From the IMG/VR virus record IMGVR_UViG_3300034066_001346, positions 1 through 64,000 of that record: a DNA stretch of 64,000 nucleotides; one strand, written 5' to 3'. A model generated the notes under the pieces. That model had not been told where the DNA came from. It saw only the letters and a program-made list of their open reading frames with translations, and searched no databases. The position numbers were made by a program, and so were the translations under genes. Shown piece by piece: positions 1-64,000 of the stretch. This DNA comes from a virus. Each line of letters begins with the position of its first letter. Position 1 is the stretch's first letter.

Positions 1-130
1 GCTTCTGCTGCTGCTTGGGCTGCGTTAGCCTTTGATGTTGCATCTGCTGATGCAGTTGCTTCTGCTGCTGCTTGGGCTGCGTTAGCCTTTGATGTTGCAT
101 CTGCTGATGCAGTTGCTTCTGCTGCTGTTT
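1..130. repeat. 57-bp in-frame tandem repeat
   Basis: Two near-identical 57-bp units (1-57 and 58-114) and a diverged third beginning at 115 encode a 19-residue Ala-rich repeat in the fibre gene. The array probably continues beyond the window. Such arrays change fibre length by recombination. Confidence 0.85.
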
Positions 131-371
131 GTGCCGATGCTGCTGAACCTGCTGGATCAAATACTCCAGACTTTATAGATAACTTTCCAGCGCCGCTTAC
201 TTCAAGCTGTGTAGCCTCTACCGATTTTACAAGAGTGGCTCCACCGACAAGGTTGAGGATATAGGAATCTCCGCCTGTCTCTGTAAGTATATTTTGACCA
301 TTGATTGTACCTGTAGCACCCTCAACAATGAGTCCATGTTTAATTCTAAAGTTCTTATTTACTGTTGCCAT
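1..371 (-). CDS. Tail-fibre-like protein, N-terminal part (runs off window)
   Basis: The start codon is at 371 and the frame stays open to the window edge, so about 123 N-terminal residues are seen. After a short beta-rich start (MATVNKNFRIKHGLIVEG) the protein enters an Ala-rich 19-residue repeat made of Ala, Thr, Ser, Asp and Lys, typical of fibre coiled coils. It heads a run of minus-strand fibre/adaptor genes. A structural fibre role is inferred from composition and neighbours; no catalytic motif is visible. Confidence 0.7.
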   Translation of the reverse strand, partial: MATVNKNFRIKHGLIVEGATGTINGQNILTETGGDSYILNLVGGATLVKSVEATQLEVSGAGKLSIKSGVFDPAGSAASAQTAAEATASADATSKANAAQAAAEATASADATSKANAAQAAAE

Positions 372-392
372 CTATATGACTCCTTTTACTGC

Positions 393-956
393 TTATTTTT
401 TAACTGCTGTTCTGTAATATCTTGCTGTAACAGCAGTACTTACAGGGGCTATCTTTAAACTAATTATACCTGAATTTAATTCAAAAGTATAAGTAAATAG
501 GTCATTATCTGTGTTTGAGATAATGTTTGATTCTGATACATTGATGTTGCTTCCATCATTTAGAAGAAGTATCTCTGAGGCATACATTTCTGATCCTCTT
601 GTAATTTGCAAAGTATACTTGACTGTTGCCCAAGCATTTGCTGTAAATGTATCCAAGGTTGTTGGATTTTCAATATCACAAACAGTTGAAGAAGTATCGT
701 TGTTTCCCTCTAATCCAAGTAACTCTACCGTTGTAGCGTTACTTGAGCCTAAGTTTGCTATCTGATCTTCTACTGTTGCAATTTTATAGTCTAATGAATC
801 TGGATCTGTAGACCCATCAATTCCAACCTTTGCTTGCAATGCTTCAATAGCATCATTTGCATCTGCGTGCTGTTGAGAATGAGATGGTGCTGATAATTTG
901 TTTGTAGATGTTGGATTGATTAATACATCTAAATCTACTGGGAAATCTATTGCCAT
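393..956 (-). CDS. Virion structural protein, probable tail/fibre component
   Basis: This 187-residue protein begins MAIDFPVDLDVLINPTSTNK, followed by a short helical stretch rich in His, Ala and Gln and a beta-rich C-terminal half. It lacks catalytic motifs. It lies between fibre genes on the same strand. The opening resembles structural proteins of large phages that start with a short 'plus N-terminal anchor' and end in a beta domain. The family is not securely recognised. Confidence 0.6.
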   Translation of the reverse strand: MAIDFPVDLDVLINPTSTNKLSAPSHSQQHADANDAIEALQAKVGIDGSTDPDSLDYKIATVEDQIANLGSSNATTVELLGLEGNNDTSSTVCDIENPTTLDTFTANAWATVKYTLQITRGSEMYASEILLLNDGSNINVSESNIISNTDNDLFTYTFELNSGIISLKIAPVSTAVTARYYRTAVKK

Positions 957-1007
957 TTTTTTGCCTCCAGGCAGTGGTGCTTATTAACTAATTATATCGT
1001 ATTTTAT

Positions 1008-1379
1008 TTATGGTGCGCCGCCATCAAACAAACTTAACTCAAATAATGTTGGTGTTTCATCTTGTAGTGAAGCTGGTGTTCCACCTTCAATAGAATCGAC
1101 TATTGGAAGCTCTTCTATTACGGTTGATGGCTCTTCGTTATTAATGTTTGTAAATAAAACTGGATTTTTTAAATCAATTGTATGAACATCTCCATCGTAA
1201 GTGTGGGTGTGCATATAGAATGGGATTGGGTCTGTATTTTGTGAAATAGTGACCCAGGTTATTCCATTGTGAATCTTTAAGGCTTTATCTGTTGTATTAA
1301 AAAACACATCGCCCTCCGACCCAATTGGGTCGGAAGGGAGTGTTAATAAATTAAGTAAAGACTTAAATTTTCTAGACAT
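1008..1379 (-). CDS. Small tail/fibre protein
   Basis: This 123-residue protein has the segment SDPIGSEGDVFFNTTDKALKI, matching the 'G.(I/V)(Y/F)FNT....K...G..W' pattern also seen in the next gene (1381-2313) and at 2327-2782. That shared pattern is typical of phage fibre attachment modules. It probably forms part of the distal tail; its exact position is unknown. Confidence 0.6.
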   Translation of the reverse strand: MSRKFKSLLNLLTLPSDPIGSEGDVFFNTTDKALKIHNGITWVTISQNTDPIPFYMHTHTYDGDVHTIDLKNPVLFTNINNEEPSTVIEELPIVDSIEGGTPASLQDETPTLFELSLFDGGAP

Positions 1380-1380
1380 G

Positions 1381-2313
1381 TTAGCCTATGACTACTACTC
1401 TAAACTCATTAAGAGATGGTGCTGCGGCAAACTTAACAGTTACATAGTCAATATTTGTATGCTCTACATCTACCTCAACCTGTCCATAGTCTGCGGCATT
1501 TTGAAATACCTGAACTGTAACGTCTTTTGTACCAAAGACGTGGTCAACTTGAAATGATGTTGCAGTTGCGTCTCCAACAGAAGTTGCATACTTTCTTACA
1601 CCATATCCACTGGAAGGAACAATATTTCCAGATCCATCAAAGTCTAGTCCTGTTCCTAACTTTACTGTTATATTTTCGCTTCCATCAATTTCAATACCGT
1701 TACCTGGTGTTAGTGCGTCCTGCTTGGTATTAATTGAATTTGTTATTGTTGTAAAATAATTTGCATCGTCATTGATTGCTGCTGCAATTTCATTTAAAGT
1801 ATTTAATAAACCTGGAGCTCCGTCAACAAGATTATTGATTGCTGTATCTGTATATAGTTGATAAGCAGTCGTAATTGCTGTTTCACGAACGTCTGTATAT
1901 GCTTTTGCATCTACTTCAGCCTGGTCTGCATATGACTCATAAGCAGATGTGATTGCAATTTCACGAGTATCAGTATAATCTTTTGCTTCTTCTAGTGCAT
2001 CTGCTAAATCTTGTGGATTAACAGATATTTGAATCCAGGATGTTCCATTGTCTAAAAATAAAGTACTTGTGTCTGTTGCGGCAAATAGCGTGCCTGCCTT
2101 TGAAGCGGACGGTCTTGCAGACTGAATACCAAACTTAGTTGAGCCTCCTGAAATCCACTGAGAACCATCGTAGAACTTTGTTACATTTTCTTGAGTATTA
2201 AAGTAAATCTGACCTGCCACTGGTGAAGATGGGTCGGAGGCCAGGTTTTGTAATCTAGCATTTAGTAACTCATTTTTATTGAGGTCTAAACTAACTAAAA
2301 ATTTTCTTGCCAT
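1381..2313 (-). CDS. Tail-fibre protein with coiled-coil centre
   Basis: This 310-residue protein has an N-terminal module with [21 protein letters not shown], a central region with repeated ETAITxAYxxYxD and AKAYTDxRE helical units at about 110-170, and a C-terminal beta domain. Trimeric fibres commonly have this build. It is 1 nt from the preceding fibre gene and probably co-transcribed. Confidence 0.75.
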
Positions 2314-2326
2314 TTTTTATTCTCCT

Positions 2327-2782
2327 TTATGACAGGTATGCTGTCCCTGAAAATGGTTGAGCCATTGTCAGCTTTATTGTATTTGTATTGATATAGTCTA
2401 TTCCAGTTTCTACTAAATCTCCTGCGCTGTCTTTAATTGTAGCATTTGGATAGAATCCTAAGTTGTGTGTTATGTTTACATAGTAAAAGTTATTAATGGC
2501 GTCATTTTGAACTTGAGTAAGCTCCCAGCTTGTTGTATAAGCATAGTCTGCACCTTCTTGAATAAATTTTATTATTGTTGCTTCAGACCAAGTTGTATCA
2601 GATACTTTTGGCCCATAAAAATCTGTTGTCGATGTGTTGTAATAAAAATCACCTTGAAGGCCTAGGTTGTTAGCAGGTGCACCAGTACCACTTAAAATAG
2701 TTCTACCTCTTGGTCCTTGTGGGCCAGGAGTTGAAATTATTACTTTGTTTTTGGTTTCTTTTACTATTACTTTTTCAGCCAT
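2327..2782 (-). CDS. Tail protein with short collagen-like segment
   Basis: This 151-residue protein has a PGPQGPRG collagen-like triplet run at about residues 19-26, then GDFYYNTSTTDFYGPK as in the neighbouring fibre proteins, and a beta C-terminus. Collagen-like triplets are common trimerisation elements in phage fibres. Its start overlaps the stop of the upstream gene (2782). The phage also encodes several 2OG-Fe(II) oxygenases, but a link to proline hydroxylation is only speculation. Confidence 0.7.
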   Translation of the reverse strand: MAEKVIVKETKNKVIISTPGPQGPRGRTILSGTGAPANNLGLQGDFYYNTSTTDFYGPKVSDTTWSEATIIKFIQEGADYAYTTSWELTQVQNDAINNFYYVNITHNLGFYPNATIKDSAGDLVETGIDYINTNTIKLTMAQPFSGTAYLS

Positions 2783-3132
2783 TAGATGGTAACCGATCTA
2801 CTGAGCGTCATAAAACCCTCAAGGAGTTTTATTTTATTCCCATTAGAATCAATTATCATAATGTCATAAGAAGATTTTGGATAGAACAGCTTATTAGTTT
2901 GAGTTGGTGTCATTTTTACAGTTAATGTTCCTTCTGGACCATCTATTGTAATTCCCCCGCTTGGTGAAGTTAATGTAAAAGCTAACTTCGATCCACCTTG
3001 GGTGTCACGAACCTGCATCTTTGCGGATGCACCAGTAATATCAATAGGCGTTACTTCATCTTCCAAAGTGTATTGAACTTCAAAAATGAATGTAGCATTT
3101 TGATCTACTTCAAAGTTTTTTGATACTGCCAT
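2782..3132 (-). CDS. Baseplate/tail adaptor-like protein (BppU N-terminal-like)
   Basis: This 116-residue beta-rich protein contains FIFEVQYT...PIDITGASAKMQVRD and a 'Y.I...D..G....L..G...L...VT' ending. This pattern resembles the N-terminal domain of baseplate upper proteins (BppU), which docks receptor-binding proteins. Its ATGA-type overlap with the downstream fibre gene supports a structural role. The family call is from memory of the pattern. Confidence 0.6.
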   Translation of the reverse strand: MAVSKNFEVDQNATFIFEVQYTLEDEVTPIDITGASAKMQVRDTQGGSKLAFTLTSPSGGITIDGPEGTLTVKMTPTQTNKLFYPKSSYDIMIIDSNGNKIKLLEGFMTLSRSVTI

Positions 3133-3154
3133 TTGCCATAGTCTCCTAAATAGG

Positions 3155-3188
3155 AATACTCCTGTACCAATTTTAGCACAGGAGTATT
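3155..3188. terminator. Perfect 11-bp inverted repeat, probable terminator
   Basis: Arms AATACTCCTGT (3155-3165) and ACAGGAGTATT (3178-3188) with a 12-nt loop lie between two minus-strand genes. The U-tract is weak on either strand, so this may attenuate transcription rather than stop it. Confidence 0.6.
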
Positions 3189-3201
3189 TCTAATCAACTA
3201 T

Positions 3202-3441
3202 TTACTTTGGGCTTTTAAAACCAAATTCTTGGTTGCTTGGGCTCAGTGCCTTTAGGATAACTGGAGCTACCGCTGCAACTCCACCCATGAGAAGATCTCT
3301 TGGATTTGTGTTTCCAGTCATATATAATGCAATTGCTGCAGATAAGAATGCTCTTGCGTATGTTCCTAAAGCTGCTAATAATTGTTCTGTCATTGTTACC
3401 TTTCCGTCTTTGTTTAAATCCGCTTTATCGAATTTACTCAT
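3202..3441 (-). CDS. Small membrane protein with EF-hand loop, candidate holin
   Basis: This 79-residue protein opens with a canonical 12-residue EF-hand loop, DLNKDGKVTMTE (residues 8-19). Two hydrophobic stretches (about 31-41 and 50-64) and a charged tail follow. The size and topology suit a holin, but no lysin is adjacent; the nearest hydrolase is at 6606 on the other strand. A related layout occurs at 38509-38829. Calcium binding is inferred from the loop only. Confidence 0.5.
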   Translation of the reverse strand: MSKFDKADLNKDGKVTMTEQLLAALGTYARAFLSAAIALYMTGNTNPRDLLMGGVAAVAPVILKALSPSNQEFGFKSPK

Positions 3442-3507
3442 TTTATCATCTCCATTTTGGGCGGTGTGCCCAGAATTTTGGGTTTCCCCAATTATATTAT
3501 TCTACCA

Positions 3508-5442
3508 CTATGCAGATATATCTACAAGCTCACAGTTTCCATCTGAGCTACAGGCTAGGGTTGCACTTGGAGAAGTTCCATCTTCTGTCTCATAAAATGA
3601 AAGATCTTCCCATCGAATGTTCTCTGGCATCTTTGCAAGCAACGATTCATACTCTTCTTTTGTTACTTCTTGATATGGGGCCTGCTTGTAAGTGTGATCT
3701 GAATGCGGAAGGAACGAAATTCCAGATACTTCATCAAAATTCTTATAAACCCAGGCACCGACTTCCATCCACTCTTCTTCTTTTACAGAAACAGTAATAG
3801 ATGGTTTATGCTCACACCATGCACGCTGATAAACAAGCCAAATATTTAAATGATCAATAGCTGTCAAATCATTTCTAACAATTGCACCTTCTGGTGCTTT
3901 TACTGGAAATGAAAATACATATGTGTCATTTGGCTTCATAACATCATCTTCTGTTGGAATTCCAACTTCCTTTAGAAATGTAGAAATTGGATCCCCTTTT
4001 GAACCACGTACTGTACGAATGTAATACTCTGAATGCCATGGGTGCATTCCTGAAGATACCCCGACCAATTGAGACACTGTTCCAGAAGGCTTTACACATG
4101 TAATAGCAGCAGACTCAGGAATCCCAATTTTCCCTGCCTCTTCTTTATTTACTTCTCTTGCTCTGTCACGCATTGACATCAAGAATGCTTCCAGGGCTAC
4201 AATGTCTTCTTTGCCTGACATAAACTTATGTCCAAATTGTCCAGTTAATGAAACTCCAAGTAGTCTTTCTTCTTCTGTATTGTCTTTCCAAATTTTTCTT
4301 AAGTACTTAAAGTCAGTTAAAGTTGACTGCCATGTTCCAAGTATTGTCGCTAACTCTACTTTTCTTTTGATATCTTTCTTTGTATCATTTTCACGTAATA
4401 CGACTTCTGAAAGATTACAAAACTGATAAGGACGTAAAATAATTTCTGAGCATGGGTTAGTTCCGTAGTGTATATCTGGATCTCTTCTTCCGAACTTTGC
4501 TGCTTGTGCTTGCGCCGCTGCAACATTGTAGATTCCACGCTCTCCAGACTTTGAATCATAAAGAGATTTCCATTCTGCAATAAACTGCTCCATCTCTGGC
4601 TTGCGTGAATACGCAACAGAGTTATTTGACAAAGCACGCTGTGGGCTTTGCTCCCACCAGCTACCAGATTTTGCCTGTGCCATTTCAATATCATTAATGT
4701 TAGACAATGAAATCATTGCGGAACGTCTAACTCCGCCAACAACTACGACTTCACCAATTTTACACATAATGTCGTGACATTCAATTGGCTTGAGATTTCT
4801 TCCTGCTGCATTTTTAAATTTAGCAATTGTAAAGTCAAAAAGATTTACTAGCGGCTGTGGTCCAGATGAACGGCCACCCATAGTTTTTAGTCTTGCACCA
4901 GATGGTCTAACTTTTGTAACATCAATTGCTGGTATATGGCCAGTCCATAATAATGCGAGAAGTTCACGGTACGCTTTAGCCCAACCCTGCTTTGAATCTT
5001 CTACAACAATCACGGTATCTGACTTTTCTAGCTTTTCTGGAACTGGAGGAAGCTTATTTATGTACTTATACTCTACTGAAAATCCTACACCAGTTCCACA
5101 CATTAAAACATACATCGTTTCATCAAAAGATCTTGGTGAGTCTACTGGAAGAAAGGCACAATTGTATCCAGCAACATTATCTCTTTCTAAAGCAGCCCCT
5201 GAAGTCATAACTGATCTCATAGACGGCATAACGTTTCTTTCAAAAACAAAACTTTTTAATTCCGATACTAAACTATCGCTTGGAACATAGTTGTGATTTT
5301 CCTTCAGGTGGTTTGTCATAAATGCAAAGTATCTATCTACAGTCTCCTGCCATGTTTCTCTGCGACCTTCTGATTCAACCCATTTTGCATATCTTGATAA
5401 AGCAATAAAATTTTCGTATGGGTTTTTAATAGTTTTTGACAT
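3508..5442 (-). CDS. nrdJ: Class II (B12-dependent) ribonucleoside-triphosphate reductase
   Basis: Reduces ribonucleotides to deoxyribonucleotides for phage DNA synthesis. The 644-residue protein shows the active-site set of the RNR barrel: C95 (GYNCAF) and C342 as the expected redox pair, and NPCSEI at 329-334 with C331 as the thiyl-radical position and E333 as its partner. The tail ends ACSSDGNCELVDISA, whose two cysteines fit the re-reducing C-terminal pair. The lack of a neighbouring NrdB, a length near monomeric class II enzymes and this tail favour the adenosylcobalamin-dependent type. The host must then supply B12. Confidence 0.85.
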   Translation of the reverse strand: MSKTIKNPYENFIALSRYAKWVESEGRRETWQETVDRYFAFMTNHLKENHNYVPSDSLVSELKSFVFERNVMPSMRSVMTSGAALERDNVAGYNCAFLPVDSPRSFDETMYVLMCGTGVGFSVEYKYINKLPPVPEKLEKSDTVIVVEDSKQGWAKAYRELLALLWTGHIPAIDVTKVRPSGARLKTMGGRSSGPQPLVNLFDFTIAKFKNAAGRNLKPIECHDIMCKIGEVVVVGGVRRSAMISLSNINDIEMAQAKSGSWWEQSPQRALSNNSVAYSRKPEMEQFIAEWKSLYDSKSGERGIYNVAAAQAQAAKFGRRDPDIHYGTNPCSEIILRPYQFCNLSEVVLRENDTKKDIKRKVELATILGTWQSTLTDFKYLRKIWKDNTEEERLLGVSLTGQFGHKFMSGKEDIVALEAFLMSMRDRAREVNKEEAGKIGIPESAAITCVKPSGTVSQLVGVSSGMHPWHSEYYIRTVRGSKGDPISTFLKEVGIPTEDDVMKPNDTYVFSFPVKAPEGAIVRNDLTAIDHLNIWLVYQRAWCEHKPSITVSVKEEEWMEVGAWVYKNFDEVSGISFLPHSDHTYKQAPYQEVTKEEYESLLAKMPENIRWEDLSFYETEDGTSPSATLACSSDGNCELVDISA

Positions 5443-5513
5443 TTGTGAGTCTACCTTTTCTCCGCCTTGCGGTTGTTAAATTTTGATTAGTCCCTAAGTG
5501 TATCAAACTTTAT

Positions 5514-6518
5514 TTACTGGGGGAAGGGATTAGAAAATTTTTTAAATATGTCTGAAAAAGCATTATTAGTTAACTGATTCCAATTGTATTCTTCATGAAT
5601 CTTAGTTGCCTGAGAATAGTAATAACCAGAGTAGGCATTAAAATTAATTGATACTTCTCTCATAAGCTCAACTAGATGTTGACGGTTAGGTTCAAAGACT
5701 TTTCCTTCATGTGGGAATTGCCATGGGGAATCAATTAACTCTGACTTTAACTTTAATGGCCCAAGATACTTTTTATAGTGAGCCCAGGATGCTGTACATA
5801 TTGTTGGCATTCCAGTTGCAAGAGCTTGAAGCGGAATAAATCCAAATCCTTCTCCATAGCTTGGATAAACTAAAACATCATGATCATGATAAAGCTTTAC
5901 TAAATCTTCTTCATTTAAATTATCTGTTATAACCTTTACATTTTGATATAAATTTTGAGGAAGACCAATTATGTTTTTATCTATGTAATTATTATAAACT
6001 CTAGTAGTATTTACACCATATGCTTTTATTGTTAATGAATAATTTGGATTATCTGCAAACAAGGAAAGAAACGCATCCAACACCATTTGCCCAGCTTTTC
6101 TTGGTGCTGGTTCTCCTATATGTAAAAATTTAATTACTCCGTCATCGCTTCTTCTTTTTGGAACCCACGCAGAAGATATTCCATGAGGAAAAACTTTAAT
6201 ATCAGAGTAGCCGTTTGATTCAAATACGTTAGCGCACCAATCCGAAGTTGTCCAAATTTCATCTACAACCTCTAAATTTGGTTTCCATATAGAAGGGATT
6301 ACGGTAGACTCCCAGGGGGTATAAGAAATTTGATATTGGTTTCTATGCATTTTAAAATGATCTGGTTGAGAAAAATTTAACTGAACTTGAGCCTTTGGAC
6401 TTTGAAATGGAACTGTGTGTCCTAAATTAATTAAAGATTCAACTATATTTAATCCTGCATAACCGTACCCATTATTATTTTTCATATTAATAGTTGGTGT
6501 TGAAAACGATATTTGCAT
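5514..6518 (-). CDS. GT-B glycosyltransferase, family 4-like
   Basis: This 334-residue protein begins near a glycine-rich loop (NNNGYGYAGLNI). It carries LHIGEPAPRKAGQMVLDAF in mid-sequence and the donor-binding signature YPSYGEGFGFIPLQALATGMPT at about 226-247, the E-x7-E region of retaining GT4 enzymes. The acceptor is unknown; it may decorate the cell surface, the virion or another phage product. It is divergent from the transglycosylase gene at 6606, with a short shared upstream region. Confidence 0.85.
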   Translation of the reverse strand: MQISFSTPTINMKNNNGYGYAGLNIVESLINLGHTVPFQSPKAQVQLNFSQPDHFKMHRNQYQISYTPWESTVIPSIWKPNLEVVDEIWTTSDWCANVFESNGYSDIKVFPHGISSAWVPKRRSDDGVIKFLHIGEPAPRKAGQMVLDAFLSLFADNPNYSLTIKAYGVNTTRVYNNYIDKNIIGLPQNLYQNVKVITDNLNEEDLVKLYHDHDVLVYPSYGEGFGFIPLQALATGMPTICTASWAHYKKYLGPLKLKSELIDSPWQFPHEGKVFEPNRQHLVELMREVSINFNAYSGYYYSQATKIHEEYNWNQLTNNAFSDIFKKFSNPFPQ

Positions 6519-6540
6519 AAAACCTTCCTAGTTGACTGGC

Positions 6541-6570
6541 TTGACACTACTTGCTAGTAGATGTTATTAT
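6541..6570 (+). promoter_or_regulatory. Sigma-70-like promoter of the transglycosylase operon
   Basis: TTGACA (6541-6546), an 18-bp spacer and TATTAT (6565-6570) precede the gene at 6606. A strong AGGAGG ribosome site follows at about 6592-6597. Confidence 0.7.
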
Positions 6571-6605
6571 TATAGTTCGTTATCTCTCTAAAGGAGGAAA
6601 TGCCA

Positions 6606-7157
6606 ATGGAGAATATAAAACAAAAGCTGAGCGATTTTGCTCATAGTATGACTGTAGTAGTAATGATAACATTATTTCTATTTACAAACAATACTGTGAT
6701 TCCCGCTCAAGCTTTGAAAGTACAACCAAAGACAGAAGTACAACTTAAGAAAGAAACCTTAGAAAAGTACAGCAATACTGTTTACAAGCCTTCGGAAAAG
6801 CTTTCAGACTACGAGTTGAAAGAGCTACTGGCAGCAGTAGGTTTTGAAGGAAAAGCCCTTAGAACGGCTTGGGCCATTGCTAAGACGGAGTCCAGTGGAC
6901 GCCCATTAGCATACAATGGCAACAGGAATACTGGAGACAGTTCCTATGGAATTTTTCAGATCAACATGTTGGGAAACCTTGGTGTTGCTCGTAAAGAAAA
7001 ATTTGACCTGAGATCAAATGTACTATTATTTGATCCAGTAATAAATGCAGAGATAACGTACTACATGACTAATGGCGGTTTAAATTGGTCGGCTTGGAAG
7101 GGATTAACCCCAAGAGCAAAGGAGTTTTACTTAAAATTCCCAACTACACAGAAGTAG
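6606..7157 (+). CDS. Secreted or anchored lytic transglycosylase-like protein
   Basis: This 183-residue protein has a charged N-terminus and one hydrophobic segment (about 17-35), a signal peptide or anchor. An SLT/lysozyme-like domain follows: AKTESSGRP with catalytic-type Glu95, then GDSSYGIFQINM. It should cleave peptidoglycan glycan strands outside the membrane. The ATG at 6606 is chosen because the AGGAGG lies only 2 nt before the ATG at 6600 but 8 nt before this one. It could serve lysis or local wall remodelling; the amidase-type lysin is far away at 42342. Confidence 0.8.
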   Translation: MENIKQKLSDFAHSMTVVVMITLFLFTNNTVIPAQALKVQPKTEVQLKKETLEKYSNTVYKPSEKLSDYELKELLAAVGFEGKALRTAWAIAKTESSGRPLAYNGNRNTGDSSYGIFQINMLGNLGVARKEKFDLRSNVLLFDPVINAEITYYMTNGGLNWSAWKGLTPRAKEFYLKFPTTQK

Positions 7158-7163
7158 GAGAAA

Positions 7164-7379
7164 ATGCGTAAGATACAGCATGTATCTAAATACATAGCAC
7201 TTTCTGAAGAAGGCCTTGTACCTAGACTGGAATGTCCACTAGATCAAGGTCTTCTTTTTTCTAACCAAACGGATCTTGATGAGGTTTACTTATATTGCTT
7301 ATCTTGTGATTATAAAAAATTTATAGGGTTTGGGTTTTACGATGAAATAATTAAGGCGGTGGAAAAATATGGAAAATAA
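7164..7379 (+). CDS. Small zinc-ribbon-like protein
   Basis: This 71-residue protein has CPLDQG and CLSCDY, a CxxxxG...CxxC spacing that suggests half of a zinc ribbon. It sits 6 nt after the transglycosylase stop and overlaps the next start by 11 nt, so it is in the same operon. Function not recognised. Confidence 0.65.
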   Translation: MRKIQHVSKYIALSEEGLVPRLECPLDQGLLFSNQTDLDEVYLYCLSCDYKKFIGFGFYDEIIKAVEKYGK

Positions 7380-7587
7380 TGAAGAGAAGTCTATAGAAGA
7401 AAACCTACCTATGGTTAACTATATAATGCTTCACAGAATATACGACATGCTTACACTGATTGCAAATAAAGTGGTTGGTGGCGATGAAGTTAATAAAATG
7501 GTAGAATATCATGAAAGCGGATACCTTTTGGGACCAGCGCCATCTTATAACGCTGGTATAGACGAAAATGAGGAAAAAAATGGATAA
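7369..7587 (+). CDS. Hypothetical acidic protein
   Basis: This 72-residue acidic protein is rich in Glu and Asn, with a helical middle (MLHRIYDMLTLIANKVVGG). It overlaps both neighbours, indicating translational coupling. Not recognised. Confidence 0.6.
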   Translation: MENNEEKSIEENLPMVNYIMLHRIYDMLTLIANKVVGGDEVNKMVEYHESGYLLGPAPSYNAGIDENEEKNG

Positions 7588-7768
7588 AGAAAAAATTGTA
7601 ATGTCAATGCTAGAAAAAATCAACAATGATACAAGAGCAATGGGTGTGCAAAATGGAATTGATCTTATGGAAATTGAACAGCAGATCATAAAAAACCAGC
7701 CTAGCTTAATATATCTATTAGCTAACCTACATGACTTTATTATTGAAAAAGAATTTTTTAAAAGCTAA
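7580..7768 (+). CDS. Hypothetical helical protein
   Basis: This 62-residue helical protein starts MDKEKIVMSM. The ATG at 7580 is preferred over 7568 because AGGA lies 5 nt upstream of it. It is the last gene of the 6606 operon. Not recognised. Confidence 0.55.
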   Translation: MDKEKIVMSMLEKINNDTRAMGVQNGIDLMEIEQQIIKNQPSLIYLLANLHDFIIEKEFFKS

Positions 7769-7770
7769 CA

Positions 7771-7799
7771 TTGACTTTAAATAAATACACTAATACAAT
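7771..7799 (+). promoter_or_regulatory. Promoter of a small RNA
   Basis: TTGACT (7771-7776), a 17-bp spacer and TACAAT (7794-7799) form a near-consensus sigma-70 promoter with no open frame of note downstream before the terminator at 7862. Confidence 0.75.
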
Positions 7800-7805
7800 A
7801 GAATT

Positions 7806-7894
7806 GTGTTAGTTGAAGCGTTTATTCGTTCCTAATACAATGTACTACTTATAGTACAAAACCCCAATTGGATCCGCCTCCAATTGGGGTTTTT
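7806..7894 (+). ncRNA. Unknown ~90-nt structured small RNA
   Basis: The predicted transcript begins near 7806 and ends at an intrinsic terminator. It folds as a stem of ATTGTGTTAG-type (7803-7812) with CTAATACAAT (7832-7841), containing an inner GAAGCG/CGTTC stem, then a GTACT/AGTAC hairpin, then the terminator. Promoter, compact structure and terminator together support an RNA gene. No known family is recognised and no tRNA arms are present. Confidence 0.7.
7862..7894 (+). terminator. Intrinsic terminator
   Basis: Perfect 10-bp stem CCCCAATTGG/CCAATTGGGG (7862-7871, 7880-7889) followed by five T. Confidence 0.9.
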
Positions 7895-7922
7895 ATATAT
7901 CTAAAAGTGGTATAATTAATTT

Positions 7923-8057
7923 ATGCCAAGAGATCACTTTGCAAGAACAATGAGAAGCCCTTACTTTCAGTATTCTGAAAACCAAGAATTAATTGAATGT
8001 AAATGCATTAGATGTAAATGTGAAAACTTTTTTATAAACTTTTTTAAAAAGAAATAA
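7923..8057 (+). CDS. Small Cys-rich leaderless gene
   Basis: This 44-residue protein ends with ECKCIRCKCEN and a basic aromatic tail, possibly metal binding. The TATAAT at 7911-7916 is exactly 6 nt before the ATG, so transcription should begin at the start codon, and no ribosome site is present. Such leaderless starts recur in this genome, which supports the gene. Confidence 0.6.
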   Translation: MPRDHFARTMRSPYFQYSENQELIECKCIRCKCENFFINFFKKK

Positions 8058-8062
8058 TATAT

Positions 8063-8665
8063 TTAAGCAATAAATAAACCTGGATACTGGTACATAAAAT
8101 CCATATATGAATATCTTACTCCAGATAAGATTTTTTTCACACCATTTCTATACTCTGGATTAGATGAAAATATTATTAAATCACCAGAATTTGGCTTATA
8201 CTCAATTTGTCTGTCTGGAAAATAAATTTCCCCTCCAGTAAAGTCTCCAAAAAAGGCACATATTTTATATTCTATTTTTATTTCAACTTCTTCTACTGGA
8301 GTAAAATTTGTGTAGGTTGGCTCATGAAGATCTCCTGGCAGCATTCTTATTAAAGAATTCATTTTATTTGTCCAGTACTCTGGAGCTATCAAATTAACTA
8401 TATTATCATGAAAACCTAATAAATAAAATCCAATATCATGAGATATTCTTCCATAAGTAAATAAATGTGAAATGTCTCCTTCTTCATAATTAAAATGCTC
8501 TTTTTTTGACTGATTTAAATCAAATGGAGCTAGCCCTTCCAAAATTAAATCTATTAAATCTTTTTTAAAGAAATTTTTATAAAGGTATATTTCATCATCT
8601 AATTTAATTACATCTTTATGATTTTTAAATTTTGGATCTAAATATCTAATTAAATCTTTACTCAT
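8063..8665 (-). CDS. 2OG-Fe(II) oxygenase-like protein lacking iron ligands
   Basis: This 200-residue protein aligns by eye with the oxygenase at 10076: LLxPGD...FGDFTGGEIYFP...YKPNSGDLIIF...GVRYSY. However, the HxD pair expected five residues after PGD is replaced by Tyr/Thr residues, and the distal His of HGV is Asn174 (RNGV). Arg184, the 2-oxoglutarate-binding position, remains. It is therefore probably a non-catalytic relative, perhaps a partner of the intact enzyme encoded upstream (8801-9721). It overlaps the membrane peptide gene by 8 nt. Confidence 0.75.
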   Translation of the reverse strand: MSKDLIRYLDPKFKNHKDVIKLDDEIYLYKNFFKKDLIDLILEGLAPFDLNQSKKEHFNYEEGDISHLFTYGRISHDIGFYLLGFHDNIVNLIAPEYWTNKMNSLIRMLPGDLHEPTYTNFTPVEEVEIKIEYKICAFFGDFTGGEIYFPDRQIEYKPNSGDLIIFSSNPEYRNGVKKILSGVRYSYMDFMYQYPGLFIA

Positions 8666-8804
8666 TTTCTAAATCTATATCTTCAAATAAATTAAAGTCA
8701 AACGAGTCTCCGAGACCAATTCTTTTTAACAATTGATAAAGAGCATATCCAGAAGCAATTGATGCTAAAAAGCATAATATAGTTGTAAAAAATTTATTTT
8801 TCAT
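8658..8804 (-). CDS. Small single-span membrane protein
   Basis: This 48-residue protein has a hydrophobic span (FFTTILCFLASIASGYALY) and an acidic tail. Its start overlaps the stop of the oxygenase gene at 8801 (ATGA) and its end overlaps the next start by 8 nt, so three genes are translationally coupled. Function unknown. Confidence 0.65.
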   Translation of the reverse strand: MKNKFFTTILCFLASIASGYALYQLLKRIGLGDSFDFNLFEDIDLENE

Positions 8805-9721
8805 TGGCCTGGCTTAATAACACAAATATTTTGTCCTGGCATAACATTTGATATTTCGCTTTCATTTTCATATACTCTCATTTCAAATTTTTTAGCCGCA
8901 AATCCTTCTTTTTCTTTTACTTTAAGAAACTCTTTAAAGTCTTCTGGATCCATGCTGTCTCTTGCATCTACAAAATCCTTGCTCCATGCTGAAGACAGAA
9001 ACTGTCTTATATAAAACTTATTTCCTTTTACAGGCTTTACTGCGTGAAAACGATCTGTTCTAAATATTAAAGCGTCTCCAGCTTCCATCTTATACTCTAT
9101 TGGTCTATCAATCAAAAAATATTCAAGTTCTTTGCCATCATAAACCGTAACAGCTTTTTCTGCAGTTTCTAGGTCTGCAAATATTATTTCTCCGCCTTCG
9201 TAATCATCGTTTATATAAATATTGCAATTAAAAATATGCGGAGATCCGCCAAACCAAGGTCTTCTATCTTGATGATATTCCATTGAAAGATTTTTTTCTG
9301 CAGATGTATCTGTTGACTCTAATACTACAACATCTGCAATTCCCCACCTATCCCATACATTTGGTCTAGTTCTATTAGCAATTAGCTCTTCATAAGAAGT
9401 TGGAAAGTCATAGCTTAAACCCAATGAATCAAAGTACTCTTTATTTAAATGATCCTTTTTGTAAACTGAAAGAATATCCCAAAAAACATCTAGGCACTCT
9501 TTTAGCAATTCAGCCCCTTCGCTTGTGTCATTTAAAAATGAATCATCGTCTGCTGGATATGCTTTTGCGTATTCTCCCCAGGGTCTCCAATCTTGCCATT
9601 GACCAAACCACTTGTCCTGCTTTATCTCTTTTTCTTTACGAATAAAAGCGGTGGCAGCTTGAGGGTCCTTTAACACATTTTTAAATAGAAATACGTCTTT
9701 AGATAGTATGATTGGTTTCAT
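8801..9721 (-). CDS. 2OG-Fe(II) oxygenase
   Basis: This 306-residue protein has YHQDRR (HxD iron ligands), NDDYEGGEIIF, YKMEAGDALIF, the distal ligand in RFHAVKPV and a following Arg. These are the double-stranded beta-helix marks of prolyl-4-hydroxylase-like enzymes, which use Fe(II), O2 and 2-oxoglutarate. The substrate is unknown. Its promoter is leaderless: the -10 box (complement of 9728-9733) is 6 nt from the ATG. Confidence 0.85.
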   Translation of the reverse strand: MKPIILSKDVFLFKNVLKDPQAATAFIRKEKEIKQDKWFGQWQDWRPWGEYAKAYPADDDSFLNDTSEGAELLKECLDVFWDILSVYKKDHLNKEYFDSLGLSYDFPTSYEELIANRTRPNVWDRWGIADVVVLESTDTSAEKNLSMEYHQDRRPWFGGSPHIFNCNIYINDDYEGGEIIFADLETAEKAVTVYDGKELEYFLIDRPIEYKMEAGDALIFRTDRFHAVKPVKGNKFYIRQFLSSAWSKDFVDARDSMDPEDFKEFLKVKEKEGFAAKKFEMRVYENESEISNVMPGQNICVIKPGQ

Positions 9722-9747
9722 ATGTCCATTATACTATAATAGATATT

Positions 9748-9834
9748 TTATAGTGCAGCTGTATATATTTGCAATATTAAACCTAAAATCATTGTTATTA
9801 CTGCAACTAGAATTACTTTAAATATAGTTTTCAT
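9748..9834 (-). CDS. Very small membrane peptide
   Basis: This 28-residue frame, MKTIFKVILVAVITMILGL..., is almost wholly a transmembrane helix. It starts 1 nt after the mature end of the tRNA-Lys on the same strand. Composition supports a real peptide; a ribosome site is not obvious, so confidence is limited. Confidence 0.4.
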   Translation of the reverse strand: MKTIFKVILVAVITMILGLILQIYTAAL

Positions 9835-9835
9835 G

Positions 9836-9908
9836 TGTCCCCACTTGGGCTTGAACCAAGGACCCACAGATTAAAAGTCTGTTGCTCTACCGACTGAGCT
9901 ATAGGGAC
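9836..9908 (-). tRNA. tRNA-Lys (UUU)
   Basis: Cloverleaf with acceptor GTCCCTA/TGGGGAC, D arm GCTCAGTCGGTAGAGC, anticodon loop CTTTTAA (UUU) and T arm with GGTTCAAGC. It serves AAA/AAG, frequent in this AT-rich genome. Confidence 0.9.
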
Positions 9909-9913
9909 GGAAG

Positions 9914-9988
9914 TAGGAGTAGTGAGATTTGAACTCACAGTCGTTTGTATATAAGACAAATGCTTTAACCAAATTAAGCTATACTCCC
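9914..9988 (-). tRNA. tRNA-Ile (UAU)
   Basis: Acceptor GGGAGTA/TACTCCT, anticodon stem TTTGT/ACAAA with loop CTTATAT (UAU), T arm GTGAGTTCAAATCTCAC. It reads AUA, a codon rarely served by this anticodon in bacteria, where lysidine-modified CAU is usual. Confidence 0.85.
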
Positions 9989-10075
9989 AAAATGAGAGTT
10001 AGCGTATTCGTAAATGCATCATACAATGATTATATCTTGACCTGCCCAAATATGTCAATATGGTATAATTAACCT

Positions 10076-10882
10076 ATGTTTAAAGATAACCCTAATATAG
10101 AGCAAATCGGTACAAACGTTTTTGTATACAGAAACTTTGTACCAGCAGAATTAGTTAAAACAATTAATGACAAAATGGCCACATACGAACTTGAAGACTA
10201 TAAAATTCAAAATGGTGAAGTTGCTATTAATTGGTACTCAGAGAAAAGCAGTAAGCTTACTCCAGAGTTATTCCCTGTATGGGACATGATTACAGAGCTA
10301 CTAGCTCCTGAACATTGCATTCACCCAAATTTATCTTTACTAGCGATGCGCCCAGGCGACACAATGTTTGTTCACTCAGATTCACCTGGAAGAGACATGG
10401 AAGAAGATCTTACTCAACCAGATAGATGGAACACATGCTGCATTATTGAATATGGTGTTTGTGTTTACTTTGGCGATTACGAAGGTGGAGAGATCTACTA
10501 TCCAAATATCAGCGCAGAAGACGGTTCAACACTCATTGACCATGACACTGACCCAAACTGCCTAACATATGCTGCAAAGCCTGGAGATCTTGTTATACAC
10601 GGTTCTACACACCCTTGGGAACATGGAGTGCGTGAAGTAAAATCTGGAATAAGATATTGCTACTCAAACTTCTCTGTTTTCTCACATGAGAATCCTGGAA
10701 CATTTCCAGTTCCTGGTTCTGAAGAAGAATTAGCACGTAGATCTGATCCTGGACTATGGATGACACCTCTTGGAGAAGTTAATCCACTTACTGGAGTAGC
10801 TCTAACAACCGAAACACATAAAGCTAAGTTTGGTGTTGGTGCCCCTACTCCTGTTGATACAGTATGGAATAAATCTTTATAA
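10076..10882 (+). CDS. 2OG-Fe(II) oxygenase
   Basis: This 268-residue protein has the full set: H100-x-D102 (FVHSDS), FGDYEGGEIYYPN, KPGDLVIHG, distal H183 (WEHGV) and R193. Known relatives hydroxylate protein or small-molecule substrates; the target here is unknown. TATAAT (10064-10069) is 6 nt before the ATG, giving a leaderless mRNA. The C-terminal extension of about 60 residues is not part of the core fold. Confidence 0.85.
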   Translation: MFKDNPNIEQIGTNVFVYRNFVPAELVKTINDKMATYELEDYKIQNGEVAINWYSEKSSKLTPELFPVWDMITELLAPEHCIHPNLSLLAMRPGDTMFVHSDSPGRDMEEDLTQPDRWNTCCIIEYGVCVYFGDYEGGEIYYPNISAEDGSTLIDHDTDPNCLTYAAKPGDLVIHGSTHPWEHGVREVKSGIRYCYSNFSVFSHENPGTFPVPGSEEELARRSDPGLWMTPLGEVNPLTGVALTTETHKAKFGVGAPTPVDTVWNKSL

Positions 10883-10890
10883 TATTGCAT

Positions 10891-11241
10891 TAAATAGTGC
10901 GAAAAAAGTGCGTCGGCGGTAGAAGAACCATATTTTTTATTTAATGTGGAATGTACACACTTATACTTACTCTTTATTCTTTGCTTTTATCTTTATAATG
11001 ATACTTCCAGATTTAGAGCATACAACCCCTATACCCCTTTTATGTTTTTAAAAGAGAACCCCGAAATTGTCCATTTATAAGATAGCAATTCATCGGTTGA
11101 ACTTGGGCGGGAACGCCCAAAGCCAGGATTGCATAATCTAGAAGTATATAATACACTTCCGTCATTATCGCACTTGGAGTTTAACCCCTTGATATTATCT
11201 CCGAAAACTGTCCAAGGTGATTAGTATAACATGGGAGATTT
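10891..11241. other. Gene-free interval with CCGAA-TGTCC repeats
   Basis: About 350 bp between convergent genes with no credible ORF. It holds two copies of CCGAAAnTGTCC (near 11061 and 11201; another is at about 12018), a TATAAT at about 10993, and the structured element at 11085-11132. Confidence 0.6.
11085..11132 (+). ncRNA. Three-helix structured RNA element
   Basis: On the plus strand GCAATTC (11085-11091) pairs with GGATTGC (11126-11132), GGTT (11095-11098) with AGCC (11121-11124), and TTGGGCG (11103-11109) with CGCCCAA (11114-11120) around a GGAA (GNRA) loop. The stacked helices with small internal loops look selected. No known riboswitch family is recognised and there is no adjacent same-strand gene. 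Confidence 0.5.
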
Positions 11242-11916
11242 TTACAGGTCAAGAGTATTAAAAAAGTTTTCTGCTTTTGCTACAAATAGATACATAATTT
11301 TTTCATTATATATATCATCAAGACCATCCATTGGATGTGGAGCTATATTCCTTGTCATTGATTCATCTAATTCATTTACACCAAGTGCAGCAAGGATTTC
11401 TTCTTGAGATATTGGCTTTGGTAAGCCTAATTCCTCAATTCTATTATTCATCCCCGCCAAAAATAATTTGTTCTGATTTTGTCTATCTTCATATGTATAC
11501 TCTGCAGATATTCCAGGAAATTTTAACAGCATTTGTTTAAACTGTGGTAATGGTTCAGCAAATAGAATATTGCTATCTTTAAAGTAGTCGACTGTAATAT
11601 CTACATATGTCCTGGCAATTTCATCTGCATTGTCATACCTAGTTAAATAGGTTCTAATGTCTACATATCCAATCCAAGGAATAACTAGATCACATTTTGG
11701 AAGCTCATTAAATTCAATTGAATGATCTTGTCCATCTGGTGGTAATTCCATTCCAGAAGATCTTACTTTTAGCTCCGCCGTTTTTTTATAATCTAGAGCA
11801 TGAGCTCTATATCCAGCTAGTCCCCAAAAATGTATATCTAATTTAGTTTGATCTTTTTTATAATGCTCAAATATTCTAGATGTATGACAATCACCAACTA
11901 TCGCAACATTTCTCAT
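11242..11916 (-). CDS. SGNH-like protein, paralogue of 43718-44488
   Basis: This 224-residue protein begins NVAIVGDCHTSRIF, where the SGNH block I GDS is GDC. It shares GYVDIRTYLTRY...NILFAEPLPQF with the protein at 43718. A late APHPMDG may stand for the block V Asp/His. SGNH proteins are esterases or acyltransferases that often act on glycans. With Cys in place of Ser, catalysis is uncertain. The leaderless -10 box is 6 nt from the ATG. Confidence 0.65.
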   Translation of the reverse strand: MRNVAIVGDCHTSRIFEHYKKDQTKLDIHFWGLAGYRAHALDYKKTAELKVRSSGMELPPDGQDHSIEFNELPKCDLVIPWIGYVDIRTYLTRYDNADEIARTYVDITVDYFKDSNILFAEPLPQFKQMLLKFPGISAEYTYEDRQNQNKLFLAGMNNRIEELGLPKPISQEEILAALGVNELDESMTRNIAPHPMDGLDDIYNEKIMYLFVAKAENFFNTLDL

Positions 11917-12054
11917 ACTCTAATTATACCAGCGTATAATCCTAGTCGACTACAATATCAGATCTCATAAAATGTTAATATATATTTTTCTTGTATGATA
12001 CACACCATTTAGAATGTCCGAATTGTCCGATAGTGCGACCATATGACCAGTCTT

Positions 12055-12138
12055 TGTGACCCTTATCACATACCTTTTTTTAGAAATGTCCGAATTAAAC
12101 CCATTTTGGATTTGAATTTGTCAGTGGCTTAGTATAGT
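12055..12138 (+). promoter_or_regulatory. CRP/GlxR-like site and MotA-type promoter P1
   Basis: TGTGA-CCCTTA-TCACA (12055-12070) lies upstream of TTGTCA (12118-12123) and TATAGT (12133-12138; the 11-bp register would give TAGTCT). The site centre is about 83 bp before the expected start. Further copies of CCGAATTGTCC flank it (12018, 12087). Confidence 0.7.
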
Positions 12139-12185
12139 CTTAAGACATAAGGTTAATCAAGGTGATTAACAGAAAGGAGTTAGAA

Positions 12186-12368
12186 ATGACTAACTCAAAC
12201 TTTGCAAGAGTAGCAACTCTTAGCGACTATCCACAAGGGTTAATGAACCTTTGTCAATGCGGACAGGTTGTTTTAGCCCCCGCTACAATTCACGACATTT
12301 GCCTACCAAATGGCACTTGCCTACATACCGCTTGCGGTAGAGACATTTGGGGAAACCCAATCGCCTAA
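12186..12368 (+). CDS. Small Cys-rich protein
   Basis: This 60-residue protein has CQCG and a later CLPNGTCLHTACG, a likely zinc site. The ATG at 12186 follows AAAGGAG; an upstream in-frame ATG at 12162 lacks one. First gene of the 12-23 kb early-type region. Not recognised. Confidence 0.65.
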   Translation: MTNSNFARVATLSDYPQGLMNLCQCGQVVLAPATIHDICLPNGTCLHTACGRDIWGNPIA

Positions 12369-12385
12369 CGGCGTGTCTCCCCAAT

Positions 12386-12408
12386 TTGTCACCGCTATAC
12401 GCTACAAT
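12386..12408 (+). promoter_or_regulatory. MotA-type promoter P2
   Basis: TTGTCA (12386-12391), 11 bp, TACAAT (12403-12408). The leader carries ACGAAAGAAG before the ATG at 12444. Confidence 0.75.
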
Positions 12409-12443
12409 TCCTACTATAACTACTAACGAAAGAAGAACAGACA

Positions 12444-12614
12444 ATGACTATCACTTACTCAATCTGGCAAGGCTCTAAACTAATCTCGGTTAATAATGTT
12501 GCACATGAGGTCAAGGCTATTGACCACTTAATCAACTCGCTTAACGATAGCGAACTAGGCAAGGGTAAGAAATTTACCGCTAATGTAATGGACATCAAGG
12601 TAGGGGCTAACTAA
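12444..12614 (+). CDS. Hypothetical protein
   Basis: 56 residues, MTITYSIWQGSKLISV..., no known motif. It is followed by four overlapping genes (TAATG junctions), forming one operon from promoter P2. Confidence 0.6.
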   Translation: MTITYSIWQGSKLISVNNVAHEVKAIDHLINSLNDSELGKGKKFTANVMDIKVGAN

Positions 12615-12799
12615 TGACTAAATGGGACACGATACAAGCAGATGTGCAAGACCAATACGCACACCTAGCAGAAGAAGAAATGTATGAGCAACTAATGGCA
12701 GAAGAAGAAGATGTATTCGGATTTGTTAAGGCTATACAGATTGACCACTTAACAGATGAACAACTAGATGAGGTATTCGACATGTTTGGAGATAAGTAA
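12614..12799 (+). CDS. Acidic helical protein
   Basis: This 61-residue strongly acidic protein is rich in Glu and Asp with Met/Leu heptads. Its charge and size resemble small host-takeover or DNA-mimic proteins, but this is speculation. Both junctions overlap by 1 nt. Confidence 0.65.
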   Translation: MTKWDTIQADVQDQYAHLAEEEMYEQLMAEEEDVFGFVKAIQIDHLTDEQLDEVFDMFGDK

Positions 12800-12990
12800 T
12801 GACTATCGAACTAAACGAATACGGCTTCATGTTTGACATGGGCGATTTTATCTATCTATCCCTATCATGGGCTTTTATTATCTTGTCCGCCCTTGTTTTT
12901 ATCGGGTATAAGGTTTATAAGAGAGTGCAAGCCCATAGATGGGCATCACTAGTAAAAGATGAACTATCTACAGATGAATGGGGTATCTAA
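12799..12990 (+). CDS. Single-span membrane protein
   Basis: 63 residues with one transmembrane helix at about 18-38 (FIYLSLSWAFIILSALVFIG) and a basic then acidic tail. Overlaps both neighbours. Unknown role. Confidence 0.65.
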   Translation: MTIELNEYGFMFDMGDFIYLSLSWAFIILSALVFIGYKVYKRVQAHRWASLVKDELSTDEWGI

Positions 12991-13103
12991 TGAATAGACT
13001 ACTTACTACACTAGTGCAACTATCTATTGCTATCCCCGCCCTATACATGGCACGCATTGTATGGCATGACTTTATTAGCGAGATGAAGGAGTTATTTAAT
13101 TGA
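12990..13103 (+). CDS. Very small membrane peptide
   Basis: 37 residues with a hydrophobic core (LVQLSIAIPALYMARIVW). It overlaps the upstream stop by 1 nt and the next start by 4 nt, and carries that gene's AAGGAG site near its end. Confidence 0.55.
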   Translation: MNRLLTTLVQLSIAIPALYMARIVWHDFISEMKELFN

Positions 13104-13312
13104 GTATGACACAATTTGAAAGAGACCTAACTATAAAAGAAAGCTTTATGGATTTACTTAATGAGATTTATCCAGAGGTAAAGATTGGGTACTCTACCTT
13201 TACCCCCGCCGAGATCTTGGAGTGTTGCGACCCTATCGCCTTTAACATTGGTGTTATAGAGCATGAGGACTACATGCGTGAGTGTGGCATGCTAGATGAT
13301 GAAGATATGTAA
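13100..13312 (+). CDS. Hypothetical acidic protein (TTG start)
   Basis: This 70-residue protein is best read from TTG at 13100, because AAGGAG is 8 nt upstream; an ATG at 13106 is 14 nt away. It contains ILECCDPIAFNIG and ends in acidic residues. Last gene of operon P2. Not recognised. Confidence 0.6.
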   Translation: MSMTQFERDLTIKESFMDLLNEIYPEVKIGYSTFTPAEILECCDPIAFNIGVIEHEDYMRECGMLDDEDM

Positions 13313-13337
13313 ATCATACTAGCCTAGCGGCGTGTCG

Positions 13338-13474
13338 GCTTGACAATAGTCAAGCTGGCCCCCAAAGGAGAGGGGGCTGTGGATAAGTTAAGAAGGCCTG
13401 TGGAAAAACCCTGAAATTTTGTGAGCAACATCACATCAAATAGATTAGGATTTGTCGGTCATGTGTGATAGGCT
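13338..13474 (+). promoter_or_regulatory. Intergenic cassette: hairpins, DnaA boxes, CRP-like site, promoter P3
   Basis: In order: hairpin GCTTGAC/GTCAAGC (13338-13355), GCCCCC/GGGGGC hairpin (13358-13377), a perfect DnaA box TGTGGATAA (13378-13386), a relaxed box TGTGGAAAA (13399-13407), CCCTGAAA, TGTGA-GCAACA-TCACA (13420-13435), then TTGTCG (13452-13457), 11 bp and a weak -10 TAGGCT (13469-13474). The hairpins lack a U-tract. The CRP-like centre is about -53. Confidence 0.75.
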
Positions 13475-13499
13475 TTCGTTATCAACGAAAGGAAAACTT

Positions 13500-13646
13500 A
13501 TGTGTGCAACATGCTATGCTAACGCTAACGGAATAAAGTTTTATTCTGTTTCACCATCTACTCTATGCGATACTCATTTCTTTGAGTGGCAAGAGGAAAA
13601 AATGTATTGGGAATTAGACCGCTCAACGGAAGGACTTTACATATGA
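13500..13646 (+). CDS. Small Cys-containing protein
   Basis: 48 residues, MCATCYANANGIKF..., with CxxC and later C/H residues, possibly a zinc knuckle. The ATG at 13500 follows ACGAAAGGA; an in-frame ATG at 13461 lies within the promoter. It overlaps the next gene by 4 nt. Confidence 0.6.
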   Translation: MCATCYANANGIKFYSVSPSTLCDTHFFEWQEEKMYWELDRSTEGLYI

Positions 13647-13807
13647 GCACTTTTGTATCTGTAAACTCTGTATGTGGTGCAGTATCTACCACAATCGATA
13701 TGTATGATTTAGAATTAAATCCGCATGGTGTTATCTGTTGCGATAATTGTCAAAGCATTGTGTTATGCCGTGAGGCGTGGAATTTTTTATACAAGGGGGT
13801 AAAGTAA
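13643..13807 (+). CDS. Small zinc-finger-like protein
   Basis: 54 residues with GVICCDNCQSIVLC, a likely metal-binding cluster. The start at 13643 follows GGAAGGAC and overlaps the upstream stop (ATGA). Not recognised. Confidence 0.6.
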   Translation: MSTFVSVNSVCGAVSTTIDMYDLELNPHGVICCDNCQSIVLCREAWNFLYKGVK

Positions 13808-13953
13808 TGAATACAGATCTGTTAAAAGATGTCGCATCTATTGCAAAAGAAAAGCATGGCGATAATTGGCTTGCTTATCTTTGGGGCGCATCTCAAGTTT
13901 TGCTTAACGAAAAAGATTTGCAAATAATTTTAGAAACTTTGCAAGATAATTAA
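13807..13953 (+). CDS. Hypothetical helical protein
   Basis: 48 residues (MNTDLLKDVASIAKEKHG...) with an all-helical pattern. Start overlaps the upstream stop by 1 nt. Not recognised. Confidence 0.55.
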   Translation: MNTDLLKDVASIAKEKHGDNWLAYLWGASQVLLNEKDLQIILETLQDN

Positions 13954-13990
13954 ATAAAGGCGGCGTGTCGACTTGACAAAGTCGGCAGCT

Positions 13991-14172
13991 GCCCCCAAAG
14001 ATGAGGGGGCTGTGGATAACTTACGTATAAATGTGGAAAACCCCTGAAAAATTGTGGATAACTTGTGTACGACACGCCCGAGATCTTGTGAGATTTATCA
14101 CATGGCTTGAGCGTCTCACATCTTGGAATTACTGGCTAGTAATTAGTTTATGTCAGTGGGTTTTGGTACAAT
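13991..14172 (+). promoter_or_regulatory. Intergenic cassette: hairpin, three DnaA-type boxes, CRP-like site, promoter P4
   Basis: GCCCCC/GGGGGC hairpin (13991-14010), perfect DnaA boxes at 14011-14019 and 14053-14061 with a relaxed one at 14032-14040, CCCCTGAAAA (14041-14050), TGTGA-GATTTA-TCACA (14087-14102), ATGTCA (14150-14155), 11 bp, TACAAT (14167-14172). The CRP-like centre is about -84. The three DnaA-type boxes are 21 bp apart. Confidence 0.8.
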
Positions 14173-14202
14173 ACTCTTATCAACAAACGAAAGGCGGACA
14201 CC

Positions 14203-14409
14203 ATGTCAGCAAATGTCTATACAATCGAAAGCCTACTTGTAGGAAAAACCTATCGCTCAAAGTCTCTTACTGGAGAAATCATAGACGCAGAAAAGTCTGA
14301 TGATGTCTGGTATGCAGATTGCGATACTTATAAAGTGCAGGTTCGTCCTCACTATTCAGCACCGCTAAACCTCAAAGACACTTATCGTTATTTGGCAGTA
14401 AAGATTTAA
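14203..14409 (+). CDS. Hypothetical beta-rich protein
   Basis: 68 residues, MSANVYTIESLLVGKTYRSK..., SH3-like alternating pattern. Start follows ACGAAAGGCGGA. Single-gene transcript from P4. Not recognised. Confidence 0.6.
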   Translation: MSANVYTIESLLVGKTYRSKSLTGEIIDAEKSDDVWYADCDTYKVQVRPHYSAPLNLKDTYRYLAVKI

Positions 14410-14479
14410 CGGGTATCGAAACAGGGGTAGTTTAGAGGGAGTCCTCGCCCAATGTCGTAAGTAAGAACCCTCACAAAAT

Positions 14480-14502
14480 TTGTCAGCCCTAACTGATACA
14501 AT
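14480..14502 (+). promoter_or_regulatory. MotA-type promoter P5
   Basis: TTGTCA (14480-14485), 11 bp, TACAAT (14497-14502). No CRP-like site upstream. The leader contains AACGAAAGGA. Confidence 0.75.
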
Positions 14503-14535
14503 AACTTAAACAAACAAACGAAAGGAAAACTATAA

Positions 14536-14688
14536 ATGGGAAATTTCTTAGATGTAATGGACGAGGGAACTATCTCCGTCATCACTTGCGAGGATTGCTT
14601 AGGATTTGGCGCAATCTTTTGGGGAGATGAAAACTCCTATGATGTAGAGCCATGCGATTGCGTAACTAACGAAATTGGAGATTACTAA
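14536..14688 (+). CDS. Small Cys-rich acidic protein
   Basis: 50 residues with CEDCLGFGAIFWG and CDC, a probable zinc ribbon of the DnaJ-type CxxCxGxG flavour. Start follows ACGAAAGGA. Not recognised further. Confidence 0.6.
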   Translation: MGNFLDVMDEGTISVITCEDCLGFGAIFWGDENSYDVEPCDCVTNEIGDY

Positions 14689-14689
14689 A

Positions 14690-14893
14690 ATGTATAAGAT
14701 TACTTTATCCTATGACGGAAATTCTGTTCGCTGGAGTAATGACTATGATGATGCATTGGAAGCATTTACCGCATTTGCTAAATTTACTGATGTCGGATTT
14801 GCTAACGAATACTCAACGATTAACCTATCAATGCCAACAGGCAAGATGTACACAAAAGTAATTGACCGCATGGGAAAGGTAACAATTAAATGA
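14690..14893 (+). CDS. Hypothetical protein
   Basis: 67 residues, MYKITLSYDGNSVRWSNDYD..., with an alternating beta-alpha-beta look. ATG at 14690 is 1 nt after the upstream stop. Ends overlapping the next start (ATGATG). Not recognised. Confidence 0.6.
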   Translation: MYKITLSYDGNSVRWSNDYDDALEAFTAFAKFTDVGFANEYSTINLSMPTGKMYTKVIDRMGKVTIK

Positions 14894-15081
14894 TGACCCG
14901 TAAAGACTATGTCGCAACCGCAGAAATTCTAAAGTATGTTAGCGATAAAACTCATCCCGCTGTTTTTTCTAAAATGGTAAATGATTTTGCGGAAATGTTC
15001 GCAAAGGATAACGACCGATTTGATGTAACACGATTTCACGAAGCGAGTGGATACAATGTTCCAAAATTCACTTCGAGATAA
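14890..15081 (+). CDS. Hypothetical protein
   Basis: 63 residues, MTRKDYVATAEILKYVSDKT..., helical with conserved-looking FAEMFAKDNDRFDVTRF. Proteins of this pattern are common as unknowns in actinophages. Operon P5. Confidence 0.65.
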   Translation: MMTRKDYVATAEILKYVSDKTHPAVFSKMVNDFAEMFAKDNDRFDVTRFHEASGYNVPKFTSR

Positions 15082-15190
15082 AGTAAAACGCATTCAGGAA
15101 TTGCGCCGCAGTAATGCGGCGCAACCTGTTCGCAATAAAAAAACTTACACACGCAAAATAAAACACAAAAAGAATTCTGATCATGATTGA
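15056..15190 (+). CDS. Small very basic protein
   Basis: 44 residues, rich in Arg and Lys (KVKRIQELRR, RNKKTYTRKIKHKK). It overlaps both neighbours. A nucleic-acid-binding role is plausible from charge only. Confidence 0.5.
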   Translation: MFQNSLRDKVKRIQELRRSNAAQPVRNKKTYTRKIKHKKNSDHD

Positions 15191-15275
15191 TTTTATTGCT
15201 GCAGTAATTTCAATTGGAATTATTTTTGCAATGGCCACACCGCTATACGTTGCATATAAAGTGTGGAAGAGTTGA
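15183..15275 (+). CDS. Very small membrane peptide
   Basis: 30 residues with one transmembrane span (FIAAVISIGIIFAMATPLYV). Overlaps the upstream frame by 8 nt. Last of operon P5. Confidence 0.5.
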   Translation: MIDFIAAVISIGIIFAMATPLYVAYKVWKS

Positions 15276-15290
15276 CAATTCTTTAAAGCT

Positions 15291-15427
15291 GCCCCCAAAG
15301 GTGCGGGGGCAAAGATCTCTTTAAGTCAAGCACCAAAACACCCTGGAATTTTGTGAGGTTTATCACATAAATAAATTAGATAAACATTGGGCGTGTTGGA
15401 ATTTTTGTCAGTGGACCATGCTACAAT
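15291..15427 (+). promoter_or_regulatory. Intergenic cassette: hairpin, CRP-like site, promoter P6
   Basis: GCCCCC/GGGGGC hairpin (15291-15310), CCCTGGAA (15341), TGTGA-GGTTTA-TCACA (15352-15367), TTGTCA (15405-15410), 11 bp, TACAAT (15422-15427). The CRP-like centre is about -74. No DnaA box here. Confidence 0.8.
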
Positions 15428-15457
15428 TCCATTATCAAACAAACGAAAGGTAAAACA

Positions 15458-15664
15458 ATGGTATCAATCGCACACTCTCTAAACTTCGTAACAGAGGTTG
15501 ATGAAACTAACCCAACAGGTGCCCGTCTATTGGCACTTGATAAGGCGTCACAAATTGCTATGCTAGAAGGCGCATTAAAGTCTATGGTGCTACCTGCAAT
15601 TTATCCAGTACTAGAAACAATTAACGAAGGTGGCTCTTGGGCTATCGTAAAGGTGGCAGAATAA
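15458..15664 (+). CDS. Hypothetical protein
   Basis: 68 residues with a helical middle (LLALDKASQIAMLEGALKSM) and a short beta end. Start follows AACGAAAGGT. Not recognised. Confidence 0.6.
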   Translation: MVSIAHSLNFVTEVDETNPTGARLLALDKASQIAMLEGALKSMVLPAIYPVLETINEGGSWAIVKVAE

Positions 15665-15934
15665 ATGGGATACAACACTGCGCTAGATTTATCTAATGAA
15701 TTAGATTTAGAGGTTGCTCTTGGTTATCACTTGCAAGGTAATCACTATCCACCAGTTCCGCTTTCTATGGTGGAGCCTTGCATAGAAGCAATTGATGCTT
15801 TCTATGATGAGGACTACAATCGTGAAATTGCTTTACCTGAAGGCGTGTTATGGCGTGGACAGGTTACTGCACCCGCATCCGCAATTGTTGATGCACACCA
15901 CTTAAATGCTTGGCTACCAGAGGAGGAATACTAA
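15665..15934 (+). CDS. Hypothetical protein
   Basis: 89 residues, MGYNTALDLSNELDLEVAL..., with VLWRGQVTAPASAIVDAHHL. It abuts the upstream gene directly. Not recognised. Confidence 0.6.
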   Translation: MGYNTALDLSNELDLEVALGYHLQGNHYPPVPLSMVEPCIEAIDAFYDEDYNREIALPEGVLWRGQVTAPASAIVDAHHLNAWLPEEEY

Positions 15935-16074
15935 TGAACAATCTTTATTCTATCTTATCCGAAAGACACCCAGACGGAGACTTTAATGAAATGGATCTAT
16001 GGGAGGCTATCGCAGACTCAGAAGGCTTGGAGCTGAACGAAATTATGGACGGCGACCTAACAGAATACTTGTGA
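15934..16074 (+). CDS. Hypothetical acidic protein
   Basis: 46 residues, acidic and helical. Start overlaps the upstream stop after AGGAGGA. Its stop codon lies within the CRP-like site that follows. Confidence 0.6.
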   Translation: MNNLYSILSERHPDGDFNEMDLWEAIADSEGLELNEIMDGDLTEYL

Positions 16075-16125
16075 TGCTTATCACACCCCAGGGGCTTGAT
16101 AAATGTCAGACCCTAATGCTACAAT
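16070..16125 (+). promoter_or_regulatory. CRP/GlxR-like site and promoter P7
   Basis: TGTGA-TGCTTA-TCACA (16070-16085), ATGTCA (16103-16108), 11 bp, TACAAT (16120-16125). Centre about -54. The site overlaps the preceding stop codon, showing how compact the array is. Confidence 0.8.
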
Positions 16126-16151
16126 AACACCCTAAACAGAAAGGAAGCAAA

Positions 16152-16328
16152 ATGACAGTAAATGGATACACTTACAAGGTTGGCGATTTATTCACCACTC
16201 TTAAGTCAAAGAAAACTGGAGTAATCAAAGAGATTATTCCTAACGCATCTGGCTCGGTGCGTGTGCTACTGGAAATGCCAACAAAGGAAACTCGTTGGAC
16301 AACAGTTAGCAACAATAGCCTAGTATAA
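16152..16328 (+). CDS. Hypothetical beta-rich protein
   Basis: 58 residues, GYTYKVGDLFTTLKSKKTGV..., KOW/SH3-like pattern (V..G......SK.TG.I..I). Start follows AAAGGAAG. Possible RNA or protein interaction module; not proven. Confidence 0.6.
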   Translation: MTVNGYTYKVGDLFTTLKSKKTGVIKEIIPNASGSVRVLLEMPTKETRWTTVSNNSLV

Positions 16329-16350
16329 GGAAGTGGAGGGGTCTCACTAT

Positions 16351-16373
16351 TTGTCAGACCCCTCCGCTATAAT
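16351..16373 (+). promoter_or_regulatory. MotA-type promoter P8
   Basis: TTGTCA (16351-16356), 11 bp, TATAAT (16368-16373). No CRP-like site. Confidence 0.8.
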
Positions 16374-16409
16374 ACAATTAACCAAACCAACTAACGAAAG
16401 AGGAAACAA

Positions 16410-16832
16410 ATGGCTAGAGGAAAAGCAATCTCAGTAAAAATCGCAACACCAAAGGTAATCAAGGCACTTGAGGCAAAGTTAGTAGAACTTAACGCCAACT
16501 ATGCTAATCAAGAAACAAACGAAGCAAAGTACAAGAAGGCTATGGAAAAGTGGCAGAAGGAAATTACTGCCTATGCCGTTTCTAACATCAAGAAGGCAGA
16601 AAACTTCCGTACCAACTATCGTGCTTGGAATAACACTCTCAACATTGACTTTGATTTGACAGTTACACAATCAGACCTGCCAACAGAGCCTGAGCGTGAC
16701 TTTGAGCAGATGGGTCGTCACACATACCTAGAGCAAAAGCAAGAAATCGAAAACGCAATTCGTATTCTCAAGATGACAGATGAGGAAACAGTTAATACCA
16801 GCACTTACAATGCGGTTGCTCGTTATCTCTAA
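16410..16832 (+). CDS. Hypothetical helical protein
   Basis: 140 residues with Lys/Glu-rich helices (about 20-70) likely to form a coiled coil, and a C-terminal helix with EQKQEIENAIRILKM. Start follows ACGAAAGAGG. A hairpin with a TTCG loop (ACACC/GGTGT) lies at about 16870. Not recognised. Confidence 0.65.
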   Translation: MARGKAISVKIATPKVIKALEAKLVELNANYANQETNEAKYKKAMEKWQKEITAYAVSNIKKAENFRTNYRAWNNTLNIDFDLTVTQSDLPTEPERDFEQMGRHTYLEQKQEIENAIRILKMTDEETVNTSTYNAVARYL

Positions 16833-16904
16833 ATAATCTAACGACCTGAGCATGTCGCCAAACTGCTCACACCTTCGGGTGTCCCTACTAACAAAGGTAA
16901 TAAA

Positions 16905-17165
16905 ATGGCTAATCGTTTCAGAATAGAAATCTATGATGAAAACAAGCAAAATGATTTAACAATTTATTCAGAGCAAGGCGTGGACAAAGACTATTTAACT
17001 GAATTAGTTTATAGCAACATAGCACGCTTTGATGGTAATGTAAAAGCATTTGTATTCGATACAATTAAAAAGAAGAAGACAACTGCAATGTTTTTACCAA
17101 TGGAAATAATTACATCTGTTAAATCTAAACTATCTAATACTGCTAAGGAATTACACTTAGCATAA
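16905..17165 (+). CDS. Hypothetical protein
   Basis: 86 residues, MANRFRIEIYDENKQNDLTI..., alternating strands then a basic region (DTIKKKKTTAMF). No promoter of its own is clear; probably read through from P8. Not recognised. Confidence 0.6.
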   Translation: MANRFRIEIYDENKQNDLTIYSEQGVDKDYLTELVYSNIARFDGNVKAFVFDTIKKKKTTAMFLPMEIITSVKSKLSNTAKELHLA

Positions 17166-17225
17166 AGCTTGGGGCGGGATCTTAATGCCTTTTGTGTCCC
17201 GCCCCATCTTCCCAACTTTAAATCT

Positions 17226-17364
17226 GCCCCCAAATATGTGGGCGGTTATCCACAGACTTACGGCCTCCTGTGGAAAACCCCTGAAAATTTGTGAGATTCA
17301 TCACATTTTATTTGTCGACAAATGACTGTCTAATCTTGTTAATGTCAGTGCCCTATGTTATACT
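17226..17364 (+). promoter_or_regulatory. Intergenic cassette: hairpin, DnaA boxes, CRP-like site, palindrome, promoter P9
   Basis: Hairpin GCCCCCA/TGTGGGC (from 17226), perfect DnaA box TTATCCACA (17246-17254), relaxed box (17269-17277), CCCTGAAA (17278), TGTGA-GATTCA-TCACA (17290-17305), palindrome ATTTGTCGACAAAT (17310-17323), ATGTCA (17342-17347), 11 bp, TATACT (17359-17364). CRP-like centre about -74. Confidence 0.8.
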
Positions 17365-17396
17365 CAGTTTATCAACCAACCGAAAGGAAATAAATT

Positions 17397-18401
17397 ATGG
17401 CTCATAATCTAGAAACTGAAAATGGCGAAGTTGCTTTTGCTTTGCGTGGAAAACCAGCATGGCATGGATTAGCAAATCGCATCTTTAATCAAGATGAAGA
17501 AGTTACAACACAAACAATGCTTAATGAAGCAAAGTTGTCTAATTGGAATGTTCGTCTATCTCCAATCACTGAGCACATTCCAGAATCATGGAATGATGTT
17601 TCTACCGCATCTCTTGTGTTGCGTGACAATCCATTCAATGGCGGAACTGATGTTCTTGCTACTGTTGGTAAGCGTTACAAGCCAGTGCAGAATGAAGAAT
17701 TGTTTGCATTTGCTGATGCTATTCATGATGCAGACCCAAATTGTTTTTGGGAATCTGCTGGCTCATTGCGTAGCGGTAAAGTTGTTTTTGGTACTGTGGA
17801 CATTCCCCGCACAATGGTGCTTGACCCACAAGGTGCAAATGACGAGACAAAACTTTATTTAATTGTTTGGACATCTCATGACGGGTCAGTTGCTGTTCAG
17901 GCTGCTGTTACTCCTGTTCGTGTTGTATGCCAAAACACTCTTAACCTTGCAATGCGTAATGCAAAGCAATCTTTTAAGATTCGTCATACACAATCAGTTG
18001 AAGGACGAATTCAAGTTGCCCGTGAGACTCTCGGTCTTGCTCTAGGATACTTTGATGAATTTGAGAAGGAAGCACAAGCAATGTTCAATCAATCAATTAC
18101 TGATGCAGAATTCTCAAAGTTGATTCAGACAATCTACCCAAAGCCTGAAAAGGATTCTAAGGGTGCGCTAAAGAAGTGGGAAAACAAAGTTGTTTTGCTT
18201 GATGATTTGTATCATAACTCACCAACCAATGCGACAATCAAGGGAACAAAGTGGGGCGCATTTAATGCACTTACTGAACGCCTAGATTACTATCGTACTG
18301 CACGAGGAAATTCTGAATCACTTATTGCAGGTGCATCAGGATTTGACCCTGTTCTTACCGCAGAAAAAAATAAAATTAAAAAATTAGTTTCTGCGTTTTA
18401 A
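17397..18401 (+). CDS. DUF932 / TIGR03299-type phage-plasmid protein
   Basis: This 334-residue protein has the pattern of the DUF932 family: PAWHGLA near the start, NWNV, DVLATVGKRYKPVQNEELF, and TPVRVVCQNTLNLAM in the middle. The family is widespread in phages and plasmids but its biochemical function is not established. It is the largest gene of the plus-strand region and a single-gene unit under P9. Start follows CGAAAGGA. Confidence 0.85.
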   Translation: MAHNLETENGEVAFALRGKPAWHGLANRIFNQDEEVTTQTMLNEAKLSNWNVRLSPITEHIPESWNDVSTASLVLRDNPFNGGTDVLATVGKRYKPVQNEELFAFADAIHDADPNCFWESAGSLRSGKVVFGTVDIPRTMVLDPQGANDETKLYLIVWTSHDGSVAVQAAVTPVRVVCQNTLNLAMRNAKQSFKIRHTQSVEGRIQVARETLGLALGYFDEFEKEAQAMFNQSITDAEFSKLIQTIYPKPEKDSKGALKKWENKVVLLDDLYHNSPTNATIKGTKWGAFNALTERLDYYRTARGNSESLIAGASGFDPVLTAEKNKIKKLVSAF

Positions 18402-18443
18402 TAAATAAAAATCCTGAGCAAGATTTAAAACTGCTCACCATTT

Positions 18444-18517
18444 GGTCTGTTAGCTCAGTTGGTTAGAGCGCTACCCTGTCACGGTAGAGGCCGTCGGTTC
18501 AAGTCCGATACAGATCG
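18444..18517 (+). tRNA. tRNA-Asp (GUC)
   Basis: Acceptor GGTCTGT/ACAGATC, anticodon stem CTACC/GGTAG with loop CTGTCAC, T arm GTCGGTTCAAGTCCGAT, discriminator G. Confidence 0.9.
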
Positions 18518-18521
18518 CAAG

Positions 18522-18595
18522 GTGCCATTAGCTCAGTTGGTTAGAGCCCCGAACTCATAATTCGGTCGTCGTAGGTTCAAGTCCTACATGGCACA
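18522..18595 (+). tRNA. tRNA with CAU anticodon (Met or lysidine-Ile)
   Basis: Acceptor GTGCCAT/ATGGCAC, anticodon stem CCGAA/TTCGG with loop CTCATAA, T arm GTAGGTTCAAGTCCTAC. The 1-72 pair is G-C, so it is not an initiator of the usual C·A type. Elongator Met is likely; Ile2 cannot be excluded. Confidence 0.85.
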
Positions 18596-18708
18596 CCTTA
18601 CAGTTGCAGAAAGATGCCCCCATACCTGAAGGCAGCCTAATTCCGTTACGACCAATTTAAAAAAACCCCTGAAATCTGTTGACATTTGTCAGTGGCATCC
18701 GCTATAAT
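18596..18708 (+). promoter_or_regulatory. Intergenic cassette with hybrid promoter P10
   Basis: It holds CCCCTGAAA (18666-18674) and a promoter with both a consensus -35 TTGACA (18679-18684, 18 bp from the -10) and TTGTCA (18686-18691, 11 bp from TATAAT at 18703-18708). It lacks a CRP-like site. The hybrid shows that the TTGTCA box lies in the spacer and is distinct from a -35 hexamer. Confidence 0.8.
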
Positions 18709-18738
18709 TCTGACATATCACCAACGAAAGGATATCAA

Positions 18739-19392
18739 ATGCCAAACTGGGTATTTAATGGATTAACCGTAGAAGGTAATCCTGAATCAGTTAAGAAAAT
18801 GATGGCTCAATTAAATAAGCCATTTACTCAAATGCATGATTCATGGGATGTAAGTAAGAATACATTCATGAAGAAGAATACTTTATATGCAGAGCCTGTC
18901 TTTGCATTTCATAATATCTATAACTACATGGATGCTGGTATTACTGAAGAAGTATATCTTGGTCAGCCTGACTATTCCCTCCCAATTTCAGAAGCAATGA
19001 AGTGTCTTACTGATGACTGGTATAACTTTAATATCCGTGAGTGGGGAACTAAATGGGATGTTGCCGTATCTGTAAATGACAAGTATCCTGATACTAATAT
19101 GGAGGAAACCGCCAATGGTGATAACCATGTAGTTCATTATAATTTTCAAACTGCTTGGGGTCGCCCAATGGGTGCATTAACTAAACTATCTGCACAATAC
19201 CCTGACTTGCTATTTACTTTATCATATGAGGAAGAGACTGGCTGGGGCGGTGAACTAGAAATCCTTCGTGGTGTAGTTATCTCAGAATCAGAATACGATA
19301 ACATTTGTCGTGAATGTGATGAGACTGATTGTTTAATCTATGATGATGAAAAGGGTGTAGAGACATGCCAGAAGTGTGGGTATGAATCATGA
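18739..19392 (+). CDS. Api92-like ferredoxin-fold protein
   Basis: This 217-residue protein starts MPNWVFNGLTVEGNPE and has NIREWGTKWDV and FQTAWGRPMGAL, the hallmarks of the Api92/YubB-like family of phage and plasmid proteins. A C-terminal CxxCDETDC...CQKCG adds a zinc ribbon. Start at 18739 follows ACGAAAGGA. Function of the family is not established. Confidence 0.8.
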   Translation: MPNWVFNGLTVEGNPESVKKMMAQLNKPFTQMHDSWDVSKNTFMKKNTLYAEPVFAFHNIYNYMDAGITEEVYLGQPDYSLPISEAMKCLTDDWYNFNIREWGTKWDVAVSVNDKYPDTNMEETANGDNHVVHYNFQTAWGRPMGALTKLSAQYPDLLFTLSYEEETGWGGELEILRGVVISESEYDNICRECDETDCLIYDDEKGVETCQKCGYES

Positions 19393-20009
19393 CAGATTTA
19401 ATTTCATCTAAATATACATTTGTCTGTGACCCAAATGAATGTGATTCTTTAATCGAACTAACATCATCAGATGGATTTGGATTCCCATCTGGTGTGACCG
19501 AGCTCACATGCCCTTGTGGTCGCAAGACTACATTATTGTCAGTGGAGCATGCTACACTACCAACAACAAACCAAACGAAAGAGGAAAAAATGGACCAGCC
19601 AGTAATCGATAACCACTACATGACACGAGACTTCCTTGAGTCACAGTTAGTAGAAAACAAAGCACGCATAGCACAGTTAGAAGAACAGATTCAGCGTGTA
19701 ACTCAGCGTGACTATGCAACCGCATCAACCTTAAATAAGTTGCGTGATGACATGAAGATATTTACTCTGGAGGGACTTGATGACGATTCTATTACAGAAT
19801 ATCAAGCCGAAGAAATTGCAAGCATCTGCGGTTTCGAACTAACAAATGAATTTGAGTTGACTGTAACAGTTCAATATTCAGTTACAGTTAATGCTAGAAG
19901 CGAAGAGGATGCTATTAATTCAATTCACGATACAGACTTTGACACAGTGTCATATGATGAACCAATTACATATTTGTCATCATCTATAGATTCAATCGAG
20001 GTGGACTAA
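19389..20009 (+). CDS. Zinc-ribbon leader fused to a second protein with an internal start
   Basis: The 206-residue frame begins at 19389 (ATGA overlap with the upstream gene) with a zinc-ribbon-like part (CDPNEC, CPCG, residues 13-44). In the same frame a full promoter and ribosome site (ACGAAAGAGG) precede ATG at 19590, giving a 139-residue protein (MDQPVIDNHYMTRDF...) with a helical start and a beta-rich acidic end. So two products are likely: a long coupled form and a short form from its own transcript. Confidence 0.7.
   Translation: MTDLISSKYTFVCDPNECDSLIELTSSDGFGFPSGVTELTCPCGRKTTLLSVEHATLPTTNQTKEEKMDQPVIDNHYMTRDFLESQLVENKARIAQLEEQIQRVTQRDYATASTLNKLRDDMKIFTLEGLDDDSITEYQAEEIASICGFELTNEFELTVTVQYSVTVNARSEEDAINSIHDTDFDTVSYDEPITYLSSSIDSIEVD
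19493..19558 (+). promoter_or_regulatory. CRP/GlxR-like site and promoter P11 inside a coding frame
   Basis: TGTGA-CCGAGC-TCACA (19493-19508), TTGTCA (19536-19541), 11 bp, TACACT (19553-19558). Centre about -64. All of it lies within the open frame starting at 19389. Confidence 0.8.
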
Positions 20010-20224
20010 TGTACTTTGAACTTACTGCACCAACTAAGGTGGCCTATGCACGGGCCACCTGGGAGGCGGAGATGCTTGGTTTAGATCCTGAAGCCAGCGA
20101 AGAGCCGTTGACATTCAACATTGGAACTGGTAGTATTGAGAAAGTAACACACCTTAGAGAGAAATACAATCTTGAAGAAGTGTATGTTTCTGAATTCGAA
20201 CCAACGGGATATATAAGGAGTTAA
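20009..20224 (+). CDS. Hypothetical protein
   Basis: 71 residues, MYFELTAPTKVAYARATWEAE..., helical start then beta end. Overlaps upstream stop by 1 nt. Not recognised. Confidence 0.6.
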   Translation: MYFELTAPTKVAYARATWEAEMLGLDPEASEEPLTFNIGTGSIEKVTHLREKYNLEEVYVSEFEPTGYIRS

Positions 20225-20225
20225 A

Positions 20226-20372
20226 GTGTCAGACTACAAAGAAGGATTTACAGACGGGTACAAGTTTGCTCGTGAAGAACTAATGGAGAAGTTGCGTGAG
20301 ATTGATATCACCGATATCGATTCATGGTTACTTAATCAATTAGCAGATATGATTGAAGGCAACGACCTGTGA
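20226..20372 (+). CDS. Hypothetical acidic protein (GTG start)
   Basis: 48 residues, MSDYKEGFTDGYKFAREELM..., a pattern (GF.DGY..A.EE) common in short actinophage proteins. GTG start at 20226 follows AGGAG; overlaps the next gene by 4 nt. Confidence 0.6.
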   Translation: MSDYKEGFTDGYKFAREELMEKLREIDITDIDSWLLNQLADMIEGNDL

Positions 20373-20575
20373 CAGAAGACTTAACTAGATGGATTGGCTG
20401 TGACCAATGTGGCACGGCTCAAGCAATGTATGTAGTTAAACTAGTAGAAGGTGAGCTTTTCTTTTGTGGCCACCACTACAATGCAAGCAAGCGTGGCCTT
20501 GACAAGGTCGCATATGAAGTAGTAGAATTAAACAAAACCGAAGCAGTACCTACATTAGAAGAGGCGGAACTATAA
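20369..20575 (+). CDS. DUF7455-like zinc protein (GTG start)
   Basis: 68 residues with WIGCDQCGTAQAMYVV...GELFFCGHHYN, i.e. CxxC plus CxHH, matching a short zinc protein family common in actinobacteria and their phages. The family function is unknown. GTG overlaps the upstream TGA. Confidence 0.75.
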   Translation: MTEDLTRWIGCDQCGTAQAMYVVKLVEGELFFCGHHYNASKRGLDKVAYEVVELNKTEAVPTLEEAEL

Positions 20576-20940
20576 TGGGAGACAGAGCAAATTTTGGATT
20601 TAAACAAAACAGCGGTGACACATTGTTTTTGTACGGGCACTGGGCAGGTCACAACATGCTTGGCAACTTGGCAGCAGCGCTGTCTGCAGCAGAGCCAAGG
20701 TGGGGTGACTCATCCTATGCAACACGAATTGCTACATCACATTTAATTGGAGATGAATGGACTTCAACAACTGGTTGGGGCTTTAGCATTAATCGATTGG
20801 ATGACAATGAGCACAAGGTACCTGTTGTCAATTGGGCAGAACAAACCGTAACTCTTTTTGAAGAGGACCTTACTACAGTCGTAGCAAAGTTCGGCATTGC
20901 TGAATTTGTAAATAGGTATACATTAGTCTCAGTTGACTAA
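20575..20940 (+). CDS. Conserved phage protein, unknown
   Basis: 121 residues, MGDRANFGFKQNSGDTLFLY..., with YGHWAGH and W-rich strands. I recall this opening from many actinophage and plasmid unknowns. No function is assigned. Last gene of operon P11. Confidence 0.65.
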   Translation: MGDRANFGFKQNSGDTLFLYGHWAGHNMLGNLAAALSAAEPRWGDSSYATRIATSHLIGDEWTSTTGWGFSINRLDDNEHKVPVVNWAEQTVTLFEEDLTTVVAKFGIAEFVNRYTLVSVD

Positions 20941-20945
20941 TATGA

Positions 20946-21082
20946 TATAATAGTATTTTAGGGTGCTTCTATCTAGTCGTATGGCCAGGAGCTAAGTAAG
21001 GCAGAGATTGTTACTTTCGTTGGTTACTCTTAGCAGCCCTAATCTATGGTCCCCCAGGTAAGATCTGGGGGATCTTCTTTTT
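20946..21082 (+). ncRNA. Unknown ~125-nt structured RNA with own promoter and terminator
   Basis: TATAAT at 20946-20951 is followed by AGGGTGCT (20960-20967), which pairs with AGCA-G-CCCT (21032-21040) across about 65 nt. An inner AGAG.../...CTCT hairpin lies at about 21004-21030. A terminator follows: GGTCCCCCAG/CTGGGGGATC (21048-21074) then TTCTTTTT. No tRNA, tmRNA or 6S pattern is recognisable. Expected length is about 125 nt. Confidence 0.7.
21048..21082 (+). terminator. Intrinsic terminator
   Basis: Ten-base-pair GC-rich stem (one G-U) with a 7-nt loop and U-rich tail; ends the unknown RNA. Confidence 0.9.
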
Positions 21083-21134
21083 GCCCACAAAGACATGAGG
21101 GTATATTATTCTCTTTAAGAAGTCAAGTAAAAAT

Positions 21135-21219
21135 CCCCTGAAATTTTGTGAGCTTTGCCACAATGTGGCGGGTATCACATAGGAAATCTATTCCATTTGT
21201 CAGTGCCTTAATATATAAT
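21135..21219 (+). promoter_or_regulatory. Intergenic cassette: two CRP-like sites and promoter P12
   Basis: CCCCTGAAA (21135), TGTGA-GCTTTG-CCACA (21147-21162) and TGTGG-CGGGTA-TCACA (21164-21179), each with one imperfect half, TTGTCA (21197-21202), 11 bp, TATAAT (21214-21219). Centres at about -71 and -54. Confidence 0.75.
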
Positions 21220-21243
21220 AATCACATAACGAAAGGGATAAAA

Positions 21244-21456
21244 ATGGAAGCATTTACAGATACAGTAGGAGAGCATATTCTTGGAGCAATTCAAGTAGAT
21301 ATTGAGCAACATCTATTTGAGCAATGGAACAATGCTAACTTAGATGAAGGCTCAGCATATGCAGAATATAAGTTTATGCAATTTGCACCTGATAACTTAA
21401 AACAATCATATAATGAATACTACGGGTATATTGAAGGAGATGAGTTCTTACTATGA
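21244..21456 (+). CDS. Hypothetical acidic protein
   Basis: 70 residues, MEAFTDTVGEHILGAIQVDI.... Start follows ACGAAAGGGA. Heads an operon of short acidic genes. Not recognised. Confidence 0.6.
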   Translation: MEAFTDTVGEHILGAIQVDIEQHLFEQWNNANLDEGSAYAEYKFMQFAPDNLKQSYNEYYGYIEGDEFLL

Positions 21457-21608
21457 TGTTAGGATATACTGAAATAGATATAGATAGAATGAAGTTTGCT
21501 TTGAATATGGCTGCTTTCTATTTACCGCCAGCCCAAGAAGATATCAAAATTAGATTAGAAGAAGTTCATGAGTTTTTAGACAAAATGCTAGCGGAAGGGA
21601 AAATGTAA
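21453..21608 (+). CDS. MLGY-type small protein, copy 1
   Basis: 51 residues starting MMLGYTEIDIDRM and ending EVHEFLDKMLAEGKM. It shares MLGY...D-D-x-M and (Q/H)EFL...(M/W)AEG with the next gene, so the two are tandem paralogues. Coupled by ATGA overlap. Confidence 0.6.
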   Translation: MMLGYTEIDIDRMKFALNMAAFYLPPAQEDIKIRLEEVHEFLDKMLAEGKM

Positions 21609-21766
21609 TGTTAGGTTATTCTAATAAAGATCTAGATGAAATGGTCTATGCAATTCAATCTGTAATAACTACCGTGGATTCCAATGATGACCCGTTTTTA
21701 CACGGGAACTTATGGAAAGCACAGGAGTTTCTACAAGGACTATGGGCAGAGGGTTATTTTGACTAA
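21608..21766 (+). CDS. MLGY-type small protein, copy 2
   Basis: 52 residues, MLGYSNKDLDEMVYAIQ...AQEFLQGLWAEGYFD. Paralogue of the preceding gene; overlaps it by 1 nt. Function unknown. Confidence 0.6.
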   Translation: MLGYSNKDLDEMVYAIQSVITTVDSNDDPFLHGNLWKAQEFLQGLWAEGYFD

Positions 21767-21944
21767 GTCATCCCACTTCCTAGAATATATAAAGCTTCAT
21801 TTAATTAGTCTTATCCAGGACTTAGATAAGTTACATTCAACTGATGATAACTTTAAATTTGTTGAAGGACAAATTGAGGCAACCAGGCATTTATTGTCAG
21901 TGGCAACTGATATAATGAACTCTACTAACGAAAGGTATGAATAA
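21759..21944 (+). CDS. Hypothetical protein (TTG start)
   Basis: 61 residues, TKSSHFLEYIKLHLISLIQDLD..., helical, with a GQIEATRHLL end like the two MLGY genes. The TTG at 21759 sits behind AGAGGG; longer in-frame starts overlap the previous gene too deeply. Promoter P13 is embedded in its 3' end. Confidence 0.5.
   Translation: MTKSSHFLEYIKLHLISLIQDLDKLHSTDDNFKFVEGQIEATRHLLSVATDIMNSTNERYE
21894..21916 (+). promoter_or_regulatory. MotA-type promoter P13, inside a gene
   Basis: TTGTCA (21894-21899), 11 bp, TATAAT (21911-21916), within the end of the preceding coding frame; leader contains AACGAAAGG before ATG 21944. Confidence 0.75.
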
Positions 21945-22147
21945 TGAATATAACATCTAGAGAAGTTACTTATCGTTCCGCCGTCGAACAAATCTTTTTT
22001 GAGGACGGGACTGAATTAGTAATAACAATTGGCGCTCCTGCCGAAGGCGGAGGCGATATCGATATTGAATATAATTGGGTAGAAGGAAAGCCTGATTGGG
22101 CAGACAACTTAAATGAATCAACACTAGTGAACTATGAGGTAATCTAA
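21944..22147 (+). CDS. Hypothetical acidic beta protein
   Basis: 67 residues, beta-rich, IFFEDGTELVITIGAPAEGG.... First gene of operon P13. Not recognised. Confidence 0.6.
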   Translation: MNITSREVTYRSAVEQIFFEDGTELVITIGAPAEGGGDIDIEYNWVEGKPDWADNLNESTLVNYEVI

Positions 22148-22419
22148 TGAATCAAGAAGACATTGGGCTCCCGCCCCATTTGCAACGCATGGTCAATGCA
22201 GGAGTATCAGGCCTTGACATTATCCACGGTGAACTAAAGAACTTAATGCTGATTGCCGAGCAAGAACTTGCAGACGCAATCGAACGGGAAGAGGAGTCAG
22301 AAGAAGCAATGGACTCCATGGTCCGTACGGAATGTGAAGGCGCACTAGACACCTTGGTAGCGCTATATGAACTTACTTACCAACTATCATTTGCGATTGG
22401 AGCACGGAATGAAGCCTGA
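22147..22419 (+). CDS. Hypothetical acidic helical protein
   Basis: 90 residues, LPPHLQRMVNAGVSGLD then two Glu-rich helices. Overlaps both neighbours (1 and 11 nt). Not recognised. Confidence 0.6.
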   Translation: MNQEDIGLPPHLQRMVNAGVSGLDIIHGELKNLMLIAEQELADAIEREEESEEAMDSMVRTECEGALDTLVALYELTYQLSFAIGARNEA

Positions 22420-22732
22420 AGATAAAGATAAACTAAATAAGTGTTTAGAGATCTTGGACACCACCGACCTTGGGCTATCCATGGTATGGCTGTGGACCTG
22501 GTCGACTATTCAAAACATCGTTAGCGATGACAACTGGACTGCACAGGCAACCCTTGATGAGATGTGGGAGCACCTGTGTGAGGCTGTAGAGGCAGGCCAG
22601 GGATTCTCCTTAGAGTACGGAGCAGAACAGCACCAGGACGATGTACTTGAATGGATGTTAAATCGTGGGTACATCTTGGACCCACTAGATTCACTTGATG
22701 ATGAGGATGAAGAAGATGCAAGCGACGAGTAA
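22409..22732 (+). CDS. Hypothetical very acidic protein
   Basis: 107 residues with a Trp-rich centre (MVWLWTWSTIQNIV) and an Asp/Glu tail. The start at 22409 is preferred over 22367 for its smaller overlap and GGAGC site. Acidic tail might mimic nucleic acid; speculation. Confidence 0.6.
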   Translation: MKPEDKDKLNKCLEILDTTDLGLSMVWLWTWSTIQNIVSDDNWTAQATLDEMWEHLCEAVEAGQGFSLEYGAEQHQDDVLEWMLNRGYILDPLDSLDDEDEEDASDE

Positions 22733-22850
22733 ATATATCAATGAGCAATTAAATAAGGCACAGGAGCTTTTGTGGGGTGGGTCAGAAACAGAGAACATTC
22801 AGGCCCACAACATCGTTGCTAGTTTAATTAAACATCTAGAAAAAAACTAA
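22716..22850 (+). CDS. Small hypothetical protein
   Basis: 44 residues, helical, KYINEQLNKAQELLWGG.... Overlaps the upstream gene by 17 nt. Last gene of operon P13. Confidence 0.5.
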   Translation: MQATSKYINEQLNKAQELLWGGSETENIQAHNIVASLIKHLEKN

Positions 22851-22868
22851 ATATAGGCGGAATATCTA

Positions 22869-22897
22869 TTTACAATTTCTGTAAATTGATATATAAT
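22869..22897 (+). promoter_or_regulatory. Sigma-70 promoter with palindromic operator
   Basis: TTTACA (22869-22874), 17 bp, TATAAT (22892-22897). The -35 is one arm of TTTACA-N5-TGTAAA (22869-22885), a likely repressor or autoregulator site for the Lsr2-like gene. It lacks the TTGTCA box. Confidence 0.75.
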
Positions 22898-22934
22898 AAA
22901 TACAACAACTTATATCTCTTGAAAGGGGATTCAA

Positions 22935-23084
22935 ATGACAACAAAGCGTGAATATCTAAAGCAGCAAGGCATTACAGTAGGAGCCCGTGGCCGTTTCTCA
23001 GGAGCAGCCAAGGTAGCTTTGCAAGAGGCAGTAAACAAGGGCATTACCTTCACAGCAGAGGCGCCAACTAACAAGGCTAAGTAA
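22935..23084 (+). CDS. Minimal Lsr2-type DNA-binding protein
   Basis: 49 residues: REYLKQQGITVGARGRFSG matches the C-terminal domain of actinobacterial Lsr2 (W/Y....GI.V..RGR....V..A), where the RGR loop (here 18-20) inserts into the AT-rich minor groove. The N-terminal oligomerisation domain of Lsr2 is absent. It could antagonise host xenogeneic silencing or organise phage DNA; both are inferences. Start follows AAAGGGGA; a 9-bp hairpin follows the stop. Confidence 0.7.
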   Translation: MTTKREYLKQQGITVGARGRFSGAAKVALQEAVNKGITFTAEAPTNKAK

Positions 23085-23096
23085 CAAACTAGATCG

Positions 23097-23129
23097 AAGG
23101 GGTGGTTGAGTCAAGGCTTGCCACCCCTT
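23097..23129 (+). terminator. Hairpin after the Lsr2-like gene
   Basis: Perfect 9-bp arms AAGGGGTGG/CCACCCCTT, 15-nt loop, no clear U-tract. Confidence 0.55.
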
Positions 23130-23167
23130 CCCTATTGTGGTAAAATCAACTAAGAAAGGCGGAACCA

Positions 23168-23530
23168 ATGGCTAAATCACCAGCAGACAAAGTAGCAGAC
23201 CAACTAGTAGAACTAACAGAGAACCATTTCTTTAATCCAGCAATCTTTGGTCGAGTACTAGCAGACCAACCACTTTATACGACAGACCGCATTATGGAAA
23301 TGGTTGCTCAAATAATTAGTTACCAAGCCAAGCGATACAAGACGGAAGCAACGAACGGCAAGACAAGCGAAGGCTTATTCCTTGCTAAAGAGTTAGATAG
23401 AATGCTTAAACATCTAACAGATTCCTACAAATGGAATAATCTTAAATTACCTCAATCAAATAAAACACATTCCCAACTTAAAGAAGAGCCAAGTATAAAT
23501 TCTAAGAAGTCTTGGGTCAAGTTAAATTAA
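23168..23530 (+). CDS. Hypothetical protein
   Basis: 120 residues, MAKSPADKVADQLVELTENHF..., mostly helical with a polar C-terminus. Pattern FNPAIFGRVLADQPLYTTDRI is similar to unknowns of actinophages by memory. Start follows AAAGGCGGA. Last plus-strand gene before the repeat-rich block. Confidence 0.6.
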   Translation: MAKSPADKVADQLVELTENHFFNPAIFGRVLADQPLYTTDRIMEMVAQIISYQAKRYKTEATNGKTSEGLFLAKELDRMLKHLTDSYKWNNLKLPQSNKTHSQLKEEPSINSKKSWVKLN

Positions 23531-24042
23531 TTAAACATAGCTCACAGAATTATCCACATCCTTATCCACAGGGTGTGGATTTTTTTGTGGATAAAATGTG
23601 TGGGCATGGGGCGAAATTTTTCTATTACGACAACATAATAAAAATCCCTGAAAATTATATAGAAATGTCGACAAATCTATTTAAATACATACAGAATTGT
23701 AGACAAATTGCCATAAATTGTCCAGAATATAATAGAATAAATATACATAAATATTGGACAAAGAGGGCGAAATTGTCTATTTACGACAGTTGACAAAAAT
23801 TCCCTGAAATGTATCTATTGACAAATATGGGGGAATATGCCAGATTAGACAAAACATTACGAAATGTCAATCATTAGGATGACGCCCAATTACATGTAGT
23901 AGATTTGTCGATAAATAGATAGTAATCCAGGGTAAATTAATAGTAAATTATTTCATAGATACATAGATCTATGCAGTCAAAATGGGCTTCTAAGGGGGTT
24001 TTAAGACCTTTATAAAAGGCGGGGGATACTAGGATATGGAGC
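23531..24042. other. Repeat-rich gene-free block, candidate replication origin
   Basis: Contains three perfect DnaA boxes (23550-23558, 23562-23570, 23586-23594), about ten copies of TTGTC/GACAA between 23665 and 23910 (for example ATGTCGACAAAT at 23665), and a ~50-bp degenerate direct repeat (23609-23660 and 23766-23820) carrying GGGCGAAA, TCTATT, ACGACA and CCCTGAAA. It is AT-rich and lies where plus and minus gene blocks converge. DnaA boxes plus iteron-like repeats suggest an origin; the sequence alone does not prove it. Confidence 0.5.
23564..23588 (+). terminator. Intrinsic terminator built from DnaA boxes
   Basis: ATCCACA (23564-23570), loop GGG, TGTGGAT (23574-23580), then seven T. 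The stem arms are DnaA-box sequences. It should end the 23168 transcript. Confidence 0.75.
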
Positions 24043-24384
24043 TTATTTGCCCATTTGATTTGGCCAATGTAGGAAATCTTTGCTTCCAAATGGCCAAGGC
24101 ATGGGTGGATTTCTCTTTGCTTCATCTAATCCAGAATCAGCTATTTTAGCAGCATCATCTCCATCTACTATAATTTCTGATGATCCACCTTTATTCCAAT
24201 CTATAGTTACCACATAGTTATCATTAGTTTTATCAAATTCAATTTCTAAACTATAATAAGATCCTGAGTAGAATATTGGACCAGGACCTATATCAGGGTT
24301 ATATTCTTTATACTGAGAATAGTCTTCATCAACTACCGCCTTGACCAAATCAGCTATTAGTACCTTTTTCATAAACTTATCCAT
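24043..24384 (-). CDS. Hypothetical protein
   Basis: 113 residues. A helical start (KVLIADLVKAVVDEDY), a beta middle (YYSLEIEFDKTNDNYVVTIDW) and a Pro/Trp-rich end. First minus-strand gene of the long leftward block's distal end. Not recognised. Confidence 0.6.
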   Translation of the reverse strand: MDKFMKKVLIADLVKAVVDEDYSQYKEYNPDIGPGPIFYSGSYYSLEIEFDKTNDNYVVTIDWNKGGSSEIIVDGDDAAKIADSGLDEAKRNPPMPWPFGSKDFLHWPNQMGK

Positions 24385-24387
24385 GGC

Positions 24388-24882
24388 TTATCTTAACACC
24401 TTTGCACCTTTAATTACATTACATCTTCCGTGTGCTGGTCTAACATTATCTAAGCTATCTGTACCACCCTTTGATAAAGGATATAGGTGATCTATATGAA
24501 AGCCATTATCCCAGCCAGGCTTACCACACTGTCTTGGAGCAGATAAATCTATTGGGTTTTGGCAGATATGGCATAAATTCCCATACTTATCCAGAACCTG
24601 TTTCTCAGAGTAGGGAGCATGTTCATTGTTTCTTTTTAAAGCTTCACGCTTTCTATTTTTCTTTCTTCCCCATTCTTTTACTTTATCTGGGTTGGCTTTT
24701 TTATATTTTTGCTCATGAACCACTCTTTTGTCTCTATTTTCTTTATCATATTTTTTACTGGTTTTTCTACTTTTCTCTGGATTTGCTCTATGATAGGCAG
24801 CATTATAAATAGACCTACATGGCTTGCAATAGGTATCATTTATTGATTCAGCAACCCTGCATGAACTACAAATTCTCATCAA
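24388..24882 (-). CDS. HNH endonuclease
   Basis: 164 residues. N-terminal CSSC and CKPC zinc pairs, a basic central region, then CHICQ...FHIDHLYPLSKGGTDS...VRPAHGRCN, the HNH core with flanking zinc ligands. It may be a homing nuclease or assist packaging; it is far from the terminase genes, and small HTH genes lie nearby. Confidence 0.85.
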   Translation of the reverse strand: MMRICSSCRVAESINDTYCKPCRSIYNAAYHRANPEKSRKTSKKYDKENRDKRVVHEQKYKKANPDKVKEWGRKKNRKREALKRNNEHAPYSEKQVLDKYGNLCHICQNPIDLSAPRQCGKPGWDNGFHIDHLYPLSKGGTDSLDNVRPAHGRCNVIKGAKVLR

Positions 24883-24904
24883 ACCACTACGCCCTTCTTC
24901 ATGG

Positions 24905-25087
24905 CTATTTACAGCTTACGCAGTAGTATGGAGCACGTAAATGATCTGGATGAGTATATACAGATTGAGCACATTTAGCACACGTAACCTTAATTAAATC
25001 AGATTGTTCTATATCAAAGGTAAATGACCTTGTGTAATATAGTTTAGTTATATACCAAGTAATGGCTATTGCTAATATAGTTATCAT
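24905..25087 (-). CDS. Membrane-anchored zinc ribbon
   Basis: 60 residues: N-terminal transmembrane helix (ITILAIAITWYITKLYY), then CAKC and CVSC. Start overlaps the upstream stop (ATGA). Confidence 0.6.
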   Translation of the reverse strand: MITILAIAITWYITKLYYTRSFTFDIEQSDLIKVTCAKCAQSVYTHPDHLRAPYYCVSCK

Positions 25088-25254
25088 GAGCTTAGTCCTT
25101 TAAATGAATGACATGCACATACGCCTACTATTTGATAGTTTTGTTCTACTTCGGCTAGATCATTATATATAGCTAATGCTTGACAGTAATGACACTTCTC
25201 TGTCTCTTGTTCTTCCGCCTCTAAATAGGCTTCAAAGTTATCTAATATACCCAT
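25084..25254 (-). CDS. Small zinc-binding protein
   Basis: 56 residues with CHYC and CACH, acidic N-terminus. Starts 1 nt after the upstream stop and overlaps the following gene. Not recognised. Confidence 0.6.
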   Translation of the reverse strand: MGILDNFEAYLEAEEQETEKCHYCQALAIYNDLAEVEQNYQIVGVCACHSFKGLSS

Positions 25255-25255
25255 A

Positions 25256-25486
25256 TTACTTATTCCTTGGGATTAGTGTTTGTGGTCCTTCTGTACCAAA
25301 TAGGGATTTCTTTACTGGGACACAATTAGGTACTCTTCTACCGCCTTTATCCTTCATACCCACCTGCTTATATCCGCTCCAGCAAGCCTTCTCCATATTG
25401 TCCCATTTGTCCTCTTCTTCATTATCTGAGGTATAGCCCTTTGAGATCTCTTCATCTGTTAATTCAATGTTGTCGTTGTTTTCCAT
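25256..25486 (-). CDS. Hypothetical acidic protein, leaderless
   Basis: 76 residues with GYKQVGMKDKGGRRVPNCVP, a pattern seen in cyanophage and actinophage unknowns. The -10 (complement of 25493-25498) is 6 nt before the ATG, a leaderless promoter heading the 25486-24043 genes. Confidence 0.65.
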   Translation of the reverse strand: MENNDNIELTDEEISKGYTSDNEEEDKWDNMEKACWSGYKQVGMKDKGGRRVPNCVPVKKSLFGTEGPQTLIPRNK

Positions 25487-25506
25487 AAATCTATTATACC
25501 ATATTC

Positions 25507-25626
25507 CTAGTCAACTGATATGGACATTACCTTACAATAGATTAATTGATCTTCTACCTTATGCCAATCCCAAAATAAAGGATCTTTAAATGGTTGATTG
25601 CATACATCACACTCTGGTGGTTTCAT
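25507..25626 (-). CDS. Small Cys protein
   Basis: 39 residues, MKPPECDVCNQPFKDPLFWD..., CxxC plus Trp pair. ATGA overlap with the upstream gene. Confidence 0.5.
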   Translation of the reverse strand: MKPPECDVCNQPFKDPLFWDWHKVEDQLIYCKVMSISVD

Positions 25627-25802
25627 TCCTCTTCCCCATCTACAAGTAAAGCTTTATTCATCCAGATCTCACCTGCTGGATTCATGGAATACATCAGATA
25701 CATTAGCTCACCGCAAAATTTACAATCAGGTACTGAGGTAAGCTTATTTACACTCATCTTTAATTCCGCTTTACACTTACATTTCCATCCGTAATCATAC
25801 AT
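25623..25802 (-). CDS. Small zinc protein
   Basis: 59 residues with CKC and CKFCG, Met/Tyr-rich centre. Coupled to genes on both sides. Not recognised. Confidence 0.55.
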   Translation of the reverse strand: MYDYGWKCKCKAELKMSVNKLTSVPDCKFCGELMYLMYSMNPAGEIWMNKALLVDGEEE

Positions 25803-25964
25803 CTAGAGCCTTCTCCAGTTTCTATATATACCGTATTCATCTAGCCATTTAATTAACAGCCATTTCTCAATCTTTAATTCTTCTGCTATCTGAGTAACTG
25901 ATCGTTCTTTAACGATATACTGCTCAATTAGCCAGTCTTTATCAGTATATTTAGGATTTCCCAT
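25803..25964 (-). CDS. Small helix-turn-helix protein
   Basis: 53 residues, KDWLIEQYIVKERSVTQIAEELKI..., an HTH of the kind found in homing endonuclease and resolvase tails. It is a paralogue of 52531-52677. A TATAAT is 8 nt before the ATG, so the leader is very short. May be a regulator. Confidence 0.65.
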   Translation of the reverse strand: MGNPKYTDKDWLIEQYIVKERSVTQIAEELKIEKWLLIKWLDEYGIYRNWRRL

Positions 25965-26050
25965 AGGTATCAATTATAAGTCACGTAGTGACAAAATGCT
26001 CTCTACCGCCGCCGATTTCACTAATTGGGATCAAATTAGACAATATATTA

Positions 26051-26179
26051 TTAATTACCTCTAGCTACCTTAGCAGCAAGCATACGCATACCAAGGGCGT
26101 TAGTTGCGGAATCCTCAATCGGTATTGCTTCGATCTCTCGTGCAATCTCTTCTCTAAGCATCATGTCGTCTAGGCTCAT
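26051..26179 (-). CDS. Small hypothetical protein
   Basis: 42 residues, SLDDMMLREEIAREIEAIPI..., helical. Overlaps the upstream gene's end by 26 nt. Not recognised. Confidence 0.5.
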   Translation of the reverse strand: MSLDDMMLREEIAREIEAIPIEDSATNALGMRMLAAKVARGN

Positions 26180-26447
26180 TATTAATAACCAGTCCGTGTT
26201 CAATGTCTCTGGCCCAAAGGTTGTCCCAGAGTTCGTTTATTGTTTCGTGCCCTATATCATCAAACAAATACATGTTATTCATTTCATTAAAGGTGTAACC
26301 GTACCACAATCCGCCTTCTTCCCAACTTAAATTATTTGTAGGCTCATTCATGGCTGCATCTATTGCATCATACATGTGAACTTCAGCAAAGATTGCCTGT
26401 CTTAGAGACGTAAATCTAAATATACGATTAACTAACCAATCAATCAT
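26154..26447 (-). CDS. Hypothetical acidic protein
   Basis: 97 residues read from ATG at 26447, which overlaps the upstream stop (ATGATTGA); a longer start at 26480 would overlap that gene deeply. EGGLWYGYTFNEMNNMYLFD in the middle. Not recognised. Confidence 0.55.
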   Translation of the reverse strand: MIDWLVNRIFRFTSLRQAIFAEVHMYDAIDAAMNEPTNNLSWEEGGLWYGYTFNEMNNMYLFDDIGHETINELWDNLWARDIEHGLVINNEPRRHDA

Positions 26448-26544
26448 TTTCTTGATCCTTTTCCCATGTAAGCTTTCCATCTTTATATACAGGCCAATAG
26501 CCTAATGACCGCCAGTCCATCTTCATGATCTTGGGTTCTTTCAT
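26440..26544 (-). CDS. Very small hypothetical protein
   Basis: 34 residues, KEPKIMKMDWRSLGYWPVYK..., no known motif; supported by overlap coupling with the next gene. Confidence 0.4.
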   Translation of the reverse strand: MKEPKIMKMDWRSLGYWPVYKDGKLTWEKDQEND

Positions 26545-26559
26545 ATCATAATGATAGTA

Positions 26560-26748
26560 TTATTTGGAGTTCTTGTCAATGACTTTTTCAAGTCTTTTCA
26601 TAAGTTTCTTTTGCTTCTCTATGGCTTCATTTATGGCGTCTTGAAAGCCTTGACACATCTTGCACATATCCATCATTTCTGGATACTTTTCCCATTGTGC
26701 TAAATTATTTGCTACATCGCATGTTGTACACATTGCTCTGTCTGTCAT
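26560..26748 (-). CDS. Small zinc protein with helical tail
   Basis: 62 residues with CTTC and CKMC and a Lys/Glu coiled tail. Resembles other two-CxxC mini-proteins in the window. Not recognised. Confidence 0.6.
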   Translation of the reverse strand: MTDRAMCTTCDVANNLAQWEKYPEMMDMCKMCQGFQDAINEAIEKQKKLMKRLEKVIDKNSK

Positions 26749-26759
26749 GTTAAACCAAT

Positions 26760-27038
26760 CTATTTAATGTATCTATGATCTATATGACCATGAGTGTATA
26801 TCTCATTATACACCTCATCATCTTCTGACTCTTCCCGCTTCCAGTGTATGTATGATTTAATATATACTGCTGCGTAAGCTATTGCTGAAAATATAAATCC
26901 GTATTGTTTTGTAATTAATGCATAAGTAATCCATAACACTTCATTAAAGCAAAGCACTATCCATCCCCAAATAGTTTTTCTGCCAACGAAATAGATACCA
27001 GTAACACCTATTACAGCTAAAACCCAGGACCACATCAT
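26760..27038 (-). CDS. Membrane protein, PnuC-like repeat
   Basis: 92 residues with about three transmembrane helices (WSWVLAVIGVTGIYFVG, WIVLCFNEVLWITYALI, FIFSAIAYAAVYIKSY) and a polar tail. The G..G..W pattern resembles half of the PnuC/SemiSWEET three-helix fold. If dimeric it might move nicotinamide riboside or a similar metabolite; this is inference. It overlaps the upstream oxygenase gene by 4 nt. Confidence 0.6.
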   Translation of the reverse strand: MMWSWVLAVIGVTGIYFVGRKTIWGWIVLCFNEVLWITYALITKQYGFIFSAIAYAAVYIKSYIHWKREESEDDEVYNEIYTHGHIDHRYIK

Positions 27039-27625
27039 ATAGCCTTTCCATAAAAATTAACATTTATGCTTATCCTAAAGCTTGTCTTTTGTGGATAAGC
27101 CCAGCTATGAAAAACATCTGAGTTCATTAATAATCCTGATCCAGCAGTTGGATTAAACTGTTTTAAAATAGAAAACTCTTCATACTTATGCTCATTGCCA
27201 TCATACTTAGGGTTGTACATTGTAGTTGGTCCGTCGCTATCATTAACAAAATAAACAAAAGATAGGCTATTGGGGTTTTTACCATGCATATCTACATGTA
27301 TTGGCAAAGGCCTTGGATCATCATTTTTGAAGGTAAAGTTTACTCTTGTTCTTAAAACTTTTCCTACCTTAAATCCATAATTTTTACAGAATTCATTAGT
27401 TAAATCCTTTGCCATTGCTTTCATTTTTTTTGATTCAGCATTTGCAAATACACCTACATCTTGAAAACTGTCACTAAATATGCCTGAGATATTGTCCTTC
27501 CTAGCACCAACCTTATTGGTGTAGTAATACGGCAATTCGTATATTATTTTTTTATAGTAATCTACTTTTTCATTACTTAAAAATGAATCACTATGTATAT
27601 ATCCAGGCTCAGGTATTATAATCAT
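27035..27625 (-). CDS. 2OG-Fe(II) oxygenase
   Basis: 196 residues with LPIHVDMHGKN (HxD ligands), FVYFVNDSDGPTTMY, GSGLLMNSDVFHSW (distal His) and RISINVNF (Arg). A compact member of the 2OG oxygenase fold. Substrate unknown. It is coupled to the small membrane protein downstream. Confidence 0.8.
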   Translation of the reverse strand: MIIIPEPGYIHSDSFLSNEKVDYYKKIIYELPYYYTNKVGARKDNISGIFSDSFQDVGVFANAESKKMKAMAKDLTNEFCKNYGFKVGKVLRTRVNFTFKNDDPRPLPIHVDMHGKNPNSLSFVYFVNDSDGPTTMYNPKYDGNEHKYEEFSILKQFNPTAGSGLLMNSDVFHSWAYPQKTSFRISINVNFYGKAI

Positions 27626-27630
27626 TTAGT

Positions 27631-28029
27631 TTAAAATGGTACATCCGATAGGCTTTTCCATGATGGGAATGCATCAAGTGCTTCTCCTTTAGGGGCATCC
27701 TTAGATAGCGTAAATGTAGTAACTGCAATTGTATCTGCATTAATTTCTACAGAAGTCCGCTTTTGACCTTCTTTATCTGTCCAAGTTTCTTCGTAAATCT
27801 TACCAGTAATAGTAACTTCCATTCCCTTTTTAAGGGTAACCTTTGACTGTTCCGCTAAGCTCTTCCAGGCCTTAACTGTCCACCACGAAGTGTTCTTATC
27901 TTCCCATTGACCGCTTTGATCATTCTTAACACGATCACTTGTTGCTACACGCAATCTAACTCCGTTTGAACCAACTGACTCTGGCTCTTGACCAATTCTT
28001 CCAGTTAATGTAATAAATGGATTTGCCAT
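27631..28029 (-). CDS. ssb: Single-stranded DNA-binding protein
   Basis: 132 residues: OB fold with FITLTGRIGQEPE, VRLRVATSDR, TSWWTVKAWKSLAE, LKKGMEVTITGKIYEETWTD. The tail is short but ends SDVPF, close to the DDIPF peptide that recruits partners. AGGCGG ribosome site. It binds ssDNA in replication and repair. Confidence 0.9.
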   Translation of the reverse strand: MANPFITLTGRIGQEPESVGSNGVRLRVATSDRVKNDQSGQWEDKNTSWWTVKAWKSLAEQSKVTLKKGMEVTITGKIYEETWTDKEGQKRTSVEINADTIAVTTFTLSKDAPKGEALDAFPSWKSLSDVPF

Positions 28030-28091
28030 TTTACCGCCTTCTTTCTATAGATAACTATTTTATAATATAAAAAATAGTATGTCAATACTTG

Positions 28092-28163
28092 CTGGGAATA
28101 CTGGATTCGAACCAATGACCTAGAAGTTAACAGCTTCCCGCTCTGCCGCTGAGCTAATCCCCA
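28092..28163 (-). tRNA. tRNA-Asn (GUU)
   Basis: Acceptor TGGGGAT/ATTCCCA, anticodon stem GGAAG/CTTCT with loop CTGTTAA, T arm with GGTTCGAATC, discriminator G. The upstream protein gene ends inside its first 10 nt. Confidence 0.85.
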
Positions 28164-28342
28164 ATTAATTTATCTTTGATTCTTTTCCATTTTCCGTACT
28201 TAGTAGGAACTCCACAGCCTAAATACTCTTGTCCAGTCTCCATATCAATTAGCTTCCATTTACCTGGAGCCTTAGTATGAATTGTTAAATCAACTGCATT
28301 AGGATATTCTTCAACATGGGATCCGTCTAGAAGCCTTCTCAC
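28154..28342 (-). CDS. Hypothetical protein (GTG start), overlaps tRNA
   Basis: 62 residues with WKLIDMETGQEYLGCG and GKWKRIK. GTG overlaps the upstream TGA. The last codons (IGD, stop) are inside the tRNA-Asn 5' end, so tRNA processing would cut this mRNA. Not recognised. Confidence 0.6.
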   Translation of the reverse strand: MRRLLDGSHVEEYPNAVDLTIHTKAPGKWKLIDMETGQEYLGCGVPTKYGKWKRIKDKLIGD

Positions 28343-28467
28343 TTTTCTTCCTCTGGCTCTTTTGTTTGCACAAAAGGTGTGCCCTTTGAGTTTTCAATTA
28401 ATCTCTTATTATGGCTTCCGTCACAATATGGATGATTTGCACTCTTGTTGCATACACACATTTTCAT
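28339..28467 (-). CDS. CDGSH iron-sulfur mini-protein
   Basis: 42 residues: CVCNKSANHPYCDGSH has ligands C4, C6, C15 and H19 in exactly the CDGSH spacing (CxC-x2-S-x3-P-x-CDGSH) of mitoNEET-type 2Fe-2S proteins. No signal or membrane segment, so it is cytoplasmic. Such domains transfer clusters or electrons. It is close to AhpD/AhpC, suggesting a redox role. Confidence 0.8.
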   Translation of the reverse strand: MKMCVCNKSANHPYCDGSHNKRLIENSKGTPFVQTKEPEEEK

Positions 28468-28611
28468 TTAATCAATCTCCTCAATAGGTATCATTCTGTT
28501 GCATCTCTTACAATAATCGTATGACATTCCAGTAAATGGGCAAGAGCCTCCATAAACTAAATTATGACTCTTGATACTGCAAATAATACCACCGAAAAAA
28601 TCTTTTATCAT
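28468..28611 (-). CDS. Small Cys-rich protein
   Basis: 47 residues with C-S, SCPFTG and CKRC. Start overlaps the AhpD-like gene's stop by 4 nt, so it belongs to the peroxide operon. Possible zinc or Fe-S protein. Confidence 0.55.
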   Translation of the reverse strand: MIKDFFGGIICSIKSHNLVYGGSCPFTGMSYDYCKRCNRMIPIEEID

Positions 28612-29135
28612 GCAGATAATATCTTTGAAACTGCATTCATTGTTGCTGCAATTCTTCCGATATCTCTTAGTTGCTCTGCTGTATAGCCAAACCCTTTAAG
28701 AGTTTCATAATGGCCCTTTACGCAGAAATGACATTTACCTACAATTGATGCAGCTAAAGAATACCCCTCAAACTTTGTCTTTTCAGTTCCGCCATGTGTG
28801 GCAATAGCATTCATTCTTAGCTGAGCTGGAAGGCCAGAAAGGTTAGGGTCATCTGCCATCTCTAAATATGGATACCAAACATTGTTTTGAGCCATTATGG
28901 ATCCAGCTGTAAGAGCAGCATTTTTTTCAACTTCATTATCTGAGTTTGATGATATGAATGCAACAAGCTTGGAGTTTCCAGTAGCAAACGCTGCGGCAAG
29001 AGCTATGTATCTTGCGTCCTCTGTATTAATCCCAGAGCTTCTATTCATTACAGAATCAAGGTTAAGCTTTATATCTTTAGCATATTCAGGGAGTGACTCC
29101 TTAAGTAGCTCTACCCAATCAGCCAATTGTTTCAC
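28608..29135 (-). CDS. ahpD: AhpD-like alkylhydroperoxidase
   Basis: 175 residues: LTAGSIMAQNNVWYPY, LRMNAIATHGGTEK, and the active site GKCHFCVKGH (C135, C138, H142), then IGRIAATMNAVSKIL. In mycobacteria AhpD re-reduces AhpC and has weak peroxidase activity. GTG start overlaps the ahpC stop (29119-29135), a tight operon. Confidence 0.9.
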   Translation of the reverse strand: MKQLADWVELLKESLPEYAKDIKLNLDSVMNRSSGINTEDARYIALAAAFATGNSKLVAFISSNSDNEVEKNAALTAGSIMAQNNVWYPYLEMADDPNLSGLPAQLRMNAIATHGGTEKTKFEGYSLAASIVGKCHFCVKGHYETLKGFGYTAEQLRDIGRIAATMNAVSKILSA

Positions 29136-29658
29136 CGCCTAAAGGTCTGTTACATGCACAAAGCTCTCCCGTTTGCAGAGCATCTAAAACACGAAGAGCT
29201 TCATCGGCATTTCTTCCAACATCAAGATTATTAACAGTTACATGCTGAATTGTATTTTCTGGATCGATTATAAATGTTGCACGATATGCAACTCCTGATG
29301 GAGATATTACTCCAAGATCTTCTGCCAATTGTCTGGCTGTATCAGCAAAAGACCACGAGTTTGTTTTACGTAGATCTTCGTGTGCATTTCTCCATGCAAT
29401 CTTACAAAATTCATTATCTACAGAGCCTGTTATAAGAACGGTATCTCTGTCATTAAAGTCATTAACTAGTTTGTCATAAGCAACAATTTCTGTTGGACAT
29501 ACAAATGTAAAATCTTTTGGATAAAAAACAATTATCTTCCACTTTCCAGGAAATGAGTCCTGATTAAGAACTTCAAAAGAACTATCTTCATAAGTTAAGG
29601 CACCTGGCTTAACTCCAACTAAAGAAAAATTACCTAACTTATCACCGATTGTTTTCAT
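29119..29658 (-). CDS. ahpC: AhpC-type peroxiredoxin
   Basis: 179 residues with FYPKDFTFVCPTE (peroxidatic C54) and GELCACNRPLGGE near the end carrying the resolving cysteines. It reduces H2O2, organic peroxides and peroxynitrite. A strong promoter lies upstream and a hairpin (TGGTAC/GCACCA) in the leader. With AhpD it forms a complete actinobacterial-type peroxide system. Confidence 0.92.
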   Translation of the reverse strand: MKTIGDKLGNFSLVGVKPGALTYEDSSFEVLNQDSFPGKWKIIVFYPKDFTFVCPTEIVAYDKLVNDFNDRDTVLITGSVDNEFCKIAWRNAHEDLRKTNSWSFADTARQLAEDLGVISPSGVAYRATFIIDPENTIQHVTVNNLDVGRNADEALRVLDALQTGELCACNRPLGGETIG

Positions 29659-29711
29659 TTTATCTTTTCTTCTATAAAAAATGGTACTTCGTGCACCATA
29701 AAACCTACTTA

Positions 29712-29740
29712 ATTATACAATATTTAAAAACTGATGTCAA
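29712..29740 (-). promoter_or_regulatory. Strong sigma-70 promoter of ahpC
   Basis: Minus-strand TTGACA (29735-29740), 17 bp, TATAAT (29712-29717): perfect consensus hexamers. A hairpin with U-rich end just upstream (29751-29785) may terminate the preceding operon. Confidence 0.9.
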
Positions 29741-29796
29741 CGCTACAATAAGAAAAGCCCACTAATTAATTAATGGACCTTCTTACTATAAAGTTT

Positions 29797-30006
29797 TTAT
29801 ATTTTTTTTCTTCCAACTTTTTTTGGAGCTAAAGAAGTTTCTCTTCTTATTCCATGTTTGTTAGTGTCAATTTTAGGCTTTGGATTATTCATTCCAGATC
29901 TAAATTTACCTTGGCTTGGTGATTTTGCTGTTGCTTCTCTTGATGTAACTGCACCAGATGGTTCAGAATTTGATGGCGATGCCATTCCTGTTCCGTTTTC
30001 AGACAT
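29797..30006 (-). CDS. Small basic Ser/Pro-rich protein
   Basis: 69 residues, disordered-looking (SPSNSEPSGAVTSREATAKS), basic tail PKKVGRKK. Overlaps upstream gene by 1 nt. May bind nucleic acid or be a structural decoration. Not recognised. Confidence 0.55.
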   Translation of the reverse strand: MSENGTGMASPSNSEPSGAVTSREATAKSPSQGKFRSGMNNPKPKIDTNKHGIRRETSLAPKKVGRKKI

Positions 30007-30167
30007 TAATCCATATCCCCCGATTTAGCTCCAAGTGGGTTAGAGGATTCAGTCCCAAACATTGCTGGCTCAATTACAATTGCTGTTGCGCCAACGTCAT
30101 AAACATTTTGATTTGGTAGCTCTACTCCCATGAAGGCTTCTGAGCTACATCCACACATAGCGCACAT
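30006..30167 (-). CDS. Small Cys-containing protein
   Basis: 53 residues from MCAMCGCSSEAF. The internal ATG at 30167 is chosen because an upstream gene ends at 30172. CxxCxC cluster at the start, then a plain beta region. Not recognised. Confidence 0.55.
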   Translation of the reverse strand: MCAMCGCSSEAFMGVELPNQNVYDVGATAIVIEPAMFGTESSNPLGAKSGDMD

Positions 30168-30171
30168 ATTT

Positions 30172-30318
30172 TTACTTTGGACCTTGTGCTGATGCCTGGT
30201 TTGAAACATCTGATGCTGAATCAGCTGCTCCTGGTGCTGCTGCGTACTGCTCACCAATTGTGTGCTGTACTGCTGGCTTTACTTCGTTAAATCCTGTTAA
30301 ATTCAATCCGTCTGTCAT
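30172..30318 (-). CDS. Small Ala-rich protein
   Basis: 48 residues, MTDGLNLTGFNEVKPAVQHT..., Ala/Ser-rich tail, good AGGAGAA site. First of three short coupled genes. Not recognised. Confidence 0.55.
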   Translation of the reverse strand: MTDGLNLTGFNEVKPAVQHTIGEQYAAAPGAADSASDVSNQASAQGPK

Positions 30319-30368
30319 TTTTTTTCTCCTATAGGTTTGTTATTTAGATGGGTCTAGAATGCCATCTA

Positions 30369-31136
30369 TCAGTCTATTATATCATTTACTTGATAACGGC
30401 TCAGATGCCCTTCCCAGGGCTTTATACCGCTATTTGAGCCATTGTCTGAAGAGATGCCTTTTGACAATGAGTCTAAAACCATTTCTTCAGTAATTTCTAT
30501 TTCTGTTTCATACATTGGTCTATTTCTAGGCCTATCCTTATCCCTTTCATGATATAGAAAGGAAATCATATTATTTCTTACGCCAGATTCAACCTTTTTA
30601 ACACCGTGAGGTATCGTATAGTCTCCCTCAAAAAATATTAATGATCCTGTTGGTGGCTTATATTCAAAATCTTGTAGCGGGAAGTATAGCTCTCCGCCAG
30701 TATAGGCATCGTTTAAGTATAAAAGAGCTGCTCTATCTGAATATTCATTTTCTCTAATCTTTAATGTCTTGTCATCGCTTATATAGTGGTTATCCATATG
30801 CAGCTTATTTTCTGCACCTGGAAGCATGCTGCTGTAAAACATACTTTTTGCTATAAACTTTGTTTCATAGAATAAAGATACAGCCTCAACCATAGAGGTT
30901 GCTATCATCTGAAATAAATCTAATCCTAAATCAAACTCTGGATCTCCAGTATAATCTGAAACATATTCTATTGGTGACACTGCATATCCAGATAATCCGC
31001 CAAAGATAAACTTATTATGTGGTGTTGGGCTTAAAAATTTATTTTGTAGGTTTGTTAACAGATTGGCTGTATGTGGTGAAATAAAATTCTCTATTACATG
31101 AATTTTATCGTGGTATGTAAGTATCTTCTTTTCCAT
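30369..31136 (-). CDS. 2OG-Fe(II) oxygenase
   Basis: 255 residues: MLPGAENKLHMDNH (HxD), LLYLNDAYTGGELYFP, YKPPTGSLIFFEGDYTIPHGVKKV (distal His) and GVRNNM (Arg). A P4H-like enzyme with intact ligands, closely patterned on 10076-10882. The long C-terminal part is acidic. Substrate unknown. Confidence 0.85.
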   Translation of the reverse strand: MEKKILTYHDKIHVIENFISPHTANLLTNLQNKFLSPTPHNKFIFGGLSGYAVSPIEYVSDYTGDPEFDLGLDLFQMIATSMVEAVSLFYETKFIAKSMFYSSMLPGAENKLHMDNHYISDDKTLKIRENEYSDRAALLYLNDAYTGGELYFPLQDFEYKPPTGSLIFFEGDYTIPHGVKKVESGVRNNMISFLYHERDKDRPRNRPMYETEIEITEEMVLDSLSKGISSDNGSNSGIKPWEGHLSRYQVNDIID

Positions 31137-31407
31137 CTTTTTCTTCCCATCTCTTTTTTAATGCTTCCCAGTCAATTTGATCATATGGAACCTTCTCCCA
31201 TTCACGATATCTGTGCATTTTAGCAAAAGCGCATGGGCAAGATATTCTAAACGGCTTAAATCTTTCTGGTAAATTTGTTACTATATGTATCTGAGTAAAA
31301 CAATCTGGGCATTCAAAGCTGCTTGTTCTCCAGTCATCTGCAACAACACCGTTTTCATAATCCCTAGGTGTTGGCAATCCGATATCTTCTGGATTTTTTT
31401 CTATCAT
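31105..31407 (-). CDS. Zinc-ribbon protein
   Basis: 100 residues with FECPDC and ISCPCAFAKMHRY, a treble-clef-like zinc site, then a charged helix. Overlaps the oxygenase gene by 32 nt. Not recognised. Confidence 0.6.
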   Translation of the reverse strand: MIEKNPEDIGLPTPRDYENGVVADDWRTSSFECPDCFTQIHIVTNLPERFKPFRISCPCAFAKMHRYREWEKVPYDQIDWEALKKRWEEKDGKEDTYIPR

Positions 31408-31526
31408 GACTTGTACAACTTATTGTAGCAATTTGAGCACATATCTATTATTCCGCTTTCAGGAAGTGACCCTATATGAGATGCAGGCTTATTACATTCT
31501 TTTACTTCACACTTGCCAGACAACAT
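31404..31526 (-). CDS. Small zinc protein
   Basis: 40 residues, CEVKEC and CSNC spacing. ATGA overlap with the next gene. Not recognised. Confidence 0.5.
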   Translation of the reverse strand: MLSGKCEVKECNKPASHIGSLPESGIIDMCSNCYNKLYKS

Positions 31527-31530
31527 ATTG

Positions 31531-31674
31531 TTACTTATTTCCCCTAGCTTTTTGTCCACGGTATCCAGTTTTCTTTTTATTCATAGATCCAGGCTTTTTA
31601 TAACCAGATCCGTTTGGCGTAGCAGCGATTCTCTGCTCTAATGCCTTTTGAATTTTGTCTAGATGTTTACCCAT
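31531..31674 (-). CDS. Small basic protein
   Basis: 47 residues, very basic (NKKKTGYRGQKARGNK), with NGSGYKKPGS. Overlaps the LLM gene's end by 8 nt. Possibly nucleic-acid binding. Confidence 0.5.
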   Translation of the reverse strand: MGKHLDKIQKALEQRIAATPNGSGYKKPGSMNKKKTGYRGQKARGNK

Positions 31675-32470
31675 TAATCTCTCCAATTATCTCTTTTACC
31701 AAATCATGTATATTATGATACTGATCGTCTTGCATGTGGTTAGTTATTTGAATATCTGATATACCACCATTATACAAGTCTATCATAAAATCTTTAACTT
31801 CTTGCCTAGATCCAAATACAGTAAAGTTTGATGCGTAGGGATTTGATAATTTATCCATGACACTTTTTGCCTCAGCATATGTATCCCTTATTACAACCCC
31901 TAGGCTCACCATTTGCCTGCTAGCCATACTAAATTTTATATTATTCTCTGGTTTTTTATATTCAGACCATGAAACTAAACTTGTAAAGTTATTTTTATTA
32001 GAAATCTCAATTGTTTTTTCAGAATGGCCGCCCATTACAATTTCTGGGAAATTGCGTACAGATTTTAATGATAAAAACTTTTTAATCCACTCGTCTGTAT
32101 AGACTAATCTATTTTCAGGAGTGTCTATATATTTAGATATAAATACCGAATCTGACAGAAAGGTTTCTCTGCTATTAATATCTCCAGAAACTATGTTAAG
32201 CATTAGCCTATCTTTTTGAATTTCATCAAAAGCTCTGCAAATCATACCCATGTACTCTGGTGATATGGAGTATGTTCTTATTGCCTGCATATATTTTATT
32301 TTATGATTTTTGTTTAAAGCATAAGCACATTTTATTAAGTTATCTGGGACTAGAGGGTCATAAGTTAACATTAAAGAGTAATAGCCGAACTGATCCAGCT
32401 CTTCTGAAAGATTAATTATTCCTTCTGGAGATAAATCATTTTCTCTACCCATAAAATGAAATCTAATCAA
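31667..32470 (-). CDS. Luciferase-like (LLM) flavin monooxygenase
   Basis: 267 residues with the bacterial-luciferase barrel marks of the SsuD branch: YMQAIRTYSISPEYMGMICR, AFDEIQKDRLMLNIVSGD, FPEIVMGGHSEKTIEIS. Members use FMNH2 and O2, for example to release sulfite from alkanesulfonates. It is shorter than SsuD (about 380), so substrate loops may be missing. Sulfur salvage is one possible role; substrate unproven. Confidence 0.75.
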   Translation of the reverse strand: MIRFHFMGRENDLSPEGIINLSEELDQFGYYSLMLTYDPLVPDNLIKCAYALNKNHKIKYMQAIRTYSISPEYMGMICRAFDEIQKDRLMLNIVSGDINSRETFLSDSVFISKYIDTPENRLVYTDEWIKKFLSLKSVRNFPEIVMGGHSEKTIEISNKNNFTSLVSWSEYKKPENNIKFSMASRQMVSLGVVIRDTYAEAKSVMDKLSNPYASNFTVFGSRQEVKDFMIDLYNGGISDIQITNHMQDDQYHNIHDLVKEIIGEING

Positions 32471-32476
32471 TTTTTT

Positions 32477-32677
32477 CTACTTAAGTTTATTTCCAAACTT
32501 AGCCCAAACTCTTTCATGTAGAAAATATCCTAGAGCTTCCCAGCCAATATAAATAAGTGCACCCAGGCTTGCATATTCCCATTCACCCGTAAATAAGTAA
32601 ATAACTCCTGCAACACCAACTAGGTGAAATGTTTCCCAGCTTAATGTTTTTAACAATGTTCTTTTAGTTGATTCCAT
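32477..32677 (-). CDS. DUF2061 small membrane protein
   Basis: 66 residues: KRTLLKTLSWETFHLVGVAG, two hydrophobic helices, and YFLHERVWAKFG at the end, matching the DUF2061 family. Function of the family is unknown. Directly upstream of the LLM gene. Confidence 0.8.
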   Translation of the reverse strand: MESTKRTLLKTLSWETFHLVGVAGVIYLFTGEWEYASLGALIYIGWEALGYFLHERVWAKFGNKLK

Positions 32678-32709
32678 GTTTTAATTATTCTCTCTATTAG
32701 ATAAAAGGT

Positions 32710-32738
32710 AAATGGGGCGGATAAAATCCGCCCCATTT
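32710..32738. terminator. Strong bidirectional-type hairpin
   Basis: Perfect 13-bp arms AAATGGGGCGGAT/ATCCGCCCCATTT with a 3-nt loop, just after the stop of the secreted protein gene at 32744; minus-strand tail is T-rich. Confidence 0.85.
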
Positions 32739-32743
32739 ATTAA

Positions 32744-33904
32744 TTACTTAAGCAAAGATACCTTTGCTTTTGGATTCTTCTTGTTCCACTGAAGAGCCAA
32801 CTTGTTAAATGCAGCCTTTACAGACTTAAGTGTTGCTGCATTATCTGCAGTCAACTTAGCGATCTGTGCATCTTTAGCAGCAAGTGCTGCATCAGAAGCG
32901 ACCTTTGCATCAGCAATAGCCTTGGCAGAAGCAGCTTTTTCAGCAGTAAGAGCCGCAGCAGATGCTGCCTTCTCTGTTGCTAGTGCAGCAGCAGCATCAG
33001 CGTTAGCCTTTACAACTGCAGCATCTGAAATTGCCTTTGCAGCAAGTGCTGCATCCTTAGCTGCAGTCTGTGCAGCAAGTTCTGATACTAGATCACGAAC
33101 TGCGATTTCTGCAAATGGTGCTAGCGTACGAGCAGGAAGACCAACTACATCTGCAGTTGTTGCCTGACCAGCAGTTGTTGGAGCAAACGTAATAAGTGTG
33201 CGTGATCCAGTTGTAGGAAGAGTTACTTTAAACTCAGCCACACCAAAGTCAGAGAGTGCGCTACCTAGTAGTGCCGTTGCTGAATCAAGTGTTCCTGTTG
33301 CAGCAAATACTGTTGCGGTAATTGTTTTTGTAACACCATCAACTGCAGCACCAGAAACCTTGTTTCCAAATACATCTACAGCAGCAACTGTAATTGTTTG
33401 CTTTGTACCTGCAGCACCTGATGCTGGAGCAGTTACTGTTAGGTTGTTGATCTTACCAGCAGTTCCCTGTACATAGTATGTAAGAGTTGTTCCACCGTTG
33501 TTGATTACAACTGTGCCAATTGCTGTTGTCTTTGTATAGACATAGAATGTTGCAGTTGTTCCTGTACCAGTTGCAATGCTTAGGCTTGAAGAGCCTGATG
33601 CCGATGTTACTGGTGCAGCGGTTGTGTGTAGTGCAGACACGATTGTTGCGTTTGTTGTTACTACAGAAACGACTGTTCCTGTGTCAACTGTTGCGACGAA
33701 CCTAAGTGCGTCAGCAGCGTCAACTGTGTTGTCTGCTGGGACTGGCAATGATGCAGGTGTTGCGATTGCTGAGGCAGTTGTGTTAGCCGTTCCAGCGAGA
33801 TCGACAGCGACTGTCATTACAGCAGCACTTGCAGGTGTTGCTACGATTGTGCCCAAAGTCATGGCTGCAACCATGGCTAGTGCGATTTTCTTAAATGAGT
33901 TCAT
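32744..33904 (-). CDS. Secreted surface-layer-like protein
   Basis: 386 residues: signal peptide (KKIALAMVAAMTLGTIVATPASA, cleavage expected after ASA), beta-rich Thr/Val/Ala region to about 280 that looks Ig-like, an Ala/Lys/Asp coiled coil (about 280-350) and a basic end (WNKKNPKAKVSLLK). It resembles cell-surface proteins of actinobacteria more than virion proteins. A host origin is plausible. It may cover or mask the infected cell surface. Confidence 0.7.
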   Translation of the reverse strand: MNSFKKIALAMVAAMTLGTIVATPASAAVMTVAVDLAGTANTTASAIATPASLPVPADNTVDAADALRFVATVDTGTVVSVVTTNATIVSALHTTAAPVTSASGSSSLSIATGTGTTATFYVYTKTTAIGTVVINNGGTTLTYYVQGTAGKINNLTVTAPASGAAGTKQTITVAAVDVFGNKVSGAAVDGVTKTITATVFAATGTLDSATALLGSALSDFGVAEFKVTLPTTGSRTLITFAPTTAGQATTADVVGLPARTLAPFAEIAVRDLVSELAAQTAAKDAALAAKAISDAAVVKANADAAAALATEKAASAAALTAEKAASAKAIADAKVASDAALAAKDAQIAKLTADNAATLKSVKAAFNKLALQWNKKNPKAKVSLLK

Positions 33905-33951
33905 TTAATTTATTCTCCTTATTTCCTCTGCCTCTTCATGAGAACAGAAAT

Positions 33952-34122
33952 TTAGTTTTGATCTAATAGTTTTACATGAAAGCTGCATGGATCAAATCCA
34001 GCTTCCCATTCATCTGCTTCTTCATCTGTCATTGGAGCACCTTCATGTGTATCACAAAAGACATCTGAGATCCATTTTTTTTCATATCCAACTAGAAGCC
34101 ATGCTTCAAAGTCTAGATCCAT
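33952..34122 (-). CDS. Small acidic protein
   Basis: 56 residues, FEAWLLVGYEKKWISDVFCD..., CxxH-like and acidic middle. Overlaps the thioredoxin gene by 10 nt. Not recognised. Confidence 0.55.
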   Translation of the reverse strand: MDLDFEAWLLVGYEKKWISDVFCDTHEGAPMTDEEADEWEAGFDPCSFHVKLLDQN

Positions 34123-34415
34123 TTGGACAACTCCTCAACAAGTACATGCTTTGGTTTTGCTCCAATTATAGTTTTTACTGGTTTACCGCTTTCAAATAAT
34201 ACCATAGTTGGTATTGATGTTACTGAGAATTCGGCAGTTTTTATTGGATTTTCATCAACATTTAACTTTGCAACCCATAAATTATTTTCTGATGATATTT
34301 CATCTAATATGGGTGAAAGCTTTTTACAGGGACCACACCATTCAGCCCAAAAATCAACCAAAACAATCTTGTGTGAATTTATCGTGTCTTCAAATGTGGT
34401 ATCTGTAATGTTCAT
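34113..34415 (-). CDS. trxA: Thioredoxin
   Basis: 100 residues: VLVDFWAEWCGPCKKLSPIL with C27 and C30, cis-Pro in VTSIPTMVLF. A complete small thioredoxin. It can reduce the phage ribonucleotide reductase or peroxiredoxin. Overlaps the upstream gene by 1 nt. Confidence 0.93.
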   Translation of the reverse strand: MNITDTTFEDTINSHKIVLVDFWAEWCGPCKKLSPILDEISSENNLWVAKLNVDENPIKTAEFSVTSIPTMVLFESGKPVKTIIGAKPKHVLVEELSKWI

Positions 34416-34621
34416 TAACTATCCTTTAGTTGATCTGCTGCTTCATTAAATTTAAACATAAATGTCTGAATTACCCAAATAGCTGTTTCTCCAGCATTTT
34501 TAGCCATAGCCTTCGAAGCCTCTTCGGTTCTATCTTCAATAGCAAGACCATTGTACCATTTTTGGTATAGTTCTTCACCAATATCTTTAATGATTCCTTC
34601 TAAAACTGTAGTCTTATCCAT
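34415..34621 (-). CDS. Hypothetical helical protein
   Basis: 68 residues, KTTVLEGIIKDIGEELYQKW..., helical. Between subtilase and thioredoxin with overlaps on both sides. Not recognised. Confidence 0.6.
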   Translation of the reverse strand: MDKTTVLEGIIKDIGEELYQKWYNGLAIEDRTEEASKAMAKNAGETAIWVIQTFMFKFNEAADQLKDS

Positions 34622-35543
34622 TAATTGCCGCCTGCAAGTTAATAATCTTATTCACAGATCCGCTATATGTTTTTGCTACAGATGCAGTTGATTTGAGCAA
34701 AGACAAGTACTGAGTGTATGATAGTCCTGGCTTTGACTGCTTAAGTGCTACCCAGTTGGCTGCCGCAATTTGAGTAGAGATAGAAGTTCCAACTCCATAT
34801 CCTGTCGATCCACCTGGATAAATAACCTTGGCTGATCCTGGTGCAAAGAAACTGAGAAGAGATGTGTCATCATTTGAATAAAATTCAGCCTCAGACTGTG
34901 TGCTTACTGCGCCAACAGATATTGCGTTTGGAACACATGAAGGCCAGTCAACCCTCTTCTTGTCTCCATTATTTCCAGAGGCAAAAAATGGTGCTATTCC
35001 AGCAGCAACCATGCTAGCCAAAGACTTAGTAACAACAGAATTATTCGGGCAGTAATTTGCTCCAGATAAAAGGTTATGGTGTCCTTGTGCCATGGCAACC
35101 GCTTGAATATTAAACCTATCCTTATTTTCGATTACCCAATTTAGTGCTGCGGCTATTTCTGATGGACCAGTTGTCTGTCTTTGTCCAAAAATAGAGTTAC
35201 CAATAATTCTTACAAAAACGATCTGCATGTTGGGGTTTGCTTCTAAAGCAACAGAAGCCATTTGTGTTCCATGATTAAAGTTTCTGCTACTCATGATATT
35301 CATTGGAAGAGATGCAGAGCCTGGGCCCTCCATAAATGCTTTTCCATTAGGACATGTCATCCACTTAATTATACATACTTCGTGTGCAATCTTTCCTTGA
35401 AAAGCTGGAATTGATGAATCAAGTGCCGTATCCAAAATTGCAATTGTTGGAACGGCAGTCGTTGAAGACTTGAGCGCAGCATGTGATGCTGTTGGGATAA
35501 GCACTATCAATGATGTTAGTGCAATTATTAGTTTTTTGTTCAT
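34614..35543 (-). CDS. Secreted subtilisin-like serine protease
   Basis: 309 residues: signal peptide (KKLIIALTSLIVLIPTASHA), catalytic D38 (AILDTALD), H91 (NHGTQMA), oxyanion N191 (ASGNNGD) and S254 (GVGTSIST), all in S8 order. No propeptide or anchor is obvious. An exported protease is unusual for a phage; it might process surface proteins, open the envelope or release progeny. The promoter is consensus and leaderless. Confidence 0.88.
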   Translation of the reverse strand: MNKKLIIALTSLIVLIPTASHAALKSSTTAVPTIAILDTALDSSIPAFQGKIAHEVCIIKWMTCPNGKAFMEGPGSASLPMNIMSSRNFNHGTQMASVALEANPNMQIVFVRIIGNSIFGQRQTTGPSEIAAALNWVIENKDRFNIQAVAMAQGHHNLLSGANYCPNNSVVTKSLASMVAAGIAPFFASGNNGDKKRVDWPSCVPNAISVGAVSTQSEAEFYSNDDTSLLSFFAPGSAKVIYPGGSTGYGVGTSISTQIAAANWVALKQSKPGLSYTQYLSLLKSTASVAKTYSGSVNKIINLQAAING

Positions 35544-35549
35544 GGCTTT

Positions 35550-35578
35550 ATTCTACTAAAATGCCACTGGTATGTCAA
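35550..35578 (-). promoter_or_regulatory. Leaderless promoter of the subtilase gene
   Basis: Minus-strand TTGACA (35573-35578), 17 bp, TAGAAT (35550-35555), then 6 nt to the ATG at 35543. Confidence 0.8.
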
Positions 35579-35582
35579 TACC

Positions 35583-35744
35583 CTAGTCTACCTTCTTTTT
35601 ATACCACTTTCCAGCATCCATATCTGGAACTGTTACCTGATTTTGATTTAATAACATTTCTATTGCTGTAAGTGCATACTCCATTTGGAATTGTGTACGC
35701 AAAAGCTCCATCTCAAGGAGTCTTAGTCTTTCTGATTTTCTCAT
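35583..35744 (-). CDS. Small helical protein
   Basis: 53 residues, RKSERLRLLEMELLRTQFQM..., one long amphipathic helix and a basic end. Overlaps the next gene's stop. Not recognised. Confidence 0.55.
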   Translation of the reverse strand: MRKSERLRLLEMELLRTQFQMEYALTAIEMLLNQNQVTVPDMDAGKWYKKKVD

Positions 35745-36055
35745 TATTCCATATTCTCTCTATCAACTAATGTTGGTGCAGTAGCAATATTACCACATGA
35801 TGCACACAACATATCTAAGAAATAGGTAGCTATCTCATAGTTTTCAAAAACTGTCTTAACGTACCATATATTAGATCCACATACACATATGTGTGTTGGT
35901 GTACCTCGTAAATCTAATGCTGTTGGCTCTGGCTCTTCTTGTGCCAACTCTTCTTTATCAAATATCAAAACTTCATATTTATCTAAAAAGTTTCTAGCAG
36001 CAGATGCCGATACTAAGCTTAGTATTAGAATAGATAATCTATTAAGCATCTTCAT
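35744..36055 (-). CDS. Zinc-ribbon protein, possibly exported
   Basis: 103 residues. Hydrophobic N-terminus (LSILILSLVSASAA) then CVCG and CASCG. TATAAT 7 nt before the ATG, near-leaderless. Not recognised. Confidence 0.6.
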   Translation of the reverse strand: MKMLNRLSILILSLVSASAARNFLDKYEVLIFDKEELAQEEPEPTALDLRGTPTHICVCGSNIWYVKTVFENYEIATYFLDMLCASCGNIATAPTLVDRENME

Positions 36056-36070
36056 ATAATTAATTATACT

Positions 36071-36625
36071 CTAAACCTGAATATATGTAAAGGGTGGTGC
36101 TACTGACATTGAGAATTCTGACGCCGCTTCTAAAGCTAATTTTAATCTCATCTTGGGATTCTTTTGATTCTTTGTTGCATGAAGGGCTCCAAGGGCAAAC
36201 ATTCCGCCTGAGCCTTCAGCCATATAATTAACTACATTCTCACCAACATGGAAATCTTCATCTACAACAAAGATTCTTCCCTCTAGGCCTACTATAAAGA
36301 TGCCACCAGTATCTTCATCTGTTCCGCCTATATCTCCAAAGCCGTGATCTTTAAATGCCGCTTTAACAGAATCAATAAACTTAGTTCTCATAAACTTATC
36401 TAAGCCTGAGTTAGTCTTTGTTGGAGTATACTTTGGTGGTGTCCATGAGTATTGAAGGATCTGCCCCATGCGAAAGCTATCAGTAAATGCAATACCGTAC
36501 TGTCCAACCTTAAAGCACTTTGGCTCTTTTCTAGACATCACCCATCCACTTTTATCATCAGATGCGGCATGGTCGGAACCCATGTAGACGGTTCCATTTT
36601 GAGCTATAGCAACAATACAGGTCAT
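36071..36625 (-). CDS. Proteasome-beta/HslV-like Ntn hydrolase
   Basis: 184 residues beginning MTCIVAIAQNGTVYMGSDHA: after Met removal Thr2 would be the N-terminal nucleophile, and D18 and K33 area fit the fold. YMAEGSGGMFALGALHA is the typical later glycine-rich segment. Stand-alone members are known in phages but substrates are unknown. Leaderless TATACT promoter. Confidence 0.8.
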   Translation of the reverse strand: MTCIVAIAQNGTVYMGSDHAASDDKSGWVMSRKEPKCFKVGQYGIAFTDSFRMGQILQYSWTPPKYTPTKTNSGLDKFMRTKFIDSVKAAFKDHGFGDIGGTDEDTGGIFIVGLEGRIFVVDEDFHVGENVVNYMAEGSGGMFALGALHATKNQKNPKMRLKLALEAASEFSMSVAPPFTYIQV

Positions 36626-36657
36626 AGCATAAGTATACTATTTATAAATTCGTAGTG

Positions 36658-36966
36658 CTAGTCCTCTTTTAAATGTATCTCAATATGTGATAATTTAATT
36701 AATGTATTTTCAAGCTCAGCTTTAACCTCAATTAATTCCTGAATAGCCTCATAATATTTATTCTTCCACTCATGAAGGTCTTTTTCTAATTGATATAATT
36801 TAATCTCTAAATCTTTTAATTCAAGCTTAAGGTCAGACTGAATTTTCTCTTGCCTTCTAAAGACTTCCCTTTTCTTTTCTTTAATAGAATTAAACAGGGC
36901 AGTGCCAAAACCGCTCAAAATTGAGATTAGTATAGTTATTCCTATTTGAAATGCAGATACTTCCAT
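36658..36966 (-). CDS. Membrane-anchored coiled-coil protein
   Basis: 102 residues: one N-terminal transmembrane helix (FQIGITILISILSGFGTALF) then a long charged coiled coil. Layout resembles inner-membrane spanins or small holin accessory proteins, though actinobacteria lack a classical outer membrane. Function unknown. Confidence 0.6.
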   Translation of the reverse strand: MEVSAFQIGITILISILSGFGTALFNSIKEKKREVFRRQEKIQSDLKLELKDLEIKLYQLEKDLHEWKNKYYEAIQELIEVKAELENTLIKLSHIEIHLKED

Positions 36967-36996
36967 TATAATGCAATTATACAGTATAAATGATTA

Positions 36997-37233
36997 TTAA
37001 ACTAATAATTCAGAAGCAGATATGTCATTACCAATGTATCTTTTTTTGACTATAAATTCTCTAACATATTCTGATCCAAATTGTCTTCCAGACAAAATTA
37101 CAACCCATCTTGGTTCAAACTTAGATGTTATGCATGTCTCACAAACAAGCAAATTTATAGGCAATAGGCTAGACTTTCTTAAATTCAACTTATTTTTATT
37201 CTTATTGCATGAATAGCATAAAATTTTTTCCAT
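36997..37233 (-). CDS. Zinc-finger protein
   Basis: 78 residues: CYSC and CETC around a basic loop, then FEPRWVVILSGRQFG, a pattern shared with 48211-48444 (ISLGSRPSG). Likely paralogous family of actinophage zinc proteins of unknown role. Coupled to the upstream gene. Confidence 0.65.
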   Translation of the reverse strand: MEKILCYSCNKNKNKLNLRKSSLLPINLLVCETCITSKFEPRWVVILSGRQFGSEYVREFIVKKRYIGNDISASELLV

Positions 37234-37430
37234 TAATTTTCTTCCTCAATGTGCTCAAAAACTATTTCATCTACGATAACGAAATCTTCGTTCTCTAAAA
37301 GTGCTTCGTGCTCTATTTCATCTTTCTTATACCTGACTATTGAGGCAAATGCACCTAGCTTATCTATAGTGCCAAATACCCCCTCTTCGTTTAGGAATAC
37401 AACAACTACCCTATCATAGTACTCTTTCAC
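37233..37430 (-). CDS. Hypothetical beta protein
   Basis: 65 residues, RVVVVFLNEEGVFGTIDKLG..., beta-rich and acidic. Overlaps both neighbours. Not recognised. Confidence 0.6.
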   Translation of the reverse strand: MKEYYDRVVVVFLNEEGVFGTIDKLGAFASIVRYKKDEIEHEALLENEDFVIVDEIVFEHIEEEN

Positions 37431-37731
37431 TTGGTGCCCCCTCTAGCTCGCATCTTACTCCATATGACTCTATCAACCTTTTTACCTTGTTGACATAATC
37501 AATAACCATTTCTTTCTTAGTACCTTCATACTGTAAAAAATTGTCTTCATAAAGTCTTATTGCTAGAAAATCGGGATACATTACTATGTCCATTAATAAA
37601 TCAAAAACTGGCTTATTGATTTCTCTAACCCTTTGAGCCATTTCTTTTGTATAGAACACTGGCTTATTTGGCTCACCGTTCCACTGATTAATTCCGTGCT
37701 TAAAATGATTTTTGTCTTTATCAATAAACAT
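37414..37731 (-). CDS. Hypothetical protein
   Basis: 105 residues with helical central part. Overlaps WhiB gene by 11 nt, so shares its transcript. Not recognised. Confidence 0.6.
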   Translation of the reverse strand: MFIDKDKNHFKHGINQWNGEPNKPVFYTKEMAQRVREINKPVFDLLMDIVMYPDFLAIRLYEDNFLQYEGTKKEMVIDYVNKVKRLIESYGVRCELEGAPSERVL

Positions 37732-38065
37732 TTTTTTTCTTCAATCTTTTCCATATTTCTTGATCTTTGTGTGTATTACGAGATCTGTTTATACTTCCTG
37801 CATTTAAATATACCCCGCCCCAAACTCCATACTCTTCATTTTCCACACCTGCGTCGTAACACATTTTAATAACAGGGCAAGACAGGCAGGCCTCATCTAT
37901 ATTTTTTGCAACATTAACATCTGATTCATACTTATCATAAAATAAATTAGTATCCATGCCTCTGCATATACCTAGATGCCACCACTCAAAATCTTCCTGA
38001 TCAACACCTAGGTTATTTAAAATATTTGACATATCGCTTTGGCAGCTTCCATAGACCCTGATCAT
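37721..38065 (-). CDS. WhiB-family iron-sulfur regulator
   Basis: 114 residues: ligands C34, C60, C63 and C69 (ACLSCPVIKMC), then GVWGG (80-84) and a basic end with RSRN and KRLKKK. WhiB-like proteins bind the primary sigma factor in actinobacteria and sense O2 or NO through a 4Fe-4S cluster. They are specific to actinobacteria and their phages. It may redirect host transcription. A dual-operator promoter lies upstream of its operon. Confidence 0.9.
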   Translation of the reverse strand: MIRVYGSCQSDMSNILNNLGVDQEDFEWWHLGICRGMDTNLFYDKYESDVNVAKNIDEACLSCPVIKMCYDAGVENEEYGVWGGVYLNAGSINRSRNTHKDQEIWKRLKKKNVY

Positions 38066-38243
38066 TGACAGTAATTGTTTCTGCCAAACCCCACTCTTTT
38101 CTAAACATTCCTTTTTTATCTGAATATCCAGAAGAATTTTTGTTCCATATAACTAGGTCATAATTATTCCAAAATGACTCTTGAGTTTTAGTCTTTGACT
38201 TATTTATAAAAACATCTACACCTAAAGATGTAAGGGTCAGCAT
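38013..38243 (-). CDS. Hypothetical protein
   Basis: 76 residues, LTLTSLGVDVFINKSKTKTQ..., with WNNYDLVIWNKN and WGLAETITVN. Overlaps whiB by 53 nt, so the exact whiB start could be later. Start preceded by GATAGGAAAG. Not recognised. Confidence 0.55.
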   Translation of the reverse strand: MLTLTSLGVDVFINKSKTKTQESFWNNYDLVIWNKNSSGYSDKKGMFRKEWGLAETITVNDQGLWKLPKRYVKYFK

Positions 38244-38293
38244 TTCTTTCCTATCAGTATGTCCGCCTGATTTAATTTTGTGTCATATAAAAG

Positions 38294-38345
38294 CATAGCC
38301 ACACAACACTATATTATTATACAGTAATTTGTGTGGCTATGTCAA
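38294..38345 (-). promoter_or_regulatory. Promoter flanked by 13-bp inverted operators
   Basis: Minus-strand TTGACA (38340-38345), 18 bp, TATAAT (38316-38321). Perfect arms CATAGCCACACAA (38294-38306) and TTGTGTGGCTATG (38329-38341) fall at about +4 to +16 and in the -35/spacer region. This is the layout of a repressor site pair or autoregulation of the WhiB operon. Confidence 0.8.
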
Positions 38346-38346
38346 T

Positions 38347-38490
38347 CTATTTTTGTGCTATTTTAACTATATTAATTTTTTTGATTTCATCATCTAAATT
38401 AAATATATCATGCACATATTCAGATGCATCCTCCTGGTTAAAGGCTTCTACCTCTATTTCAACATCTAATTTAACTTTATATGTGTTCAT
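38347..38490 (-). CDS. Small hypothetical protein, leaderless
   Basis: 47 residues, NTYKVKLDVEIEVEAFNQED..., beta-alpha-beta like a small ferredoxin-fold. TATACT is 6 nt before the ATG. Not recognised. Confidence 0.6.
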   Translation of the reverse strand: MNTYKVKLDVEIEVEAFNQEDASEYVHDIFNLDDEIKKINIVKIAQK

Positions 38491-38508
38491 AGTATTAGTA
38501 TAGCATTT

Positions 38509-38829
38509 TTAAGGTTTAGGTGCTCTAGACGACTTTACTTTATCAGACAATTGACGCTCTTCAACTTCGACGTCTGCTACAGTTTTTGCGCCCTTGTCAA
38601 CAGTTGAAAATGCTGCATTAATTTCATCTGCTGTTAGCTTGCCATCGTCCATAAATGCACGAGCAAGCTTCTCAACTACAGCTGCAACTGCTGTTAATCC
38701 AGCAACTGTTATAGCCTTTGCTGTTGAAATTCCAGCAATTGCTCCAGCTCCAATAACGGCAAGTCCGTTAGCAGCAAAAACAGCAACAATTCTCATCAAT
38801 ATATTTTTAATATTCTTTACGCTATTCAT
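38509..38829 (-). CDS. Membrane protein with EF-hand-like motif, candidate holin
   Basis: 106 residues: hydrophobic Ala/Gly-rich span (IVAVFAANGLAVIGAGAIAG and next), then MDDGKLTADEINAAF, an incomplete EF-hand loop, and a basic end. Similar ideas at 3202. Next to another two-span protein, suggesting a holin pair. Confidence 0.55.
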   Translation of the reverse strand: MNSVKNIKNILMRIVAVFAANGLAVIGAGAIAGISTAKAITVAGLTAVAAVVEKLARAFMDDGKLTADEINAAFSTVDKGAKTVADVEVEERQLSDKVKSSRAPKP

Positions 38830-39035
38830 TATTTATCCTTTCTTAACGGTATTGTAATTAGCCAAATTACTGTTGTTGCAAGTACTGCAATTCCAACAAT
38901 ATCTCTTGCTGATCCCGTCAAAGTTAGCCATGCGATGAAGAAGCCTAGAAGCGTAAAGGCTTGTGCAATTACTTCCACCCCTGCATCTTTTAGCCATGTA
39001 AAGAATCCCTTTACAACCTTTTTGATTATTTTCAT
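38829..39035 (-). CDS. Two-span membrane protein, candidate holin
   Basis: 68 residues: basic start (KIIKKVVKGFFTWLKD), two transmembrane helices and a basic tail. Overlaps the neighbouring membrane gene by 1 nt. Holin role inferred from size and topology. Confidence 0.6.
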   Translation of the reverse strand: MKIIKKVVKGFFTWLKDAGVEVIAQAFTLLGFFIAWLTLTGSARDIVGIAVLATTVIWLITIPLRKDK

Positions 39036-39036
39036 A

Positions 39037-41124
39037 TTACCTCCTCATCCCAATCATTACGTTTGCAATCTGTGAAACAATGATTACTGGGATAATGACT
39101 TCTTGGGCTTTTTCTCTCTGATCATCTGTCATGTCCATACCCAATTCAGAGAAATTGGATAGGAGTTCTGTAACATCCACTTCAAATACTGCTCCAAGTG
39201 GGTCTGCTAAGAATGCTTCTGTTTGCACTTCTGTTACTGCATCTGCTAATGTAAATGGCATTGGGGTTTCTCCTGCATCCCCTGCTCTTTCTGCGAACTC
39301 AACAAATGCTGATGCAAGTGCTGGGTTAGATTTCATCTGCTCAGCAATCTGTGCAACTTCTGATGCCTTGATACCAAGGTCCCCCGCAATTTCTGCTTTT
39401 GCTTCTTGGGTCAAAGAATTAAGGGTTTGGCTAACTGCTGCTATTTGCTCAGGTGAAAGTGTAACTAACTTGTTATCCTTGCTTGTAAGGTTAGCGATAA
39501 CTCCAGATAAATCTTCTGATGTTCCTGTACCCTTTTCAGGAATAAGTTCAGCCAACTCTTCATCTTCTATTTCAGGATTAGTTGTTGGTTCTGGTTCAGG
39601 AGTTGGTTCTTCTGTAGGTTCTGGAGTTGGTTCTTCAGTTGGATCTACGACTGGCTCATCTGTTGGTTCTGGATCTGGGGTAGGCTCATCAGTTGGCTCT
39701 GGCTTAGGGTCTTCTGTAGGCTCTTCTGTAGGCTCTGGAGATGGCTCTGTGGTAGGTTCTTCAGTAGGTTCTTCTGTTGGCTCAGTTGATGGTTCTGGAG
39801 AAGGCTCTGGGGTAGGCTCAACTGTAACCTCTGGTGTTGGTTCTGGCTGTGGCATGTTTGCAAGGGCAGTAGCAATGGCAGCATTAAGTTCTCTTTGTGC
39901 TTGCTCGTAGTAATATTCCCAAGCATCATTAATAGCATTATTTAAGTCAACGATTGATTGATTATATATTTCTATTCTGCTGTTCTTCAACTCTAAAGCA
40001 TCTTCTGTATCTGCAACGGCATCAAGATGTTCCTGTGTCTTAGTTTGCAAGATCTGATTCATTGATGATAGTATTGCATTCTCAGAGTTGTATACGCTTA
40101 GTTTGTCATTGTATACTGCTAACTTATTATTATAATTTGTTTGTGCAGTAGTCCTTGCTGCAAGTGATTCATCATATGCATTTAACTGTGATTGAGTTGG
40201 TCCTGGTCCAGAAGAGAATGTTCCAAGGTTACAACTAAAACCTACTCCCCATCCACCAGTATAGTCACAACCTGCTCCAGTCCAACCTCCAGGAATTGCC
40301 CATCCAAGATGGTAAGAGCCTGGGCCTCCTCCGTTATACCACCATATCTCTACATCTAAAGTCTTGTCTTCACTAACATCATACACTGGAGAGTAATCAC
40401 TCCAGGTAACACCCTGTTCCACCCAGTTATTGACAGCAAGTTGTCCATCAACATACATTCTAAACCCATCATCTGTGGATCCTGCAAAATATGTTTGTGT
40501 CCAGTGGTCTGGAACAGTAATTCTTCCAGTAAACTTAACTATAATGTTTTCATATCTACCACACACTGGAAGGCTCATTGAGTTTGAGTTCCAAGTGCCA
40601 GTACATATAACAGATCCAGGAACTGCCTGGTTTCCATTTCTTAATAGGTTATAAACCGTATAGGCAAGCCCTGATCCTCCAGCACTCTGAATATTTGATT
40701 GGGTGGTTTGAACATTTATGTTGGCTATGCTGAGAGCATCCTGTGCATCGTTTCTTTCTTCAAGGGCGTTGTCTTTATGTTCAAGGGCCAAGGCTACTGT
40801 GGCTGTCTGACCATCTAAATTTGATTGGGCAAGATTTATTTCTTCTAAGGCTACAGCCTCTGCTTCTACTGCATCATCATAGGAATCATTGGCATCGTCT
40901 CTAAGTTCTATCGCATTTTTGGCATAGGTAAACTTATTTTCTGCTATGTCTATAAGATCTATAAAGTCATCTTGGTAACCAAGGTCATCTACGCTATCGT
41001 TAAGTTTCTGTATTTCTTGGGCTGCAACAGTTAGAGGGTCATCGCCATTTGCGGGGGAAATAAAAAGCCAGCTGAATGCAAGAGAGATTGCAGCTGTTAT
41101 TCTAAATAATTTATCCTTTTTCAA
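39037..41124 (-). CDS. Large secreted PA14-like, Pro-rich protein
   Basis: 695 residues from a TTG start: signal peptide (ITAAISLAFSWLFISPANG), coiled coil (about 30-130), a PA14/GLEYA-like carbohydrate-binding region (about 165-290; TYFAGSTDDGFRMYVDGQL, VEIWWYNGGGP), a second coiled coil, a long Glu-Pro-Thr repeat (about 425-515) and a C-terminal domain ending in a hydrophobic helix. Looks like a wall-spanning adhesin. It is next to candidate holins. Virion protein or exported surface protein both possible. Confidence 0.75.
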   Translation of the reverse strand: MKKDKLFRITAAISLAFSWLFISPANGDDPLTVAAQEIQKLNDSVDDLGYQDDFIDLIDIAENKFTYAKNAIELRDDANDSYDDAVEAEAVALEEINLAQSNLDGQTATVALALEHKDNALEERNDAQDALSIANINVQTTQSNIQSAGGSGLAYTVYNLLRNGNQAVPGSVICTGTWNSNSMSLPVCGRYENIIVKFTGRITVPDHWTQTYFAGSTDDGFRMYVDGQLAVNNWVEQGVTWSDYSPVYDVSEDKTLDVEIWWYNGGGPGSYHLGWAIPGGWTGAGCDYTGGWGVGFSCNLGTFSSGPGPTQSQLNAYDESLAARTTAQTNYNNKLAVYNDKLSVYNSENAILSSMNQILQTKTQEHLDAVADTEDALELKNSRIEIYNQSIVDLNNAINDAWEYYYEQAQRELNAAIATALANMPQPEPTPEVTVEPTPEPSPEPSTEPTEEPTEEPTTEPSPEPTEEPTEDPKPEPTDEPTPDPEPTDEPVVDPTEEPTPEPTEEPTPEPEPTTNPEIEDEELAELIPEKGTGTSEDLSGVIANLTSKDNKLVTLSPEQIAAVSQTLNSLTQEAKAEIAGDLGIKASEVAQIAEQMKSNPALASAFVEFAERAGDAGETPMPFTLADAVTEVQTEAFLADPLGAVFEVDVTELLSNFSELGMDMTDDQREKAQEVIIPVIIVSQIANVMIGMRR

Positions 41125-41133
41125 TTATAACCC

Positions 41134-41166
41134 CTACATAACAAATTTTGTTATGTAGTAATTATA
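41134..41166 (-). promoter_or_regulatory. -10 box and 25-bp palindrome upstream of the PA14 gene
   Basis: Minus-strand TATAAT at 41161-41166 and, just downstream, CTACATAACAAA-n-TTTGTTATGTAG (41134-41158). The palindrome covers the expected transcript start: an operator or a 5' hairpin. Confidence 0.75.
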
Positions 41167-41168
41167 CC

Positions 41169-41357
41169 CTATTTAGGATTATCAGTTTTATAAAATCCAG
41201 TACCTTTAAATTGTATACCGAATGGACTGAAATGTCTTACCATTTCCGATTCACACTCAATACATGTATATCCTGGATCACTATCAGTTATAGAGCGATT
41301 AACTGACATTATTGCATGTGCATCATCTTCTGTGCATTTGTATTCGTATACTGGCAT
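41169..41357 (-). CDS. FmdB-type zinc-ribbon protein
   Basis: 62 residues: MPVYEYKC at the start, CIEC, and GIQFKGTGFYKTD at the end, the FmdB family pattern. Members are thought to be small regulators, but the role is not established. Confidence 0.85.
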   Translation of the reverse strand: MPVYEYKCTEDDAHAIMSVNRSITDSDPGYTCIECESEMVRHFSPFGIQFKGTGFYKTDNPK

Positions 41358-41426
41358 TATTTATCCTTAATATTAATGAGCATTTTAAAGACTTGCTCAG
41401 GTCTGCCTTCGGTAGCGAATCGAAGA

Positions 41427-41846
41427 TTATTTAACCTTAATTGTTTTAGGCTTTTTTTCTTCTGGAACAATTCGATCTACGTTAATATGCAACATACCAT
41501 CTTCAATCTTTGCTCCAGTAACTTCCATATATTCGCCAAGTGCGAATGTTCTTGTAAACTTTCTAGACGCAATTCCCTTATGCAGGTACTCTCCGTCTGT
41601 TACTTCTTGAATCTCTCCAGTTACAATTAGTGCACCATTATTTACAGATACATTTATATCGTCTTTTGTAAATCCAGCCACTGCAATTGATACTTGAAAA
41701 GTATCTTCATCTAGCTTTAAAACATCATATGGAGGATAAGTTTGTCTAGCTGCTATTTGATGCACACTATTCATTCTTTCCAGATCACGATTAAAGCCTA
41801 TAAAAAATGGATCTCTAAAAAGATCCATAGCAAATTGTGTTACCAT
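41427..41846 (-). CDS. Hsp20 small heat-shock protein
   Basis: 139 residues: FNRDLERM, then an alpha-crystallin domain with VSIAVAGFTKDDINVSVNNG, LHKGIASRKFTRTFALGEYM and DGMLHINV. Holds unfolding proteins. The ATG at 41846 follows AAGGAGAAA; an earlier in-frame ATG at 41867 lacks a site. Common in cyanophages and other large phages. Confidence 0.92.
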   Translation of the reverse strand: MVTQFAMDLFRDPFFIGFNRDLERMNSVHQIAARQTYPPYDVLKLDEDTFQVSIAVAGFTKDDINVSVNNGALIVTGEIQEVTDGEYLHKGIASRKFTRTFALGEYMEVTGAKIEDGMLHINVDRIVPEEKKPKTIKVK

Positions 41847-41869
41847 TTTATTTCTCCTTTTAAGCAAGT

Positions 41870-41904
41870 AATATGGCCACCCCCTTTTGGCAGGTGACCA
41901 TATT
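41870..41904. terminator. Inverted repeat between nuclease and Hsp20 genes
   Basis: AATATGG/CCATATT outer arms with CACC/GGTG inside and one mismatch. Weak U-tract; partial terminator. Confidence 0.5.
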
Positions 41905-41934
41905 ATTATACCATTTAAGCAACTAGAAATGCAA

Positions 41935-42342
41935 CTACTTTTTTGATTTTGCTCTTGCCTTTGCTAAAGCATCAAAATCTTTAATCTTGGTATCTCCCAT
42001 GTATCCCCAAGCATGTCCGTCTATAATCATTTGCTCATTAATAGACTTTTCTGATCCATCAAGAAACACCCAACCTAAAATTCTTCCATATTTTTCTGAA
42101 GAATCCATCTTTTCTGTTTTAATAACTACAGTCTTTGCTGAATCAATTGCATTTTTTAAATAGGACTTTGCTTCTAAGCCAAGCGCTTTCTCCATTTTAT
42201 CTACAGTTCTGCTTTCTGGAGTATCAATTCCAGCTAACCTAACTCTTGAGCTAAATGAGATATCAAAACCCAAATCTATATCTACATCAATTGTATCTCC
42301 GTCTACAACCTTAGTAACTTTTTTTACATAGTATTCAAACAT
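41935..42342 (-). CDS. Staphylococcal-nuclease-like protein
   Basis: 135 residues: VVDGDTIDVDI, RVRLAGIDTPE, KYGRILGWVF, the SNase core with D, R and E residues. Ca-dependent DNA/RNA cleavage is expected. No signal peptide, so cytoplasmic, perhaps for host DNA breakdown. Overlaps the lysin gene by 1 nt. Confidence 0.88.
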   Translation of the reverse strand: MFEYYVKKVTKVVDGDTIDVDIDLGFDISFSSRVRLAGIDTPESRTVDKMEKALGLEAKSYLKNAIDSAKTVVIKTEKMDSSEKYGRILGWVFLDGSEKSINEQMIIDGHAWGYMGDTKIKDFDALAKARAKSKK

Positions 42343-42956
42343 TACTTTGTTGCTGCTGGCTTTCCGCCGCCACCCTTTGCTGGCTTTGCTGGTGCTGCCT
42401 TTTTAGAAACTGGCTTATCCGTCTTTGGCTTAACTGCTTGACCAAATGTTGGGCGTCCAAATCCTACAATAAATACTGGTTGGCTCTTGCGAAGCTTTGA
42501 CCCATTCTTCTTCTTATATGCACGATTCTTAAGGCATGCTTGTCCGCCATTTCTCTGATCTCCCTTTTTATCTGGACTAGTATTTCCTTCTGCAACATCA
42601 ACTGTTCCATCTGCATTAACTGCAGTAACAATTCCTACATGAGAAATTCTATCGACACCATCGTTTGGAAAATCAAAATACGCTATATCTCCAACTGCTG
42701 GTGTTGCTGTATCTACTGGCTGCCAGGTGCCTGCTTTAATAAATGCTTGTGCACCTGCTGGAGTGTAGACTGTATTAGGCATCTTTACCCCAGCCTCATT
42801 TGCACACCACATTATATAACTTCCGCACCATGGTTGGAAGTTGGACTTTGTAAACTTACCATACTTTGTCTCGTTATCTTTTGGACCTTCAATGTATCCA
42901 ATTTCTGCCAACGCTACTTCTACTAATCTTGCTGCTGATCCTTGTACTGCTGCCAT
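42342..42956 (-). CDS. CHAP-domain endolysin
   Basis: 204 residues: QPWCGSYIMWCANEAGV (C44), VGDIAYFDFP, RISHVGIV (His) in a CHAP/amidase domain, then a Lys/Pro/Ala tail that may bind the wall. Cuts peptidoglycan peptides or the amide bond. No signal peptide, so needs a holin. Confidence 0.85.
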   Translation of the reverse strand: MAAVQGSAARLVEVALAEIGYIEGPKDNETKYGKFTKSNFQPWCGSYIMWCANEAGVKMPNTVYTPAGAQAFIKAGTWQPVDTATPAVGDIAYFDFPNDGVDRISHVGIVTAVNADGTVDVAEGNTSPDKKGDQRNGGQACLKNRAYKKKNGSKLRKSQPVFIVGFGRPTFGQAVKPKTDKPVSKKAAPAKPAKGGGGKPAATK

Positions 42957-43038
42957 TTCAATTCTCCCTAATTTTCTTTATTTCAGTATTTAAACAATAC
43001 ATCATTTATATTCTTATTATACCATTTCTATATTTAGA

Positions 43039-43716
43039 CTATCTAATTGAGTTATTTATGTGAAGAAGCTTAATTGACTCTACGTTTACATGCTTTGGCA
43101 TAGAAACAGACCACCTAACTGCCTCAGCAACATCCTCTGGAGTCAGCCTATTTTCAGCGTCACCCTGATTTCTGCTATTAACATTACCAGGTGCGATCTC
43201 GGTAACCCTGACATTTTGGTATAGCATTTCCATTCTTAGCAGTTCAGATAGCGCAACCTCTGCATGCTTTGCTACTGTGTATCCAGAACCTCCACGATAT
43301 ACATAATGACCGCATGTCGAAGTTATAAAAATAACATGCCCATCTTCATTCTTGATCATATTTGGGACCAGGAGTCTAGTAAGATTTACTGGTGCTAGAA
43401 CATTTAGATTATAAGCGTATCTCCATCTATCCAATGAGTCATTTATTATTGGAAGGTTAGTTGCTCCCCCGCCTGCATTATTTACTAAAACAGATACATC
43501 TTTATCACCTAAATATGAAACAAACTGGTTTACTGCGTCCTCATCAGTAATGTCTAGAGTGTAAGACTCAATGTTTGGGTCACCTGACGCTAAATCTTCA
43601 ATTTCATCTGTGCTTCTAGCAACAGCAATAACATGAAAGCCGTCAGAGGAAAGAGCCTTGCAGGTGGCCTTTCCAATACCAAAACTTGCTCCAGTTACAA
43701 TTGCAATCTTTTTCAT
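43039..43716 (-). CDS. Short-chain dehydrogenase/reductase
   Basis: 225 residues: TGASFGIG (8-15), NNAG, STCGH and YTVAK catalytic tetrad, typical classical SDR. NAD(P)-dependent oxidation or reduction, possibly of a sugar or lipid precursor. It abuts an SGNH-like gene, part of a surface-modification set. Confidence 0.88.
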   Translation of the reverse strand: MKKIAIVTGASFGIGKATCKALSSDGFHVIAVARSTDEIEDLASGDPNIESYTLDITDEDAVNQFVSYLGDKDVSVLVNNAGGGATNLPIINDSLDRWRYAYNLNVLAPVNLTRLLVPNMIKNEDGHVIFITSTCGHYVYRGGSGYTVAKHAEVALSELLRMEMLYQNVRVTEIAPGNVNSRNQGDAENRLTPEDVAEAVRWSVSMPKHVNVESIKLLHINNSIR

Positions 43717-43717
43717 A

Positions 43718-44488
43718 TTAACATTCCTTTATCTTGTTGTTTGTAAAAATTTCATCTAAAAATGGTTTATATAGATGAGGCTTTAAATGATCATTCATAA
43801 TGATTGGCATTTTTTTAGGCTGCATATGAGGCTCAATCATGTCTGTCTTCATTATATCTATGCTGCTTATTGGATCTTCAAGTCCGTATTGTCTTGAATA
43901 TTTTTTCAATGAGTCAATAAATTCATAATGGTATTCGTATCTTGTTTCAAAATCTATGTCTGGGTCGGCAGAATTTAAAACCCATCCATTTATAATGTAC
44001 GTTATAAACTGAGGAAGGGGCTCCATAAATACGATGTTTGCCTTATCAAACTTCTTTATTGTTTTTTCAACATACATTTTAGCTACATCGTCAGTATTTT
44101 TATATCTTGGAAGGTAATTTCGTATATCAACATATCCTAAAAATGGTACGATATTGCTAGACTTATTATTCCATTCATTCATATACTCATAATCTTCATA
44201 GTTAAACCTATAGGCTGATGCTCCAGGATGATATGAAAATGATAAATTATGCTGACTATCAGAATAAGAGTATACGCCTTCTTTGTATCTTATAAAGATC
44301 TTAACTTCCTCTTCTATGACCTTTCCGTTGTCCATCCAGCTTTCTTGATTAAATCTATAATAGTTATTTGTCATTTTATTATCTGAATCACGAAAAACAT
44401 GCTCATCATTTTGCGATCTAAAATAATCTGGCATTAGGTATGAAATCTTGGCTGTCTGTGAGTCTCCAATTATGTGTATATTTTTCAT
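43718..44488 (-). CDS. SGNH-like protein
   Basis: 256 residues: NIHIIGDSQTAKIS (block I GDS), VPFLGYVDIRNYLPRY, FMEPLPQF and a late NDHLKPH (Asp/His block V). Paralogue of 11242-11916 but with the catalytic Ser present. Likely esterase/acyltransferase acting on a glycan; not proven. Confidence 0.65.
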   Translation of the reverse strand: MKNIHIIGDSQTAKISYLMPDYFRSQNDEHVFRDSDNKMTNNYYRFNQESWMDNGKVIEEEVKIFIRYKEGVYSYSDSQHNLSFSYHPGASAYRFNYEDYEYMNEWNNKSSNIVPFLGYVDIRNYLPRYKNTDDVAKMYVEKTIKKFDKANIVFMEPLPQFITYIINGWVLNSADPDIDFETRYEYHYEFIDSLKKYSRQYGLEDPISSIDIMKTDMIEPHMQPKKMPIIMNDHLKPHLYKPFLDEIFTNNKIKEC

Positions 44489-44507
44489 AGCCCCCTCATT
44501 TATTAAG

Positions 44508-44580
44508 TGCCCTTGGCAGGAGTCGAACCTGCGGCCAGTCGGGTAGAAACCGAATGCTCTGTCCTCTGAGCTACAAAGGC
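44508..44580 (-). tRNA. tRNA-Arg (UCU)
   Basis: Acceptor GCCTTTG/CAAGGGC, anticodon loop TTTCTAC (UCU), T arm GCAGGTTCGACTCCTGC, discriminator A. Reads AGA. Confidence 0.88.
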
Positions 44581-44594
44581 ATTTAAGAAGTATA

Positions 44595-45560
44595 TCAAAT
44601 TAAAAACCTTTTGGCTATAGCATCAGTAAAAATATCCGCCACATGTTGGTGTCTGTGAGAGCCCCAGTGTGCTTCACCTAATCCGCTTTCTGCATCAAAC
44701 CCTATATCGAATCTAGTTGGATCTTCATTTTTTAGATCTCTGTGGCACTCTTTATCTAAAGAATAAGTACATTTCATGTCCTCTAAATTTAAATCCCATT
44801 CCCAGTTATAATTTTCTATATCTATAAATCCTGAAAGCCCATAACTATTCCTATCTTGAATTTTTTGAATAGATCTTGAATGACCTTCTTGCCATGTTGT
44901 CCATAATAAATTTATGCCAGAGGACTTACAATATTGCTCTAAAAGGTTTATCATTGTCATTGATAAAAAATAAGCATTATCTGGTGCAAGTATGTTTTCT
45001 ATCTCGGTTGGAAGCTTTACAACCTTTGGCCCCATTCCTTCTGGGCGCACATGCTGAATATTATCCCAGTAATTAGTGTCAGTTAGTTGATCTTTCTTAA
45101 ATCTATTATTGTCATACTTATTGTATCCATAATTATAATTTTTTGTTCTAGTAAATCTATAAAAATCTGGGAAAATGCATAACAATGTCTTTGGATTGCC
45201 ATACATTCTACAGTATTCAAAAATGTTTGAAACTATAATAAATACTGATCCTCCTGGTGATCCCAAATTTTGATGGGACACCCCTTTTTCTTTTGCAATT
45301 AAATTGCTCCACAAATATTTAAGAGGTATACCAGTACCAAAAACAAAAGAATCTCCAGCAAAAAGTATATCTGGGTTATCAATAAATTCATCAGACCTAA
45401 ATCCAAAGGAGTTTCTCTCATAGTATTCGTTCCTGAACATTAAGTCTGTTGGTCTCTTGAGCTTGTTTAAAAATATTGAATCCACAGCAGATGAATCAAA
45501 TCTATAGTTGCTAGATTGAATTTCATGATATACACAGTTATCAAAATCTAGATCTTTCAA
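44595..45560 (-). CDS. SGNH-hydrolase-like protein
   Basis: 321 residues: LFAGDSFVFGTGI (block I), CIFPDFYRF, and HWGSHRHQHVADIF at the end carrying the His. Paralogous to 47085-48218. Members in phages often modify surface sugars. Catalysis plausible because the GDS is intact. Confidence 0.7.
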   Translation of the reverse strand: MKDLDFDNCVYHEIQSSNYRFDSSAVDSIFLNKLKRPTDLMFRNEYYERNSFGFRSDEFIDNPDILFAGDSFVFGTGIPLKYLWSNLIAKEKGVSHQNLGSPGGSVFIIVSNIFEYCRMYGNPKTLLCIFPDFYRFTRTKNYNYGYNKYDNNRFKKDQLTDTNYWDNIQHVRPEGMGPKVVKLPTEIENILAPDNAYFLSMTMINLLEQYCKSSGINLLWTTWQEGHSRSIQKIQDRNSYGLSGFIDIENYNWEWDLNLEDMKCTYSLDKECHRDLKNEDPTRFDIGFDAESGLGEAHWGSHRHQHVADIFTDAIAKRFLI

Positions 45561-45666
45561 TATATATACCTGCCCCTGCTATTCTTTTTTTTAAATTTAG
45601 ATTTAATCTTAAAATAAAAACTATATAAATAATACTTTATTAACACTAATCTGCCCTCAACATTCT

Positions 45667-47091
45667 TTAAGAAATTATTTCTTTATCGTAAGCTTTATTC
45701 CATAAAATAATATCATCACTATCATTTAAAAGCGGCTGTCCTTTTATATTTAAGCTGGTGTTTAGTAATACTGGAACTCCAGTATGCCAGTACCATTGTC
45801 TTAATAAAAAATGAAGCTGTGGATGATCATATTCGTTTACTGTTTGAACCCTAGATGTTCCATCTACATGAACTACAGATGGAATTTTATCAGGCTGCTT
45901 GCATTTAACTGAATACTGCATGTATGGAGTTGATTTTGTTGGCATATCAAACCACTCATCTGCAAAATGCTCAAGAACAACTGGAGCGAAGGGCCTGAAT
46001 AGCTCTCTCTGCTTAATTTGATTTACCTTATCCTTTATATCTGGATCTCTTGGGTCTGCCAATATGCTTCTATTCCCAAATGCTCTCGGCCCATACTCAG
46101 CTCTACCTGATGCTACTGCAGCAATTTTATTTTCTTTTAGTTCTGCAAGCACTCTGTCTACTGGCCACCTTTCACCAATATTAGTTCCTAGATACGGACC
46201 CTTCCAATTCAAATGCTTACCGTATAGTGCTGCTGCTGCACCAAGGGAGCTTCCTGCGTCACCAGGATTTGGCATAATCCATATGTTATTAAATATTTTC
46301 CATAGAGCAGTATTTGCAGAACAATTTAAAGCGCAACCACCCATAAATACTAAATTGTTTTTACCAGTTATTTGCTTTGCCATGCTCATAAATTCCATGA
46401 GTCTACTCTGATAAACAGCTTGAACGGCAGCGGCAATATCAAATTTATCTTGATCGCTGATTACTTCATTCCAATCATATATACCTTTATGAAAGTTATA
46501 TTTTTGCTTATGATATGAAGGGAAATATTCACCAACCTTTTTCAAGTATTTATTTGAATCTCCGTACCCAGCCATGCCCATCATTATGTACTCTTCTTGA
46601 TTTGGCATTAGACCAATTAGCTCTGTAAATGCAGAATAAAATAATCCAAAGCTGACTGGGTAGTTTTGCTTGTATTTTAATTTGATTTTTTCATTTTCAC
46701 CAGACCAAACCGTGGAGGTGTTGTACTCTCCTATAGCATCTAATACGACTACAACTGCATCCTTAAATGAGCTTGTATAGTATCCAGCTGCGGCATGTGA
46801 GTAATGATGTTTAAAATAATGAACTGGTACGTCGAGTGGTATATTTGGCTTCCAGTCTCCAGCTCCGCCCCTTAAAAATATTCTAGACCTTTTTAGCCAA
46901 GGCTTCTCGTAATAAGCAATTGCATCTGGAGTTCCATATTCTAAAGCATTCTGAATAATTTCTTCATTATTATACCAATCATTTTTTTTCTTGCTATATC
47001 TTTCTGCATGAGCAGCAAAAAGTATATCGCCATCTTTTATTAAAGACACCGATGCGTCATGTGAAGTTTCATTTATACCTAATATTATAAT
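45667..47091 (-). CDS. NodU/CmcH-type carbamoyltransferase, probable AUU start
   Basis: Transfers a carbamoyl group to a sugar or similar hydroxyl. 474 residues when read from ATT at 47091: the family's N-terminus (IILGINETSHDASV...) is encoded there, but no ATG/GTG/TTG precedes it; the first standard start (GTG 47049) would remove it. HHYSHAAAGYYTS, GGCALNC, GRAEYGPRAFGNRSIL and RPFAPVV are all present. AAAGG is 8 nt before the ATT and the start overlaps the upstream stop (47085-47087). Confidence 0.85.
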   Translation of the reverse strand: MIILGINETSHDASVSLIKDGDILFAAHAERYSKKKNDWYNNEEIIQNALEYGTPDAIAYYEKPWLKRSRIFLRGGAGDWKPNIPLDVPVHYFKHHYSHAAAGYYTSSFKDAVVVVLDAIGEYNTSTVWSGENEKIKLKYKQNYPVSFGLFYSAFTELIGLMPNQEEYIMMGMAGYGDSNKYLKKVGEYFPSYHKQKYNFHKGIYDWNEVISDQDKFDIAAAVQAVYQSRLMEFMSMAKQITGKNNLVFMGGCALNCSANTALWKIFNNIWIMPNPGDAGSSLGAAAALYGKHLNWKGPYLGTNIGERWPVDRVLAELKENKIAAVASGRAEYGPRAFGNRSILADPRDPDIKDKVNQIKQRELFRPFAPVVLEHFADEWFDMPTKSTPYMQYSVKCKQPDKIPSVVHVDGTSRVQTVNEYDHPQLHFLLRQWYWHTGVPVLLNTSLNIKGQPLLNDSDDIILWNKAYDKEIIS

Positions 47092-48218
47092 TTTTTTGAC
47101 CTTTCAATAAAAGATTCGGCTATGTGTCTATGCTTGTGCACACCCCAGTGTCCTTCCCATTCAGATATTTCTACATCTTTTCCCCAATAAAAATACTCAG
47201 GGTATTTTTCTTTTAAATCTAGGTGGCAGATGTCTTCTGAATCAGAAAAAACTTTTGAGTGATTGTAGCTATCATTTGAATCTGAAAAAACATTATACGG
47301 AACATATCTTTCGGAAACCCTAGATCCACCAGGATTCTCAACAGTTTGGGTATCAGCTTCAAATATTTTTGCTGCCCAGCTTTCAACATCTAGCTCAACA
47401 AAAGAGTCGTACTTTAAAAAATCTTTTTGTATTTTTAAAATAGTTTTGTATACTTTTGGTTCCCATACTGACCATAAAAATTTTATACCTAAGTCTTTGC
47501 AGTACTGCTCTAGTATTAATATTTTTTTTATAGAATTAAATATAGAAAGCTCTATTCCTAAAACATCATTAATTTGGTAAGGCTTTCTAGAGTATGATGG
47601 CTTTAAATCAATATCCTGATTCTTAGAAAAATGTGCATCAACAATAAATATCTGTCCATCAGTAGGCATTCCAAAGTAACTGAACTCGCTAACATTTATA
47701 TTTGGATTAATTGGGAATCGCATTCTTGTAAAATCGGGGAATAGGCAAAATATAAACTTTGGCTTCTTATACAATTTTAGATAAGAAAAAACAGAATCTA
47801 CAATCCAGTCTGAGCTTACGCCTGGCTTTCCTAAATTAGCATATGAGAGACCTAACTCATTTGCCAAAGATACGCCCCATATACATTCTTCTGGTACGCC
47901 TAAGCCAAATGTGTAGGAGCACCCAGCTAATAATAAATCTGCATCATTAAATTCTGGAGAACGAAAATCTAAAGAATTATAAGAGTACTCTGTAAACCTA
48001 TCCATGACTAATTCTTTTCCTTTATAAGGCCTTGTAAAACCCTGCTTCTTTAAATTAGATCTTTTTTCAATAGACATTCCAGTTTTATTTAAATCCTCAA
48101 TATTGTTATAAAAAATATCACGGATTGTTTCTTCAGATATTTTATAGTTTTTATTTTTCTTTTCTGGATAAAGAATAGCGTCATAAAAGTCATTACCGCC
48201 ACTGCTTTTATTAAGCAT
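47085..48218 (-). CDS. SGNH-like protein with Cys at block I
   Basis: 377 residues: LLLAGCSYTFGLGV, FCLFPDFTRMR, GHWGVHKHRHIAESF, parallel to 44595-45560 but with G-C-S instead of G-D-S. Serine and His remain. Coupled to the carbamoyltransferase gene by overlap, so it probably acts on the same sugar. Confidence 0.68.
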   Translation of the reverse strand: MLNKSSGGNDFYDAILYPEKKNKNYKISEETIRDIFYNNIEDLNKTGMSIEKRSNLKKQGFTRPYKGKELVMDRFTEYSYNSLDFRSPEFNDADLLLAGCSYTFGLGVPEECIWGVSLANELGLSYANLGKPGVSSDWIVDSVFSYLKLYKKPKFIFCLFPDFTRMRFPINPNINVSEFSYFGMPTDGQIFIVDAHFSKNQDIDLKPSYSRKPYQINDVLGIELSIFNSIKKILILEQYCKDLGIKFLWSVWEPKVYKTILKIQKDFLKYDSFVELDVESWAAKIFEADTQTVENPGGSRVSERYVPYNVFSDSNDSYNHSKVFSDSEDICHLDLKEKYPEYFYWGKDVEISEWEGHWGVHKHRHIAESFIERSKKL

Positions 48219-48444
48219 TACTTATTGTTCTTTCTACAATTTGCTGAACATATTCTGAAAAATGCTTTCTTATGTTACCAGAAGGTCTACTTCCTAAAGA
48301 AATCCATATTCTTTTATACTCCATTATATTTGCAAACGTGGTGGGACAAACCACAATATCGTGGTACTCTTTAAGCACAGTTGGCAGAGGCACGTGCTTG
48401 CCGCAACACTTGCATTCTTTAGCTTTTTCTTGGTACGTACTCAT
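48211..48444 (-). CDS. Zinc-ribbon protein
   Basis: 77 residues: CKCCGK...VCPTT, WISLGSRPSGNIRKHFSEYV; similar to 36997-37233 in the 'SGR/SRP.G' loop. Overlaps terminase and SGNH genes. Not recognised. Confidence 0.6.
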   Translation of the reverse strand: MSTYQEKAKECKCCGKHVPLPTVLKEYHDIVVCPTTFANIMEYKRIWISLGSRPSGNIRKHFSEYVQQIVERTISNA

Positions 48445-50237
48445 ATTATTAACATCCTATCCATTGATTCTTTTAATTCTTGTGGCATTCGTGGTGCCCT
48501 TATCATATTTTGAGCATACTCTATCTCTTCACTATCTCGATCATTTAGCATTGAGCTATAAGTATGAATATCTATTTCTTGATTATTTTCAAATCTTGTT
48601 CTGCTTATTGCATTGTATATTGATCCACATACAGCATCAGCTAAGTCTTTTGACCCTTTTCTTGGGTGATCAACTCTATCACGCATAATCTTTAGCTGAA
48701 GTAATTCATCTATTAAAAGAGGAATTCTGGGGCCAAGAAGTCTTTCTTCTAGTACTATCATAGCCATATCGTCGTAGTGTTTTTTTGCGACAGACAAAAT
48801 TTCAGTGTTAATTCCATACTGCTTTAGCTGTTGCATCATGTCGTGAGAGTTCCATCGGTCAAATGTACAAACACGTATCTTAAATCCCATAGTTCTTAAT
48901 GCTAAAATATAATCTTTAACCTCAGTAAAGTCTACAGACTTATCTGCTGTTGGAGTCCAATACCTTACTGCATCCACCTCAACTATTGGTGCTGGCTGAG
49001 AATATTCATTTGTTATTTTTATGTTAACCCATTTTTGCACATGAGCCAAAGACACTGCACAGTGGTCATGCTTTTGTGCTAAGTCGACATGTATAAAATA
49101 TTCTTTATCTGGGTCTGGTGCAAACCAGTTTTCAAATCTACCAAAGCCGTCTATGGCAATTGCAGTATTTCTAAATGCCGATTCTATTTTTTCTCTTGAC
49201 TTAAAGAATGCATCTATTGCTTCTGCTGGCATGCAAGCAAATCTTCCTAGTGCATCAGATGGATTCTTATAGAATGCAACCTTAAAGTCTTCTATTTTTC
49301 TAACTGGATTAACATCCCATGTTGGTCTTTTAAGAGCATACATCTTTGGATACTTATAAGATATTATATGATCTTCTTCCCACTCTACGTCGAACTCATT
49401 CCCAGCTGTTCCATCTGGAAGATCGTCGTCTAATTTAAAATGATGTGTTCTAACAACAACTTCTTTTTCAGCAACTACGTCGTCATATCTTTGCTGAATA
49501 TAATCATTTTTATAACGTGGAAATGAAAGTAGAATTACTTTGCCAAAGTCTGGGAATCTTGAGTCTACTGATGCCCTGTACATATCATAGATTGCTGATC
49601 CAGTCTTTGCTTGCTCGTGACCAGTTGTATTTTCTATAGCAAAGCCAGAAATTTCATCAAGAATAATTACAATAACATTGTATCCTTCCCATGCCTCTCT
49701 TTCAGAGTGACCTGAGTGTACTGTGATAGCTTTATCAAACTTAATTTCAGAAGCCTTTGGGTCGTACTTTCCTGTAAACCATGGCGACTTATCTATTCGT
49801 GTTTTAAAACCTTTAAAGAAAACATTATTTGCCTGCTGAGAGTTAATTGCAATATTAATAATATCAATTGAGTCTCCAGGAGGCTTTCCATAATAAGTTG
49901 CTGGATCTTTTAGACACAATAGTAAATATACTATATAAGAAACTGCAATTGTGGAGCAGTAATCTTTTCCAGACCCCTTTCCTAATTGTGCAACGACTTC
50001 ATTAGCCGTTTGCTTAAACATTCTTTTGCCTTCTTGTTCGCCAAAAAGCTTAATGAGAGTTGACTCTTTATATATCTGGGAACTTTTTTCAATTAGAGTG
50101 TACTGATATTCAGAAAGTGGTGGTAGCCCTAAATAGTTTGGGCTCTGCACAAATGTTCTTAAATCGACTGGCTTTTCTTCAAACTCTTCGCCATCAAGTA
50201 TGTCAATTAAATCATTAAAATCAAATTCCACTTGCAT
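48441..50237 (-). CDS. terL: Terminase large subunit
   Basis: 598 residues: Walker A GKGSGKD (86-92), Walker B VIVIILDEISG (about 190), coupling region, and an RNase H-like nuclease with FIHVDLAQKHDHCAVS, FDRWNS and KDLADAVCGS. It packages DNA into proheads and cuts the concatemer. Overlaps the small subunit gene by 17 nt. Confidence 0.92.
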   Translation of the reverse strand: MQVEFDFNDLIDILDGEEFEEKPVDLRTFVQSPNYLGLPPLSEYQYTLIEKSSQIYKESTLIKLFGEQEGKRMFKQTANEVVAQLGKGSGKDYCSTIAVSYIVYLLLCLKDPATYYGKPPGDSIDIINIAINSQQANNVFFKGFKTRIDKSPWFTGKYDPKASEIKFDKAITVHSGHSEREAWEGYNVIVIILDEISGFAIENTTGHEQAKTGSAIYDMYRASVDSRFPDFGKVILLSFPRYKNDYIQQRYDDVVAEKEVVVRTHHFKLDDDLPDGTAGNEFDVEWEEDHIISYKYPKMYALKRPTWDVNPVRKIEDFKVAFYKNPSDALGRFACMPAEAIDAFFKSREKIESAFRNTAIAIDGFGRFENWFAPDPDKEYFIHVDLAQKHDHCAVSLAHVQKWVNIKITNEYSQPAPIVEVDAVRYWTPTADKSVDFTEVKDYILALRTMGFKIRVCTFDRWNSHDMMQQLKQYGINTEILSVAKKHYDDMAMIVLEERLLGPRIPLLIDELLQLKIMRDRVDHPRKGSKDLADAVCGSIYNAISRTRFENNQEIDIHTYSSMLNDRDSEEIEYAQNMIRAPRMPQELKESMDRMLII

Positions 50238-50757
50238 CCTCTATGACTACTGCTTCAACTATTCCAGTAATTTGAGACAATCTTTTTGCAACATCCATCT
50301 TACATTTAGGGCAAGTAGAGGTAACCTCTTTTAATATCTTTACCAAAACCTCTTGCTTACGTTCTGCTTCTGCAATTTGTGAAGCCAATTCATTATTTTC
50401 AAGTACGCCGACATCTTGAAGCATGCCTATTCTTTTGCCCTCAATGTCCGCTATAAGCTTTAATGCGCCAGCCTTAACATTTAGTTGACCAGACTGGTCT
50501 GCGTCCTCTACGGTCTTCCAGGCCTCTTTAATGAGCATTGCATAGTGTTGGTCGGCACCTGAGATGGCTTCCTTAGCACGGTCTCTAAGGCTGCTATCAT
50601 TATGAACAACGCTCTTCCACTCATCAATAAACTCAACAACCTCTTTACGAGAAAATCCAGTTATAGAAGCAATCTGGGTAGCACTATTACCCTTTAGCAG
50701 TTCTTCAACCACCTTGTTCATTCTATCAAAATGTTGTGCGAGTTCTATTTCAGCCAT
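50221..50757 (-). CDS. Candidate terminase small subunit
   Basis: 178 residues: N-terminal HTH (GNSATQIASITGFSRKEVVEF), coiled middle, and CPKC near the end. Position directly before terL supports the call; the sequence is otherwise not diagnostic. Leaderless promoter with the -10 (complement of 50764-50769) 6 nt from the ATG. Confidence 0.75.
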   Translation of the reverse strand: MAEIELAQHFDRMNKVVEELLKGNSATQIASITGFSRKEVVEFIDEWKSVVHNDSSLRDRAKEAISGADQHYAMLIKEAWKTVEDADQSGQLNVKAGALKLIADIEGKRIGMLQDVGVLENNELASQIAEAERKQEVLVKILKEVTSTCPKCKMDVAKRLSQITGIVEAVVIEDASGI

Positions 50758-50772
50758 AGTTTAATTATACTT

Positions 50773-51117
50773 CTAGTTGACTGAAATAGCAAGTTTCTTA
50801 GCAATTTTAAGTAAGATTAAATAACCAATCATATCGTCAATATCATTATCTCCTGCAAATCCTGAGCCATTCTTGATCCTATTAATCTTGTCATCAATTC
50901 TGATCTTAATCTGCTCCTGATTATCTGCTTGAGAAAATATACGAATAGGACTTAATGCTGAGTCTCCATAAGATATATTCTTTTTAATTAGCATCTCTGC
51001 AATATCAAGACATTCTCTAATTATTTTATGTCCAGAAGGTGCATCAGTTGCAATTAATTGCAAATCTGTTACCCAAGACTGATAGCTATCTTTATTAGGA
51101 TAATCTGTTCCCGCCAT
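50773..51117 (-). CDS. Conserved phage protein of the 'YGDSAL' type
   Basis: 114 residues: AEMLIKKNISYGDSALSPIR, IRIDDKINRI, DDMIGYLILLKIAKKL. Common phage unknown, related in look to nucleotide-modification-associated DUF1599-like proteins. Function not established. Overlaps next gene by 1 nt. Confidence 0.65.
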   Translation of the reverse strand: MAGTDYPNKDSYQSWVTDLQLIATDAPSGHKIIRECLDIAEMLIKKNISYGDSALSPIRIFSQADNQEQIKIRIDDKINRIKNGSGFAGDNDIDDMIGYLILLKIAKKLAISVN

Positions 51118-51776
51118 TATTCCATCTCCTTATATAATTGTTTAAGACCTTTTAGTGTTCCTATATCCATATACTTTCCGCCTGGCTTTACAGCCCTAAT
51201 ATCTAGACTCATATCAATCCATTCTTGTATTTGTTTTCCTGGATGCTCTAATTCTGGATCTATGTATCTTATCAAATTTTTGCGGAATAGCATAGTTCCC
51301 CACATGTTTGAATAGTCGCAATTATTTGTTTTATCCATAGAAGAAATAACTTTATCCCCAGATAATAACACTTGACCAACTCGACCCTTTAATTCTTCAC
51401 TACATTCCCATACCCCTAAGACAAGGTCCCCAGAAACCTTATTCATTTCTTTATAAATATTATTTTGTGTTCCATGAATATATGTGTCTGGCATTCCAAC
51501 TAGAACAGTATCATTATAATCACCAACCATAAACTTTACAGCATCTGACATAGTCGATGGCTCACGAACGATTAACTTAATATTCATATCCATATTCTGA
51601 ATAATTGGAACCCATTCAGCTCTTGTTGAAACTCTAACCTCGTCACAAACTTCTAGCATTTGCTCAACGTGCCATTGTAAAAGAGATCTTTCATCTGAAA
51701 TAGGCAGGCAAAACTTAGGTATACCGCCTACACGTGAAGCTTTTCCTGATGCAGGTAAAATTCCTATTGTTGACAT
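51117..51776 (-). CDS. Sugar-1-phosphate nucleotidyltransferase-like protein
   Basis: 219 residues: IGILPASGKASRVGGIPKFCLPI is the NTP-transferase signature loop; VLVGMPDTYIHG is the metal-site strand (D in MPD). Makes NDP-sugars from NTP and sugar phosphate. Start at 51776 follows GGGAGAA; MM pair leaves 51779 possible. Coupled to the glycosyltransferase. Confidence 0.82.
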   Translation of the reverse strand: MSTIGILPASGKASRVGGIPKFCLPISDERSLLQWHVEQMLEVCDEVRVSTRAEWVPIIQNMDMNIKLIVREPSTMSDAVKFMVGDYNDTVLVGMPDTYIHGTQNNIYKEMNKVSGDLVLGVWECSEELKGRVGQVLLSGDKVISSMDKTNNCDYSNMWGTMLFRKNLIRYIDPELEHPGKQIQEWIDMSLDIRAVKPGGKYMDIGTLKGLKQLYKEME

Positions 51777-52534
51777 CATTTCTCCCACTCATGAGGATTG
51801 AATCCATTGGGATATGACTCATTAACCATTGGATCCTTTTTCCATGCAATCCATCCAGCTTCTCTATCATCGCCCCAATACAAATGAACTACATCTCTAT
51901 CTAGTAAACGCCTTGCTTCTTCGCCATTTAATATCTTTACGTTATTATTTTTTAACCAGTCCATCTCCATAAGCTCTGGCGCCCAATCATTTAAATGCTT
52001 TTGATAAGGCTCAACACCAAGCTCTTTATATATAGCGTCAGTGAACATTTGAACATCTGTGTAATAATGAACCATATGATTATGTTTGATAATACCGCTT
52101 GCACATCTTTCAACGCATAGATCAATTGCTGCCTTCATTATTGGGCTACCAGCCTTTGCAGCAATCACTTGCGTGGCAAGCCATGGGGTGTCCCTCTCTA
52201 TATCCAAAAGAACATCATTTTCTTCTCTTAGCCAATCTGAAATTGGTGACTTACAGTGTGTATCCATATCTGCATATACTCCACCATTAATATAAAGAAT
52301 TGCAAATCTCCATAGGCCAGCCTTCATGACACCTAAAGGTAAATTGATATAAGTGTTATATACTTCTTCAGAAAAGTTTTCTTTAAAAAAGGATTCTCTA
52401 TCTGGTCCACTCATATATCCGTGTTGCCAATCTGGATTATTATGCTTCCAGGTATTTATGCTTTCTTTAGCATACTGTGGTAAATCTTCGTATGATGTTT
52501 CATACGTCTGCCAAATAGTCTTTTCGATACTCAT
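51776..52534 (-). CDS. DXD glycosyltransferase (Och1/capsule type)
   Basis: 252 residues: IWQTYET, GVMKAGLWRFAILYINGGVYADMDT with the DXD motif, late WGDDREAGWIAW. Family of sugar-binding-region DXD transferases that act on surface polysaccharides. Pairs with the nucleotidyltransferase. Confidence 0.85.
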   Translation of the reverse strand: MSIEKTIWQTYETSYEDLPQYAKESINTWKHNNPDWQHGYMSGPDRESFFKENFSEEVYNTYINLPLGVMKAGLWRFAILYINGGVYADMDTHCKSPISDWLREENDVLLDIERDTPWLATQVIAAKAGSPIMKAAIDLCVERCASGIIKHNHMVHYYTDVQMFTDAIYKELGVEPYQKHLNDWAPELMEMDWLKNNNVKILNGEEARRLLDRDVVHLYWGDDREAGWIAWKKDPMVNESYPNGFNPHEWEK

Positions 52535-52677
52535 CTTTTTTTAATTAGCCCAAACTGTTCTAGGTATCTCTGAATAGTCATTGCAGAGACTTGACACTCT
52601 TTACCTATTTCTGTAACTGTTTTCTTTTGAACTACATATCTTCTATACAGCCACTCCTTGCTTTGATACATTTTCAT
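52531..52677 (-). CDS. Small HTH protein
   Basis: 48 residues: KEWLYRRYVVQKKTVTEIGKEC... with CQVSAMTIQRYLEQFGL recognition helix. Paralogue of 25803-25964. Possibly a small regulator. Confidence 0.65.
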   Translation of the reverse strand: MKMYQSKEWLYRRYVVQKKTVTEIGKECQVSAMTIQRYLEQFGLIKKR

Positions 52678-53243
52678 CGTTCTGTTAACACCTTATTTGC
52701 GTAGTGAGCAATTCCAAATGAATCTGCCACATCAAAATCATCTAAATTTAAATTATACTTATCATTAAAATAATCTACAGTTCTTTGCTTTCTCATATTT
52801 CTTATTTGATTCTTATACCATGAGTCAGCATATCCTGGACTCTTTAATCTTATCGCTGCCTTTTCTTCTTTTGTAGGGTTTTTATTCCCAATATACGCCT
52901 GCCAAGACGTCGGAGAAATAGTAATAACACTAGCACCCGTAGACATAAGTTCAGCAATGACAACGCCATATACATACGACAATTTTATCACAGCATCTGG
53001 TGATCTGACAAGGATGGCTCCTTCTACAACAATGTAATCAGACTTTAATTCATCTAACATCATAGCCATTTTTCTTTTAGCATCATATATCTTTTCATAT
53101 ATATCAATTCCTTCAAGGTTAACCTTACCCCATTTAAGAGGAACATCATTTTCCATTAAACAAAATGCTATGGAATTAGTTGATGCATCTATGCCTAAAA
53201 CTCTATTTGCTTGGGTCTTCTTTAAACTAGCTAATGTCATCAA
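52674..53243 (-). CDS. RuvC-like Holliday-junction resolvase
   Basis: 189 residues: VLGIDASTNSIAFCL, IVVEGAIL, and DDFDVADSFGIAH, the RNase H-fold acidic residues of RuvC-type enzymes. Resolves branched DNA before packaging. Start overlaps the zinc gene. Confidence 0.85.
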   Translation of the reverse strand: MMTLASLKKTQANRVLGIDASTNSIAFCLMENDVPLKWGKVNLEGIDIYEKIYDAKRKMAMMLDELKSDYIVVEGAILVRSPDAVIKLSYVYGVVIAELMSTGASVITISPTSWQAYIGNKNPTKEEKAAIRLKSPGYADSWYKNQIRNMRKQRTVDYFNDKYNLNLDDFDVADSFGIAHYANKVLTER

Positions 53244-53502
53244 TCATTCCTAGCAATCTGGATCTTGATGAATCACTATTCTTTTTTTCACAACCAGAGC
53301 AAACAGAGCCTTGATTATATCTACTTAGTCTAACTCCGCATTTGCAAGCTCGATAAGCGCCATTTCGTATAGACTTTTTTTCATAATACTTCTCCATTAT
53401 TCTTCTATTTGTTGCAATTCTGCAACATTCATCTGTGCAGTATTTTTGGTTGTGTGTCTTTGCTTCAAATTCTTTTGAGCATTCTTTATTATGACATATC
53501 AT
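53227..53502 (-). CDS. Zinc-finger protein
   Basis: 91 residues: CHNKEC, YCTDEC, CKCG and CSGC, two zinc sites, basic between. Overlaps nuclease genes on both sides. May bind DNA. Confidence 0.65.
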   Translation of the reverse strand: MICHNKECSKEFEAKTHNQKYCTDECCRIATNRRIMEKYYEKKSIRNGAYRACKCGVRLSRYNQGSVCSGCEKKNSDSSRSRLLGMIDDIS

Positions 53503-54290
53503 AAAGAAGGAACCTTAAATAATTCAATCTGAACTTCACCAACTGGGGTTTCTTTGCTATAGCATTCCTTTTTAATTGGGCAGTATGTGCATGGCATTTT
53601 AGATTTAGTTGATCCTGCTGGTCGCATTGGTAGACCGCCATCTTGAAAGTTATCCCACACTTCCTGCATCCATAAAAATGTATCTTCAATTATCTTTTTG
53701 TTTTTATCATTCATAGAGATTGGTATTACAAGTATCTCCTGGGTGTTTTTATTCTCATAAAGAAAAAATCCTTCTTTCGCATTCTTAAGCTTCATGTATG
53801 TCAGAAGTTGTAGTATGTGATTTGCAGATGGTTTCATCTCGGCCTGTCTTGTATCCCAGACTTCTTGCTTTGCCGTTTTAATTTCGCCTATTACCGTCTC
53901 ACCATCATACTCCATAATTAAATCTATAAATCCACGAATTGGCGGATACTCGTTAATTATTTCTTCTTCTTCTGCCCTGAATTCTGGCATAGTGGCAATT
54001 AGCTTTTGCAATCTTTCATGAGCCTGTGTTCCTTGTGACATATTTGCAACAGCAACTGCATCATTATTATCAATGAACATAGCACCACTAAAAGCCATAT
54101 ACCAATATCTTGGGCATGTTCCGTGTCCGTATCCCAATGAGCTTGGACTAAACGACTTCTTTGTCATGTCGCCATCTGCACGCTTTGTATTTCTGTAAGA
54201 CTCATCAAGTAGCTCGGCAAATCTTTCTGGATCAAAATACTTTCCAGTATGCTTCTTAAACTTAAGGTTCTTTACTATATCTCTACCCAT
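53499..54290 (-). CDS. Cas4/RecB-like PD-(D/E)XK exonuclease
   Basis: 263 residues: GFIDLIMEYDGETVIGEIKTAK gives the D...ExK core, and C-terminal CTYCPIKKEC with the early CPRYW cysteine makes the Fe-S cluster typical of Cas4/AddB. Recombination or end processing; no CRISPR is nearby. Confidence 0.85.
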   Translation of the reverse strand: MGRDIVKNLKFKKHTGKYFDPERFAELLDESYRNTKRADGDMTKKSFSPSSLGYGHGTCPRYWYMAFSGAMFIDNNDAVAVANMSQGTQAHERLQKLIATMPEFRAEEEEIINEYPPIRGFIDLIMEYDGETVIGEIKTAKQEVWDTRQAEMKPSANHILQLLTYMKLKNAKEGFFLYENKNTQEILVIPISMNDKNKKIIEDTFLWMQEVWDNFQDGGLPMRPAGSTKSKMPCTYCPIKKECYSKETPVGEVQIELFKVPSL

Positions 54291-54628
54291 TATGAGTTAT
54301 ACCTAACAACATACTTAAGTGCATCTACAAGTTTGTCTATGGACTCCTTTAGTGAATAATATACATTTTTCTTATTATTGTTTTCAGTGCCAGCTTTATC
54401 TTTTGCAATTGTTGAATAGTATGAAGCCATCACAGCAAACTTAGTTGACATTGCTTGAAGCTCCATAATAAGCATTGGAGATTTTGCTGAAGGAACATCT
54501 GGATTCATTAAAAGCTTTACAACAATAGCCAGAGCCTTGTCTAAGTGCTCATCCTTCATGAACTCATGAAGGTCATTAAACTCAGTTATATTGCTAATAA
54601 GTTCTAATGTATTTTTATCTTCTGCCAT
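54290..54628 (-). CDS. Hypothetical helical protein
   Basis: 112 residues from MAEDKNTLEL (site AAAGGAACA). Helical, with ALAIVVKLLMNPDVPSAKSP. In the recombination operon before the Cas4-like gene, so perhaps its partner. Not recognised. Confidence 0.65.
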   Translation of the reverse strand: MAEDKNTLELISNITEFNDLHEFMKDEHLDKALAIVVKLLMNPDVPSAKSPMLIMELQAMSTKFAVMASYYSTIAKDKAGTENNNKKNVYYSLKESIDKLVDALKYVVRYNS

Positions 54629-54695
54629 CTTTTGTTCCTTTGTTAATTTTATCAATAAAAAGTCCTATTGAGTAACCTAATGCTAATCTTATCAT
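54615..54695 (-). CDS. Possible 26-residue peptide
   Basis: IRLALGYSIGLFIDKINKGT..., short hydrophobic helix then basic; overlaps the next start by 14 nt. Weak support. Confidence 0.3.
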   Translation of the reverse strand: MIRLALGYSIGLFIDKINKGTKDGRR

Positions 54696-54718
54696 AAACT
54701 TTAAAAAATAGATATAGT

Positions 54719-55507
54719 TTAAAATGTTAATCTCCATATGCCGTCACATTTAATACCGAAGGCCTGAACAGTTATTCTTTGATCTCCGTCTTCTATATCT
54801 ATTCCATGAGATATAGCATGAACAACTTTACTGTCCATGTGCAACATATCTCCAACAGAATACTCTACTAATTCTGGAGTATAGTTTGATACATGGTCTT
54901 CCATAAAACTTTTGTTGTAGTCTTTATTTTTAAACTCTATTTGCTTTATATAATCAGAATAAGAGTTGTTTGAGTAAATTCCTATATCTGGCTGGTCCCA
55001 AAGTATCATGCCAGCACCGCCAGCTGGCAGACTTATTGATAAAGTAAGAGAGATATAATTGCTATGATCAACCTCTGAATATCTTGATAAAGTATGTCTT
55101 ATTCTGCCAAAAGAGTTGTCTATGTGGACATTTACATTTTCTTTAAATAAATTATTGACAGTAAATCCATCTTTACCTCCATATATAAAAAATCCAGGGA
55201 TAGGCGAATCATCTAAAAATTGAGCAGCACCATAAATATCGCTAACTTTATTTATTATAGCATTGTAAAGAAAATCAAAATTTTTGCTAAGTAGGTTATT
55301 ATATAAAGCAACACTGGATAGGTACTCGTTGGATGGCGCCTCTCCGTTTTTAGGACCGTCTGCAAAAGCTGAAACTCCAAGGGTGTGCAGATTCTGTCCA
55401 GCAATAGTTCTTTCTATCCAGTATTCTTTTAGAGAGTTTACTGTGCTGGAAATACTTTTACACTCTTCTTTACTTAATATATTAACTTTTCCATACAGTG
55501 GATCCAT
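54719..55507 (-). CDS. 2OG-Fe(II) oxygenase
   Basis: 262 residues: NVNVHIDNSFG (HxD), GDMLHMDSKVVHAIS (distal His) and QRITVQAFG (Arg). Procollagen-lysyl-hydroxylase-like layout. Starts 1 nt overlapping another oxygenase gene, so the two are one unit. Substrate unknown. Confidence 0.8.
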   Translation of the reverse strand: MDPLYGKVNILSKEECKSISSTVNSLKEYWIERTIAGQNLHTLGVSAFADGPKNGEAPSNEYLSSVALYNNLLSKNFDFLYNAIINKVSDIYGAAQFLDDSPIPGFFIYGGKDGFTVNNLFKENVNVHIDNSFGRIRHTLSRYSEVDHSNYISLTLSISLPAGGAGMILWDQPDIGIYSNNSYSDYIKQIEFKNKDYNKSFMEDHVSNYTPELVEYSVGDMLHMDSKVVHAISHGIDIEDGDQRITVQAFGIKCDGIWRLTF

Positions 55508-56472
55508 TACATTGTTCTGCCGTCTACGTAAGAATCATCCTCTGCTTTAATAAACACCTTAATTGCTGGTGCTGTTGGCATTAACTTTTTACCCTCAATA
55601 TGTACTTCTCTATCTCTTTTACCTGCACTAACATCAATCTGTATGGCCTCTTCATTAATTCTATTCCACTCTTCGGCACCGTACTTTTCAACATTATCAA
55701 ACCATTCCTTTGATCCTGGGTGATCCCATAATGCAAATACACGTACAAAAACTTTGTGGTTACCTTCCTTTACAGCAAGTGCTGAGTGGAAGTAGGGTTC
55801 TCCTGAAGGGAAAACTGTGAGGTCTCCAAACTTTGGCTTGTATGTTATAAGTTTATTATCAACTTCACTTAAAAATTGAAGGTCTCCACCTTCGTAATCA
55901 TCGTTGACATACATTGTTATTGTAATAATTTGCTGAGTTCGTGGGCTTCCGTTTCTGTGCTCATGAGTATCTGTATGGAAACCAATTGCAAAATCTTTTT
56001 CTGGCTTGTTATCATGCTTTAATATCTCAATAACACTGTAGAACATCCTTGTTGCCTTATCATTGTTAATGTTCCAATTATCAATATACTCAGGCCAGTA
56101 TCCTGAATCTGACCATTCATCAATATAGTCTTTAAAGACTTCTCCAAATACCTGGTAAAGCTTTTCTCTGAAGTCATATAAGAATATAAGGTTTTCGTCT
56201 TCTAGGCCTTCTGGCTTTTTTGTAAAATTAAAAAAAGTTTTCTTGCCAAACGTATGCCATGGGACCCAATTGTTTAATGGACTATCCTTTTGCTCTTCTA
56301 GTGGAAGAACGCCATGATCATCTTTTCTCATTGACTCTTCTTCATTTGTTATTTCTATTCCAGAAATATCTGTATCATACATCTGTAGTAATGAGTAGAA
56401 TCTCTGAAGCTCTTCTTTACTAAACAAATCTTTATAAACTACAACTTGTGGCATTACTGTATATTTTTTCAT
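55507..56472 (-). CDS. 2OG-Fe(II) oxygenase
   Basis: 321 residues from MKKYTVMPQV (ATG 56472 after GGAGGAAA): IGFHTDTHEHR (HxD), YVNDDYEGGDLQFL, YKPKFGDLTVFPS, PYFHSALAV (His), VFVRVFALW (Arg). P4H-type. Overlaps the 54719 oxygenase. Confidence 0.85.
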   Translation of the reverse strand: MKKYTVMPQVVVYKDLFSKEELQRFYSLLQMYDTDISGIEITNEEESMRKDDHGVLPLEEQKDSPLNNWVPWHTFGKKTFFNFTKKPEGLEDENLIFLYDFREKLYQVFGEVFKDYIDEWSDSGYWPEYIDNWNINNDKATRMFYSVIEILKHDNKPEKDFAIGFHTDTHEHRNGSPRTQQIITITMYVNDDYEGGDLQFLSEVDNKLITYKPKFGDLTVFPSGEPYFHSALAVKEGNHKVFVRVFALWDHPGSKEWFDNVEKYGAEEWNRINEEAIQIDVSAGKRDREVHIEGKKLMPTAPAIKVFIKAEDDSYVDGRTM

Positions 56473-56771
56473 TGATTTTCCTCCCAGAAATTTATTAATT
56501 CTTCTAAAACTGACCACTCTATTATACCAAGCCTTACTTTAGACTGTTCGCCAAGTATTACTTTTAGGGCTGGGTGCATGTCTCTATTTACCTTAAACGT
56601 ATCAGTGCAAATCTTTGCCCATACGTCTTTATTTAAAGCAAAGGATCTTGAAGCCTCTTTATAGTCTACTAAGAACTGATTCCATTGGGCATCACCTTTT
56701 TGATAATCCCCACGTCCGCTATTTTTTTGAGCTTTTGCCCCATCACGTTTTACCTCTGCTCTTTCTGACAT
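56469..56771 (-). CDS. Possible nuclease-like protein
   Basis: 100 residues: NSGRGDYQKGDAQWNQFLVDYKEA looks like a G-D...D-Y-K core of PD-(D/E)XK nucleases, then KICTDTFKVNRDMHPALKVILG. Beside recA. A resolvase or endonuclease is possible; family not certain. Confidence 0.5.
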   Translation of the reverse strand: MSERAEVKRDGAKAQKNSGRGDYQKGDAQWNQFLVDYKEASRSFALNKDVWAKICTDTFKVNRDMHPALKVILGEQSKVRLGIIEWSVLEELINFWEENQ

Positions 56772-56968
56772 TATCCAACCTGTATTGAATTCTCATGCCC
56801 ATCGCTGCATTTCCATGTCAGCAAAAGTTTTTTTGAGTCCCATAGAGCACCGTCAACATTTAGATCACACTTAGAGCATGGCCTAATCCCATCCAGACTC
56901 TCAATATCTGCGTTATCTGGAACAAATTGTTTGTCTGGCTTATTTAAAAACTCATTAAGATTTGGCAT
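56771..56968 (-). CDS. Small zinc protein
   Basis: 65 residues: CSKCDLN and CSDGH, zinc-ribbon half sites. Overlaps recA end by 14 nt. Not recognised. Confidence 0.6.
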   Translation of the reverse strand: MPNLNEFLNKPDKQFVPDNADIESLDGIRPCSKCDLNVDGALWDSKKLLLTWKCSDGHENSIQVG

Positions 56969-57959
56969 TTATTTCCTTAATTAATTTTTCTACCACATCT
57001 GGGTTTTCTCTAAGATAAGCGACAGCTTTTGCTCTACCCTGGAATCTTTCCTCATTAATGGTATACCATGCACCACCCTTTTCAATTATTCCACACATCT
57101 CTGCAACATCTAGGGTTTCTCCGACCTGATCTACACCCAAAGACTCGCCTTGGTAATAAAAATCATACTGACCTGAAAGATTTGGTGGACCCAACTTATT
57201 GTAATCTATAATCCAATTTACTGGCCTACCTACTCTTTGCTCAATAATTTTATCTCCAACTTTAACGCCTGACTTAATAGCATTAGCCTCAGCTTCGCTA
57301 GACCAAAGTTTAATGACAGTAGAGGAGAAAAATTTAACCGCCATGCCGCCCGTAGGGATATGGCTTGCATGCATGCTGCCAAACTGATTGCGCTGCTGAG
57401 AAATAAGAACGAGTAGCGTATTTTTATTTGCGTAATTAAGCATCTTAACTGCATGAGTCATGTCCTTTGCTTCTGCACCGATTTGCTTAGTATCCTGCAA
57501 ATCTTTCATTTCATTGCCGTCTTTTTCAAAATAGATCGCTGGGAGAAGTGCAGAAATAGAATCAACAACAATTATATCTACGCCAGCATTCATAAGCTTT
57601 GTTGCAACATCAACCATATCATTTACTGTTTTTGCTGGAGAGTGTATTAATGACTTTGAGTCTACTCCCAAAGACTCTGCCCAGTCTGGATCATATGAAT
57701 CTTCAGAGTCAATCCAAGCACAAGTCTTTCCTTCTTTTTGAGCAAGTGCAATCATTTGTAAACAAAATGAAGACTTTCCAGCAGATTTATTTCCCCATAT
57801 AAGGGTTTGTCTTCCGTAGCCAAGGCCTCCCTTTAATGCCATGTTAAGGCCAATGCTTGGGGTTTTCTGTCTATCTACTTTAACATTTTGTGCTGATTGA
57901 ACTCTTGCTCTAGTTTTTGGATCTAGTTTTGCTAGTATATCGTCTATCAAAATTGTCAT
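56955..57959 (-). CDS. recA: RecA recombinase
   Basis: 334 residues: Walker A GNKSAGKS (56-63), DIIVVDSISALLP (Walker B), LISQQRNQFG (L2-like loop), GGMAVKFFSS. Strand exchange for repair and concatemer formation. Shorter than host RecA, lacking the acidic tail. Confidence 0.93.
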   Translation of the reverse strand: MTILIDDILAKLDPKTRARVQSAQNVKVDRQKTPSIGLNMALKGGLGYGRQTLIWGNKSAGKSSFCLQMIALAQKEGKTCAWIDSEDSYDPDWAESLGVDSKSLIHSPAKTVNDMVDVATKLMNAGVDIIVVDSISALLPAIYFEKDGNEMKDLQDTKQIGAEAKDMTHAVKMLNYANKNTLLVLISQQRNQFGSMHASHIPTGGMAVKFFSSTVIKLWSSEAEANAIKSGVKVGDKIIEQRVGRPVNWIIDYNKLGPPNLSGQYDFYYQGESLGVDQVGETLDVAEMCGIIEKGGAWYTINEERFQGRAKAVAYLRENPDVVEKLIKEINAKS

Positions 57960-57988
57960 ATTAACCTTCTCTTTGTATCAGTATATCA

Positions 57989-58357
57989 TTAAAATAAATT
58001 GCCGTGAAGTCTTGGTCTGTTAGAATTTATATCCATCTTCTTAAATAGCTGTTCGTCTAAGCTTGTATCTATTAGTCCGCCGTTCATCATTGCTGCATAT
58101 AAATCTAAAAGACGAATAATTACATCAGCCATTTCTTCTACAATCTTTTCAGACCCATGATTTTTTCGAATAGCCTCTAAAACTTCAGTTACTTCGGAAT
58201 GAACTAAAGCAAGTTTGTTACCTAGCTTATCGTGATTTACTGGGCCTTCCCAAAAACCTTTTTCTATTGCTGTCTCGTGAAGTACAGCTGCCAAGGCATC
58301 GAGACCATTGTCTGTAACCATGTATACGCCGTGATCACCATTATTCATTTGCTGCAT
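57989..58357 (-). CDS. MazG-like nucleotide pyrophosphohydrolase
   Basis: About 122 residues: KLALVHSEVTEVLEAIRK and VEEMADVIIRLLDLY, the E-x-E and E-x-x-D pairs of the all-alpha NTP-pyrophosphatase fold. May lower (p)ppGpp or clean dNTP pools. Start uncertain (58357 or 58348). Confidence 0.85.
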   Translation of the reverse strand: MQQMNNGDHGVYMVTDNGLDALAAVLHETAIEKGFWEGPVNHDKLGNKLALVHSEVTEVLEAIRKNHGSEKIVEEMADVIIRLLDLYAAMMNGGLIDTSLDEQLFKKMDINSNRPRLHGNLF

Positions 58358-58559
58358 TCTTTTCCTTAAGCTTAAACACAAATGTCTGTTCATCTGAATT
58401 ATATTCAACCTCTAGCTCTTTATCTTCATTTGCTGAATCTAAAAAGGTTAGAACTGGTATTTTTATCTCTTTAACTGTTTCCATTATTGCAACCAAAACT
58501 TTACTAAGGCTCATTTCTTGAAACAGTTCTTCGGGGGTCTTACTTGTATCGTTAGTCAT
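58341..58559 (-). CDS. Small relative of the IRSKW paralogues
   Basis: 72 residues from MTNDTSKTPE (GGAG site). Its SLSKVLVAIMETVKEIKIP.LTFL matches the first helix of the two genes that follow upstream. Likely truncated copy. Confidence 0.55.
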   Translation of the reverse strand: MTNDTSKTPEELFQEMSLSKVLVAIMETVKEIKIPVLTFLDSANEDKELEVEYNSDEQTFVFKLKEKNAANE

Positions 58560-58908
58560 TTCTATCACTCCATTTTGATCTTATACAAACGTATCCAAAT
58601 ACGCCGTCGTCTTGCATGTTTCTTTCACCTTCTTCTTTTGAAACAATCTTCATTGTAATTTCGTCATTTTTATTTTCATAGTATTCAACTTGGACATAGC
58701 CTCCAGTTGATTTAATGTAATCCATATAGCCATCTTCATATGGCCAGTACTTTACATTCTCACGTATCTCATCATATTTAATAAGCATGTCAAACGACTC
58801 CCTTGGAATTTTAACTCCGTCAAGGCTTTTTAAAATCAAAGACAGCATGCTAGAACTATTAAATCTATCTTTTATAGATATTACTGTTTGAAGAGGGCTT
58901 TCGCTCAC
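58552..58908 (-). CDS. IRSKW-type protein, copy 1
   Basis: 118 residues: FNSSSMLSLILKSLDGVKIPR, YWPYEDGYMDYIKSTGG, EEGERN, GYVCIRSKW. Clear paralogue of 58905-59276. Between dnaE and mazG. Function unknown. Confidence 0.65.
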   Translation of the reverse strand: MSESPLQTVISIKDRFNSSSMLSLILKSLDGVKIPRESFDMLIKYDEIRENVKYWPYEDGYMDYIKSTGGYVQVEYYENKNDEITMKIVSKEEGERNMQDDGVFGYVCIRSKWSDRND

Positions 58909-59276
58909 TGGTTACTCCACTTTGATCTAATAGGAATATATCCCATGTATTGTCCAGTCTGAATTAATCTTTCTCCCTCTTCTCTGGAAGCTAAATGAAA
59001 ATAAAACGAATCGGTTTCTTGGTCAAATTTAACCATTACCGCCTCGCCATTTTCTTTTAAGTAATCAATAAATCCAGCCTCGTACGGATACTGCTTAATA
59101 TTCTTATCAACCATAGGATAGTCTAGCATCCCAAGAGCAGACTCTCTTGAAATATTTACCGTCTTCAGATGATTAAGTATTCCAGAAAGCATTGTTGAGC
59201 TATTTAATCTATGAAATATTTCAGTAGCAGAATCTTGTCGCTCTTCATAAATTTCTCTAGTTGTCTTTTCTGTCAT
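58905..59276 (-). CDS. IRSKW-type protein, copy 2
   Basis: 123 residues: LNSSTMLSGILNHLKTVNISR, YPYEAGFIDYLKENGE, EEGERL, GYIPIRSKW. Tandem paralogue, coupled to dnaE by 4-nt overlap. May be a polymerase accessory; unproven. Confidence 0.65.
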   Translation of the reverse strand: MTEKTTREIYEERQDSATEIFHRLNSSTMLSGILNHLKTVNISRESALGMLDYPMVDKNIKQYPYEAGFIDYLKENGEAVMVKFDQETDSFYFHLASREEGERLIQTGQYMGYIPIRSKWSNQ

Positions 59277-62200
59277 TTTATTTCCTTTACATTTAATGTG
59301 CCATCATCTAATTTAGCTAGCACAACCTTACATTTCATACCTTCACGCATTTTTGCAAGTGACATCTTATACATTGTTGGGAATGCAATAACTCGTGTTA
59401 ATTCTTTTTCACCGTTAGATAATACTATATGGCTCATCATTTTACCAGCCTTAGTTTTATACGGAGTAAAGTTAATAACCATGTACTCATCTTCCTCTAA
59501 GTCATATTCTTTTCTATATAAATAATCTACAAAGAGGTCTGGGGCATCTGGACTAATATCTTTAACATTAACATATCTAGCAATGCGATTATCTCCAACT
59601 AATATAAAGTACATTTGGTTTGGCTCAATTTGAGTATCCTCATGATGGAATAATCCAACAGTACCGCTTTCATCTACAAGCTCTACTCTTGCCCAGCCAG
59701 CTCCACGTTTAATGCTCTTAACCATTCCAAACATAACAAATGATCCAAGATCATCGAAGTCCTCGATAGGCCTTGCCTGTGCTTTAATTCTTGGTGGTAT
59801 TCCCTCTAAATTAAAAGTAGGTATGCCCAAATATTCATAGTAATTATCTTTCTCATTGCCACCTCTAGGATTATCAGTAAAAGCAGCACCACCAATTGAA
59901 TTTAATGCGGCAATTGCTCTGCTATTAATTCCACTTCCTTTTTTAGAAGCCTTGTCAATAAAATCTGAGTAGTCTGCAAATGGTCTTTTATCTAGTATCT
60001 TGTTAGCAATACTGTCTGAAATAAATTTAATTTCAGCCAAGCCAAATATAATTGAATTATCTTTTAAAGAAAAATATATGTCTGATTCATTTACATGTGG
60101 CAACTTAATTTTAAGACCCAGGCGCTTAGCCTCAATTAAATATTCTGTTCTTGCGTCTTTGTCATTTTCGTTTTTAAGAATTGAAAACATAAACTCAAGA
60201 GGATAATAGGACTTAAGCCAAGCAGTATAATAACTAAGCATAGAGTAAGCAACAGCATGGGAGCGGTTAAAAGAATAACCAGCATGAGCCTCAAAGTCAT
60301 GCCAAAGCTGCTCTGCTTTTTTCTGAGTAATTTGCTTTGAAGCCCCAGCAATAAACTGATCTTTGAATTGGTCAAACTCTTTTGCATCTTTTTTCTTTCC
60401 AATAATCTTGCGGACCTTATCAGCCTCTGACCAAGACATACCTCCTAGGTATACGCAGGCTTGCATAACCTGCTCCTGATATATAATAACACCATATGTA
60501 TTCTCAGTAAACTCTTTCATAATCACATGGCTATAATCAACTGCTTCTTTACCGTGCTTACGGTTAATGTATGCAGCACCCACTGTATTCATGGCTCCTG
60601 GGCGAACTAAAGCATTTGATGCAACTAAGTCTTCAAACTTATCTACGCCCATCTTCATTAAAAGATTTGTATACGGAGTTGCTTCCGCCTGAAATACACC
60701 CTTGGTGTATCCTTCGCTTAACATTTTATAAACTTTGGGGTCATCCATAGTAAGATCGGAAAGGTTGATGTCTTTACCAGATCTTTCCTTAATAGATTGA
60801 AGCGTATCTGAGATTACTGATAAAGTCTTAAGTCCTAGCGCATCTAGTTTAATAAGACCTATATCGGCAACCGTATCCATATCGTATGCGACGACTGGAA
60901 TTCTTCCAGATACTTTATCTTGTGAATCTTCACGAGACTCAACTGGCGCATAGTTTCTTAAATCATCTTTTGCTACAACCACTCCAGCTGCGTGTACTCC
61001 AACTGATCTGATGCGGCCACGCAATCTTTCGGCAAGCCAGACTACCTCTGGGTACCTTGCTCTAAAATCTTTTGTATTCGGGGAATCCATAAAATCTTCG
61101 AAGGTGTCTACAGTTTTTAGTGCACGGTTTACTTCTTGAAGTGGAACCATGAATACACGAGCAGCATCACGAACAACACCCTTATCTTTAAAATAAGTGT
61201 AAGTTGAAATTGAAGCTACGTGCTTAAACTTTTTCTTTAGATATTCTTTAACTTCTTTTCTGCGACGGTCTTCAAAGTCGGTATCAATATCTGGAAAATC
61301 ATTTCGCTCTGGATTAATGAATCGAAAGAAAAGTAAGTCATATTTAATTGGGTCAACATCTGTAATTCCTAATGAATAACAAACTAAAGATCCAGCAGCA
61401 GAACCACGTCCTGGCCCAACCTTAATATTATTTTCTTTAGCCCAATTAATCATATCGGCGATTACTAAGAAATATGAGGCGAAGTTCTTTGAGGCAATTA
61501 CGGCTAGCTCTTCTTCTACACGAGCCACATAAATATCATCTGAAGCCTTCTGAAGCCTCTCTAAGCCCCGATAAGCCAACTCCCTAAGCTTCTCATCGGC
61601 ATCTGTTTTTGGGACGGGCAGAAGGTCAAGATTTTGATTAAAGTCATAATCACTAACCTTATTAGCAATCTCCATAGTATTTTCATATATATCAGTACGG
61701 CTAATTCCAGCCTTATTAAAGTCAGATTCAATTTCTGAGCGTGACTGAATAAATAGATTATAATCTTGAAATGAAATTCTACGATCTGGATAAAGATAAT
61801 TAAATCTATCTAACATATCCTTCATATTACGAGACATATCAAAGTCAGCATCTTTATCAAACTTAGGAGATGTGGATAGAATCAATAATGCTTCTTCTAA
61901 TATTCTATCCTCTTCTTTAGCAAAGTGAGCGTCTCCTGTCGCTACCGCCTTAATTTTTAATTCATCTGCTAATTTTAATAAGGTCGAGTTGATTTCATGG
62001 GGGTTATGTGATTGTACTTCCACGTAGAAATCTTCCATAAAGATTTGTTTAAAATCTTGAAGTATAAGCTTGGCTTCTGATAGTTCGCCCTTTTCGATGC
62101 ATTTACTAATAAGTCCATTAAGACATCCACTAAGTACAATAATACCTTCCGCATATTCTTTTAAAACCTCTCTGTCAATTCTTGGCTTGTGATAAAATCC

Positions 62201-62542
62201 TTCGTTCCATGCAAGTTCCTGCAAAATATTTATATTCTCTAAGCCCTTTTTATTTTTAGCTAGAAGAATAATATGATTGTATGCCTGAATAGATTTATCT
62301 GTTTTTGATGAACGGTCAAATCTATCTGTTGGAGATATGTATGCTTCTACTCCAAGTATGGGTTTTATCCCCAATTCTTTTGCAGCAATCTGCATATCTC
62401 TATGGGAAGATAAAGTTCCATGATCTGTAATTGCAATTGCTGTCTGACCAGCATCCAATGCTGCTTGGCATAGTTCTTTTGGAGAATTTAGTCCATCCAT
62501 TAATGAATAATAAGAGTGGACGTGCAAGTGTGTAAAACTCAT
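59273..62542 (-). CDS. dnaE: DNA polymerase III alpha subunit (DnaE-type)
   Basis: 1089 residues: PHP domain (FTHLHVHSYYSLMDG, ITDHGTLSSH), catalytic block GPGRGSAAGSLVCYSLGITD and NDFPDIDTDFEDRRR with paired Asp, later GVHAAGVVVAKDD, fingers, HhH and OB-like end. A C-family replicative polymerase of nearly full length. No clamp or loader gene in the window; it probably uses host partners. Confidence 0.93.
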   Translation of the reverse strand: MSFTHLHVHSYYSLMDGLNSPKELCQAALDAGQTAIAITDHGTLSSHRDMQIAAKELGIKPILGVEAYISPTDRFDRSSKTDKSIQAYNHIILLAKNKKGLENINILQELAWNEGFYHKPRIDREVLKEYAEGIIVLSGCLNGLISKCIEKGELSEAKLILQDFKQIFMEDFYVEVQSHNPHEINSTLLKLADELKIKAVATGDAHFAKEEDRILEEALLILSTSPKFDKDADFDMSRNMKDMLDRFNYLYPDRRISFQDYNLFIQSRSEIESDFNKAGISRTDIYENTMEIANKVSDYDFNQNLDLLPVPKTDADEKLRELAYRGLERLQKASDDIYVARVEEELAVIASKNFASYFLVIADMINWAKENNIKVGPGRGSAAGSLVCYSLGITDVDPIKYDLLFFRFINPERNDFPDIDTDFEDRRRKEVKEYLKKKFKHVASISTYTYFKDKGVVRDAARVFMVPLQEVNRALKTVDTFEDFMDSPNTKDFRARYPEVVWLAERLRGRIRSVGVHAAGVVVAKDDLRNYAPVESREDSQDKVSGRIPVVAYDMDTVADIGLIKLDALGLKTLSVISDTLQSIKERSGKDINLSDLTMDDPKVYKMLSEGYTKGVFQAEATPYTNLLMKMGVDKFEDLVASNALVRPGAMNTVGAAYINRKHGKEAVDYSHVIMKEFTENTYGVIIYQEQVMQACVYLGGMSWSEADKVRKIIGKKKDAKEFDQFKDQFIAGASKQITQKKAEQLWHDFEAHAGYSFNRSHAVAYSMLSYYTAWLKSYYPLEFMFSILKNENDKDARTEYLIEAKRLGLKIKLPHVNESDIYFSLKDNSIIFGLAEIKFISDSIANKILDKRPFADYSDFIDKASKKGSGINSRAIAALNSIGGAAFTDNPRGGNEKDNYYEYLGIPTFNLEGIPPRIKAQARPIEDFDDLGSFVMFGMVKSIKRGAGWARVELVDESGTVGLFHHEDTQIEPNQMYFILVGDNRIARYVNVKDISPDAPDLFVDYLYRKEYDLEEDEYMVINFTPYKTKAGKMMSHIVLSNGEKELTRVIAFPTMYKMSLAKMREGMKCKVVLAKLDDGTLNVKEIK

Positions 62543-62749
62543 TTAGTATCCGCCCTGACATTCATTTCTAGTATGATAAAGTCTAATCTTTGTCATAACC
62601 TTTTTATTTGGTGCATATAAATCTTCATTACAGCATAAGCAATTCATGTGCCACTCTTGTGCAAAGAAATCGTAGAGCATGCCTTTAAAATCTTTATACT
62701 TGTTTGACACAAATGTATCAAATGGGTCTGGTATCTCTAAGTTAATCAT
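62543..62749 (-). CDS. Small zinc protein
   Basis: 68 residues: CLCCNEDLYAPN...C, DPFDTFVSNKYKDFKGMLYD. 1 nt upstream of dnaE. AACGGCGGA ribosome site. Not recognised. Confidence 0.6.
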   Translation of the reverse strand: MINLEIPDPFDTFVSNKYKDFKGMLYDFFAQEWHMNCLCCNEDLYAPNKKVMTKIRLYHTRNECQGGY

Positions 62750-62769
62750 TTCCGCCGTTTTCTATTATG

Positions 62770-62842
62770 TACCAAAGGTGGGATTCGAACCCACGCTGTA
62801 TAGATTTTAAGTCTACCGCCTCTACCGCTGGGCTACTCTGGC
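62770..62842 (-). tRNA. tRNA-Leu (UAA) with short variable loop
   Basis: Acceptor GCCAGAG/CTTTGGT, anticodon stem GTAGA/TCTAT with loop CTTAAAA, 5-nt variable loop ACAGC, T arm GTGGGTTCGAATCCCAC, A73. Bacterial tRNA-Leu normally has a long variable arm. Confidence 0.8.
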
Positions 62843-62875
62843 CTAAGAGGGCAGATTGCTCTGCCCTCCGCCAAA

Positions 62876-63550
62876 TTATAACCAGTCTAGGCTACTGTTT
62901 GTTGATGAGTCAGAAGACTCTTGTCCAGATTCTCCGTTAAAGAAAGCTTCCTGTTCAGTATAAGGCATATCACGAACAGCGGTTTCTTCAAGCTTATACA
63001 ACTCTAATGAAGATGAGTCAAAGTCTGATTCATCTTTTGCTAAAGGAATGATAGTATAGCTTGTATCTGTCTTTGTGCCAGAACGTTTAATACGCCACAT
63101 TAGGTTTGTAATGCTACCCATTTCTCCAGCGTATTCAATTAATGTTGGTGTTACTGTCTTTCCGCTAGAACCCTGTGAAAGAATTGCAACATAAGGTTCC
63201 TCTTTGCCATCGTCTACTAAAACATTAATGTAAAGTCGTGAACGACCTTTCCAACCTGCCTTGTAATCTTTGCGATGTTGTTCACAGCCATAGCACTTGC
63301 CCTGATCTTCCATTGAGCATAGCGCCTTGCGGCGATAGTCTTTAGGGTTTGTGTGTTCTACTGCAATAAAGCCAAGTCCGTTCTTTTCATTGTAACTTGG
63401 TGAATCTGGATCAAGCTCCTGTAAGAAGCGAATCTTAACGCTTTCTGTATCTTCTAGCTTAACCCAACGTGCTTTAGTTCCTTCGCCACCTGATGACTGT
63501 GGCTTATCCATTACTTTGTTTAGGTCTTTTAATCCCTTAACGATACCCAT
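62876..63550 (-). CDS. gp32-like single-stranded DNA-binding protein
   Basis: 224 residues: VKIRFLQEL...NPKDYRRKALCSMEDQGKCYGCEQ zinc site, YINVLVDDG strand, and a Ser/Asp/Glu-rich tail ending LDWL. The C...CxxC insert in an OB fold and acidic tail match T4 gp32-like SSBs. It complements the small SSB at 27631. Next to primase and DnaE. Confidence 0.7.
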   Translation of the reverse strand: MGIVKGLKDLNKVMDKPQSSGGEGTKARWVKLEDTESVKIRFLQELDPDSPSYNEKNGLGFIAVEHTNPKDYRRKALCSMEDQGKCYGCEQHRKDYKAGWKGRSRLYINVLVDDGKEEPYVAILSQGSSGKTVTPTLIEYAGEMGSITNLMWRIKRSGTKTDTSYTIIPLAKDESDFDSSSLELYKLEETAVRDMPYTEQEAFFNGESGQESSDSSTNSSLDWL

Positions 63551-63605
63551 TTATATCCTCTTTTCATATAGTTGACAGTATATATCTGTCTGTATTGCTA
63601 TTATA

Positions 63606-64000
63606 TCATGGGTTCCAAGATCGATATTCGATATCGGAAACTGCGTTTTTTATACAAGCTTTTATCTCATCTTCTGACATATCGCCTGCATCTTTTGCTG
63701 CATGTGGATATATCTTACCATATTCATAAGAAGCCCACAAGATGTCTTTATTCTTTAATTTATTAGCAATGCTCATTCCTAATGCTCTTCCAGCTTCATC
63801 TGCATCAGTCATTATTGTTATTCGATTAAAATATCTATTTAAAAGGTGGTGCTGTTCATTTGAAATAAATCCTCCAAGGGTTGCAACCACATTTGGGAAT
63901 CCAGCCTGATGAACACGAATAGCGTCAAAGCTGGACTCAACTACGACTACATGATCACCGATTTTTTTTGCTCTATGAACATTAAATAAAGTTTTGCTCT
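63606..64000 (-). CDS. DnaG-type primase, C-terminal part (runs off window)
   Basis: About 130 residues to the stop at 63606: HVVVVESSFDAIRVHQAGFP, NVVATLGG, then ITIMTDADEAGRALG, the Toprim Glu and DxD. N-terminal zinc and catalytic parts lie beyond the edge. Makes RNA primers for DnaE. Confidence 0.85.
   Translation of the reverse strand, partial: SKTLFNVHRAKKIGDHVVVVESSFDAIRVHQAGFPNVVATLGGFISNEQHHLLNRYFNRITIMTDADEAGRALGMSIANKLKNKDILWASYEYGKIYPHAAKDAGDMSEDEIKACIKNAVSDIEYRSWNP

Follow-up and report, generated by a model that had tools for sequence, protein, structure and literature searches.

CRP-type sites in helical phase with TGTCAG promoters in a group of uncultured viruses, probably freshwater actinophages

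Introduction

Which protein reads the palindrome TGTGA-N6-TCACA where it recurs upstream of promoter-like elements in uncultured virus record IMGVR_UViG_3300034066_001346, and to what effect? The window, that is the whole stretch analysed (64,000 nt of a 96,797-base record), had been predicted to carry such sites, with the consensus of actinobacterial CRP/GlxR, at helical-turn intervals upstream of MotA-type promoters, as for class I CRP activation. We know of few phage promoter systems built around a host global regulator, and our literature search, whose coverage is incomplete, found nothing on CRP operators in such phage promoters.

Results

Sites and core promoters of the window

The window holds seven perfect TGTGA-N6-TCACA sites and two with one mismatch (Table 1), exactly where the original prediction had placed them. 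Dinucleotide shuffles of the window average 0.20 perfect sites, with not one shuffle in 100 reaching seven; scanning the remainder of the record gave no further perfect site. The sequence is the exact CRP/GlxR consensus and the flanks are somewhat A/T-rich. With the start set at 7 nt past the -10 hexamer, the centres of the nine sites lie, in order of coordinate, at -84.5, -53.5, -84.5, -74.5, -54.5, -73.5, -64.5, -71.5 and -54.5, within about 1.5 bp of the earlier values. GC-rich hairpins of the type GCCCCC...GGGGGC, probably terminators of the preceding genes, are found upstream of several operators (13358-13376, 13991-14009, 15291-15310 and 17226-17243). The open frame 19389-20009, which holds the site and promoter at 19493-19558, seems to be a fusion of a small upstream gene and a downstream gene with a possible start at about 19591.

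The whole 96.8 kb record contains 11 matches to TGTCAG-N10-TAnnnT. They are confined to the + strand of the 14.1 to 21.9 kb interval; the match at 14204, at the start of a coding sequence, is probably false. The cores at 12119 and 13453, two of the nine, are imperfect: in the first the hexamer TATAGT follows after 8 bp rather than 10, and in the second the box is TGTCGG and the -10 is not clear. A reading of these cores as host-type promoters was rejected, as TGTCAG-N10-TAYAAT occurs only three times in 41 presumed host genomes, much like its reversed control. The cores (box at about -28 to -23, extended -10) form a phage-specific class that probably needs a phage factor at the box.

Table 1. 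Features of the window. d, distance (bp) between site centre and the T of TGTCAG; sites are TGTGA-N6-TCACA.
Feature	Coordinates	Strand	Remarks
Perfect site	12055..12070		d = 56 to TGTCAG at 12119
GTCCGAATT element	12088..12096	+	31 bp upstream of TGTCAG at 12119; more GTCCGA at 12016 and 12025
DnaA box TTATCCACA	13378..13386	-	upstream of 13420 site
Perfect site	13420..13435		d = 25 to variant TGTCGG at 13453
DnaA box	14011..14019	-	upstream of 14087 site
Second DnaA box	14053..14061	-	upstream of 14087 site
Perfect site	14087..14102		d = 56 to TGTCAG at 14151; orthologous promoters mostly d = 56/57
Core TGTCAG-N10-TACAAT	14151..14172	+	motif match
Core of the same class	14481..14502	+	no perfect CRP-type site; others at 16352, 18687 and 21895
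Perfect site	15352..15367		d = 46 to TGTCAG at 15406
Core TGTCAG-N10-TACAAT	15406..15427	+	motif match
Perfect site	16070..16085		overlaps stop codon of upstream gene; d = 26 to TGTCAG at 16104
Core TGTCAG-N10-TACAAT	16104..16125	+	motif match
DnaA box	17246..17254	+	upstream of 17290 site
Perfect site	17290..17305		upstream of DUF932 gene; d = 45 to TGTCAG at 17343
Core TGTCAG-N10-TATACT	17343..17364	+	motif match
DUF932 gene	17397..18401	+	downstream of 17343 promoter; query for unbiased relatives
Perfect site	19493..19508		within open frame 19389-20009; d = 36 to TGTCAG at 19537
Core TGTCAG-N10-TACACT	19537..19558	+	motif match
One-mismatch site	21147..21162		out-of-phase half of abutting pair; d = 43 to TGTCAG at 21198
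One-mismatch site	21164..21179		in-phase half of abutting pair; d = 26 to TGTCAG at 21198
Core TGTCAG-N10-TATAAT	21198..21219	+	motif match
WhiB-like gene	37721..38065	-	mark of an actinobacterial host

Conservation in related viruses

The architecture of site and TGTCAG promoter is shared by well over 100 stretches of IMG/VR; a scan for a site followed by TTGTCAG within 25-54 bp returned at least 119. Searches of 257 Gb of bacterial genome contigs for a stricter form of the composite, and of 81 Nanopelagicales genomes for a looser form, gave no match; no prophage or host copy was seen in either set. In the viral loci, which were selected by motif, spacer 6 accounts for 386 perfect sites, and no other spacer from 0 to 20 for more than 8.

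Since the IMG/VR set was motif-selected, relatives were also fetched by protein alone, taking the best 80 loci per search and hence close relatives. Core and site are present in all 61 distinct DUF932 upstreams (57 perfect sites, 4 with one mismatch), always at 45-47 bp; the half-sites are 100% and 99% conserved versus 81% for the spacer, and the flanks vary too. For the gene at 14203 the core is present in 44 of 47 upstreams (41 with a perfect site, 3 with a one-mismatch site), mostly at 56/57 bp and in several cases at 109-174 bp. None of the protein-fetched upstreams had a control motif, even with one mismatch allowed. Conservation in related phages, on which the original prediction had made itself depend, is thus borne out.

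Helical phasing and register

The nine sites of the window alone are phased with R = 0.85 at 10 bp (p ~0.0007), the 21147 member (-71.5) being out of phase with the others. In the first scan, of motif-fetched loci, the commonest distances were 36, 46 and 56/57 bp, the range stopping short of 26 and 67; two further scans widened it on both sides. Dereplication was by downstream-protein families, DNA single linkage of the promoters having collapsed into almost one cluster. With one distance per family (39 families, 37 of them in the scanned range) R is ~0.67 (p<5e-5), a value reached in none of 20,000 simulations. The larger set of 178 families (183 family-distance pairs) gives peaks at 25/26, 35/36, 45/46, 55-57 and 67/68 bp with a best period of 10.4 bp, at which R = 0.44 versus a maximum of 0.264 in 50,000 simulations; the predicted one-turn spacing holds over many downstream-gene families. 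Sites at 41/42 bp, half a turn off phase, are a substantial minority, and 36, 46, 56/57 and 41 are among the commoner distances within a single gene family.

The register relative to the -10 is a separate matter. In the phage promoters the site centre lies 42.5, 52.5, 62.5 and ~73 bp from the -10; in sigma70-type promoters with CRP sites from the same viral collection (33 stretches only) it lies at ~50, 58 and 68. The predicted centres at -54.5, -64.5, -74.5 and -85 depart from the class I register of -61.5, -71.5 and -82.5, a comparison made via the -10, as the starts are predicted ones. The likeness to class I activation claimed earlier is thus half right: the whole-turn spacing agrees, but the register departs by ~3-4 bp from the canonical one and the core is not host-type.

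DnaA boxes and a GTCCGA element

At least one DnaA box is present in each of the 61 distinct DUF932 upstreams, and 271 copies of TTATCCACA were counted in 1.1 Mb of viral loci versus 8-49 copies of control 9-mers. Phasing of the boxes relative to the CRP site or the core is weak after dereplication (p ~0.01-0.05 at the best periods). Where the + strand gene block ends, three consensus boxes (two forward, one reverse) lie within ~45 bp beside a T-run (23550-23594) and may serve as a replication origin or to titrate DnaA.

The element GTCCGA(ATT) has a preferred distance of 31/32 bp from TGTCAG in related viruses and goes with the off-phase promoters: GTCCGA lies 28-34 bp from the core in 30 of 55 promoters of the 41/42 class versus 24 of 409 in-phase promoters (p=7e-18, which is optimistic since related viruses are counted repeatedly).

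The virus and its presumed host

The record, a linear contig, is probably a fragment. Its large terminase is ~62% identical to those of the Streptomyces phages Comrade and Gilson (Stanwilliamsviridae), the closest named relatives found; the DUF932 gene has relatives among Streptomyces phage genes, and the WhiB gene is related to that of Stanwilliamsviridae phages. Of the 31 large records that show the architecture, 14 encode a clear homolog of the terminase (one more match is marginal) and 19 encode WhiB, placing at least half of them in one broad actinophage group. The carriers are probably a large group of uncultured freshwater actinophages. WhiB, the low GC content and the agreement of the phage TTATCCACA boxes with those at the origin of Planktophila versatilis point to Nanopelagicales as the likely hosts. 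A strain of Planktophila, LanE-43, is in cultivation (PMC10202952). A search for the same motif system in Comrade found the core absent and a single isolated perfect site, which lies in a long noncoding gap (43389-43404 of the stretch read, ~122.4 kb).

A CRP ortholog in the presumed host order

The Crp-type HTH was found neither in the record nor in 50 related viral records, while the control was detected in 14 of 14 genomes. No phage-encoded CRP was thus seen in these records, and the earlier statement that the phage encodes none, made for the window, now covers the 96.8 kb record and its 50 relatives. Within Nanopelagicales, 59 of 61 genomes have a GlxR/CRP ortholog. The single one of P. 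versatilis, next to what looks like an endonuclease III gene, has M. tuberculosis CRP as its best PDB match over the whole length, and its recognition helix (SRETVNKALADF) is identical to that of the M. tuberculosis protein. The predicted actinobacterial consensus agrees with both the spacer of exactly 6 and, provided that the host is as supposed, the recognition helix.

Of 21 spacings of TGTGA-Nk-TCACA, k=6 is the rarest in the P. versatilis genome, with no perfect and 17 one-mismatch sites versus 24-64 one-mismatch sites at other k; selection against sites that are bound would have this effect. CRP-type sites show no intergenic enrichment in this genome, so the presumed host's own CRP regulon is not visible.

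Class III and CYTH adenylate cyclases were each found in 0 of 31 genomes of the presumed host order, and the proposed tie of phage genes to cAMP or carbon status is left unsupported. CRP is thus probably not the usual cAMP sensor in the presumed hosts, where it may act without cAMP.

Discussion

The arrangement suggests that phages use a host regulator to switch on a block of small genes, and we think it likely, from the sequences compared here, that the sites serve as operators to which the CRP/GlxR of the host binds. Recruitment of a host regulator, as originally proposed, has gained from the absence of a Crp-type HTH in the viral records, the ortholog in the host order and the avoidance of the site in one host genome; the host itself is a presumed one. 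In the mechanism that we infer, a phage factor would bind the TGTCAG box of the phage-specific core, and a host CRP dimer would sit upstream in whole-turn steps on one face of the helix. Bound CRP would touch either the alpha C-terminal domain of RNA polymerase or the factor on the TGTCAG box, and the contact would raise transcription of the block of small, presumably early, genes. Distances that vary by whole turns are, by analogy, a class I-like mark of contact by a flexible domain across short DNA. The shifted register may mean either that the TGTCAG-bound factor alters the geometry or that CRP contacts this factor. A fuller version, in which host CRP acting without cAMP, host DnaA at the consensus boxes upstream of the CRP sites and the phage TGTCAG factor form a helix-phased composite promoter that works on phage DNA only, the host genome having been cleared of sites, is possible and is put forward tentatively.

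A different reader of the palindrome might be a phage-encoded DNA-binding protein of another fold that activates the TGTCAG promoters. Many small phage proteins belong to no known family, and Nanopelagicales genomes have almost none of the site array or of the TGTCAG core, each of which is specific to the phages. Such a protein would, however, be recognizing the exact CRP/GlxR consensus with its A/T-rich flanks, and the host genome avoids precisely the N6 spacing, which suggests that the reader is a host protein; we regard a phage reader as unlikely. That host CRP is bound merely to be titrated, the sites being decoys with no direct effect on the promoters (and the TTATCCACA boxes doing the same for DnaA), would fit the many perfect sites and DnaA boxes on presumably multicopy DNA. 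Decoys need neither a place upstream of promoters nor a helical phase, yet both are seen, and this account seems to us very improbable.

The phasing itself could be only apparent, a relic of a few ancestral promoters copied together with their spacing. Some promoters do have long intervening stretches in common, and raw promoter counts are redundant, but the phasing persists with one distance per gene family, and most differences between orthologous promoters of one gene amount to whole turns. Shared descent is thereby largely refuted, and we give it the least credence of all. Operators read by host CRP/GlxR remain our preferred explanation. One composite architecture extends across many related viruses, whose hosts are probably the abundant freshwater Nanopelagicales, and its helical phasing strongly indicates a protein contact, which can be tested directly. 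Why CRP should stay conserved in a host order in which no adenylate cyclase is detected is a further question posed by the system.

Among known systems, Comrade, one of the closest named relatives found, has no TGTCAG promoters and one perfect TGTGA-N6-TCACA in the 100 kb read. T4 middle promoters consist of a MotA box and a -10. The phage promoters resemble them in having a box ~10-13 bp upstream of a good -10 in place of a -35, and differ in that the box is TGTCAG and a phased CRP-type operator is added upstream; family searches made on part of the (fragmentary) virus record gave neither MotA nor AsiA. With the M. tuberculosis CRP and C. glutamicum GlxR regulons they share the consensus site and the recognition helix of the presumed reader. 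Unlike those regulons, it is phage genes that are targeted, and the presumed host genome has no perfect site and avoids near-perfect ones. E. coli class I CRP promoters of the lac type (Gaston 1990; Ushida and Aiba 1990, both as cited in PMC6301791) are alike in the consensus site, the variable upstream distance and the ~10.5 bp periodicity. Moving E. coli CRP from -61.5 to -64.5 lowers the interaction factor from ~760-fold to 6-fold (PMC6301791). Unlike these E. coli promoters, the phage promoters have a register to the -10 that is ~3-4 bp off, TGTCAG at -28 with no canonical -35, a viral array of sites and a doubtful dependence on cAMP.
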